This document shows positions 1 through 37,675 of a stretch of DNA of 37,675 nucleotides, one piece after another. A model generated the notes under the pieces. That model was not told the DNA's origin, did not search any database, and saw nothing but the letters and a program-made list of their open reading frames with translations. The number at the start of each line of letters is the position of its first letter. Within the stretch, counting starts at the first letter, position 1. Origin of the DNA: Verrucomicrobiota bacterium (GTDB lineage: Bacteria > Verrucomicrobiota > Verrucomicrobiia > Opitutales > Opitutaceae). A program made the translations under genes and the position numbers. The stretch covers positions 1-37,675 of the forward strand of contig JAUWBD010000025.1 of assembly GCA_030605125.1 (NCBI GenBank), in the 5' to 3' direction.

Positions 1-384
1 GGTCTCGGCGGCGAGGCGGCGCACGGCGGGGCTGGCGTCGTGGGCGGGCGCGGACGCCGGGGCCGGCGTCCCTCCAGCGGGAGCCTTCTTCTCGACGGAA
101 ACGGGGTGGGCGGGCGGGGGCGGGGTGGCGGAGGCGTTGCCGGCGGCCTCGGTGTCGAGGGTGGCGACGACCGCGCCGATCTTCACCTCGGCGCCGGCCT
201 CGGCCTTGAGCGTGATCACGCCGGCGGCCTCGGCCACGCCTTCGGAGGTGATCTTGTCGGTCTCCAACTCGAAGAGCGGCTGGTCCTTCTTCACGGTGTC
301 GCCGTTCTTGACGTGCCACTTGGCGAGCACGCCGGAGTTGATGGATTCGCCGAGGGGCGGGATTTTGACTTCGATAAGGGCCAT
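1..384 (-). CDS. sucB: Dihydrolipoamide succinyltransferase E2 of 2-oxoglutarate dehydrogenase (N-terminal part)
   Basis: Only the first 128 codons lie in the window; the gene runs off the left edge. The ATG at 384 opens a typical lipoyl domain (about residues 1-77) starting [18 protein letters not shown], with the lipoylated lysine in [11 protein letters not shown] near residue 43. A Pro/Ala linker follows, and the segment PAVRRLAAE at the edge is the start of the peripheral subunit-binding domain. E2 carries succinyl groups on the lipoyl arm to CoA in the cytoplasmic 2-oxoglutarate dehydrogenase complex. It lies 123 bp downstream of sucA on the same strand, the usual sucAB order. The linker contains a palindromic repeat also found in murG. 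A pyruvate dehydrogenase E2 is the alternative, but the neighbouring sucA and the lipoyl motif favour succinyltransferase. Confidence 0.9.
45..77 (-). repeat. Palindromic repeat inside the sucB linker (copy 1)
   Basis: A 33-nt GC-rich element with inverted halves (GACGCCGG / CCGGCGTC). It matches the murG copy at 32864-32896 at 31 of 33 positions, by eye. It is read in frame as [10 protein letters not shown] between the lipoyl and binding domains of E2. Confidence 0.6.
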
Positions 385-394
385 GGGAAAGGGA

Positions 395-494
395 CGAGGA
401 GTCGAGTAGTCGAGAGGTCGAGGAGCTTGGGAGCTGGAGCGGAGGAGTCGGGAGTCAGGGAGCTTCTCGGCTCCTCGACTTCTCGACTCCTCGG
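395..494. repeat. Long imperfect inverted repeat between sucA and sucB
   Basis: The arm at 395-414 (CGAGGAGTCGAGTAGTCGAG) pairs with the complement of about 474-493 with one mismatch. The ~60-nt loop is also rich in GGAG/GAGTC motifs. It fills nearly all of the gap between the two genes, so the transcript would carry a strong hairpin. There is no T-tract, so a simple intrinsic terminator is unlikely. It resembles in style the hairpins at 31558 and 36359. Confidence 0.6.
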
Positions 495-507
495 CGCTCC
501 CGCGCCA

Positions 508-3264
508 TCAGGTGCGGAAGGCGTCCTTCAGGAAGGCGTTGAGCTCGATCTTGTGGACGGCGAGGGCGCCGACGGCGGGGGAGGCGGCGGCCTCGCGGCC
601 GACATAGCGGGCCTTGCGCCCGAAGACCTCCTCGAGCTCGGGGGCGATGTAGGTCCAGGCGCCCATGTTTTGCGGCTCCTCCTGGCACCACACGAGATCC
701 GCCTTGGCGTGGGTCTTGGCGATCGCGGCGAGCTTGTCCTTGTGGAGCGGATACAGCTGCTCGACGCGCACGAGCTCGACGTCGTCGATGCCGTTGGCGA
801 CGCGGTAGGAGTGGAGGTCGTAGTAAACCTTGCCGGAGCAGAGGATGAGGCGGCGGGCCTTCTTCGGCGCCTGCGGGTCGTCGATGATCTCCTGGAAGTG
901 GCCGGAGGTGAACTCCTCGGCCTTGGAGACGGCGAGGGGGTTGCGGAGCACGCTCTTGGGCGCCATGACGACGAGCGGCTTGCGCAGCTCGTTCTTCATC
1001 TGGCGGCGGAGGAGGTGGAAGTAGTTGGCCGGGGTGGTGGGATAGGCGACCTGGATGTTGTCCTCGGCGCAGAGCTGGAGGAAGCGCTCAAGGCGGGCGG
1101 AGGAGTGCTCGGGGCCCTGGCCCTCGTAGCCGTGGGGGAGGAGCATCACGAGGCCGGAGACGCGCTGCCACTTTGACTCGCCGGAGACGAGGAACTGGTC
1201 GATCACGACCTGGGCGCCGTTGGCGAAGTCGCCGAACTGGGCCTCCCAGATGCAGAGCATCTGGGGGTAGTCGAGCGAGTAGCCGTAGTCGAAGCCGAGC
1301 ACGGCGGCCTCGGAGAGGAGGGAGTTGTAAACGCAGAACTTGCCCTGCTGCTCGGAGAGGTTGAGGAGGGGGACGTAGCGTTCGCGCGTCTCGGTGTCGT
1401 AGAGGACGGCGTGGCGGTGGCTGAAGGTGCCGCGCTCGCAGTCCTGGCCGGAGAGGCGCACGGGGGTGCCCTCGGCGAGGAGGGTGCCGAAGGCGAGGGC
1501 CTCGCCCATGCCCCAGTCGGCGGCGCCGCCGGTGAGGAGCGATGCGCGCTGGTCGAGCAGGCGCTTGATCTTGGGGTTGGCGGTGAAGTTGGAGGGCAGG
1601 GTGGTGAGGCCCTTGACGACGGATTGTAGCAGCTCTTTGGATACGCCGGTGGGAATGGGGGCGTGGCTGTAGCCGGCCTGGAAGACGGCGCCGGACTCGC
1701 GGAAGGGGTTGCCGGTTTTGCCCGCGGCCGTGCGCTGGAGCTCGGCCTGCTTGGCCTTCTCGAGCGAGGCGTCCATGGCGGCGGAGTATTCCGCCTTGAT
1801 GGCGTCGGAGTCGGCCTGGGCGAGGCTGCCTTCGGCGACGAGCCGGGCGGTGTAGATCGCGGAGACCTGCGGGTGGGCGGCGACCTTCTTGTAGAGGGTG
1901 GGCTGGGTGAAGGCGGGCTCGTCGGCCTCGTTGTGGCCGTGCTTGCGGTAGCAATACATGTCGATCACGACGTCGCGCTGGAACTTGACGCGGAACTCGA
2001 GCGCGAGGCGGGCGACGTGGCAGACGGCCTCGGGGTCGTCGCCGTTCACGTGGAAGATCGGGGCCTCGATCATCTTGGCGACGTCGGTGCAGTAGCGGGT
2101 GCTGCGGGCGTCGGAGGGGAGGGTGGTGAAGCCGATCTGGTTGTTGATGACGAGGTGGACGGTGCCGCCGGTGCGGTAGCCGGGGAGCTGGGAGAAGTTG
2201 AGCGTCTCGGCCACCACGCCCTGGCCGGCGAAGGCGGCGTCGCCGTGTATCAGGAAAGGGCATACACGGCGGCGCTCGACGTCGCCGCGGATGCGCTGGC
2301 GGGCGCGGGCCTTGCCCTCGACGACGGGGTTGACGATCTCGAGGTGGGAGGGGTTGGCCGCGAGGCGCACCTCGACGGTCTTGCCGGTGGAGGTGGTGAG
2401 GGCGGATTCGTAGCCGAGGTGGTATTTCACGTCGCCGTCGCCGCCGACGCTGTGCGGGATGTAGTTTTCCGAGAACTGCTCGAAGAGGACCTCGAAGGGC
2501 TTGCGCAGGATGTTGGTGAGGACGGAGAGGCGGCCGCGGTGGGCCATGCCCATGACGATCTCCTCCACGCCGACCTCGGGCGCGTGCTCGATCATGGCGT
2601 CGAAGGCGGCGATCATCGTCTCGCCGCCCTCGAGGGAAAAGCGTTTCTGGCCGACGAACTTGGTGTGGAGAAACTTTTCGAAGAGCTCGGCCTTGTGGAG
2701 GCGGCGGAGGATGCGGCGCTTTTGCTGCTTGGTGAAGGAGGGCGTGTTTTCGTTGGCCTCCATGCGGGCCTGGAGCCACTCGCGGGCGTCGTAGTCCTGC
2801 ACGTGCATGAACTCGACGCCGATGGTGCCGCAGTAGGTGTTTTTGACCGCGCTCTGGATGTCGCGGAGTTTTTTCTGACCACCGCCCTGGAAGTTGGTGA
2901 GGGTGAAGCTCTCGTCGAGGTCCTCGGCGCCGAGGCCGAAGTTTTCGAGGGTGAGCTTGGGGTGCGGGGCGGGCTTCTCGCCGAGCGGGTCGAGGTGGGC
3001 CTCGAGGTGACCGTGGGAACGGTGGGCGTTGATGTAGCGGATGATCTGCGCCTGCTTGTAGGAGTCGATGACGCGGACCCCGGAGGCGCTGACGGCGGCC
3101 GTGGTGGGCGCGGAGCCGGGGGCGGCGATCGTGTTGCCGAGCGTGAAGCCTTGGAAGAAGGCGCGCCAGGTGGGGTCCACCGAGTCGGGGTTGTCGAGCC
3201 ATTGGGCGTAGGCGGCTTCGATGACGTCGGAGTTCGCGCGAGCGGCGAGGGGGACGGAGTTCAT
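508..3264 (-). CDS. sucA: 2-oxoglutarate dehydrogenase E1 component
   Basis: A 918-residue thiamin-diphosphate-dependent E1 of the TCA-cycle 2-oxoglutarate dehydrogenase complex; it decarboxylates 2-oxoglutarate and succinylates the lipoyl arm of E2. Visible family motifs include the N-terminal SDVIEAAYAQWLDNP, then MGMAHRGRLSVLTNIL, GDVKYHLGYES, HGDAAFAGQGVVAETLN, INNQIGFTT, VNGDDPEAV and YRKHGHNEADEPAFTQP, and near the C-terminus VWCQEEPQNMGAW. Length is normal for the family. I chose the ATG at 3264 because the family's conserved N-terminus begins there; a GTG at 3333 would add 23 residues without family-like features. sucB follows on the same strand. The start faces a 172-bp gap shared with the divergent gene at 3437. 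Confidence 0.96.
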   Translation of the reverse strand: MNSVPLAARANSDVIEAAYAQWLDNPDSVDPTWRAFFQGFTLGNTIAAPGSAPTTAAVSASGVRVIDSYKQAQIIRYINAHRSHGHLEAHLDPLGEKPAPHPKLTLENFGLGAEDLDESFTLTNFQGGGQKKLRDIQSAVKNTYCGTIGVEFMHVQDYDAREWLQARMEANENTPSFTKQQKRRILRRLHKAELFEKFLHTKFVGQKRFSLEGGETMIAAFDAMIEHAPEVGVEEIVMGMAHRGRLSVLTNILRKPFEVLFEQFSENYIPHSVGGDGDVKYHLGYESALTTSTGKTVEVRLAANPSHLEIVNPVVEGKARARQRIRGDVERRRVCPFLIHGDAAFAGQGVVAETLNFSQLPGYRTGGTVHLVINNQIGFTTLPSDARSTRYCTDVAKMIEAPIFHVNGDDPEAVCHVARLALEFRVKFQRDVVIDMYCYRKHGHNEADEPAFTQPTLYKKVAAHPQVSAIYTARLVAEGSLAQADSDAIKAEYSAAMDASLEKAKQAELQRTAAGKTGNPFRESGAVFQAGYSHAPIPTGVSKELLQSVVKGLTTLPSNFTANPKIKRLLDQRASLLTGGAADWGMGEALAFGTLLAEGTPVRLSGQDCERGTFSHRHAVLYDTETRERYVPLLNLSEQQGKFCVYNSLLSEAAVLGFDYGYSLDYPQMLCIWEAQFGDFANGAQVVIDQFLVSGESKWQRVSGLVMLLPHGYEGQGPEHSSARLERFLQLCAEDNIQVAYPTTPANYFHLLRRQMKNELRKPLVVMAPKSVLRNPLAVSKAEEFTSGHFQEIIDDPQAPKKARRLILCSGKVYYDLHSYRVANGIDDVELVRVEQLYPLHKDKLAAIAKTHAKADLVWCQEEPQNMGAWTYIAPELEEVFGRKARYVGREAAASPAVGALAVHKIELNAFLKDAFRT

Positions 3265-3436
3265 GGAGGGTTGGGCAAGGGAGAAAAGAATCGAAAATCT
3301 AGCGGAAGCGCGGAAGGGGCGGAAGGGAGACACTTACGCCATGCGCGTGCGGGCTCAAGGGGCGAAGGGCGGGCGCGTCGGGTTTGAGTTTTGCTAAACG
3401 GCTGGCGGCGGGGCGTTAGATTCTTTGAATAGCCTC
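3265..3436. promoter_or_regulatory. Divergent intergenic region between sucA and the 86-aa gene
   Basis: This 172-bp gap must hold promoters for both sucA (leftward) and the gene at 3437 (rightward). A TTAGAT hexamer about 20 bp before the rightward ATG is a possible -10 box, but I see no convincing -35. Nothing else stands out. Confidence 0.35.
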
Positions 3437-3697
3437 ATGGAAACCGAGATCAAAGCGTCGCTAATCGCGCTCTTGGATGGGATAAAAACAGCTAATGCCA
3501 AGGCGGTGGCCGCGGAGATGGCGCGGCTGGAGGATTTCGCGGCGCGGGGGCGGCATACGCTGCATCCGCAACTGCTTCATTTTTTGGATAATAGGAGCTA
3601 CGCGAAGGCCGCGATGTTTTTGGGTGGCGCCTCGGATATCCCGGTGGGCGTGTGCGGCGGGCGGGCCGGGCGGCCGTCGGGGGAGGGCGCGCGATGA
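3437..3697 (+). CDS. Small conserved-looking protein of unknown function
   Basis: An 86-residue protein from the ATG at 3437; an in-frame TTG 12 bp upstream is less likely. Residues about 1-60 are helical and charged, with a central segment HPQLLHFLDNRSYAKAAMFL that looks like a conserved core. The last ~20 residues are Gly/Arg-rich and may be unstructured. There is no signal peptide or membrane segment. Its TGA overlaps the ATG of the next gene (ATGA), so the two are probably translated together and may share a role linked to translation. I do not recognise a named family. Confidence 0.7.
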   Translation: METEIKASLIALLDGIKTANAKAVAAEMARLEDFAARGRHTLHPQLLHFLDNRSYAKAAMFLGGASDIPVGVCGGRAGRPSGEGAR

Positions 3698-4107
3698 GCC
3701 GGCCGGACAAGAGCAAACTGCCGACCGATGGCGGGGCGGGCCTGGGGCAGAATCCGTTCGCGGCGGCGCTGGGCGGACTCGGTGGATTGGTGCCGGCGGC
3801 GGCGCCGGGGGCTCCGTCGCCGGCGGTGACGGGCGAGCCGAAGGCGGATGCGAACGCGAAGAACCGTGGCCGCGTGGATGTGCTGCGCACCACGGCGGGG
3901 CGCGGCGGCAAGACCGTGACGGTGGCGAAAAACTTCGTCGGCATCGGCGCGCCGGAGAAGGAAGCGCTGTGCAAAAAGATGCGCGCCGCGGCGGGCTGCG
4001 GCGGCACGGTGAAGGATGGCGTGATCGAGATCCAGGGCGACCAGCGCGAGGTGGTGGCGCGGGTGCTGCGCGAGGCGGGTTTTCGCCCGGTGATGGCGGG
4101 CGGTTGA
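3694..4107 (+). CDS. SUI1/YciH-type translation initiation factor homologue
   Basis: A 137-residue protein. Residues 1-55 are a Gly/Ala/Pro-rich tail. The rest matches the bacterial eIF1-like (SUI1, YciH) fold, with RGRVDVLRTTAGRGGKTVTV, then KEALCKKMRAAAGCGGTVKD and a final EIQGDQREVVARVLREAGF. In bacteria such proteins bind the small ribosomal subunit and may tune start-site fidelity, but the role is poorly defined. The ATG at 3694 overlaps the stop of the preceding gene (ATGA), indicating translational coupling. Confidence 0.88.
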   Translation: MSRPDKSKLPTDGGAGLGQNPFAAALGGLGGLVPAAAPGAPSPAVTGEPKADANAKNRGRVDVLRTTAGRGGKTVTVAKNFVGIGAPEKEALCKKMRAAAGCGGTVKDGVIEIQGDQREVVARVLREAGFRPVMAGG

Positions 4108-4140
4108 GGCGACGGGGGCGGGCCACCGATGCGGCCCGTC

Positions 4141-4166
4141 GAGAGCGAAGCCGAGGCTTCGCTCTC
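4141..4166. terminator. Perfect 12-bp hairpin between convergent genes
   Basis: GAGAGCGAAGCC (4141-4152) pairs exactly with GGCTTCGCTCTC (4155-4166) across a 2-nt loop. It lies between the convergent gene ends at 4107 and 4192, where a bidirectional terminator would be expected. It lacks a T-tract on either side, so it may instead be a dispersed hairpin repeat. Confidence 0.5.
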
Positions 4167-4191
4167 CAAATCGACGCAGGCGTCCGCTGGC

Positions 4192-5004
4192 TTATAACCA
4201 GCCGAGGGCGGCGAGCCAGTGCTCGAGCATTTTGTCCCAGGGCGGCGCGGTGCGCTGGGGGGAGGGAAGGCCGAGGCCGTGCGCGCCGCTCGGGAACACG
4301 TGCAATTCGCACGACACACCGGCCTGCCAGCAGGCGGTGGCGTAGGCGGTGGCGTTGCAAACCGGCACGACCGGGTCGTCCGCGGTGTGCCAGACGAAGG
4401 CGGGCGGGCAGGCGGCGCGCATCTGCAGATTGGGCGAGAGCAACTCGGCGAGCGCGGGCGCGGGATCGGGGCCGAGGAGGTTGTCGCGGCTGCCGGAGTG
4501 GCGAAAGCGCTCCGTCAGGGAGATGACCGGATAGCAGAGGATGGTGGCGTCGGGCCGGGCGGACTCGCGGCTGATGGCGTCGCCGACCGGATCGGCCGCG
4601 TCGGCATGGTCAAAGAGCGTGGAGAGCGTGGCGGCGAGGTGGCCGCCGGCGGAGGAGCCGATCACGGCGATGCGCGCGGGATCGCGACCGGCGGCGCGGG
4701 CCTCGGCGCGCAGCATGCGGAGGGCGCGGGCGGCATCCTGCAACATCGACGGGTGGCGATAGCCGTGCTGGGCGAGGCGGTAGTCGAGCACGGCGGCGTG
4801 GATGCCGTGCGCGGCGAACCAGCGCGCGTAGCCTTCGCCTTCATGCTCGGCGAGCTGCCAGTAGCCGCCGCCGGGGAGCACGAGGATGCTGGCGCCGGAG
4901 GCGCGGGCGGGATCGGCCGGGAAGGGCGCGAGGTGGGGCGAGTGTTCGCGGCCGGAGCCGAGGGCGCCGGGAGCGCCGGCGGGCCAGAGGGGAGCGGAGA
5001 TCAT
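4192..5004 (-). CDS. Alpha/beta hydrolase, acetyl-xylan-esterase/lipase-like
   Basis: A 270-residue serine esterase. The oxyanion-hole motif LPGGGYWQLAEHEG lies at about residues 44-57. The nucleophile elbow is GSSAGGH near residue 120. The acid is probably Asp in HTADDPVVPV and the catalytic His is in SGAHGLGL near the C-terminus. This layout fits the BD-FAE / acetyl xylan esterase branch acting on small acetyl or carbohydrate esters. I see no clear signal peptide from the ATG at 5004. It is followed convergently by the SUI1 gene and lies 61 bp downstream of the solute-binding-like gene. The precise substrate cannot be read from sequence. Confidence 0.85.
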   Translation of the reverse strand: MISAPLWPAGAPGALGSGREHSPHLAPFPADPARASGASILVLPGGGYWQLAEHEGEGYARWFAAHGIHAAVLDYRLAQHGYRHPSMLQDAARALRMLRAEARAAGRDPARIAVIGSSAGGHLAATLSTLFDHADAADPVGDAISRESARPDATILCYPVISLTERFRHSGSRDNLLGPDPAPALAELLSPNLQMRAACPPAFVWHTADDPVVPVCNATAYATACWQAGVSCELHVFPSGAHGLGLPSPQRTAPPWDKMLEHWLAALGWL

Positions 5005-5065
5005 GAGCGGGCGGAGGCAGGGAAGAGGTGGTCGCGCCGCAGGCAAGCGGGGCGCGCGTCGCGGC

Positions 5066-6646
5066 TCAAGGTTGCACGGCGCGGCGGTGGCGCAGGTGCT
5101 CGGTGTGGCGCAGGGTGCGCACTTCGAGCAGGCGCTCGAGCTCCTCCGGATCGGCGAAGCCGTCCGGCAGGCTGAGCACGAAGCCGATGCGAGCGTCGAG
5201 ATTGCGCGTGTCGCGCTCGGCGCGGGCGATGTGGGTGGCGAGATCGCGGCGGAGCGTGGTGGCAAGATCGCGTTCGAAGGCGGCGAGGAAGGGCTCCACC
5301 CCGCCTTGCGGGCCGATGAGGGTGTGGAGGTGACGCTGGAAAAGCGTGAAGGTGTGGCCGGCGCCGAGGTTCTGGAAGTCGATGTTGAAGCCCGGGGCCT
5401 CGCCCTCGAGCTGGGGGGCGAGGGCGGGCGAATCGGACGGGGCCGGCACTTCGTGAACGGACGAGATGCGTTTGCTGAGTTCGGTGAAGCGCGAGGCGAC
5501 GCGGTGGCTGGTGAGGAAGCGCAGAAAATCGAGCGCCAGGTCGGGATGGCGCGAGGTGCGCACCACGCCGAGCATGCCTTCGGGGCCGCCGCCGCCCTCG
5601 GCCACGACGCCGAGCACGTTGTGCCCAAACATCGGGTCGTCGCGGTCGGGCAGGGGGATCGGGATGACGCCCGTCTCGAAATCGCCGTCGCGCACGAAGA
5701 CCGCGTAGTCCCAGGTGCCGGCGACGATGGCGACCGCGTGTTGTTGGAGAAAGGAGAACAGGGCGTCGTCGCGGCGCAGCTGGGTGAAGCCCGGGCTCAT
5801 CAGCGCGGAGACATCGCGCAGGAGAGCGAGGCTGTCGCGCAACTCAGGGGTGCGGTAGTCGAGCCGGCCTTCCAGGATGAGGCCCGCGAAGTCGGGGAGC
5901 GGCACCTGGAGGTTGCGCATCGGGCTGATGGTGGGGGCGAGGCGCTGCGTCTGCGAGGGGAGCAGACGTTGAAAGAAATACTGCGAGTAGGGGCCGCAGC
6001 CGGCGACGGGCTCGAGCAGGGTGCCGTGGGCGGCGTTGTAGCGATCCACCTGGTCGCGCAGGGCGCGGAGCTGCGCGTAGGTGGCGGGTGGTTCCTCCGA
6101 GCCGGTGACGAGGCGCAGGAGCCGCTTGTTGTAGAAGAGGCGGAGGCTGTTGAGCTGGAGATAGACTCCGGTGAGTTCGCCCGAGTTCGGGTTCAGGTTG
6201 CGCACGGCGGCGAGGCCGTCGGTGAAGGTGTCGCGCCAGGGGATGCCGGCGAGGGGGCTGCCCTCGTTGTAGGGGTTGGGCAGGTCGAGGCGCTCGTCGA
6301 GCGGAATGAAGTGCCGGCTCAGGATTTCCTCGTCCAGGTGAAGCTGGCCGGTGAGGTCGGGGGCGGTGCCACCGATGAGTTGGGTGCGCACCCAGGCGCT
6401 CCAGGAGCGGATCGGCACGGCGATCTGCTCGACGCGCACGCCGGGGTGGAGGCGCTCATATTCGCGGGCGGCCTCCTCGAAGGACTCGCGCATGCCGGCG
6501 TGCATCAACCAGTGGCCGATGCGGAGCGTGACACGCTCGTCGTCGTCGCGCGCGGCGGGGCGCAGGAGCACGTGCCAGATAGAGTAGCCGAAAAAGAGGA
6601 GGATGATCGCGAAGCCGAGCGCGTTTCGGTGCCGATTGTTTTCCAT
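5066..6646 (-). CDS. Membrane-anchored extracellular solute-binding protein (family 1-like)
   Basis: A 526-residue protein with one N-terminal hydrophobic segment (about residues 9-28, ALGFAIILLFFGYSIWHVLL) without a lipobox, so it is probably membrane-anchored. The rest resembles ABC-type sugar-binding proteins: a VTLRIGHWLMH first strand, then FEEAAREYERLHPGVRVEQIAVP, GGTAPDL and FYNKRLL, and a late VAIVAGTWDYAVF segment. Such proteins normally deliver sugars to an ABC permease, but no permease or ATPase gene is present nearby. It starts 18 bp after the stop of the secreted helical protein on the same strand, so the two are likely co-transcribed and may work as a pair. Confidence 0.8.
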   Translation of the reverse strand: MENNRHRNALGFAIILLFFGYSIWHVLLRPAARDDDERVTLRIGHWLMHAGMRESFEEAAREYERLHPGVRVEQIAVPIRSWSAWVRTQLIGGTAPDLTGQLHLDEEILSRHFIPLDERLDLPNPYNEGSPLAGIPWRDTFTDGLAAVRNLNPNSGELTGVYLQLNSLRLFYNKRLLRLVTGSEEPPATYAQLRALRDQVDRYNAAHGTLLEPVAGCGPYSQYFFQRLLPSQTQRLAPTISPMRNLQVPLPDFAGLILEGRLDYRTPELRDSLALLRDVSALMSPGFTQLRRDDALFSFLQQHAVAIVAGTWDYAVFVRDGDFETGVIPIPLPDRDDPMFGHNVLGVVAEGGGGPEGMLGVVRTSRHPDLALDFLRFLTSHRVASRFTELSKRISSVHEVPAPSDSPALAPQLEGEAPGFNIDFQNLGAGHTFTLFQRHLHTLIGPQGGVEPFLAAFERDLATTLRRDLATHIARAERDTRNLDARIGFVLSLPDGFADPEELERLLEVRTLRHTEHLRHRRAVQP

Positions 6647-6664
6647 GGGTGCGGCGGGCTAAGT

Positions 6665-7543
6665 TCAGCGGGTGGACGCGACCGCGGGGGCGGTGGACTC
6701 GGCGGCCTCGAGCTCGGCGATGTAGCGCCGCACGGTGGTGGCGCGGGCGTCGCGGGGACGCTCGCGGAGAAAAGCGCGGTAGTGCGACAGGGCGAGGGCG
6801 GCGTCGCCGGTGGTGCGGGCGATGTTGCCGATGGTGAGGTCGGCGTTGGCGTTGTGGTCGGGCTGGCGATAGCCGACGGCGCGCGCGGCGACGAGGTGGG
6901 GGAGCGCCTCTTGGTCGAGACCGCGTTGCAGGAGGAGCCTGGCTTGTAGCGCGTGGAGTTCGCGTCGGGCCGAGGGCGTGCCGACGCGTTCGCGGAGGGC
7001 GTCGATGCGCGAGCGCACTTCATCCGGCGGGAGCGCATCGTCTCCCGGGCCAGGGAAGGCGGTGAGGAGGGCGAGGTGGACGGCGGCCTGGTCGGCGAGC
7101 AGGTGGCCGGCGTGGTCGCGGAGCAGGGCGTCGTAACGTTCGCGGGCTTCTTCCGGCCGGGGCGGGGAGAGGTGGCTTTCGGCGAGGCGGCCGAGAAAAA
7201 GCCGCGCCGCGATGGCTTGATCGACGGAGGCGGAGCCGCTGGTGGCGATGCGTTCGAGCAGCGCGCGGGCGGCGAGGACGTTGGCTTGGGTGCGGGGTTG
7301 CCGGGCGAGGAGCGAGGCGGCGCGCCCGAGCGCGAGACGGGCGTCGGCGGGGTCCTCGGCGTGGAGCCGGGCAAACTCTTCGGAGGCGCGATTGAATTCG
7401 AAGCGGAGGGCGGAGCGCCAGGGCTCGGGGAGGGCGGAAGTGTCGGCGGCATCCTCTGCCCAGGCCAAGGAAGCGAGCAGCGGGACGAGGAGGGACAGCA
7501 GGCCGCGGCGCGCTCTGACGGCGCGGAGGGGGTGGTGGGGCAT
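6665..7543 (-). CDS. Secreted helical-repeat (TPR-like) protein
   Basis: A 292-residue protein from the ATG at 7543. It begins with a signal peptide (MPHHPLRAVRARRG, then a hydrophobic stretch ending SLAWA). The mature part is all-helical, with repeated patterns such as ARLALGRAASLLARQP, AARLFLGRLAESHLSP and ALALSHYRAFLRERPRDA that look like tetratricopeptide repeats, probably a scaffold in the periplasm. It lies 18 bp upstream of the solute-binding-like gene on the same strand and likely heads that operon. No catalytic motif is visible. A start 12 bp upstream is possible. Confidence 0.65.
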   Translation of the reverse strand: MPHHPLRAVRARRGLLSLLVPLLASLAWAEDAADTSALPEPWRSALRFEFNRASEEFARLHAEDPADARLALGRAASLLARQPRTQANVLAARALLERIATSGSASVDQAIAARLFLGRLAESHLSPPRPEEARERYDALLRDHAGHLLADQAAVHLALLTAFPGPGDDALPPDEVRSRIDALRERVGTPSARRELHALQARLLLQRGLDQEALPHLVAARAVGYRQPDHNANADLTIGNIARTTGDAALALSHYRAFLRERPRDARATTVRRYIAELEAAESTAPAVASTR

Positions 7544-7645
7544 GGAGGCTAACACGCCGCGCCAGCGGGTGGCGTCAATGCCTTGACGATGTGAAAACTA
7601 TTTCCATCTGCAGGCGCGGCGGCGGATGGGCGGATGCGCGGCAAG

Positions 7646-7672
7646 AAAAAGGCCGCCCGAGCGGGCGGCCTT
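7646..7672 (-). terminator. Intrinsic terminator after the acidic-protein gene
   Basis: Read on the minus strand this is a GGCCGCCC / GGGCGGCC stem with a 4-nt loop followed by TTTTTC, about 30 bp beyond the stop at 7702. It is a textbook rho-independent terminator for the minus-strand gene. Confidence 0.85.
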
Positions 7673-7701
7673 GGGAGACTGTGAGTGGAGTTGGCGGGTG
7701 C

Positions 7702-8535
7702 TCAGCGGCGCTTTTTCGGCGCGGGCTTCTTGGCCTTCTTCTTGGGCTTCTCGTCTTCGTCGTCGTCCTCTTCGTCGTCGTCCGAGTCGTCGTCTTCCTC
7801 GTCATCGTCCGAGTCCTCGTCGTCGTCGCCCTTCGGCTTTTCGTCGTCGTCTTCCTCGTCTTCGTCCTCGTCCCACTTGAGGGAGGCGTCGTTCTTGATC
7901 GCCTCGTCGTCCTCGTCGTCCACGTCGGGCAGGTCGGCGTCGTCGATCTCGGCGTCCTCGTCGTCGGAGGAGGAGCGGTCGCCCTCTTCCTCGTCCTCGT
8001 CGAAGCCGGCGGGGGTGAAGTCGAGGATGGCGCAGAGCTCGTCGAAGACGTGCACGGCCTTGCCCTCGATGAAGCTGGCGTTCTGGTCCTCGCGGAGCTC
8101 GTCCTCGACCTCGTCCACGGTGAGCTTCGACTCGAACTTGAAGACGTCGTTGAGCAGCTTCACGCGGCAGCGGGTGAGGTGGTCGAGCAGGTCGGCGAAG
8201 GGGCCGTTCTCGTCGTCCACGACGTCGGCGAGGAGGAAGAGCTTCTCCTCGGAATCGAAGACGGAGTCCTTGACGCGCTTGAGGCGCACGCGGCCTTTGG
8301 CGGCCTCCTTGTCGATGCGGAAGGGGATGAAGGCGGCCTCGAACAGGTCTTGGTCGAAACCGTAGTCGCGAAGGGGCTCGCAGAGCTCGATCAGGTGGGC
8401 GGCCTGGCGGGGATCGATGATGCTGAGACCGTCGGTGTCCCAGCGCACGGGGTCGCTGACTTCATCGACCCACCAGTTGTGATCTTCGCCGAGACGGACG
8501 ATGCACCAGTCGAGGATTGCGGAGGAGTTGGCCAT
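7702..8535 (-). CDS. Acidic protein with Asp/Glu-rich tail and basic C-terminus
   Basis: A 277-residue protein from the ATG at 8535 (MANSSAILDWCIVRLGEDHN). Residues 1-175 form a folded-looking domain with no family I recognise. From about residue 176 the protein is almost entirely Asp/Glu/Ser, ending in a short Lys/Arg/Pro patch (KPKKKAKKPAPKKRR). Such polyampholyte tails are seen in nucleic-acid- or histone-interacting proteins, but that is only an analogy. The gene has its own terminator and diverges from pyrD. An upstream in-frame start at 8709 would add a Pro-rich stretch and is less likely. Confidence 0.7.
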   Translation of the reverse strand: MANSSAILDWCIVRLGEDHNWWVDEVSDPVRWDTDGLSIIDPRQAAHLIELCEPLRDYGFDQDLFEAAFIPFRIDKEAAKGRVRLKRVKDSVFDSEEKLFLLADVVDDENGPFADLLDHLTRCRVKLLNDVFKFESKLTVDEVEDELREDQNASFIEGKAVHVFDELCAILDFTPAGFDEDEEEGDRSSSDDEDAEIDDADLPDVDDEDDEAIKNDASLKWDEDEDEEDDDEKPKGDDDEDSDDDEEDDDSDDDEEDDDEDEKPKKKAKKPAPKKRR

Positions 8536-8596
8536 GTTTTGCGGGAGAGAGATAGGGGATTCGGGCGCAGCCATGCGAACGGCGCGGGGCGAGTCA

Positions 8597-8616
8597 AACC
8601 GCGAAAGCGGGGTTTT
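8597..8616 (+). promoter_or_regulatory. Possible terminator-like hairpin in the pyrD leader
   Basis: AACCGC-GAAA-GCGGGG followed by six T residues, read toward pyrD and about 170 bp before its ATG. It could be an attenuator for pyrD, or a chance structure in the divergent gap 8536-8783. The stem is short (4-6 bp). Confidence 0.25.
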
Positions 8617-8783
8617 TTGCGGAGGTGAATCGGGGTGCGAAAAAGGCGGGGAAACGGGCGCGGAGGCTTGGAGCGCGGGAGCGGCTGCCAAGCCGAAAAC
8701 GCACGGCACGGGCCGGTCGCGCCCGTGGGGGATCGGCCCGGCGCTTGCCTCCGGGGCGCGCGCCGCAGACGCTCGGCGCTTTT

Positions 8784-9854
8784 ATGGGCACTCTCTATCG
8801 TGATCTGGTGAAGCCGCTGTTCTTCCGCATGGACCCGGAAGAGGCGCATGAACGCGGCGTCGAGGGGCTGGCGCTGCTCGGGCGCATCGCGCCGTTGCGC
8901 GCGCTGCTCGAAGCCTGCACGCGGCTCGACCCCGCGCTCTTCCGCCCGGTGCGCGCCTTCGGGTTGGAGTTTCCCAACGCGATCGGACTCGCGGCGGGTT
9001 TTGACAAAAACGCCCGCGCCTGGCCGGCCGCCGCCGCGCTCGGTTTCGGCCACGTGGAGATCGGCACCGTCACCGCGCTCGCCCAGCCGGGCAACCCGAA
9101 GCCTCGGCTCTTCCGCTATCCGGAGGAGCGCGCGGTGATCAATCGCATGGGCTTCAACAACGAGGGCAGCGAGGCCGTCGCCGCGCGCCTCGCGAAGCAG
9201 CCGGGCCCGGGCCACCGCCGCATCCCGCTCGGTGTGAATCTCGGCAAGTCGAAGGTGACGCCCAACGAGGAGGCGACGCAGGACTACCTGACGAGCTTCG
9301 GCCGCCTCGCCGACCACGCGGACTACGTCGTGGTCAACGTCTCCAGCCCCAACACCCCCGGGCTGCGCGCGCTCCAGGACGAGAAGCCCCTGCGCGAGTT
9401 GCTCGGCGCTCTCAGCGCCGCCAACCGCGCCCGCGGAGAACCGGGCGCGGAGGGCCGCGGACGCAAGCCGCTGCTCCTCAAAATCGCGCCGGACCTCAAC
9501 TGGGCCCAGATCGACGCCGCGCTCGGCGTGATCGCCGAGTTCGGCCTCGACGGCATCATCGCCACCAATACGACCCTCGCGCGCCCCGGTTCCTTCGCCG
9601 AGGTGGGGCAGGCGGGCGGACTGAGCGGCGCTCCCCTGCGCCGGCGCAGCACCGAGATCGTGCGCTACATCTCGCGCACCACGGGCGGGCGTCTGCCGAT
9701 CATCGCCGCCGGCGGCGTGGTGGACGAGGCCGCGGCGGGCGAGAAACTCGATGCGGGCGCCACGCTCGTGCAGGTTTACACCGGCATGATCTACGAGGGG
9801 CCCTTCTTCGCAGCCCGCCTCGCCCGCGCCTGCGCGGACCGGCAACGCCGGTGA
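8784..9854 (+). CDS. pyrD: Dihydroorotate dehydrogenase (quinone), class 2
   Basis: A 356-residue FMN enzyme oxidising dihydroorotate to orotate in pyrimidine synthesis, with quinone as acceptor. The N-terminal helix LYRDLVKPLFFRMDPEEAHE is the membrane-associated extension of class 2 enzymes. Further motifs are NAIGLAAGFDKNARAW, NRMGFNNEG, LGVNLGKSK, the catalytic-serine segment VVNVSSPNTPGLR, LLLKIAPDL, GIIATNTT and the phosphate-binding GGVV...VQVYTGMIYEGP. It is preceded by a divergent 248-bp gap. The next plus-strand host gene is mraZ, but a mobile element separates the two. Confidence 0.95.
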   Translation: MGTLYRDLVKPLFFRMDPEEAHERGVEGLALLGRIAPLRALLEACTRLDPALFRPVRAFGLEFPNAIGLAAGFDKNARAWPAAAALGFGHVEIGTVTALAQPGNPKPRLFRYPEERAVINRMGFNNEGSEAVAARLAKQPGPGHRRIPLGVNLGKSKVTPNEEATQDYLTSFGRLADHADYVVVNVSSPNTPGLRALQDEKPLRELLGALSAANRARGEPGAEGRGRKPLLLKIAPDLNWAQIDAALGVIAEFGLDGIIATNTTLARPGSFAEVGQAGGLSGAPLRRRSTEIVRYISRTTGGRLPIIAAGGVVDEAAAGEKLDAGATLVQVYTGMIYEGPFFAARLARACADRQRR

Positions 9855-10072
9855 TTCGTCGCGGGGAACCACCCGCGGCGCTTCATTTATATATATACGT
9901 TGCGCCTCCCCGGGCGGCAGCCTCGGCGCGCTTGGTGGCGGGGGATCGCGTGGGGCAACGCATACGCTTGGGCGCGCGTGATCGCACGCACCTTGCGCAA
10001 ACAACTAGCGACTTTCCGCCGGTCACCCGCCTTCCCGTCTCCGCGCCCACCGCGGCCTCGAATCGCGAATTG
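9855..10072. other. Gap between pyrD and the mobile element
   Basis: No gene is visible. A short CGCGGG/CCCGCG hairpin (9860-9877) followed by a T-rich run is a weak terminator candidate for pyrD. An alternating TATATATATA tract lies at about 9888-9897. Before insertion this stretch was probably continuous with the mraZ leader now at 20752. Confidence 0.4.
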
Positions 10073-10074
10073 TG
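10068..10074. repeat. Flanking direct repeat (left copy of target duplication)
   Basis: AATTGTG here is repeated exactly at 20745-20751, just outside the terminal sites at the other end. Mu-type insertion makes 5-bp duplications, so part of the 7-bp identity may be chance and the exact edge is uncertain by two or three bases. Confidence 0.65.
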
Positions 10075-10078
10075 TAAC

Positions 10079-10097
10079 GCGGCAAAATTGTTGTCCG
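10079..10097 (+). repeat. Left-end transposase-binding-type site L1
   Basis: GCGGCAAAATTGTTGTCCG, identical to 20502-20520; the identity runs on for four further bases (ACCT). It starts six bases inside the terminal TG. A degenerate version (CAAAACTATCCGGG, about 10117-10130) may be a second left site. Confidence 0.7.
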
Positions 10098-10185
10098 ACC
10101 TCCGCGCGCCGGAGTTCAAAACTATCCGGGCAGCAAAAATCACCGCCACCCAGCCGGGTGCGGTGAAAGGGGGGAACCGGAAAAA

Positions 10186-11718
10186 TCAGGCGACGCAGAT
10201 CGGGGCTTGGCCGCGGTTGCGCGGCTGAGCAGGAACCTCCTTTGCAACGGCGATGCGGGGCGCTTGCACGCGAGCCGCATCCAATATCTCAGGCGTGTCC
10301 GAAGCCGGAACGGCTGGACGGGAAACTGGGACCCCACGGCCACGCCTCGCCGCGGGTTGCGGGGCCGGGATCGAGGCCTCGAGCATCTGACGCGTCGCGA
10401 GGCTGTAGCCGATGGCGGTGCGGATAACGTCCGGATGGGTGATCGGGAGATCGCGCTTCTCGGCAAGCATCCGGGCTTCCAAAACGGCGTTGTTGAGCGC
10501 GGCCATGGGGGTGTCGGCCGAGACGGCGCAATCAACCAGCAGCGAGGCCGTTTCATCGGATAAACCGGGGATCAAATGGCGGCAGACGCACTCCACATCG
10601 GCTCGCGACGGCTTCTTGGGAAGCTCCGCCCACTTCGTGATGCGGCCGCGAAACTGGTTCGTGTTAAAGCCGGTGGTGCGCTCCATCTCGCGCAGCCGCT
10701 CCGAGAATTGAGGCGTGACGACCAAGACAATGGGAATCCCGCGGTTCACAAATTCGGTGCGGATGTATTCGAGCCGCTTGATTGAGGCGCGAGCGGAGAG
10801 GCCGAAGAGGCAATGGGCCTCGTCAAAGATCAGCATCAGATCGCGCGTCTCCACCGCGGCGCGAATGCCGGCGCGGAGTTCGTTGGCGTCGCCGCGCCGC
10901 ACTTCGCCGCAGCCGAGCGCCTTGAACAGCTCCTGATAAAACAGGATGTCGGTCGTGGCGGCGGTGAGGTCGATGAGGCGAGCGCAGCCGGCGTTCGTTT
11001 CTTGCCAGAGACGCGTCGCGACCGATTTCCCCAGGCGCTCCGTGCCGTGAATCACAGCCAGGCTGCGGTTGCGGTAGGCAAACGACATTGCGTCGTGGAC
11101 GTAACCGGCGATCCGGGTCGCCGCGTAGCGCTGCGTCGCGGCCTTTTCGCGCCGCTTCAGCACTTCACGGAAAACATCCATGAAGCCGACGAAGTAGTCG
11201 GCTTCCCATGCGGCTCCGGGATCGAGGCAGAGTTTCCGCAACTTCTCGGGCAGGAAGTAACAACGCCCGTGGCAGATGTTCAGCAGGTCAACGCAGGTGG
11301 CCCGACGGTTCTTGGGTTCGAGCGCGCTTTTTACGCGGGCGATCTCGCCGGCAGCACTCGGCCGCCAACCATCGATAAGCATCTCCAAGTTTTGCCGCAG
11401 ATCGCTCTCGGCCGGGTGTTCGTGGTGGTCGATCTCGTGGCAGATTTGGTCGTAGGTGGCTCCGCTGTAGGTGATGCCTGCGCCCACTCCTGCTTTGCGC
11501 ATGGTGGAGGTGCCGAGGCGGTCGGGAACGATAATTTCCAGCATCTCGGCGGCGAAGGCGCAAAGGCCGCCCGGTTGGTGTGAAACCCAATGCAGATACC
11601 AAATAAGCCGACGTTTCTCAGGGTCGTTGACCTGGGCGACGGCGGCGGCGACGGACTGGGCCGGGATCGGCGCGACGGGTGTGAATTCGCTAGCGGAAAA
11701 TGGTTTGGCGAATGTCAT
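10186..11718 (-). CDS. MuB-like AAA+ ATPase, transposition target protein
   Basis: A 510-residue P-loop ATPase. Walker A is GTERLGKS (225-232), Walker B LMLIFDEAH (294-302), and a sensor-1-like VLVVTPQ segment lies near 331-337. Residues 1-200 are a distinct N-terminal region of unknown function, and the last ~65 residues are Pro/Ala-rich. Proteins of the MuB/TniB/TnsC group bind DNA, choose the target and activate the transposase. Its position right after the transposase, with an ATGA overlap (start 11718, transposase stop 11715-11717), is the A-B order of Mu. It is the last gene of the long minus-strand operon and ends 113 bp from the left end of the element. Confidence 0.85.
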   Translation of the reverse strand: MTFAKPFSASEFTPVAPIPAQSVAAAVAQVNDPEKRRLIWYLHWVSHQPGGLCAFAAEMLEIIVPDRLGTSTMRKAGVGAGITYSGATYDQICHEIDHHEHPAESDLRQNLEMLIDGWRPSAAGEIARVKSALEPKNRRATCVDLLNICHGRCYFLPEKLRKLCLDPGAAWEADYFVGFMDVFREVLKRREKAATQRYAATRIAGYVHDAMSFAYRNRSLAVIHGTERLGKSVATRLWQETNAGCARLIDLTAATTDILFYQELFKALGCGEVRRGDANELRAGIRAAVETRDLMLIFDEAHCLFGLSARASIKRLEYIRTEFVNRGIPIVLVVTPQFSERLREMERTTGFNTNQFRGRITKWAELPKKPSRADVECVCRHLIPGLSDETASLLVDCAVSADTPMAALNNAVLEARMLAEKRDLPITHPDVIRTAIGYSLATRQMLEASIPAPQPAARRGRGVPVSRPAVPASDTPEILDAARVQAPRIAVAKEVPAQPRNRGQAPICVA

Positions 11719-14273
11719 TCTTCGTAAGGGTTGATTACCTTGATGCCGGCTTTTTCGAGTGAGCTGAGGGCCGCGACGCGGCCGGCGTCGAGCGAGTCGC
11801 CGCGGGTGCGAATACCGATCTTGCCGGCCGCCTTGGTGCCGCGCGCGCGAAGCTTTTGGTCGGCGTTCGCTTCCGCGTTGGCCTCGCCGCGCTGGGCTCC
11901 GATCTCGGCGCCAAGTTCCGCGAGCTGGGGCGGCGGCATGAAAAGCCGACGGCGCGAGCGCTGGAACTCCTCTGGGAAATTCTTGCGGAGCCGGCCGAAC
12001 ACCGTGCGGGCGTGCTTGGTCTGAGCCGCGTTTTCTCGCATCGCCTGGGCGAGTTGCTCCGGGTCCGCCTCGTAGGCGTCAACCAAGGTGCAACGGCGGA
12101 CGGTGAAAGGATTCCGCTGGTTGAGGTCCGTGATGCAGATCGATTCGGGATCTTCCGGGTTGAACCAGGCCAACACGCGCTCGCCGATCTTCGCGGACGT
12201 GCGCTCGTCCTTGTAGGTGAACTTCCGTTTGCCGACGCGGATTTCGACGCCGTTGGTTTTGACGGTCGTCTCGACACGGCTGCGCGCGAGCAGGTAACGG
12301 AACTCGTCGGGCAGTTGCACCGGAGGCGAGCGCCGGAGTGCTACGAAAGCGGCGGCGGGGGACATGCCCGCGAGCAGCTTCCCCTCCTGGGGCTCCTCGT
12401 TGTAGGCGTCGCAGATTTTCTCCAGCTCCGCGACATACTCCGGCATCGAGAGAAAAAACTCTCCGGGGTGTGCGCGGCCGGCCGCCACCGCTTGCATGGC
12501 ACGCTTGGTCGCCTCTGGGCAATCTCTGCGCTCATCATGGCCGCAATAGCCTCTGAGGTGGTTCATTCGGTCTTGGAGCGCGCCGAGCACACGCTCCACG
12601 ATTTTGGCGCGAGGGCTATTGGCGTGGATAACGCGGATGCCGATGTGCCCGAGGCCGTATCTAAAATCCTTCCATGGAACGCGCCTATGTTGTGAACCGT
12701 CGATCAGCCTCGAACCCCAGATGCCCTTCTCAAAATACAGCGACTCAGGCAGACCATATTCGTCATGAAGGCGGGCGATGCCGCGCATAATCTCAATGCT
12801 GTCGTAGTTCTTCTCAGGGATGAGCTGGAAGGTGACGATGTAGCTCGTGCGCGTGTCGATCCAGGGCAGGAACTGCCCGCGCGTGAGGAGAGGCTTTCCC
12901 TTTTCGTTCAAGCGAGGGTGTCCGTTTTCGTCGGGCACCCAGAAATAAACATTGAGAGTGCAGTCGTCCGACTGGAATTGAACGCCGGAGGGCATGTTCT
13001 CGTAGGTGCGCTCGACGTAGGGTCCGGCGAGGTCCGCCTGCCGGGGGCCGATGACCAAGGCGGCGAGCCGGAGCAGCTCGGGCCCGAGGTCGCGGCGAAC
13101 GTGCTTGGGAAGGTCCGATTTGCGACTACCGGCGGGGTAGGCGGCCGCGATCTCCTCCGGCATCCACCCCTCGCGGCGCGCATCTCGCCACGCTTGGGCG
13201 AGGCCTCCGGCGGTGTGAATGGCGCGGGCGAGCAGCTTCTCCCGAAACTCCGCGGGCAGGGCCGCGCGGCGCGGGCGACCGACTCCGCCGAGTTTGCGAC
13301 GGTCAACCACGGCGCGGACGCTTCCGCCGCCGGTCTGCCACTTCTTGTGGAGGCGGCGGATTTGCTTCGAGAGCGTGTCGCCCGCCACCGCGAGCAGGGG
13401 AACTTTTTGCTCGATCAGGATGCGGAGCTGATTGCGGGCGCGCGAGGGGCTTAGGCCGCCTGCGATGGCCGCATCCAGACAGGAGAAGGCGGAGTCCCAG
13501 AAGAGGCAGCGCGCCGCGTGGTCAAACGACCCCTGAGCGGCGAGGTGCGCGGCTTCCCGTAGCATCGGCTCCCAGCACGGAGCGGATGCCTCCGATTCTC
13601 CGGCGGCACACTCTTTGCGGGCTCGCACGCCGTCCGGCAGGTAGAGTTCGAGACGAGTCCAATCCTCCGCGCCGCGGTCGCGTTGCTGGGTTCGGCTCAG
13701 CAAGGCCTCAAGGTGGCGTTCCGAGGGCCGCGCGCCAAACTCGCGGGCGTAGTCTGCCGCGGCCGCGCTTAAGTAGTCGGCGCGCTGTTCGCGCGGATCG
13801 GACATGCGCAGGAGGGTGGGGAGGATGGCGCGCTGAAGGCGGCGGGCTTTCGCCACGATCAAAGGATCGAGTGCCGAGAGGGGGCAATCCGGCTGCCAGT
13901 AGGACGGAGGGGCCGTGAGCAAGTGTTCTTCCGACGCGTAGCCGCGCTTTGCGGCCTCATCGCGCAGCGCCAGGCGCAAGCGCTCGGGCAGGGAAGCGAC
14001 CATCCACGCCGCGGCTTCGTTGCCCCGGACGTTGACCACGGCATCCGGTGCGATCTTTGCCAGTTCCCGGCGGATGTTGGCGCGGTCGCCGCCGAGGGCG
14101 GCCGCAATCCGGGCGGCGGTGAACACTCCGGCGACGTCACCTTCGCCGCGACCGCGTTGCAAACCCCCTTGCAAGGCCTTGCAACCGCGTTCGGAGGCCG
14201 CGGAGGGTGTCAAGGTGGCACCCTGCCGCTCGGCACTGCTTAAATCGAGATTCTGCGGCGGACGGCGGCTCAT
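11715..14273 (-). CDS. MuA-like DDE transposase
   Basis: An 852-residue protein. The N-terminal 120 residues contain a helix-turn-helix-like segment (FTAARIAAALGGDRANIRRE). A middle domain follows, then an RNase-H-like catalytic core. Candidate acidic residues are D436/D437 (FQSDDCTLNVYF), E515 (LPESLYFEKGIWGS, where Mu-family enzymes usually have Asp) and E560 (SPRAKIVERVLGALQDRMN). After the core comes the Mu C-terminal beta-barrel-type region (VKTNGVEIRVGKRKFTY, then RVLAWFNPEDPESI), and then a charged tail. The start at 14273 was chosen because it overlaps the preceding stop (ATGA). It should cut and join the element ends, using the repeated 19-bp sites as binding sites. Confidence 0.88.
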   Translation of the reverse strand: MSRRPPQNLDLSSAERQGATLTPSAASERGCKALQGGLQRGRGEGDVAGVFTAARIAAALGGDRANIRRELAKIAPDAVVNVRGNEAAAWMVASLPERLRLALRDEAAKRGYASEEHLLTAPPSYWQPDCPLSALDPLIVAKARRLQRAILPTLLRMSDPREQRADYLSAAAADYAREFGARPSERHLEALLSRTQQRDRGAEDWTRLELYLPDGVRARKECAAGESEASAPCWEPMLREAAHLAAQGSFDHAARCLFWDSAFSCLDAAIAGGLSPSRARNQLRILIEQKVPLLAVAGDTLSKQIRRLHKKWQTGGGSVRAVVDRRKLGGVGRPRRAALPAEFREKLLARAIHTAGGLAQAWRDARREGWMPEEIAAAYPAGSRKSDLPKHVRRDLGPELLRLAALVIGPRQADLAGPYVERTYENMPSGVQFQSDDCTLNVYFWVPDENGHPRLNEKGKPLLTRGQFLPWIDTRTSYIVTFQLIPEKNYDSIEIMRGIARLHDEYGLPESLYFEKGIWGSRLIDGSQHRRVPWKDFRYGLGHIGIRVIHANSPRAKIVERVLGALQDRMNHLRGYCGHDERRDCPEATKRAMQAVAAGRAHPGEFFLSMPEYVAELEKICDAYNEEPQEGKLLAGMSPAAAFVALRRSPPVQLPDEFRYLLARSRVETTVKTNGVEIRVGKRKFTYKDERTSAKIGERVLAWFNPEDPESICITDLNQRNPFTVRRCTLVDAYEADPEQLAQAMRENAAQTKHARTVFGRLRKNFPEEFQRSRRRLFMPPPQLAELGAEIGAQRGEANAEANADQKLRARGTKAAGKIGIRTRGDSLDAGRVAALSSLEKAGIKVINPYEE

Positions 14274-15868
14274 CGGTTGGCGTTCCTCAGGTTTTCGACT
14301 TGGGACCTCATCGCTTCCATCTCGCGACGGAACTGCTCGCTGGCGGCCTTGATGGCCGCGTCCAACTGACCGAACGCCTGACGGTTCATCCCTTGAACGG
14401 CGACGAAGGTGTTGCCCAAGGTGATGATCCCGCCCGTCGCCTCCTTGGTATCGATCGCGCCTTCCGCGGCGATCTTGCTGGCGGCTTCCTGTGCCGCTGC
14501 GTCGGCCGCGGTGGTGTCGGAGGGCCCGTTGCGGGAAGCGCTCATGGCGGAGCGCTCGCCACGGAGTTGGCGACCCTCGGCGGCGAGGCGGTCCTGCGTC
14601 GCCCAATCACCCTGCTGTGCAGCCTGGAGCGCCTGCTCTTCGATCTCCGCCAGGCGTTTGTTGATCTCGACGCGCCGGCGCTGCTGCTCGCCAAGGTCTT
14701 CGCGGCGCTTCGACTGAAGCTCGATTTGTTCGACTGTGGTCGCGGCTTCGCGCCGCTTTTCGAGGGTGCCGATGCGGATCGCAGCCTCTTCCTGGTCGCT
14801 CGCCTTTTTCTTCTCGGCGGCGGCGATGCGATCCTCGGCCGCCTTCTTCGCAGCGGTCGCCTTCTCGGTTTCTCCCGCGGCGTTCGCGACGTTCTTCGCG
14901 TAGTTGAGGAGGGCGTCCGCCAATTCCTTTTCGAGGCCGGGGATGCTGTCTTCGAGTTGCTGGGCCTCCGCGGCGAAGCGGGCTCGGTTCTCCGCGCTGC
15001 CGAAGACGTTGCGCGAAGCCTCCCGGACGAGGGGGAGACGGTCCTTCGCAGTGCGCAGTTCGGTCCTGATCGCATCAGGCGAACGGCGTTCGAGTTCCTC
15101 CTGCCGACGCCGGGCGATCTCCTCCAAGCGCGCCAATTCAGGCAACTCGGCCTTGGATTCTTCAAGAGCGCGAGCATCCGTCTCAAGCTTGTCCTGGATG
15201 GCTCTTACCTCGGCCGCGTCATTGCGGTCGCGGAAGCTCTTCCGGGTTTCCGCGAGCTTCTCCGCGCGTTGCAGCGGCGTGAGCTTCTCGTCGGCGTTGA
15301 TTCGGGCGACGGCGACGGCCTCGTCTGCGTTGTTGCGCGCGATTTCCGCTTGGGCGAGCAGGTCGATACGGCGCTTCGCTTCCGTGGCGGCGTCGGCGAT
15401 CTCGCGGAAGCGCTCCGCCGTCTCATTTCGCCGCTTCTCTGAAATCGCTTTGCGGGCGTCCTCGAGGGCGTCGTTGCTCGCCTTGCTAGATTCCTCCGCC
15501 TTCTTCTTCGCGGCCTCGAAGCCCTCGCGGATCTTGCCGATGGCCGGGACGATCACCGCGCCGGCTATGCTGCCGAGCAGAAAGAGCGGATTCGCCTTTA
15601 ACGCGTTGCCGACCCCGCGGATGACACCGCCGAGGTTTTCCAGCGGACGGATGTTGCCGCGGGCCAGCTCGCCGAGGGCGCGGCTAGCGTTCTGCACACC
15701 GCCGACTTGTTGGCCGATGGAGCCGAGAGACTGGCTCGCCCGCTCGCCGTCCTTGGCGGTCGTCTCCACCGCCTTGCCGACGCCTTCGATGGCGCGCGCC
15801 GCATCCTCCGCGCCCTTCGTCTCGGCGGCGGTCGTGATCTTGTAGCGCAGCTCTTGGTCGGCGGACAT
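14270..15868 (-). CDS. Tape-measure-like coiled-coil protein
   Basis: A 532-residue protein. Residues 1-70 (MSADQELRYKITTAAETKGA and onward) resemble the start of phage tail tape-measure proteins. A hydrophobic segment lies at about 92-111 (NPLFLLGSIAGAVIVPAI). Residues 115-440 are a long, highly charged coiled coil rich in Glu, Arg and Ala. The C-terminal part (GGIITLGNTFVAV, then MNRQAFGQLDAAIKA) looks helical. In phages such a protein sets tail length, but no other tail gene is present. It is translationally coupled to the transposase (ATGA at 14270-14273). A structural or regulatory role peculiar to this element is possible; the tape-measure assignment is by general resemblance only. Confidence 0.6.
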   Translation of the reverse strand: MSADQELRYKITTAAETKGAEDAARAIEGVGKAVETTAKDGERASQSLGSIGQQVGGVQNASRALGELARGNIRPLENLGGVIRGVGNALKANPLFLLGSIAGAVIVPAIGKIREGFEAAKKKAEESSKASNDALEDARKAISEKRRNETAERFREIADAATEAKRRIDLLAQAEIARNNADEAVAVARINADEKLTPLQRAEKLAETRKSFRDRNDAAEVRAIQDKLETDARALEESKAELPELARLEEIARRRQEELERRSPDAIRTELRTAKDRLPLVREASRNVFGSAENRARFAAEAQQLEDSIPGLEKELADALLNYAKNVANAAGETEKATAAKKAAEDRIAAAEKKKASDQEEAAIRIGTLEKRREAATTVEQIELQSKRREDLGEQQRRRVEINKRLAEIEEQALQAAQQGDWATQDRLAAEGRQLRGERSAMSASRNGPSDTTAADAAAQEAASKIAAEGAIDTKEATGGIITLGNTFVAVQGMNRQAFGQLDAAIKAASEQFRREMEAMRSQVENLRNANR

Positions 15869-15874
15869 GGCTGC

Positions 15875-16138
15875 TTACGGCGTGGTGGCAGGGGACGGGG
15901 CCGCGTCGGGCGCGGCGGCATCGGCCGCCCATTGGGCCAGGAGCTGCTTTTGCGCGGCTTCGATGTCGGCGAGGATCGCGGCCGCGGTGGTGCCTTGGTG
16001 CGCGGCCAGGTGCTCGGCGACGACAGAGGTAAGGACGGTTTGCTGCGCGATGATGCGGCGCAGCATCGCGATGGAGTCCCGGTCGATTTTCGTGATGTCC
16101 TGGAGAATCCCCAGAAGCTCTTTGTCGGGCAGTGGCAT
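15875..16138 (-). CDS. Small helical protein, unknown function
   Basis: An 87-residue protein from the ATG at 16138, beginning MPLPDKELLGILQDITKIDR and continuing as amphipathic helix rich in Ile, Leu, Ala and Gln, with a Pro/Ala-rich end. It starts 2 bp after the stop of the 110-residue protein and ends 6 bp before the tape-measure-like start, so it is part of the same operon. No family recognised; small helical partners of tail proteins look similar, but this is not evidence of function. Confidence 0.6.
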   Translation of the reverse strand: MPLPDKELLGILQDITKIDRDSIAMLRRIIAQQTVLTSVVAEHLAAHQGTTAAAILADIEAAQKQLLAQWAADAAAPDAAPSPATTP

Positions 16139-16140
16139 GG

Positions 16141-16473
16141 TTAAGCGGATTGGCGGACGTTCTCGGCGGCGGGGCCGCCGACGGTGATTTCGAGCGTGTT
16201 GTCGAAGCGGGCGCGGACGGTGATTTGGAGGAGCAGGCGGCCTTCGCGCTGCTCGTTCTCGGCGCGGCGTTGCTCGGCCCAGCGGCGCGGTTCGCAAACG
16301 CGAGCCCAGAATACGGTGAGCGCGGAATCGGTGGCCTTGATGCCGAACTCCGCGGCGAGGCGTTTGCGGGCCGCGTCGTAGGTGAGGCGGTCCTCGATCA
16401 GCCACTTCGCGAGCGCGTCTTGTTGCTCGCGCGGCATCGCCAGAAGCGCCGGGATTTTGGCGGGCTTGGGCAT
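16141..16473 (-). CDS. Gp27-like helix-turn-helix protein (single copy)
   Basis: A 110-residue protein. Residues 5-60 (KIPALLAMPREQQDALAKWL, then LTYDAARKRLAAEFGI, then SALTVFWARV) follow the same pattern as both repeats of the 191-residue protein at 17355: an LP segment, a WL helix, a Y-x-x-A helix and a short aromatic helix. This resembles the phage Mu Gp27 (DUF3486) family. A beta-rich tail (GRLLLQITVRARFDNTLEIT) follows, as in the larger paralogue. It is probably DNA-binding. It starts 4 bp after the preceding stop. Confidence 0.6.
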   Translation of the reverse strand: MPKPAKIPALLAMPREQQDALAKWLIEDRLTYDAARKRLAAEFGIKATDSALTVFWARVCEPRRWAEQRRAENEQREGRLLLQITVRARFDNTLEITVGGPAAENVRQSA

Positions 16474-16477
16474 GGGT

Positions 16478-16774
16478 TCAGCGGGGTTTGGAGCCGGCGT
16501 CTTGGAGGCAGACGACGACGCCGTAAATGGGCGTGTTGCGAATGGGGCCGCTCAGCTCGCCTTCATGCCCGCGGACGACGGCGAGGATTTCGGTCGGCTG
16601 CGCGCGAGGGTGGAGCTTCCGCCACTTCGCGACCGCCTTCGTGACCGTGATTGCCTCGACACAGTAGCCCGCCCCTCCGGTGGTGAAGATAAACCAGACC
16701 GGGTCTTGGCCCGCCGTCAGGGTAGGCGCGGGCGCGGCGTTTGGAGACAGTGTCGCGGTGGCCGGAGCTTTCAT
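16478..16774 (-). CDS. Small unknown protein
   Basis: A 98-residue protein. After an Ala/Thr/Pro-rich start it has a compact alpha/beta region: VWFIFTTGGAGYCVEAITVT, KAVAKWRKLHPRA, EILAVVRGHEGELSG and IYGVVVCLQDA. Its ATG overlaps the stop of the 194-residue gene (ATGA). No signal peptide or known motif. I do not recognise it. Confidence 0.6.
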   Translation of the reverse strand: MKAPATATLSPNAAPAPTLTAGQDPVWFIFTTGGAGYCVEAITVTKAVAKWRKLHPRAQPTEILAVVRGHEGELSGPIRNTPIYGVVVCLQDAGSKPR

Positions 16775-17358
16775 CAGGCGGTTGCGCGGGCGCGGGCGGC
16801 GCGGGAGGTTTTCGCCTCGGCGGGGGCGGGTTGGGCGGCGGCCGGCGTGGAGGGAGCGTGCGCCTGCCGCATGGCTTGCACGGCTCGAAAGCGCTCAGCC
16901 GCGGCGTCGGCTTCATCGCACCCGTCGAGGTCCTGCGCCTGATAGATCGCAATCGCGAGACTGTAGATCTCCTCGGCGTAGTGTTTGCTTCGCTCCTCCG
17001 GGTTAAAGAGCGAGGTGAGGTCGCACTCGACGATTTGATGGACGAGGTAGTCGGCCAACTCCTCCTTCGTCCACTCCACGAAGTCGCGGAGGTCGTTGAA
17101 GACGCCAGCCAACTCGACCTTGCTTCCCATCCCGGCGCTCGGGTGCTTGCGCAGCGCCTTGGCGATGGCGAGCATCTCCATGTAATGGTCTTCAGATCGG
17201 AGGCCGGATTTTGCTGCGTCCGTGATCGTCTCGGACAGGTAGCCGAGACGCGTGGCGATGTAGTCCACCAAGACTTCTTTTTCCCAACGGTAGTGGCCGG
17301 CGAGGCCCATACCGAGGTGCCTGAGGGAGACGAGTTTCTTAACGGGTTTCGGGCTCAT
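16774..17358 (-). CDS. Unknown 194-residue helical protein
   Basis: The ATG at 17358 overlaps the preceding stop (ATGA). Residues 1-150 are predominantly helical with many aromatic and acidic residues (VLVDYIATRLGYLSETITDA, then VFNDLRDFVEWTKEELADYL and AEEIYSLAIAIYQAQDLDG). The last ~45 residues are Ala/Pro/Arg-rich. No membrane segment, catalytic signature or known family is apparent. It lies between the two Gp27-like genes, in the same operon. Confidence 0.65.
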   Translation of the reverse strand: MSPKPVKKLVSLRHLGMGLAGHYRWEKEVLVDYIATRLGYLSETITDAAKSGLRSEDHYMEMLAIAKALRKHPSAGMGSKVELAGVFNDLRDFVEWTKEELADYLVHQIVECDLTSLFNPEERSKHYAEEIYSLAIAIYQAQDLDGCDEADAAAERFRAVQAMRQAHAPSTPAAAQPAPAEAKTSRAARARATA

Positions 17359-17930
17359 TGTGGCAGGGTGATTTTGAGGATGAGGGTTCCGCCCTTCGCG
17401 TCTTGGATGCTCTCGACGCTGGCGGCGGCGGCGGTTTCGAGGGTGATGATTTTGATGTCGCCGGAGTCGGTGGTCGTGACGCGGGCGACGGCGGGGACGT
17501 TGGCGCGTTGGAAGCGCTGGAAAAAATTGGAGATGGCCGTCTGTCCAAAGCTTAGGCCGAAGTCGGAGCGGAGCCGCGCGGCGGCCTGCGCGTAGGTGAT
17601 GCCGCGGCCGCGCTCGCCGCCGGTGGTCAACCAAGCAAACAGCGTCTCGCGCACCTCGCGGGGCAGGCGATCAATCGGCGAGCGCACGACCGGCTTGGCG
17701 TTGTGGTTGCGGTCGCAGTCGATGCCGGCCGCGCGGAGGTTGCGCTTGCGCCACAGGGAGAGGGCGGTCGCGCTCGTCTTCACATCGAACTGAAGGCGCA
17801 GACGGCGCACCGCCTCGTCATAGCCGATGCCGATCCCGTCGCGGCCGCCGCTGGTCAACCAGCCGACGAGCACTTGCTTCTGATGTAGCGGAAGAAGGTC
17901 GAGAGGGGAGCGGATGACGCGTTTGCGCAT
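17355..17930 (-). CDS. Tandem-duplicated Gp27-like helix-turn-helix protein
   Basis: A 191-residue protein with two homologous domains. Residues about 7-63 carry RSPLDLLPLHQKQVLVGWLT and ATALSLWRKRN. Residues 83-142 carry RSPIDRLPREVRETLFAWLT and TAISNFFQRFQ. The pattern resembles phage Mu Gp27 (DUF3486). The tail (GDIKIITLETAAAASVESIQ, then GTLILKITLP) is beta-rich. A third copy of the domain stands alone in the 110-residue protein at 16141. It is probably a DNA-binding or packaging-type protein; the role in this element is unknown. It begins after a 105-bp gap holding a strong hairpin and overlaps the next gene by ATGA. Confidence 0.65.
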   Translation of the reverse strand: MRKRVIRSPLDLLPLHQKQVLVGWLTSGGRDGIGIGYDEAVRRLRLQFDVKTSATALSLWRKRNLRAAGIDCDRNHNAKPVVRSPIDRLPREVRETLFAWLTTGGERGRGITYAQAAARLRSDFGLSFGQTAISNFFQRFQRANVPAVARVTTTDSGDIKIITLETAAAASVESIQDAKGGTLILKITLPQ

Positions 17931-17969
17931 GGTCGGTCTTTTTGGGCGAGAATCAGGTTTGATGAGATT

Positions 17970-18010
17970 GGGGCGGCGCGCTGGCTTCCGGCCTTGGAGC
18001 GCGCCGCCCC
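17970..18010 (-). promoter_or_regulatory. Strong hairpin within the element's operon
   Basis: GGGGCGGCGCGC (17970-17981) pairs perfectly with GCGCGCCGCCCC (17999-18010) across a 17-nt loop, in the 105-bp gap between two operon genes. On the minus strand no T-tract follows. It may slow or partly end transcription, or protect the mRNA. Confidence 0.5.
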
Positions 18011-18035
18011 GACACCACGTTCAATGTCCCTGCGC

Positions 18036-18721
18036 TCAGGCGGAGCCGGAAGATGTGAGGGCGGGGGACTGTGGTTCGTCCGCTTCGCCGAGGGCTTCCG
18101 TTGGAGATGCCACGTGGGCCTCGCTATTACGGAAGGGGAGAAATTGAAGGAGATCCGGAGCACGCGCCGTGGCTTGGGCGAGCACGCGCTCGCACTCCTT
18201 CGCAGCTTGCAGGACGTTGTCCGCCGCCGACGCGGCGTCGGCAGCAAATTCGCTCTCGCTCTCGCGTTGCCCGAAGTAGAGGCCGGTGTATTCGCGGAGG
18301 GGGCCGGTGGCGGTCGCGTAGCGTCGGATCGCGAAGCTTGCGCCTCGGCAGGCGTCGGTTTCGAGCGCAACGCGGCGCGCGCTCTCCGCGTTCGAGCTGA
18401 AGCGATCGAGCATGCGGCTCACGGTTTCGATCAGGTTGTCCGCGACCTCCTGCAATACGCTGGCGGCCATGGCTCCCGCGGTGGGAATCATCTCGTTTAG
18501 CGCCACGGTGGCTTCGCCGAGCTTGAGTTCGAGGCCTTCGATGGCGCGGAGCGCGGCCTTCTCTCTTAGTTGCAGCGTGGCGAGTCGCAGGATCGCCTTC
18601 TCGTCGTGGTAATCCGGCTCGCCGATCTTGGCGATTTCCTTGGTGAATCCGTCTCCGCGCGGATGCGTTTCTGGAACTTGTCCAGGAACGTGGTGATTTC
18701 TGACTTCGTGGGTGTGCTCAT
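18036..18721 (-). pseudogene. Frameshifted gene of the element, unknown function
   Basis: The ATG at 18721 (MSTPTKSEITTFLDKFQKRI) lies 18 bp after the preceding stop and looks like a real N-terminus, but its frame stops after about 51 residues. The coding signal continues in the -1 frame from about 18640-18665 (DGFTKEIAKIGEPDYHDEKA and onward) for about 200 residues to the TGA at 18036. That downstream frame has no start codon of its own before NEMIPTAG. A one-base loss in the element, a sequencing error or a recoding event would all explain this; I see no classical slippery site. The joined product would be a charged helical protein of unknown role. Confidence 0.6.
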
Positions 18722-18739
18722 GGCGAAAATGGTGGCGGC

Positions 18740-18943
18740 TCAGACGTAGGCCGGGGCGCGCTCGCTGGCGGGGATGCGGCGGTGGACGGCGGTCGGATCG
18801 ACGGCGCACTCGACGCGGTCGCAGCGGAAAAGGTGCGTCGAGCTGCGCGTCTCGACGTCGGGAACAACGACCATCGGGCGGTTGCTCGCGCCGCAGGCGA
18901 CGCAGGCGCAGCCGTCGAGTTGGGTGGGGGACAGGGCTTTCAT
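18740..18943 (-). CDS. Small cysteine-containing, possibly zinc-binding protein
   Basis: A 67-residue protein with cysteines arranged as CACVAC (residues 13-18) and CDRVEC (about 41-46), a spacing that could bind one zinc ion as a ribbon. It starts 3 bp after the preceding stop. Phage-type elements often carry such small zinc-ribbon proteins, but the function is unknown. Confidence 0.6.
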   Translation of the reverse strand: MKALSPTQLDGCACVACGASNRPMVVVPDVETRSSTHLFRCDRVECAVDPTAVHRRIPASERAPAYV

Positions 18944-18946
18944 CGG

Positions 18947-19291
18947 TTAGGCGGCTTTGAGGCTGGGGGCGCAGTAGCGCTCCACCGCGGCCGTGGCTTC
19001 GGCCTGGGCGGCGAGGATGCGCGTTTCGAGATGGCCGGCGAACACGCGGGCCCAGAGGGCGGCGTTGCGCATGCTCGCGCGCTTGTAGCGCAGGAAGAGG
19101 GCGGCGCGCTCCGGCGTTTCCCAAGCCGAGGGCCGGGACTCCCGGTGAAGAATAGCGCTGTGAAGCATGCGGCAGGCGCAGCTCGCGGCACCATGGAGGC
19201 CGGTGGCGTCAGGGATGCGGCGGAGGCGGGGGCCGCGCCGGTTGCCGGTGCGCTCGCGCGTCATGGGGAAACGGATGCTGATCGGCGTCAT
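18947..19291 (-). CDS. Small basic unknown protein
   Basis: A 114-residue protein from the ATG at 19291, which overlaps the stop of the Ner-like gene (ATGA). The first 35 residues are Arg-rich. A CAC motif lies near residue 38, and a helical C-terminal half follows (ALFLRYKRASMRNAALWARV and onward). No family recognised. Second gene of the leftward operon. Confidence 0.55.
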   Translation of the reverse strand: MTPISIRFPMTRERTGNRRGPRLRRIPDATGLHGAASCACRMLHSAILHRESRPSAWETPERAALFLRYKRASMRNAALWARVFAGHLETRILAAQAEATAAVERYCAPSLKAA

Positions 19292-19497
19292 GCCTTGCCC
19301 TCCGGATTGTCGGCCTTTGGCCAGAGGGTGACGCCGAGGGCACGCTCGACGGCGGCGCGCCCGCTCTTTCTGCGGCGGCCGGAAGACAGGCTGTAGATGT
19401 AGCCCACCGAGAATCCGGTGATTTTGGCCAGGTCTGCGGCTGTCATGCCTCTTGCCGCCAAAACAAGGCGAAGGGGACTGGCGAGGTTTCTGGTCAC
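19288..19497 (-). CDS. Ner-like helix-turn-helix regulator
   Basis: A 69-residue protein from a GTG at 19497. The helix-turn-helix is MTAADLAKITGFSVGYIYSL (about residues 18-37), followed by a helix ending in ALGVTLWP; the final L/I-W-P is typical of Mu Ner/Nlp-type proteins. Ner turns down early transcription in Mu by binding between the divergent promoters. Here it is likewise the first gene of the leftward operon, facing the repressor gene at 19551 across a palindromic operator. That position supports the call more than the sequence alone. Confidence 0.7.
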   Translation of the reverse strand: MTRNLASPLRLVLAARGMTAADLAKITGFSVGYIYSLSSGRRRKSGRAAVERALGVTLWPKADNPEGKA

Positions 19498-19550
19498 AAA
19501 AAACCAATTTAGGTTTATAGAACCTAGTCAACTCTCAATTTGCCTTTTGG
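19498..19550. promoter_or_regulatory. Divergent promoters with palindromic operator (repressor/Ner switch)
   Basis: TAGGTT-TATAG-AACCTA (19510-19526) is a perfect 6-bp inverted repeat. It overlaps a rightward -10 (TATAGA, 19516-19521, with GTCACA 17 bp upstream) and a leftward -10 (TATAAA on the minus strand, 19514-19519; -35 unclear). A protein bound here could block both promoters. The leftward transcript would have a very short leader before the GTG at 19497. Confidence 0.6.
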
Positions 19551-20348
19551 GTGGAGGATCCGCCTTCTCGGCGCGTGAAACAGAAACGCCGCCATTCTCA
19601 GCTTCCGCATCGCGAGGTGGAGATATGCCGTCGAATTGCGGCGGCCCGTGCGTTACTGGGGATCGATCAGGCAGAAGCCGCTAGAAAGATCGGAATACCC
19701 AAAAGCACTCTATCAAACTACGAACTGTGCGTTGTGCCATTGAAGGCGTCCTTGGCTCTCCGCCTTTGTAGGCACCTCATAATCAGCGAGGAGTGGCTTG
19801 CCACCGGAGAGTTTCTTTTGGCGACGCGAGCCGGCCTTAGTCGGGGCGTAGGGCCAGGACAGGGGATGGACCAAATCTACATGCGGCAATGCATGGACCT
19901 TATGGGTTCTGCGGAGGCGGAGGCTCTTCGACCAAATGCCTTGTTCAGCGAAGCTTTTGATCGCTCACTCCGTCCCGTTTACGAAAGGCGGATTTTTGAG
20001 CTCTATTACGGGATTGGCATACCGAGTTCCGCTTGGAGTGGAACTAATCCGGAGCTTGGGCGAGATATTTTAAACGCTTTAGTTGATAGGTTTATGCTCT
20101 TGATCGGGAATGAGGCACTGAGGCGTGGAGTGTCTCCAGAAACAGCCAAGTCTACCTACCTTGGATTCATGCTCCGAATGTCCCTTTTCGGCTTCAATAA
20201 GTGTATGGAGGTTCCCGTAACAGCCGGCCAGGTCGGGCTTCCGCTTAAGCTATTTGAAGAAGCAGGCTTGCCGATTCTCGCTTTTGGCCAGGGAGATTGC
20301 GTGGCTCCTTCTGACTCTCAGGTTCTCCACGCTTCAGGAAAGTGGTGA
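19551..20348 (+). CDS. XRE-family repressor-like regulator of the element
   Basis: A 265-residue protein starting at a GTG. A helix-turn-helix domain lies at about residues 22-80 (EICRRIAAARALLGIDQAEA, then IGIPKSTLSNYE). The remaining ~180 residues are a separate domain of unknown type (ERRIFELYYGIGIPSSAWSG, then LDILNALVD-like helices) that may sense a signal or oligomerise. Orientation opposite to the operon and the shared operator suggest the role of the Mu c repressor. The gene is much less GC-rich than its neighbours, a sign of separate origin. No Shine-Dalgarno sequence precedes the GTG, and a GTG 24 bp downstream is an alternative start. Confidence 0.75.
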   Translation: MEDPPSRRVKQKRRHSQLPHREVEICRRIAAARALLGIDQAEAARKIGIPKSTLSNYELCVVPLKASLALRLCRHLIISEEWLATGEFLLATRAGLSRGVGPGQGMDQIYMRQCMDLMGSAEAEALRPNALFSEAFDRSLRPVYERRIFELYYGIGIPSSAWSGTNPELGRDILNALVDRFMLLIGNEALRRGVSPETAKSTYLGFMLRMSLFGFNKCMEVPVTAGQVGLPLKLFEEAGLPILAFGQGDCVAPSDSQVLHASGKW

Positions 20349-20501
20349 CATGGGGGGGCAATTTTTCCTGTGACTTCCTGTGCGCGATGTAACGCTCTGG
20401 AAGGTAGCTTGCAGGAACATTGCATTGCTGATCAGTGCAGCTCCCTGGTTCCTTGGCGCTAATATTTGGCGAAAAAGCTGACACACGACACACGTCCCGC
20501 A

Positions 20502-20520
20502 GCGGCAAAATTGTTGTCCG
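20502..20520 (+). repeat. Right-end site R4, in left-end orientation
   Basis: Identical to the left-end site, in the same orientation as L1 and opposite to the other right-end sites. It is framed by a CCCGCA / TGCGGG inverted repeat, so the region could fold into a hairpin presenting the site. Confidence 0.65.
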
Positions 20521-20594
20521 ACCTGTGCGGGTAGGGGAGCCGGTTCGCCTTCTCAGGTAGCTGCCGGAGCGCGCCTTGCGGGATTTTCTAAGCC

Positions 20595-20635
20595 CGGACA
20601 ATAATTTTGCCGCGCCCGGACAACAATTTTGCCGC
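20595..20635 (-). repeat. Right-end sites R3 and R2 in tandem
   Basis: Two inverted copies, CGGACAATAATTTTGCCGC (20595-20613) and CGGACAACAATTTTGCCGC (20617-20635), spaced 22 bp start to start, about two helical turns. R2 is the exact complement of L1. Confidence 0.7.
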
Positions 20636-20720
20636 TGCTTCGGCGCGCGGATCGCGGCTGATTTTCATAAGTCGTTGGTCTTCGGCTTCGCTCGCGCTGA
20701 TTCCTGATATTTCGCGCTCC

Positions 20721-20739
20721 CGGACAACTAATATGCCGC
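20721..20739 (-). repeat. Right-end terminal site R1
   Basis: CGGACAACTAATATGCCGC is a variant of the site. It is followed by TGCTCA, so on the minus strand the site begins six bases after a TG, as at the left end. This defines the right terminus to within a few bases. Confidence 0.7.
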
Positions 20740-20744
20740 TGCTC

Positions 20745-20751
20745 AATTGTG
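20745..20751. repeat. Flanking direct repeat (right copy)
   Basis: AATTGTG, identical to 10068-10074 on the other side of the element; the probable target-site duplication. Confidence 0.65.
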
Positions 20752-20804
20752 AGTAAGTTTCCGGCCAACACCGGCTCCCGGGGCCCCTTTTTACTTGCGC
20801 GATG

Positions 20805-20839
20805 TGGGGTAAAATGGGACGAAATGGGGCGTTGTGGAG
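20805..20839 (+). promoter_or_regulatory. MraZ operator: four 10-bp-spaced TGGG boxes, with -10
   Basis: TGGGG (20805), TGGGA (20815), TGGGG (20825) and a degenerate TGGAG (20835), separated by exactly 5 bp each, are the known direct-repeat recognition pattern of MraZ. A TAAAAT (20810-20815) inside the array is a plausible -10 box. MraZ bound here would repress its own operon. The array lies 20 bp before the mraZ ATG, which also argues against an upstream in-frame start at 20802. Confidence 0.85.
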
Positions 20840-20858
20840 CACTCCTCTGCACCCATCC

Positions 20859-21308
20859 ATGTCTTCGCTTGGCAAACCGTTCTACACCGGCTCGTTCCGG
20901 CACACGTTGGACGACAAGAATCGGCTCACGATTCCGTCGGCGTGGCGGTCTGCGCACGCGGAGGGCGACACCTTCCTCGTCGTCCCGCTTGATGGTTACC
21001 TGAGCGTCCTCCCCCCCGCGGAGGCGCAAAAACTCTACGACCGCGTCGCCGCCCAGGCCCTCTCCGACTCCGAGGCGCAGGAGGCCGCCGCCGACTTCTT
21101 CTCCAAGACGCTGGCCTTCTCCTTCGACAAGGCCGGCCGCGTGATGCTCACGCCCGAGCTGCTCGCCCACGCCGGCATCGCCAAGGACGCCGTGCTCGTC
21201 GGGTCGATGAACAAGTTCAATCTCTACAGTCCCGCCACCTGGGAGCGCGTGCAGGCCGCCACCGCCGCGCAAAAACCCGCCGACCGCCTGCGTCGGATGG
21301 GCATCTGA
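20859..21308 (+). CDS. mraZ: MraZ, transcriptional regulator of the dcw cluster
   Basis: A 149-residue protein with two AbrB-like swapped-hairpin halves: FRHTLDDKNRLTIPSAWR (about 13-30) and FSKTLAFSFDKAGRVMLTPE (about 78-97), each with the DxKxR / DxxGR-type motif that contacts DNA. MraZ forms a ring and binds TGGG repeats upstream of its own gene. The start at 20859 (MSSLGKPFYTGSF) matches the family N-terminus. No Shine-Dalgarno sequence is evident. It is the first gene of the dcw operon, now lying just downstream of a mobile element. Confidence 0.95.
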   Translation: MSSLGKPFYTGSFRHTLDDKNRLTIPSAWRSAHAEGDTFLVVPLDGYLSVLPPAEAQKLYDRVAAQALSDSEAQEAAADFFSKTLAFSFDKAGRVMLTPELLAHAGIAKDAVLVGSMNKFNLYSPATWERVQAATAAQKPADRLRRMGI

Positions 21309-21377
21309 GCCGAGGCCGCACCATGACACCCGCCGCCTCCACGCTCCCATCCACAATCGACCGGAGGCCCGCCGCCC

Positions 21378-22343
21378 ATGCTCGCCGCGCCTCCTGAACC
21401 CGCCGCGCCCGCCGTCACCATGTCGCAGCCCGGCCACATCTCCGTCCTCCTCCCCGAGACGCTCGCCCTCCTCGCGCCCCGCGCCGGCGGCCGCTACCTC
21501 GACTGCACCTTCGGCGCCGGCGGCCACACGCGCGCCATCCTCGAGGCCGCGCCCGGCTGCCGCGTCGTCGCGCTCGATCGCGATCCCGAGGCCGGCCCCC
21601 GCGCCGCCGCGCTCCGCGCCGAGTTCGGCGACCGCTTCGAACTCATCGACCGCGACTTCGGCCAACTCGCCTCGCTCGCTCTCTCCGGCCTCGACGGCGT
21701 GCTCTTCGACCTCGGCGTGTCGTCCTTCCAACTCGATGACGCCGCGCGCGGCTTCTCCTTCCGCGCCGACGCGCCCGCCGACATGCGCATGGACCCGCGC
21801 CACGGCGTGCCCGCCTCCCGCTGGCTCGAGACCGCCACCGAGGAGATGCTTTTTCGCGCCATCGGCGACTACGGCGAGGAGCGCCACGCCAGCCGCGTCG
21901 TCCGCGCCATCCTCGCCGCCCGCGGCACCGGCGCGCTCGCCCGCACCGCCTCGCTCGCCGAACTCGTGGCCAACGCCATCCCGGCGCGTGATCGCTTCGC
22001 TTCGAAGATCCATCCGGCCACGCGCGCCTTCCAAGGCATCCGCATCGCGGTCAACGACGAGCTCGGCGCCCTCGAGCGCGCGCTGCCCGCCGCCTTCGCC
22101 GCGCTCGCGCCCGGCGGCGTGCTCGCCGTCATCTCCTTCCACTCGCTCGAGGACCGCCCGGTGAAGCGCTACTTCAACCACCTCGCCGGCCGCCCTGAGT
22201 CCCAGGACGACCACCGCCCCGCCGACCTTCGCGTCGCCGTGGCCGAGCTCCTCACCCGCAAGCCCGTCTCCGCCTCCGAGACCGAGCTCGCCGCCAACCC
22301 CCGCAGCCGCTCCGCCCGCCTCCGCGCGGTGAGGAAGCTGTAG
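21378..22343 (+). CDS. rsmH: 16S rRNA m4C1402 methyltransferase
   Basis: A 321-residue SAM-dependent methyltransferase (MraW) that modifies C1402 of 16S rRNA. Motifs are [13 protein letters not shown], the SAM-binding [51 protein letters not shown], and [16 protein letters not shown] with [16 protein letters not shown] near the C-terminus. GGAGG 10 bp upstream supports the ATG at 21378; an ATG 42 bp downstream is an alternative. It follows mraZ with a 69-bp gap, as in most bacteria. Confidence 0.96.
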
Positions 22344-22443
22344 TTATTCACCGGTTACACACCACGGTATCCATAGAGGCACGACACGTATCCGCCCCGA
22401 ACTTACTCACAACTTGTCCCGCCGCCGCCGCGGCATCCACGCC

Positions 22444-22854
22444 ATGAACACCCGCATCCCCCGCGCCTTCGCCACCCAGCTTCTCGTCGCCTCGCTGGTC
22501 GTGCTCGGCGCGGGCGGCGGGCTGGGCTTCGCCATCGTGGACCTGCGCCACGACATCTCCGTGTCGGCCAACACCAGCCGCGTGCTCGAGCAGCGCATCG
22601 TCGAGACCGAGCGCCGCCTCGCCGAGCTGGGCGGAGCCATCGCCGCCGAGCAGTCGCCCGACGTGCTCGCGCGCCGCAACCAGGCCTTCGCCCTCGGCCT
22701 CGTGCCCCCGCCCGAGGCCCGCCTCGTGCGCGTGAACGAGTCCGTCACCACCCGGCTCGCCGCCAAGCGCAACGCCGAGATCTTCGCCGCCGAGAATGGC
22801 GGCGAGGCCGTCATCCCCGTCCGCTTCAACCTGGGAGGAGGCGCGCAGCGCTGA
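22444..22854 (+). CDS. ftsL: FtsL-like division protein
   Basis: A 136-residue bitopic protein: a short basic N-terminus, a hydrophobic segment at about 13-33 (LLVASLVVLGAGGGLGFAIV), then a coiled coil (VLEQRIVETERRLAELGGAI). Size, topology and place between rsmH and ftsI identify it as the FtsL position, even though FtsL sequences are poorly conserved. FtsL forms a complex with FtsB and FtsQ at the septum and activates FtsWI. A TTG 30 bp upstream is an alternative start. The 100-bp gap before it is less GC-rich than the surroundings and may carry a promoter. Confidence 0.75.
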   Translation: MNTRIPRAFATQLLVASLVVLGAGGGLGFAIVDLRHDISVSANTSRVLEQRIVETERRLAELGGAIAAEQSPDVLARRNQAFALGLVPPPEARLVRVNESVTTRLAAKRNAEIFAAENGGEAVIPVRFNLGGGAQR

Positions 22855-22862
22855 GAGCATCG

Positions 22863-24743
22863 ATGACGGCCCGCGGCTTCGCCCACAGCTTTCGTCTCTA
22901 CCTCGTCGCGGGCATCGTCGTCGTCTGCTTCGGCCTCGTCGCCGAGCGCCTGGTCGAGCTCCACATCCTCGAGCGCGAGCACTACGTCGCGCAGATCCAG
23001 GAGACGCGCCGCCGCGTGGTCGTCGAGCCCGCCCGCCGCGGCGACATCCGCGACGCGAGCGGCGACCTGCTCGCCACCACGCAGACCGACATCACCGTCG
23101 CCATCGACCCCTGGGCGCTGCCCGAGAAGATCGAGGCGCTGAAGCTCCCCGGCCGCCAGCAACGCTTCGAGGCCGAGCAACGTGAGCGCCGCGCCGAGCT
23201 CGCCGCGCTGCTCGAGATGACGCCCGCGCAGCTCGAGGCTTTTTTCACGCCCGCCTGGCGCGACATCCCGATGGAGCAGGACGTGCGCGACGAGGCCCGC
23301 GACGGCCGCACGCGCGTGCGTTACGTGAAGATCCGCGAGCACGTCAGCGAGGAGCAGTTCGCCCGCATCAACGCCCTGCGCGTCACCGGCCTCACCTTCG
23401 AGCGCCGCCACCGCCGCGTGTATCCGCACCGCTCGCTCGCCGCGCACGTGATCGGTTTCGTGAACAAGGAGGACGTGCCCTCCGGCGGCGTCGAGGCCTT
23501 CGCCGATTCCTACCTCAAGGGTATCCCGGGCTGGCGCGAGATCGAGCGCGACGGACGCCGTGTCGAGCGCGCCGAGTTTCGCGAACGCGAGGTGCCGGCC
23601 TCCGACGGCTGGAGCGTCGTGCTCTCGATCGACTCCGCCATCCAGCACCTCGTCGAGCAGGAGATGGCCGCGCTCGTCGAGCGCTTCCGCCCCGAGAAGG
23701 CCACCATCATCGTGAGCGACGCGCAGACCGGCTTCCTGCTCGCGCTGGCCAACCACCCGACCTTCGACCTCAACCAGTTCGCCACCACGCCGCTCGACCA
23801 CCAGCGCAACATCGCCGCGGCCGACCTCGTGGAGCCCGGCTCGACCTTCAAGATCGTCGCCACCGCCGGCGCGCTCAACGAGGGCATCGTCACGCCCGCC
23901 ACGCGCTTCGACTGCAGCCTCGACAGCATCATCTACAACGGGAAACCGCGCCGCTTCATGCGCGACACCCATCCCTACGCGCAGCCGCTCACCGTCGCCG
24001 AGATCATCGCCAAGTCCAGCAACGTCGGCACCGCGCAGCTCGGCATGCAGCTCGGCGAGCGCCGCCTCTTCGACTACGCCCGCGCCTTCGGCTTCGGCGA
24101 GCGCTCGGGTTACCCGCTCGGCCGCGAGGAGCCCGGCATCCTCGCCGACCCGCGCCAGTGGTCGGGCGTGGACATCACCCGCATCCCCGCCGGCTACTCC
24201 GTCGCCTCCACTCCGCTCCAGATCCACTACGCGATGGGCACGATCGCCAGCGGCGGCCATCTGCACCGCCCGCAGGTGATCCGCCAGGTGCTCTCGCCCT
24301 CGGGCGAGGAGATCTACGCCTTCCGTCCCGCGGTGCGCCGCACCGTGATCGCGCCCGCCACCGCCGAGTCGATGGCACGCATGTTGCAAAAGGTCGTCTC
24401 GGCCGACGGCACCGCGCGCCACGCCGCCATCCCCGGCTACGAGATCGCGGGCAAGACCGGCACCGCGCAAAAGCTCATCGACGGCCGCTACTCGAGCCGC
24501 AACCACGTGGGCTCCTTCGCCGGCTTCTTCCCGGCCAGCCGCCCGCGCGTGGTCATGACCGTGATCGTGGACGACGGCAAACCGCCCTCCGGCGGCGTCG
24601 GCTACGGCTCCATCGTCGCCGCGCCGAGCTTTAAGCGCATCGCCGAGCGCCTGATCCATTACCTCGACATCAAGCCCGTCGCGCCCCTCGGCGCCGCCGA
24701 CGGCCTCGTCGCGCAAAACAACCGGGAAGGAGCCCGCCCGTGA
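22863..24743 (+). CDS. ftsI: Septal peptidoglycan transpeptidase (PBP3/FtsI)
   Basis: A 626-residue class B penicillin-binding protein that cross-links septal peptidoglycan with FtsW. It has an N-terminal membrane segment (about 9-27) and a dimerisation/pedestal domain (RRGDIRDASGDLLATT). The transpeptidase domain has the SxxK motif in EPGSTFKI (about 326), SxN in KSSNVGT (about 384) and KTG in AGKTGTAQK (about 531). It starts 8 bp after ftsL. A strong AAGGAG sequence near its end could serve the start of the next reading frame at 24740. Confidence 0.95.
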   Translation: MTARGFAHSFRLYLVAGIVVVCFGLVAERLVELHILEREHYVAQIQETRRRVVVEPARRGDIRDASGDLLATTQTDITVAIDPWALPEKIEALKLPGRQQRFEAEQRERRAELAALLEMTPAQLEAFFTPAWRDIPMEQDVRDEARDGRTRVRYVKIREHVSEEQFARINALRVTGLTFERRHRRVYPHRSLAAHVIGFVNKEDVPSGGVEAFADSYLKGIPGWREIERDGRRVERAEFREREVPASDGWSVVLSIDSAIQHLVEQEMAALVERFRPEKATIIVSDAQTGFLLALANHPTFDLNQFATTPLDHQRNIAAADLVEPGSTFKIVATAGALNEGIVTPATRFDCSLDSIIYNGKPRRFMRDTHPYAQPLTVAEIIAKSSNVGTAQLGMQLGERRLFDYARAFGFGERSGYPLGREEPGILADPRQWSGVDITRIPAGYSVASTPLQIHYAMGTIASGGHLHRPQVIRQVLSPSGEEIYAFRPAVRRTVIAPATAESMARMLQKVVSADGTARHAAIPGYEIAGKTGTAQKLIDGRYSSRNHVGSFAGFFPASRPRVVMTVIVDDGKPPSGGVGYGSIVAAPSFKRIAERLIHYLDIKPVAPLGAADGLVAQNNREGARP

Positions 24744-24916
24744 TCGGTTACCTCGTCCAGGACCACTCGCTCATCCGCGCCTTCGCCGCATCGGCGCTCG
24801 CCGATCTCGACGCGCCCTCGGCCGCGCCCGCGCCGCGCGAGTCGCGCAACCTTCGCTCCTCCCGCTTGTCCGGCTCCTCAGGCTCCTCGCCCCGGCATTC
24901 CCACTCCCCCTTCCAC

Positions 24917-26413
24917 ATGGCCCCCTCGCTCTCCGACCTCTTTTCCGACGGCGAGATTGTCGCGTCCCGCGGCCCGCTCGACCGCCCCGTCTCCGGCATC
25001 GTGATGGACAGCCGCCGCGTGGTGCCGGGCAACGTGTTCTTCGCCCTGCCCGGTCTGCGCACCGACGGCTCGATCCACGTCGCCGAGGCCCTCAGCCGCG
25101 GCGCCGTCGCGGTCGTCACCAACGTCGCCCCCGCCGCCGCCCCCGCCAAGGTCACCTTCATCCAGGTCGAGGACCCGCGCGCCGCGCTCGCCCGCGCCGC
25201 CCGCCGCATCCACCGCTCGCCCGACCGCGAGCTGAAGGTCGTCGGCGTCACCGGCACCAACGGCAAGACCACCGTCACGCACCTGGTGAAACATTTCCTC
25301 GAGGACGGCCCGCGCGTCGGCCTGCTCGGCACGATCAACTACGATCTCGGCGCGCGCACCGTGCCGTCCTTCAAGACCACGCCCGAGGCGCCCGACATCT
25401 TCGGCATGCTCGCCCAGATGCGCGACGCCGGCTGCCGCGAGGCCGTCATGGAGGTGAGCTCCCACGGCATCGACCAGCGCCGCGTGCTCGGCATGGAGTT
25501 CGCCGCCGCCGTCTTCACCAACCTCACCCAGGATCACCTCGATTACCACGGCACCATGGAGGCCTACTTTCAGGTGAAGGCGCGCCTCTTCACCGGCGAG
25601 GTCGGCCGCACCCCGCCCGTATCCGTGATCAACTACGACGACGCCCACGGCCGCCGCCTCCTCGGCATGATCCCGGCCGGCGCCGCCCGCGTCATCAGCT
25701 ACGGCGAGTCGGCCGGAGCGCAGGTGCGGGCCGAGGACGTCGAGCTCGGTTTCAAGGAAACCACCTTCACGCTCGTCTGGCCCGAGGGCCGCGCCCGCGT
25801 GCGCTCGCCGCTGCTCGGCCGCTACAACGTCGCCAACGTCCTCGCCGCCGTCGCCACCGCCTACGGTCTCGGCCGCAATCCCCACGCCTTTCTCGCCCGC
25901 CTCGCCGTCTTCGGCGGCGTGCCCGGCCGCATGGAGCGCATCGAGGAGGGCCAGCCCTTCAACGTCCTCGTGGACTACGCCCACACCGACGACGCCCTGC
26001 GCAACGCCCTCGGCATGCTCCGCGCCATCACCCCCGGCCGCGTGATCTGCGTCTTCGGCTGCGGCGGCAACCGCGACCGGGCCAAGCGCCCGCTCATGAC
26101 GCGCGCCGTCGAGGACTGCGCCGACCTCGCCCTCGCCACCGCCGACAACCCGCGCGGCGAGACCGTCACCGCGATCTTCGACGACATGCGCGCCGGCGTC
26201 ACCCGCCCGGAAAAGTTCACCTGGATCGAGGACCGCCGCCGCGCCCTCAGCCTCGCCCTCGACCTCTGCCGTCCCGGCGACTGCCTGCTCGTCGCCGGCA
26301 AGGGCCACGAGACCTACCAGGAATTTGCCGACACCATCACGCCCTTCGACGACCGCCAGGTCGTGCGCGAATTGATCAACCTCAAACGCCTCCGCCCCAA
26401 CCCCGCCGCCTGA
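24917..26413 (+). CDS. murE: UDP-MurNAc-tripeptide synthetase, meso-DAP-adding
   Basis: A 498-residue cytoplasmic Mur ligase adding the third residue of the stem peptide. The P-loop is GVTGTNGKTTVTHL (about 110-123); others are PEAPDIFGML, EVSSHGIDQRRV, TNLTQDHLDYHGTM and the C-terminal VDYAHTDDALRNAL. The DNPR motif (ATADNPRGE, about 409) is the signature for meso-diaminopimelate. The family N-terminus (MAPSLSDLFSDG) fits the ATG at 24917. However, an in-frame GTG at 24740 has a strong AAGGAG and overlaps the ftsI stop (GTGA), and would add 59 Ser/Arg/Pro-rich residues. Translation may begin there. It overlaps murF (TGATG). Confidence 0.93.
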   Translation: MAPSLSDLFSDGEIVASRGPLDRPVSGIVMDSRRVVPGNVFFALPGLRTDGSIHVAEALSRGAVAVVTNVAPAAAPAKVTFIQVEDPRAALARAARRIHRSPDRELKVVGVTGTNGKTTVTHLVKHFLEDGPRVGLLGTINYDLGARTVPSFKTTPEAPDIFGMLAQMRDAGCREAVMEVSSHGIDQRRVLGMEFAAAVFTNLTQDHLDYHGTMEAYFQVKARLFTGEVGRTPPVSVINYDDAHGRRLLGMIPAGAARVISYGESAGAQVRAEDVELGFKETTFTLVWPEGRARVRSPLLGRYNVANVLAAVATAYGLGRNPHAFLARLAVFGGVPGRMERIEEGQPFNVLVDYAHTDDALRNALGMLRAITPGRVICVFGCGGNRDRAKRPLMTRAVEDCADLALATADNPRGETVTAIFDDMRAGVTRPEKFTWIEDRRRALSLALDLCRPGDCLLVAGKGHETYQEFADTITPFDDRQVVRELINLKRLRPNPAA

Positions 26414-27798
26414 TGCCCGTTTTCTCCGCCACCTTCCTCGCCTCCGCCACCTCCGGCCGTTGGACCCGCGAGCCCGCCGCGTCCGCGCCCGTGACCGGCT
26501 TCACCATGGATTCGCGCCAGCTCGCGCCGGGCCAGTGCTTCGTCGCGCTGCGCACCGCCAAGCGCGACGGCCACGCCTACCTCTCCGCCGCGCGCGAGGC
26601 CGGGGCCGCCGCCGCGCTCGTTTCCACACCCCAGCCTGAACTCGATCTCCCGCAGCTCGTCGTCGCCGACCCGCTCAAGGCTTTTCAACAAATCGCCGCC
26701 GCCCACCGCCGCGCCTTCAAGGGCGTCGTCGTCGGCGTCTCCGGCAGCGCCGGCAAGACCTCGACCAAGGAGCTGCTCGCCCTCCTCCTCTCCGCCGCGC
26801 CCGGCGATGTGTTGGCCACCCAGGGCAACCTCAACAACCACCTCGGCGTCCCGCTCACCCTCACCCGCATCGAGCCCGACGCGCACAAGTTTGCCGTCAT
26901 CGAGGCCGGCATCGGCGGCCCGGACGATATGCCCGTGCTCGCCAGCATGATCGAGCCCGACCACGCGCTCATCACCCTCGTCGGCCCGGCCCATCTCGAG
27001 GCGCTCGGCTCGCTCGAAAACGTCGCGCGCGAGAAATCCATTCTCCCCGCCGCCGTGCGCGGCAAGGGCCTGCGCGTCTTCCCGGTTTCCTGCCTCGACT
27101 ACGCCGTCTTCCGCGACCTGCCGCCGACCCGGCTCGCCCTCGAGCCGAAGATTTCCCACGCCGCCGACGAGACGCGCATCGCCTTTGCCCTCACGCCGCC
27201 CGGCAAGCGCAAGGCCCAGGAGCACGCCTTCACCTGCCGCCGCGTCTCCGACGGCATGGCGAGCAACGCCGCCCTCGCCCTTGCCCTCGCGCTCTCGCTC
27301 GGCGTCTCGCCCGCCGACGCCCAGGCCCGCCTCTCCACCTGGCAACCCGCCGCCCTCCGCGGCGAGCTTTGCCAAGACCACGCCGGCCGTTGGCTCTACG
27401 TGGATTGCTACAACGCGAACCCCGCCTCGATGCACGACGCCCTCGCGGCCTTCGCCGGCATCGCGCCCGAGGCGCAGCCCCGACTCTACTTGATCGGCGG
27501 CATGGAGGAGCTCGGCCCCGAGTCCGACGCCTACCACCGCCGACTCGGCCAGGCGCTCGCCGCCACCCTGCGGCCGCAGGATCGCGCGCTGGTGCTCGCC
27601 GCTCCCGCCGCCACCGAGGCCGTGGTGGCCGGCGCGGCCGATGAGCGCGTCGTCGCCGCGCCCGATCTCGCCGCCATGCGCAGCCGTTTCGAGGCGCACC
27701 ACGGCGCGGTCTTCATCAAGGGCTCCCGCCGCTACCAGCTAGAGTCGCTCCTCCTCCCCAACGTCACCGTCGCCGAAACCCCCGGCGTCGGCCACTGA
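26413..27798 (+). CDS. murF: UDP-MurNAc-tripeptide-D-Ala-D-Ala ligase
   Basis: A 461-residue Mur ligase adding D-Ala-D-Ala to the UDP-MurNAc tripeptide. The P-loop is GVSGSAGKTSTKEL (about 108-121); QGNLNNHLGVPLTL and EAGIGGPDDMPVL are MurF-type motifs, and YVDCYNANPASMHDAL near 330 is the C-terminal domain signature. The ATG overlaps the murE stop (TGATG), so the two are coupled. The 45-bp gap after it is a C/T-rich tract. Confidence 0.96.
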   Translation: MPVFSATFLASATSGRWTREPAASAPVTGFTMDSRQLAPGQCFVALRTAKRDGHAYLSAAREAGAAAALVSTPQPELDLPQLVVADPLKAFQQIAAAHRRAFKGVVVGVSGSAGKTSTKELLALLLSAAPGDVLATQGNLNNHLGVPLTLTRIEPDAHKFAVIEAGIGGPDDMPVLASMIEPDHALITLVGPAHLEALGSLENVAREKSILPAAVRGKGLRVFPVSCLDYAVFRDLPPTRLALEPKISHAADETRIAFALTPPGKRKAQEHAFTCRRVSDGMASNAALALALALSLGVSPADAQARLSTWQPAALRGELCQDHAGRWLYVDCYNANPASMHDALAAFAGIAPEAQPRLYLIGGMEELGPESDAYHRRLGQALAATLRPQDRALVLAAPAATEAVVAGAADERVVAAPDLAAMRSRFEAHHGAVFIKGSRRYQLESLLLPNVTVAETPGVGH

Positions 27799-27843
27799 TC
27801 CGCCCCTCATTCCCTTTCACTCCCTCCCTCCGCCCTCTCGTCC

Positions 27844-28971
27844 GTGCTCTCCTTCCTCGCCGATTACGAACACATCTGGGGTCCGCTCCGCCTCCTGCGC
27901 TACCTGACTTTCCGCGCGTTGCTCGGCGCGCTCACGGCGACCGTGATCGGTTTTGTCATCGGCCCCTGGCTGATCGCGCACCTGCGCCGTCTGAAGTTCG
28001 GCCAGCACTACGACGACACCCGCACCGGCGATCTCGCCACACGCTTCGACAAGAAAAACACGCCCACCATGGGCGGCCTGTTGATCTTCTTCTCCGTCTT
28101 CATCAGCGCCGTCCTCTGGGCCGAGCCCAACATCTGGGTGGTGGTCGCGCTCTTCGTGTATGCCGCGCTCACCGGCGTCGGTTTCCGCGACGACTACCTG
28201 AAGGCGGTCCGCAAAAACAAAGACGGCATCAGCTCCCGCGAGAAGATGATGTGGCAGACGCTCGTCACCATCGTGGCGCTCGTGGCGCTCGTTTTTCACC
28301 CGACCAGTTCCGAGAAAATCCGCGAGCTCTGGGTGCCGTTTTTGAAGGATCCCGTCTTCATCTTCGCTGGCGGCCTTGGCCTGCTCGCGCTCTTCGTGAT
28401 GATGTTTTTCTGGATCGTGGGTTTTTCCAACGCGATCAACCTCACCGACGGTCTCGATGGTCTCGCGATCGGTTGCACCATCACGGTGGCGCTCGTCTAT
28501 GGCATCATGGCCTACGCGGCGGGCAACGCGATCATCGCGCGCTACCTGCTCATCTCCTTCGTGCCCGGCACCGGCGAGCTCGCCGTCCTCTGCTCGGCGC
28601 TGGTCGGCGCCGGCATGGCCTTTCTTTGGTATAACTCGCACCCGGCCGAAGTTTTCATGGGTGATACCGGTTCGCTAGCGCTCGGCGGCTTGATCGGCGT
28701 GGTCGCCTTCATGGTGCAGCAGCCCTTCACGCTGGTGATCGTCGGTGGCGTCTTCGTGGCCGAGGCGGTCTCGGTGATCATCCAGGTATCCTATTTCAAA
28801 TACACCAAGCGTCGCAGCCCGACGGGGGAGGGGAAGCGCTTCTTCCGCATGGCCCCGATTCACCACCATTTCCAGAAGCTCGGCTGGCCCGAGACCAAGG
28901 TCGTGCTCCGTTTCTGGGTCATCTCGCTCATGTGCGCCCTCGCCGGCCTCGCCACCCTCAAGCTCCGCTGA
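27844..28971 (+). CDS. mraY: Phospho-MurNAc-pentapeptide transferase
   Basis: A 375-residue integral membrane enzyme with about ten hydrophobic segments that makes lipid I from UDP-MurNAc-pentapeptide and undecaprenyl phosphate. Motifs are NTPTMGGLLIFFSV, GFRDDYLKAV (Mg/substrate aspartates), NAINLTDGLDGLA and VFMGDTGSLALGG, with MAPIHHHFQKLGWPE near the C-terminus. Translation starts at a GTG. No Shine-Dalgarno sequence is visible in the C/T-rich gap before it. Confidence 0.97.
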   Translation: MLSFLADYEHIWGPLRLLRYLTFRALLGALTATVIGFVIGPWLIAHLRRLKFGQHYDDTRTGDLATRFDKKNTPTMGGLLIFFSVFISAVLWAEPNIWVVVALFVYAALTGVGFRDDYLKAVRKNKDGISSREKMMWQTLVTIVALVALVFHPTSSEKIRELWVPFLKDPVFIFAGGLGLLALFVMMFFWIVGFSNAINLTDGLDGLAIGCTITVALVYGIMAYAAGNAIIARYLLISFVPGTGELAVLCSALVGAGMAFLWYNSHPAEVFMGDTGSLALGGLIGVVAFMVQQPFTLVIVGGVFVAEAVSVIIQVSYFKYTKRRSPTGEGKRFFRMAPIHHHFQKLGWPETKVVLRFWVISLMCALAGLATLKLR

Positions 28972-28978
28972 GCCACCA

Positions 28979-29006
28979 ATCATAAATCATAAATCTTAAA
29001 TCATAA
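28979..29006. repeat. AT-rich heptamer tandem repeat between mraY and murD
   Basis: Four consecutive 7-mers, ATCATAA, ATCATAA, ATCTTAA and ATCATAA, sit in a 45-bp gap of otherwise very GC-rich sequence, just before the murD ATG. The tract would leave the murD leader unstructured and lacks a Shine-Dalgarno sequence. Confidence 0.75.
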
Positions 29007-29016
29007 ATTTCGCCCG

Positions 29017-30339
29017 ATGCTCCGCCCGCCCGACTTCATCCGCCCGCTCCTCGCCTCGCCCGTCGCCATCCTCGGCGCCGGCGTGAGCGGCCGCGCGCTG
29101 TCGGCTCTCGTGCGCGAGCTTGGCGCCGAGCCGGTCCTCTACGACGCCGCGCCTGCCGCCCCTCACTCCCTCACTCCCTCACTCCCTCCTCCCTCCCCGA
29201 CCTTCAGCGCCGCCGACGCCGAGCGGCACCGCCTCGTTCTGTTCTCCCCCGGCTTCGCGCCCACCCACCCCTGGCTCTCGCTCGCCCGCACCTGCGGCGC
29301 GCTTTGCCTCGGCGAGCTCGATTTTGCCGCGCTCCACTGGCGCGGCTCGCTCGTCGCCGTCACCGGCACCAACGGCAAGACCACCACCACCGAGTTTCTC
29401 ACCCACGCCCTCGCCGCCGCTGGGCGCGACGCCACCGCGACCGGCAACGTAGGCTTCCCGCTCTCCCAACTCGTCGTGGACCGCTCCGGCGGCGGACCCG
29501 ACTCCATCGCCGTCTGCGAAGTCAGCTCCTTCCAGGCCGAGACCTTCCGCCACTTCCGCGCCGACAGCGTCATCTGGACCAACTTCGCCGAGGATCACCT
29601 CGAGCGCCACGGCACCATGGAAGCCTACTTCCTCGCCAAGTGGCGCCTGCTCGAGCGCTGCATCGGTGGCCACGTGCACGTCGGCTCCAGCGTGCGCCGC
29701 CACGCCGAACTCTTTGGCCAGACGCTCCCCGAGGAGGCCTGCGTCGCCACCGAGGGCGAGCCCGGCGACGTGCTCCTCCAAGGCACGCTCTTCGCCGACT
29801 ACCCGCAGCGCGAAAACTTCCTCCTCGTCGCCGCCTGGTGGCGCGCCGCCGGCCTGCGCGAAGGCGTGCTCTACGCCGCCGCCCGCGGCTTCGCCCCCGC
29901 CCGCCACCGCATGGAGCTGGTCGGCGACTTCGCCGGCGCCACCTGGTGGAACGACTCCAAGGCCACCAACTTCCACGCCACCGAGGCCGCGCTCTCCCGC
30001 TTTCGTTCGCCCGTCCTCCTCCTCGCCGGCGGCAAGTCCAAGGGTGGTGACATCGCCGGCTTCGTGCGCCGCATCGCGCCCCAGGTCCGCCACCTCGCGC
30101 TCATAGGTGAAACCCGGCACACGCTCGCCGCCGCTTGCGCCGAGCTCGGCCTCGGCCACACGGTCTGCTCCGACCTCGCCGAGGCGGTCCGCCGTCTCTC
30201 CGAACTGGCGCTCCCCGGTGACAACATCCTGCTAAGCCCCGGGTTCGCCAGCCTCGACCAATTCACGAGTTACGCCGACCGTGGGGACCAGTTCCTGCGG
30301 CTCGTGCACCAGCTCGCTCCCCGGCCCGCCTCCGCCTGA
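29017..30339 (+). CDS. murD: UDP-MurNAc-L-Ala:D-Glu ligase
   Basis: A 440-residue Mur ligase adding D-Glu to UDP-MurNAc-L-Ala. The N-terminal Rossmann motif is VAILGAGVSGRAL (about 16-28), the P-loop is VTGTNGKTTTTEFL (about 114-127), and EVSSFQAET, NFAEDHLERHGTM and WWNDSKATNFHAT are MurD-type motifs. LSPGFASLDQFTSYADRGDQ near the end is the family C-terminus. A low-complexity segment (APHSLTPSLPPPSPT, about 48-62) is encoded by a CTCACTC-type DNA repeat within the first domain. Confidence 0.96.
   Translation: MLRPPDFIRPLLASPVAILGAGVSGRALSALVRELGAEPVLYDAAPAAPHSLTPSLPPPSPTFSAADAERHRLVLFSPGFAPTHPWLSLARTCGALCLGELDFAALHWRGSLVAVTGTNGKTTTTEFLTHALAAAGRDATATGNVGFPLSQLVVDRSGGGPDSIAVCEVSSFQAETFRHFRADSVIWTNFAEDHLERHGTMEAYFLAKWRLLERCIGGHVHVGSSVRRHAELFGQTLPEEACVATEGEPGDVLLQGTLFADYPQRENFLLVAAWWRAAGLREGVLYAAARGFAPARHRMELVGDFAGATWWNDSKATNFHATEAALSRFRSPVLLLAGGKSKGGDIAGFVRRIAPQVRHLALIGETRHTLAAACAELGLGHTVCSDLAEAVRRLSELALPGDNILLSPGFASLDQFTSYADRGDQFLRLVHQLAPRPASA
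29162..29196 (+). repeat. CTCACTCC-type tandem repeat inside murD
   Basis: Tandem units of CTCACTCC/CTCCC within the murD N-terminal domain encode a Ser/Thr/Pro-rich loop. It is one of several heptamer- to octamer-type tracts in this cluster. Confidence 0.6.
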
Positions 30340-30384
30340 GCCCGCCGAATCCTTCCTGCCTTTAGAAACACACAACACACCACC

Positions 30385-31548
30385 ATGAAACTCCTCAACG
30401 TCTTCGGAGTCGTCGTCGGCGCCCACCTCGCCGTCTTCACCATCATCTTCGCCACCCCCGGCTGCCGTTCCACCGGCAAACAAAAGCCCAAGCCCGAGGA
30501 CACCCTCGCCGCCGGCGCGCCCGACACCCTCTCGCCGGTCGCCCCCGCCACCGATTTCGGCGCGCCGCGCATGACCGACGCCGACCTCAACCCCGCCACG
30601 GCGTCCACCCGCGTCTCGCCGGTCGCGCCCGTCGCCCCCACCGGCCCGGCCTTCGGCGGCGGCGCCGACGCCGGCGTGCGCTTCGCGCCCACCCGCCCCT
30701 CCGCCGCGCCCGGCGGCACCACCGACTTTGGCACCGGCGCCGCCGCGCCCACCGCTCCCGCCTGCGCCACCCACACCGTCGCCCGCGGCGACAGCCTCTG
30801 GTCCATCTCCCGCCAATACGGCATCACCGTGGACGAGCTCGCCGTCGCCAACCAGCTCGCCAAGTCCGCCACGCTCCGCCTCGGCCAACAGCTCTCCGTC
30901 CCCGCCAAGGCCGCTCCCGCCGCCCCGGCCGCCGGCACCGACGCCGCCAACACCTACGAGGTGAAGGCCGGCGACACCCTCGGCGCGATCGCCCGCCGCC
31001 ACGGCACCACCATCGCCGCGCTCCGCTCCGCCAACAACCTCTCGGGCGACAACCTCCGCGTCGGCCAGAAGCTCATCATCCCGGGCAACGCCGCCCCGCT
31101 CTCGCCCTCCGCCTCCGCGCCCGGTGGCGCGCCCGCCCCCGCCGCCACCAGCGCCGCCGCCGCTCCCCGCGCCGGCACCGCGACCTACACCGTGCAACCC
31201 GGCGACACCCTCGGCGCCATCGCCCAGCGTCACGGCGTGCGTGTCGGCGAACTCGCCACGCTCAACACCATCACCGATCCCGCCAAGCTCCGCGTCGGAC
31301 AGGTGCTCCGCCTCCCCGCCAACGCCCGCGCGACCAACGGCGCCGCGTCCGCCCCGGCCCCCGCCGCCACGCAGACCCCGCCGCCCGCCCCGCGACCCGT
31401 CGCGCCGGCGCCCACGACCACCCCGGCTCCGCGTCCCCCGGTCCAGCCCGTCCCGGTCGAGCCCGCCCCCGGCGGCAACGGCCTGACGCCCGTCGAGCCT
31501 GTGACCCCCGTCGAGCCGATGTCCGTCCCGGTGATCCGTATCGACTGA
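30385..31548 (+). CDS. LysM-repeat cell-envelope (lipo)protein
   Basis: A 387-residue exported protein. The first 27 residues form a signal sequence ending TPGC, a possible but imperfect lipobox. Three LysM domains lie at about 129-173 (HTVARGDSLWSISRQYGI), 189-233 (YEVKAGDTLGAIARRHGT) and 267-311 (YTVQPGDTLGAIAQRHGV), separated by Ala/Pro linkers, and followed by a Pro-rich tail. LysM domains bind the glycan of peptidoglycan. Its place between murD and ftsW, where most dcw clusters have nothing, suggests a role at the septum or in wall assembly. No catalytic domain is present. Confidence 0.9.
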   Translation: MKLLNVFGVVVGAHLAVFTIIFATPGCRSTGKQKPKPEDTLAAGAPDTLSPVAPATDFGAPRMTDADLNPATASTRVSPVAPVAPTGPAFGGGADAGVRFAPTRPSAAPGGTTDFGTGAAAPTAPACATHTVARGDSLWSISRQYGITVDELAVANQLAKSATLRLGQQLSVPAKAAPAAPAAGTDAANTYEVKAGDTLGAIARRHGTTIAALRSANNLSGDNLRVGQKLIIPGNAAPLSPSASAPGGAPAPAATSAAAAPRAGTATYTVQPGDTLGAIAQRHGVRVGELATLNTITDPAKLRVGQVLRLPANARATNGAASAPAPAATQTPPPAPRPVAPAPTTTPAPRPPVQPVPVEPAPGGNGLTPVEPVTPVEPMSVPVIRID

Positions 31549-31557
31549 TCCACTACC

Positions 31558-31648
31558 TCGTTCTCGTTCTCTTACTCGTTCTCGTTCTCGAAAAGAAATC
31601 GTTCCGCCTGCGGCGGGAGAACGAGAACGAGTAGGAGAACGAGAACGA
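31558..31648. repeat. Long inverted repeat between the LysM gene and ftsW
   Basis: Arms at 31558-31589 and 31617-31648, each 32 nt, built of TCGTTC/GAACGA units, match at 31 of 32 positions. The 27-nt loop has a small CCGCC/GGCGG hairpin. The left arm is identical to that at 36359-36390. No T-tract follows. Confidence 0.85.
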
Positions 31649-31678
31649 TAAGAAGACCACTTCTCTCCTCCCTCCCAG

Positions 31679-32839
31679 ATGCCCGCCCGCGATCTCGATC
31701 TTCCCGATCCCGACGCCCCCGCCTCCCGCGGCGGCGGGCTCGGGCCCGTGGGCGTCATCCTCGTCTGCGCGGCGGCGCTCTCCGTCCTCGGGCTGATGGC
31801 CGTTTACAGCTCCACGGCCTTCCGCTCCTCGTCCTTCTTCTACAAGCAGATCGCCGGCCTGCTCCTTGCCACCGGCGTCGGCTTCGTCGTCAGCCGCCTC
31901 GACCTCGAGTATTGCCGCCGCCACGTCTGGGTGATCGCCGTCGGCGTGCTCGCGCTGCTCGTCCTCGTGGCCATTCCCGGCCTCGGCATCAGCGTCAACG
32001 GTTCGCGCCGCTGGCTCGGCTTTGGCCCGATCCGCTTCCAGGTCTCCGAACTCGCCAAGGTCGGCCTCGTCTTCGTCCTCGCCCACTACCTCGCCATCAA
32101 CCAGTCGCGCATGCGCGAGCTGAAGGCGGGCTTCGCCGTGCCGCTCGTCATCATCGGCGGCTTCGCAGGCCTCAACATGCTCCAGCCCGACTTCGGCACC
32201 ACCGCGCTCATCGCCGCCGTCGGCCTCGTGCTCCTCTTCCTCGCCGGCGCGCGCTGGCTCTACATCTTCGTCAGCACGGGAGGCCTCGTCGCCGTCTTCA
32301 CGGTCGCCATCCTGCTCAACCCCAACCGCCTCACCCGCTTCCTCGCCTTCCTTGACGTCGAGGGCAACAAGCAGGCCGGCACCTACCAGCTCTACCAAGC
32401 CATCCTCGCCTTCGCCTCCGGCGGCATCGGCGGCGTCGGCCTCGGCCAGGGCCGGCAGCAGATGAACTACCTGCCCGAGGCGCACACCGACTTCATCTTC
32501 GCCATCGTCGGCGAGGAGCTCGGCCTGATCGCCACCCTCGGCGCGGTCGGCCTTTTCCTCGTCATCTTCGTCTGCGGTCTGCTCCACCTGCGTCGCGCGC
32601 CCAACCAGTTCCAGTATCTGCTCGTCGCCGGCTGCCTGCTCTTCATCGCGCTCCAAGCGATCGTGAATCTCGGCGTCGTCACCGGCCGCCTGCCCACCAA
32701 GGGCATGTCCTTGCCCTTCGTCAGCGCCGGCATGTCCAACCTCGTCCTCATGGGCATCCTGGTCGGCGTGCTCGTCAACACCCGCCGCGCCTGGTCCCGC
32801 AAGGAGACTCTCCCCGGCACCCGCGATTTCCTCGGATGA
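31679..32839 (+). CDS. ftsW: Septal lipid II polymerase FtsW (SEDS family)
   Basis: A 386-residue polytopic membrane protein with about ten hydrophobic segments; the glycosyltransferase partner of FtsI. SEDS motifs are LMAVYSSTAF, NGSRRWLGFGPIRFQVSELA, MLQPDFGTTAL, TYQLYQAILAFASGGIGGVG, LGQGRQQMNYLPEAHTDFIF, IVGEELG and LPTKGMSLPFVSAGMSNL. It overlaps murG by ATGA. The strong hairpin 30 bp upstream lies within its leader. Confidence 0.96.
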   Translation: MPARDLDLPDPDAPASRGGGLGPVGVILVCAAALSVLGLMAVYSSTAFRSSSFFYKQIAGLLLATGVGFVVSRLDLEYCRRHVWVIAVGVLALLVLVAIPGLGISVNGSRRWLGFGPIRFQVSELAKVGLVFVLAHYLAINQSRMRELKAGFAVPLVIIGGFAGLNMLQPDFGTTALIAAVGLVLLFLAGARWLYIFVSTGGLVAVFTVAILLNPNRLTRFLAFLDVEGNKQAGTYQLYQAILAFASGGIGGVGLGQGRQQMNYLPEAHTDFIFAIVGEELGLIATLGAVGLFLVIFVCGLLHLRRAPNQFQYLLVAGCLLFIALQAIVNLGVVTGRLPTKGMSLPFVSAGMSNLVLMGILVGVLVNTRRAWSRKETLPGTRDFLG

Positions 32840-33987
32840 TCGCAGCTTCCGCCGCAGCTCAATCTGGAGGGACGCCGTCCCCGGCGTCCGCGGCCGCTCC
32901 CTCCACCTTTCTCCTCTCCTGCGGCGGCACCGGCGGGCATCTCTCCCCCGGCATCGCCCTGGCTGAGGGCCTGGCCGCGCGCGGGCACCGCGCCGTCCTG
33001 CTCATTAGTCACAAAAAAGTGGATACGCGCCTGGCCGCCAAGTATCCGCATCTGCGTTTCGAGCCTATCCCGGGCACGCCCTTCGGCGGACACCCCGCGG
33101 TGCTTGGCCGCTTCTTCGTTTCCCAATCAAAAGGCTTCGCCGCCGGCCTGCGCCTCGTGCGCGCCGAGCGGCCCGCCGCGATCGTTGGCTTCGGCGGCTT
33201 CACCACCGCGAGCGTGATCCTTGCCGGGCGCCTCCACGGCGTGCCCGTCGCCTTGCACGAGTCGAACCGCGTGCCCGGCAAGGCGGTGCGCCACCTCGCC
33301 CGCTTCGCCCGCCGCGTTTGGCTGCCGCCGGGTGTCTCGCTCCCCGGCCGCGCCGGCGACCCGCGCGTGCGCGCCGCCGCTATGCCGGTGCGCGCCGAGA
33401 TCACCCGCCTGCCCCGCGCCGAGGCCGCCGCGCGCCTCGGGCTCGATCCTTCGCGTAAAACCGTCGTCGTCTTCGGCGGCAGCCAGGGCGCCACGCCCCT
33501 CAACGACTGGGCCCGCGCCGCCGCCCGCGACCTCGCCACCCTCGGCGTGCAGCTCGCCTGCGTGACCGGCATGGGCAAAGGCGACACCCGCGTCGTCGAG
33601 CACGGCGCCGGCCTCGCCCGCACGCTCTACATCCCTTTCTGCGACGACGTCGCCGCGCTCCTCTCCGCCGCCGATCTCGTGGTCGCCCGCGCCGGGGCCG
33701 GCAGCCTGGCCGAGTTTGCCCGCATCGGCGTGCCGGCCGTGCTCGTGCCCTATCCGCAGGCGGCCGACGACCACCAGCGCGCCAACGCCGCCTGGTTCGC
33801 CGAGCAGGGTGGGGGAGTGGTGCTCGAGCAAAGCTCCATCGGCCAGCTCACGCCCATCGTCACCTCGATCCTGCTCGACGAGCCGCGCCTCGCCTCCTTC
33901 GCCGCCGGCCTCGCGCGCATCGCCGCCACGCCGTCCCTCGACCTGATGCTCGAGGACCTCGAGCAAATCGTCGCCACCCGCAAATGA
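32836..33987 (+). CDS. murG: Lipid II synthase (UDP-GlcNAc transferase)
   Basis: A 383-residue peripheral membrane glycosyltransferase making lipid II. The glycine-rich loop LLSCGGTGGHLSPGIALAEG begins near residue 26. Further motifs are ESNRVPGKAVRHLARF, VVVFGGSQGATPLN, VARAGAGSLAEFARIGVPAV and PYPQAADDHQRANA. The first ~23 residues (MIAASAAAQSGGTPSPASAA) are an unusual extension encoded largely by a palindromic repeat shared with sucB. The start overlaps the ftsW stop (ATGA) and no other start lies before the core. Confidence 0.96.
   Translation: MIAASAAAQSGGTPSPASAAAPSTFLLSCGGTGGHLSPGIALAEGLAARGHRAVLLISHKKVDTRLAAKYPHLRFEPIPGTPFGGHPAVLGRFFVSQSKGFAAGLRLVRAERPAAIVGFGGFTTASVILAGRLHGVPVALHESNRVPGKAVRHLARFARRVWLPPGVSLPGRAGDPRVRAAAMPVRAEITRLPRAEAAARLGLDPSRKTVVVFGGSQGATPLNDWARAAARDLATLGVQLACVTGMGKGDTRVVEHGAGLARTLYIPFCDDVAALLSAADLVVARAGAGSLAEFARIGVPAVLVPYPQAADDHQRANAAWFAEQGGGVVLEQSSIGQLTPIVTSILLDEPRLASFAAGLARIAATPSLDLMLEDLEQIVATRK
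32864..32896 (+). repeat. Palindromic repeat inside murG (copy 2)
   Basis: Matches the sucB linker copy (45-77) at 31 of 33 positions and is read in the same frame (GGTPSPASAA). Here it is extended by an outer GGAGGGA / TCCCTCC pair reaching 32905, so the whole unit could fold as a long hairpin. Confidence 0.65.
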
Positions 33988-36344
33988 GCGCCGCCGCCTC
34001 CACGCTCCCCGAACTCTTCGGCCGCCCGGTCCGCGCGCTGCATTGCCTCGGCGTCGGCGGCATGGGCCTCGGTCCGCTCGCGATCTACGCGGCCGAGCTC
34101 GGCTTCGCCGTCACCGGGGCCGACGACGCCCTCACCGACGCCATGCGCGCCTGGCTGGAGCGCTCGCGCGTCACCCTCGGCGCGCCCGAGATCCTGCCGC
34201 TCGACGCCGAGCTGCTCGTCATTTCCTCGGCCATCCCGCCCTCGCACCCGGCGCTCGCCGCCGCGCAGGTGCGCGGCCTGCCCGTCGTGCGCCGCGGCGA
34301 GTTTCTCGCCGAGCTAGCCCGCCACCGCCGCCTCGTCGCCGTCTGCGGTTCCCACGGCAAGACCACCACGACCGCCATGCTCGTCACCGCGCTGCGAGCC
34401 GCCGGCCTCTCCCCCGGCTACGTCGGCGGCGGTCTTTTCGCCGACGAGTCCACGCCGCCCGCCGCCGCCGGCGCGAGCGATCTGCTCGTCGCCGAGATCG
34501 ACGAGAGCGATGGCACCATCGGCCGTTTCGCGCCCTTCCTCACCGTCCTCGTCAACCTCGACTGGGACCACCCCGACCACTACCGCACGCAGGCCGAGCT
34601 TGAGGCCGCCTTCGCCGCGCTCCTCGCCCGCAGCGCCGGCCCGGCCCTGATCAACGCCGCCTGCGAACTCTCCGCCCGCGCCGCCGCCGGCCGTCCCAAC
34701 ACCTTCACTTTCGGCCGCCAGGGCGCCTACGCCCTCGTCTCCTCCGCGCCCGCCGGCGCCGCCCGCCTCGAACTCACGCTCAACGGCCTCTTCGGCCCCG
34801 GCCTGCCGCGCGCCAGCGTCCGCGCCTTCGGCGAGTTCAACGCCCTCAACGCCACCGCCGCCCTCGCCGCCGCCCACCTGCTCGGCGCCGGCCTCCGCCC
34901 CGATTTGCTGGCCGACTACCCGGGCGTGCGCCGCCGCCAGGCCGTGCTCGCCAGCGGCGCCGCCTTCACCGTGGTCGAGGACTACGCGCACCATCCCTCC
35001 GAGATCGCCGCGCTGCTCACGGGCCTGCGCCTGCGTCTGCCGGCCGAGGGACGCCTCCGCGTGGTGTTCCAGCCCCACCGCTACAGCCGCACCAAACAAT
35101 TCCGCGCCGGTTTCGCCGCCGCCCTCTCCACCGCCGACGCGCTCTACCTGCTCGATGTTTACGGCGCGGGCGAAAGCGCGCTCCCCGGCGGCTCCACCGC
35201 CGACCTTGCCGAGACCTTGCGCGGCACCGCCTCCGGCCTGCCGCTCGTGCATCTGCCCGGCGAGCACGCGGCCGTCTTCACGCGCCTCGGCGCCGAGCTG
35301 CGCCCCGGTGACCTCGTGGCGATCGTCGGCGCCGGCGACCTTGATGTCTCCGCCCGCGCCTGGCTGGCCTCCTTCCGCTGGCCCGCCTGGTGGGATCGGG
35401 TCGCGGCCGCCCTCGCGCCGCGCCTCTCGGTCGAGACCAAGCTCCAGCGCGAGACGCCGCTCGCCGACAAGACCACGCTGCGCGTCGGCGGCGCGGCCCG
35501 CCTCTACGCCGAGCCGGCCAACGACACCGATTTGCTCAACCTCGTGCGCGCCGCCCACGCCCTCGGCCTGCGTGTGCTCCCGCTCGGCCGCGGCTCCAAT
35601 CTGCTCGTGCCCGACGAAGGTGTGGACGCCCTCGTCATCGCCCTGCGCCACCCCTTCTGGGAGTCGTTCACCCCTCTGCCGCCCGACACCGCCGGTGGCC
35701 CGCCGCGCCTCCGCGTGGGCGCCGGCCTGCGCCTCAAAAACCTCTGCGGCCTCGCCGCCAAGGCCGGCCTCGTCGGCTTCGAGTTTCTCGAGGGCATCCC
35801 GGGCAACGTCGGCGGCTCGCTCCGCATGAACGCCGGCGCGATGGGCGGCTGGATCTTCGACGTCGTGGAGAGCGTGGAGTTCGTCACTCTCGCGGGCGAG
35901 CGCCGCACCCTGCCGAAGAGCGCGATGCATGTGGACTACCGCCACTGCGCCGAGCTGCAAAACGCCATCGCGATCGCCGCCGTGCTTCGCCCGCCCGCCG
36001 CCGACACGCGCCCCACCGCCGACATTTCGCAACAGATCGACGCCTACCGCGACAAGCGCCGCAAGACGCAGCCGCGCGAGCCCTCGGCAGGTTGCATTTT
36101 CAAGAACCCGCCCGGCGACAGCGCCGGCCGCCTGATCGACGCCGCCGGCTTGAAAGGCACGCGCGTGGGCGACGCCGAGGTCTCGCCGGTGCATGCCAAT
36201 TTTATCGTCAACCACGACCACGCCCGCGCCGCCGACGTGATCGCCCTCGTGCGCCAGGTCCGCGCCGAGGTGGAGAAAAAACACGGCGTCCGCCTCGAGC
36301 CCGAGGTCCTGCTCTACGGCCGCGACTGGAAGGAGTTTCTGTGA
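33984..36344 (+). CDS. murC/murB: MurC-MurB fusion protein
   Basis: A 786-residue protein with two complete enzymes. Residues about 1-465 are MurC (UDP-MurNAc:L-Ala ligase): HCLGVGGMGLGPLAIYA, P-loop GSHGKTTTTAM (about 121), EIDESDGTI, NLDWDHPDHY, VEDYAHHPSEIAALL and FQPHRYSRT. Residues about 475-786 are MurB (UDP-GlcNAc-enolpyruvate reductase): TTLRVGGAARLY, LGRGSNLLVPDEGVDA, EGIPGNVGGSLRMNAGAMGG and SAGCIFKNPPGDSAGRLIDA. The last motif has Cys where the classical catalytic Ser lies, a variant seen in part of the family. The fusion links the reductase and the first amino-acid ligase of the pathway. It overlaps murG by ATGA. Confidence 0.95.
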   Translation: MSAAASTLPELFGRPVRALHCLGVGGMGLGPLAIYAAELGFAVTGADDALTDAMRAWLERSRVTLGAPEILPLDAELLVISSAIPPSHPALAAAQVRGLPVVRRGEFLAELARHRRLVAVCGSHGKTTTTAMLVTALRAAGLSPGYVGGGLFADESTPPAAAGASDLLVAEIDESDGTIGRFAPFLTVLVNLDWDHPDHYRTQAELEAAFAALLARSAGPALINAACELSARAAAGRPNTFTFGRQGAYALVSSAPAGAARLELTLNGLFGPGLPRASVRAFGEFNALNATAALAAAHLLGAGLRPDLLADYPGVRRRQAVLASGAAFTVVEDYAHHPSEIAALLTGLRLRLPAEGRLRVVFQPHRYSRTKQFRAGFAAALSTADALYLLDVYGAGESALPGGSTADLAETLRGTASGLPLVHLPGEHAAVFTRLGAELRPGDLVAIVGAGDLDVSARAWLASFRWPAWWDRVAAALAPRLSVETKLQRETPLADKTTLRVGGAARLYAEPANDTDLLNLVRAAHALGLRVLPLGRGSNLLVPDEGVDALVIALRHPFWESFTPLPPDTAGGPPRLRVGAGLRLKNLCGLAAKAGLVGFEFLEGIPGNVGGSLRMNAGAMGGWIFDVVESVEFVTLAGERRTLPKSAMHVDYRHCAELQNAIAIAAVLRPPAADTRPTADISQQIDAYRDKRRKTQPREPSAGCIFKNPPGDSAGRLIDAAGLKGTRVGDAEVSPVHANFIVNHDHARAADVIALVRQVRAEVEKKHGVRLEPEVLLYGRDWKEFL

Positions 36345-36358
36345 GCCCCGGCGAACAC

Positions 36359-36450
36359 TCGTTCTCGTTCTCTTACTCGTTCTCGTTCTCCTCCGGCGGG
36401 ACGGGGCGTCTCGCTTCGAGAACGAAGAACGAGAAAGAGAACGAGAACGA
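36359..36450. repeat. Long inverted repeat between murC/murB and ddl
   Basis: The left arm 36359-36390 is identical over 32 nt to that at 31558-31589. The right arm 36418-36450 is an imperfect complement (GAACGA units with small changes). The 27-nt loop is GC-rich. It fills most of the 127-bp gap. Confidence 0.85.
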
Positions 36451-36471
36451 TTCTCCAAACCCTTCGACCTC

Positions 36472-37443
36472 ATGACCTCCCCCCGCATCACCGTCCTCGC
36501 CGGCGGCGTCTCCTCCGAGCGCGAGGTTTCGCTCGGTTCCGGCGCGGCCTCGGCCTCGGCGCTCGCGCGGCTCTGGCCCACGCGCCTGATCGACGTCAGG
36601 GCCGCGGCGCTCCCGCGCGGCCTCGATCCGCGACGCGACGTGGTGTTTTCCACCCTCCACGGCACCTTCGGCGAGGATGGCGGCATGCAGCGCCTGCTCG
36701 ACCAGGCCGGCATCACCTACGCCGGTTGCGACGCCGCCTCGTCCGCCCTCACGATGGACAAAGCCGCGACCAAACGCGCCGCCGCCGCGGCCGGCGTCCG
36801 TGTCGCGCCCGACCGCGTCTTCACCGTGCCCGGCTTCATCGACTCCAGCGAGCCGATCAGCCTCGCCCCGGTCTCGATCCCCACCGCCGACGAGCTCATC
36901 TCCGCCTTCGGCACTGAGCGCGTCGTCCTCAAACCCAACGACCAGGGCTCCTCCGTCGGCCTGGCCCTGCCCGAGGATCGCCACGCGCTGGCCGTCGCCC
37001 TCGCGGCCCTCGCCCCCGGCCACTGGATCGCCGAGCCGCGCCTCGTGGGCCGCGAACTCTCCGTCGGCGTCCTCGGCGGCAAGGCCATGGGTGTGGTCGA
37101 GATTCGCCCGCGCTCCGGCGTCTATGACTTCGCGAGCAAATACACCAAGGGCGCGACCGAGTATCTCGCCCCTGCGCCCCTGCCCGACGAAGCCACCGCC
37201 GCGGTGCGCGTCGCCGCCGAGAAGGCTTTCGCCGCCTGCGGCTGCCGCGATTACGCGCGCGTGGACTTCATTCTTCTTTCGCCGTCCGAGTTCTATTTGC
37301 TGGAAATAAACACGCTTCCCGGCATGAAGGAGACCAGTCTCCTGCCGATGAGCGCGCGCTGCGCGGGGCTCGATTTCACCGGGTTGGTCAGGGAGTTGGT
37401 GAGCCCCGCCGTGCGTCGTCTTCAGGAACGTCCTTTTGCGTAG
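36472..37443 (+). CDS. ddl: D-alanine-D-alanine ligase
   Basis: A 323-residue ATP-grasp enzyme supplying D-Ala-D-Ala for MurF. Motifs are LAGGVSSEREVSLGSG, FSTLHGTFGEDGGMQRLLD, YAGCDAASSALTMDKAATK, VLKPNDQGSSVGL, GRELSVGVLGG, YDFASKYTKGATEYLAPAPL, YARVDFILL and LLEINTLPGMKETSLLP. Length is normal. It lies between the MurC-MurB fusion and the probable ftsQ, the usual dcw position. Confidence 0.96.
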   Translation: MTSPRITVLAGGVSSEREVSLGSGAASASALARLWPTRLIDVRAAALPRGLDPRRDVVFSTLHGTFGEDGGMQRLLDQAGITYAGCDAASSALTMDKAATKRAAAAAGVRVAPDRVFTVPGFIDSSEPISLAPVSIPTADELISAFGTERVVLKPNDQGSSVGLALPEDRHALAVALAALAPGHWIAEPRLVGRELSVGVLGGKAMGVVEIRPRSGVYDFASKYTKGATEYLAPAPLPDEATAAVRVAAEKAFAACGCRDYARVDFILLSPSEFYLLEINTLPGMKETSLLPMSARCAGLDFTGLVRELVSPAVRRLQERPFA

Positions 37444-37452
37444 CCGCTTGCC

Positions 37453-37675
37453 GTGAACCACGTCCCGATCATCCCGCAGACCGCGCCCACCTGGCGAGAC
37501 ACCCTCGCTCCGGCGGCGGCGCCGCGTCCGCGCAACCGCACCGGCCGCCGCCGCCTGTTCTTCGTCGCCTTCCGTCGCGTGTTTGGCGCGCTGCTCGTGA
37601 TCGCGTGCTTGGTTTCCGGATACTTCGCTTGGCGCATCTGGAACGAAAACCCCGCCGCGCTCGCCGCCCCCTCCA
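37453..37675 (+). CDS. ftsQ: Probable FtsQ, N-terminal part
   Basis: An open frame from a GTG at 37453 runs off the right edge (74 codons visible). It has a Pro/Arg-rich cytoplasmic start, an RNRTGRRRLFF basic patch and one hydrophobic segment (FGALLVIACLVSGYFAW, about 44-60), the topology of FtsQ. The place directly after ddl fits ftsQ; the POTRA domain that would confirm it is outside the window. Confidence 0.6.
   Translation, partial: MNHVPIIPQTAPTWRDTLAPAAAPRPRNRTGRRRLFFVAFRRVFGALLVIACLVSGYFAWRIWNENPAALAAPS

Follow-up and report, generated by a model that had tools for sequence, protein, structure and literature searches.

Paired hairpins between dcw genes of an Opitutaceae bacterium as probable gene-less copies of a mobile element encoding the rRNA intervening sequence protein

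Two long hairpins lie between genes of the dcw cluster in the 37,675-nt stretch of DNA analysed here (the window; contig JAUWBD010000025.1 of assembly GCA_030605125.1, a Verrucomicrobiota bacterium of the family Opitutaceae). Comparison of sequences suggests that they are probably gene-less, non-autonomous copies, similar to REPINs or MITEs, of an IVP-dependent mobile element built like the intervening sequences (IVSs) of rRNA. IVP, the '23S rRNA intervening sequence protein' (PF05635), is a four-helix bundle. The full element would measure about 430-510 nt and consist of the IVP gene enclosed by a pair of inverted arms, each about 32 nt long and composed of imperfect short units. Its likely source in this genome is the IVP gene at locus C210 (G000:C210), beside a miaB-like gene, which is enclosed by the same arms as the dcw hairpins. 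The C210 locus is inherited in place across genera, and arm-only hairpins have dispersed to positions between genes, shortly after stop codons.

The dcw hairpins and their neighbouring genes are all on the plus strand. Hairpin 1 (left arm 31558..31589, loop 31590..31616, right arm 31617..31648) begins 9 nt 3' of the stop codon of a LysM-type cell-wall gene (30385..31548), for which NCBIfam gave nothing above cut-off except a LWXIA domain, and precedes a ftsW-like gene (31679..32839; top NCBIfam match ftsW, at 323.8 bits against a cut-off of 337.5). Hairpin 2 (left arm 36359..36390, loop 36391..36417, right arm 36418..36450) begins 14 nt 3' of the murB stop codon of a murC-murB fusion (33984..36344) and precedes ddl, the gene for D-alanine--D-alanine ligase (36472..37443). 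An earlier note on this DNA, which had placed arm pairs before ftsW and ddl with identical left arms of TCGTTC units, is confirmed: both left arms are the same 32 nt. The 32-nt arms of hairpin 1 do pair at 31 of 32 positions, as that note had stated. The right arm of hairpin 2 has a one-base bulge in its pairing, and a gap-free repeat finder recovers 25 nt only, at 96% complementarity.

These hairpins are genuine and beyond chance. Folded as plus-strand RNA they reach -67.9 kcal/mol (hairpin 1, z-score -9.5) and -67.6 kcal/mol (hairpin 2, z-score -7.9), and in neither case was any of 200 shuffles equally stable. Both are short non-coding elements whose long terminal inverted repeats, with units of 6 in the arms, form the stem; they sit between protein genes, not in 23S rRNA, and their 27-nt loops hold no IVP gene. 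A scan that admits loops of 3-8 only gave no intrinsic terminator site at either hairpin, and the window sequence has no T run after either stem. No match above the gathering score was obtained in Rfam for the window and five further loci.

With up to 3 mismatches allowed, the arm pattern has 27 matches in the whole genome and none when it is read backwards, so that the arm is not unique to the two dcw gaps. The same hairpins occur elsewhere past unrelated genes, in intergenic positions close to stop codons. Arm matches were found in 27 of the 95 genomes searched and in 0 of 34 outside the Opitutaceae. Among genus relatives readable at the ftsW gap the hairpin is missing from 13/13, and the same is true of 13/13 at the ddl gap. 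Eleven short paired copies were read in the genome, and 8 of them contain the core of the hairpin 1 loop, CCGCCTGCGGCGG, with at most one change, six in one orientation and two in the other, which implies copying from a source. The loops, described earlier as completely different, are indeed unrelated to each other, but that of hairpin 1 shares its core with other copies. Taken together, the copies across the genome, the empty dcw sites in relatives and the common loop core support the earlier proposal of a mobile hairpin family. Read by eye, the outer ends of the 11 copies are TCGTTC or TCTTTC on one side and GAACGA or GAAAGA on the other; target duplication was established for none of the short hairpin copies.

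Several observations link the arms with IVP. In 11 genomes an IVP of the C210 clade adjoins a miaB-like gene (assigned by motif), and most of the arms counted fall in these genomes; a single resident IVP partner together with dispersed copies is the pattern in all of them. They also have more arm matches than the 50 family genomes without this clade, in a comparison that ignores kinship between genomes. Against a dependence on IVP, 17 of the 50 family genomes that have no IVP of the C210 clade keep 1-20 arm matches, and one genome (G001) has 10 arm matches with zero IVP match. Low arm counts in two genomes (G040 and G057) are not due to arm loss at the resident IVP, where both arms are present, their unit having drifted to TCTTTC, and the TCGTTC pattern therefore undercounts. 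Carriage of IVP by phages gained no support from a phage collection, in which one query had no match.

The arrangement of IVP between arms appears to be general. Inverted arms of imperfect 6-8-nt units flank 69 of 127 IVP genes from the host's and related families, compared with 1 of 30 PIN genes, and 44 of 77 IVP genes from many phyla, compared with 2 of 234 shifted windows; the arm threshold was missed by 58/127 and 33/77 loci, which counts against the explanation proposed here. Swapping of flanks gave low counts for IVP (4/300) and high ones for Y1 (49/300) and PIN (9/300), presumably because some of the sampled loci are near-copies. A unit period of 7 was best in 49/68 cases from the host's and related families and in 32/44 from many phyla. 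As judged from sequence, arm type tracks IVP lineage: similar arms were found in 47 of 56 IVP pairs with at least 60% identity and in 7 of 2189 pairs below 45%. Flanking sequence is common to most same-arm pairs, and much of the match between arm and protein is thus accounted for by inheritance at the same site; the same arm type is also present in 8 of 15 close IVP pairs without homologous flanks. Nine 23S rRNA words, used without a positive control, were all absent from the 77 multi-phylum loci.

Related elements occur in cyanobacterial plasmids. There, one IVP element of 428 nt has inserted cleanly, flanked on both sides by a duplicated 5-bp sequence, GTAAT, and its arms and gene came as a single unit. 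It is the one insertion resolved to the base, and no target duplication was seen at plasmid sites B and C. In the mechanism that we favour, IVP would drive copying in trans, the hairpin on which it acts being either RNA or single-stranded DNA, and catalysis would be supplied by the host or by another enzyme. In the dcw mRNA the stem would then be a tolerated insert, possibly cut by RNase III, and not a designed signal.

The hairpins could instead be mobile with IVP as a passenger, some other enzyme moving whatever lies within such arms, so that IVP would be merely carried or otherwise employed. IVP has no known catalytic site, some arms lie in genomes without a matching IVP, and some IVP genes have no detectable arms, all of which would suit a passenger. 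This reading is nevertheless rather unlikely, given that about half of the IVP genes, but few PIN genes, have arms, that arm type follows IVP lineage even where flanks are not homologous, and that the IVP reading frame is intact, with a median pN/pS of 0.29. Less probable again is retention of the hairpins as signals for RNA processing or mRNA stability that divide the long dcw transcript. Their stems are very stable and lie inside an apparent operon, and PMC4990558 has an rRNA IVS with a similar stem cut by RNase III; but both gaps are empty in the relatives mentioned above, the same hairpins follow unrelated genes, and the stems lack a T run.

A classical REP/REPIN moved by a linked, REP-associated Y1 transposase is very improbable and was rejected. 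Its population pattern is the same, with copies scattered between genes near stop codons and a partner gene in residence, and the genome has four Y1 genes, but the association with TnpA_REP (Y1) suggested earlier was not borne out. The exact arm core word is absent from the loci of all four genes (about 1.5 kb on each side), where the degenerate pattern gives one lone match (L029 at 2415); flanking inverted repeats occur at 4 of 31 Y1 genes of the sampled genomes, and 0 of these 4 are periodic short-unit arrays. Read by eye, the foot of the 11 copies has neither the GTAG nor the CGTC tag that PMC3733652 gives as a feature of REP/REPIN. It is scarcely credible, finally, that short tandem units were built into inverted arrays by local slippage and gene conversion, without transposition. 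The arms are degenerate tandem units whose number varies (L481 has two heptamers fewer), and resident arms change together: the sum over own pairs is 268.5 and the mean after permutation 209 (0/20000), with the own partner best or tied in 3/10 rows only. Against slippage stand the common loop core and the plasmid element, which came whole and with a duplication.

Among the nearest known systems are the 23S rRNA IVSs with an S23p/IVP reading frame, such as that of Coxiella, which, according to PMC4990558, has about 428 nt, a 28-bp terminal stem, 3-4 tandem heptamers at the 5' end and an S23p/IVP gene in the loop. The full elements described here have the same size range, terminal stem, tandem units and IVP gene in the loop; they differ in lying between protein genes, in having arm-only copies genome-wide and in the TCGTTC units of 6, not 7. 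The same paper gives an older hypothesis of Ralph and McClelland (1993) that the IVS reading frame serves mobility. REPINs with their RAYT, as outlined in PMC8049555, likewise combine a single-copy partner inherited in place with dispersed short non-autonomous hairpins, but here a four-helix bundle, IVP, stands in the place of the Y1 transposase, and the arms are short-unit arrays. MITEs are also short gene-less copies with terminal inverted repeats; the present elements have no known transposase, and their target duplication was seen in one full IVP element, not in short copies.

In Xanthomonas (GGGAATC) and Nostoc, orphan heptamer repeats consist, according to PMC4692102, mostly of four units, lie preferably within 50 bp of stop codons and, in Xanthomonas, often form inverted pairs; that study found no general mobile-element link for them. 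They resemble our elements in their unit arrays, inverted pairs (Xanthomonas) and closeness to stop codons, and XCC0516 (2gsc), an IVP-like protein, comes from that very Xanthomonas species. A modelled IVP relative (L368) has the same fold as Avd of diversity-generating retroelements (4dwl, 8ube; TM-score 0.73-0.74), at a weak Foldseek E of 0.013-0.025 and a low identity of 10-13%. The chances seem to us about even that IVP genes are an unrecognised, phylum-spanning mobile class, in which one Avd-like four-helix bundle, devoid of its own catalytic site and matched to lineage-specific inverted arms of 6-8-nt units, brings about insertion with a short target duplication and maintains gene-less hairpin populations; rRNA IVSs would then be a special case, elements that happened to enter rDNA, and orphan heptamer repeats, the Xanthomonas GGGAATC arrays for example, would be its hairpin populations. 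If so, a protein family whose name refers only to rRNA insertions would gain a genomic role, several orphan families of short intergenic repeats would be explained, and a second system of partner protein and hairpin population would stand beside REPIN-RAYT. The spread of rRNA IVSs would become testable by asking whether an IVP recognises and moves its own arm type. The top literature listings, whose coverage excludes bioRxiv and most subscription journals, contained no earlier report of a linkage between IVP and hairpin arms.

Other arm types are present as well. A second arm family, whose units are those of the IVP at C262, has 210 matches (control 0), and the window itself contains a hairpin of a different unit type, GTCGAGGAG (395..493, no strand assigned), similar to the arms that the G000:C131 IVP gene has.

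The left arms of the two dcw hairpins, at 31558-31589 before ftsW (hairpin 1) and at 36359-36390 before ddl (hairpin 2), are identical, and the two arms of hairpin 1 pair at 31 of their 32 positions, both as the earlier note had claimed. On the + strand the two hairpins fold far more stably than shuffled sequences (z -9.5 and -7.9); neither has a T run 3' of its stem, and Rfam returned zero families at threshold over the window. The note had called for a genome-wide search and held that uniqueness of the arm to these two gaps would speak against its reading; at up to 3 mismatches there are 27 arm matches in the window's genome (G000), and none for the backward pattern. The hairpins thus belong to a dispersed family. 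Among 11 short paired copies read in G000, a loop core of the CCGCC..GCGGCGG type occurs in 8, in either orientation, and is missing from three, including hairpin 2. The loops of the two dcw hairpins do differ from one another, but the core of the first recurs in most of the copies read. All nine copies with a callable adjoining frame sit 3-21 nt 3' of its stop, the caller being a simple one (at least 110 codons, GC-rich third positions) that left 2 of the 11 uncalled.

Arm matches occur in 27 of 95 genomes, G000 counted, every one in the window's own family and none in the 34 genomes outside it. Backward-pattern controls over the 95 genomes gave zero, save 3 in G020 and 1 in G043; counts in tandem arrays include overlapping matches. 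Several sites in G020 carry long, pure TCGTTC tandem arrays, much more regular than the arms in the window. Among 14 further genomes of the genus, 13 are readable at each dcw gap, and the TCGTTC hairpin is missing in 13 of 13; in one genome (G006, locus L283) the murB-ddl gap holds a different insert, whose units resemble, by eye, the arms of one of that genome's IVP genes (L103). As to the dcw transcript, the strongest statement we offer is that the hairpin might be a tolerated insert, at which RNase III cleavage is conceivable.

Arms identical in type to the dcw arms lie 402 nt apart on contig C210 of G000, around a frame of 137 codons. Its product scores 79 bits against PF05635 (23S_rRNA_IVP; cut-off 33.8) and 70.9 bits against TIGR02436 'four helix bundle protein' (cut-off 24). 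Full elements with an IVP gene thus carry the same arms as the dispersed hairpins. The IVP stop codon falls within the arm, which may account for an odd TTAC unit mid-arm; in 13 of 69 armed IVP genes (for example L007, 1515-1517) the stop codon likewise lies within the stop-side arm. There are four IVP matches in G000: those on C210, C131 and C262 exceed the cut-off and each lies between inverted arms, of three distinct units, while that on C244 falls short (25.3 bits) and has no flanking inverted arms (score 11.5). At the start of the C244 match a hairpin of one more, different unit was seen by eye. The C262-unit pattern has 210 matches in G000, overlaps counted, and its control 0. A hairpin at 395-493 of the window (GTCGAGGAG) is like the arms of the C131 IVP gene, and the window therefore has copies of two hairpin families.

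Among the IVP matches listed, the analysis took in 131 loci, which leave aside some of the weakest matches and a number of fragments at contig edges. Of the 127 loci with enough flank, 69 had flanking inverted repeats scoring at least 17, against 4/300 swapped IVP flanks and 1/30 PIN genes. A multi-phylum set, the best 80 of 573 IVP relatives in GTDB genomes, includes, going by record titles, Bacteroidota, Acidobacteria, Planctomycetes, Proteobacteria, Patescibacteria and Anaerolineales; 44 of its 77 loci with enough flank passed, against 2/234 shifted windows of the same loci and 4/400 swaps. One locus, L368, belongs to both sets. The best unit period was 7 in 49/68 and 32/44 loci, respectively. 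Extra arm copies lay within ~10 kb at 16 of 39 loci (47 in total, against 7 when the arm was reversed; 6 of each come from a single low-complexity locus). The REP-associated (Y1) transposase that the earlier note had suggested as partner did not show this pattern: flanking inverted repeats occurred at 4 of 31 Y1 genes, and those passing at Y1 and PIN genes differ from IVP arms in having no short-unit arrays. In G011:C1:723729-725730, three equal-scoring Y1_Tnp matches follow one another at intervals of 836 nt, suggesting a tandem triplication.

Arm type follows IVP lineage. Similar arms were shared by 47/56 IVP pairs of at least 60% identity, 13/101 at 45-60% and 7/2189 below 45% (Mantel r 0.57, 0/2000 permutations). 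Within the first class they occurred in 39/41 pairs with homologous flanks and 8/15 without, so much of the match is descent in place. The clade of TCGTTC-arm IVPs (at least 141 bits to the C210 protein) is present in 11 of 61 family genomes and adjoins a miaB-like gene, recognised by motif words, in all 11. Arm matches there number 0, 3, 4, 10, 14, 27, 33, 40, 47, 50 and 114; of the 50 genomes lacking the clade, 33 have zero and the other 17 between 1 and 20 (p 3e-6 by Mann-Whitney test, phylogeny ignored). Counts in G040 and G057 are too low, because their arms drifted to TCTTTC units. The frame of this resident IVP is open in 10 compared copies (median pN/pS 0.29, synonymous sites near saturation). 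Arm pairing inside elements exceeds the permuted mean (268.5 vs 209, 0/20000), yet the own-partner arm is best or tied in just 3/10 rows.

On plasmids, one full IVP-bearing element inserted as a unit. Three plasmids have it, among them plasmid C of Trichormus variabilis ATCC 29413, and at least six near-identical plasmids lack it at the same site, judged by matched length among 12 of 48 records; the two empty sites read have 97.5-99.6% flank identity. The insertion is 428 nt, counting one copy of GTAAT, which flanks the arms on both sides. Another plasmid (L480) has a partly deleted element there. Two more sites are occupied in some plasmids and empty in others, with no clear duplication. IVP matches occur in 34 plasmid records, and 8 of 10 fetched pass the arm threshold.

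Three papers describe related systems. The Coxiella rRNA IVS has heptamers in its terminal stem, where RNase III cuts, and shares its plan, heptamers included, with the IVP elements; an older idea retold there is that its reading frame serves mobility (PMC4990558). Xanthomonas GGGAATC arrays are alike in unit number, inverted pairing and proximity to stop codons (PMC4692102), and REPIN-RAYT systems have a population logic in common with the hairpins (PMC8049555). Among the papers listed in our literature search, none ties IVP genes to dispersed hairpins. We group the elements with known IVS-like elements, and keep a bolder, class-level reading apart. We infer that the IVP recognises its own arm type and assists the copying of arm-only hairpins. 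The IVP relative at L368 was modelled with a mean pLDDT of 93.8. Its closest structural matches belong to the S23 family, 2gsc (E 9e-9) and 2rld (E 6e-4); a weaker one is to Avd from diversity-generating retroelements (E 0.013, TM 0.73), which makes an RNA or cDNA route a candidate.

Nostoc sp. ATCC 53789 plasmid pNsp_c (L484, 500-800) carries inverted arms of short units but no annotated IVP gene at a position where two other plasmids have an IVP element, and this is possibly a natural arm-only copy. Two cyanobacterial plasmids carry armed IVP genes between cas6 and cas4 in CRISPR loci (L471, 1501-1860; L477, 1495-1863); in L477 the cas1d that lies downstream carries a type I-D annotation.
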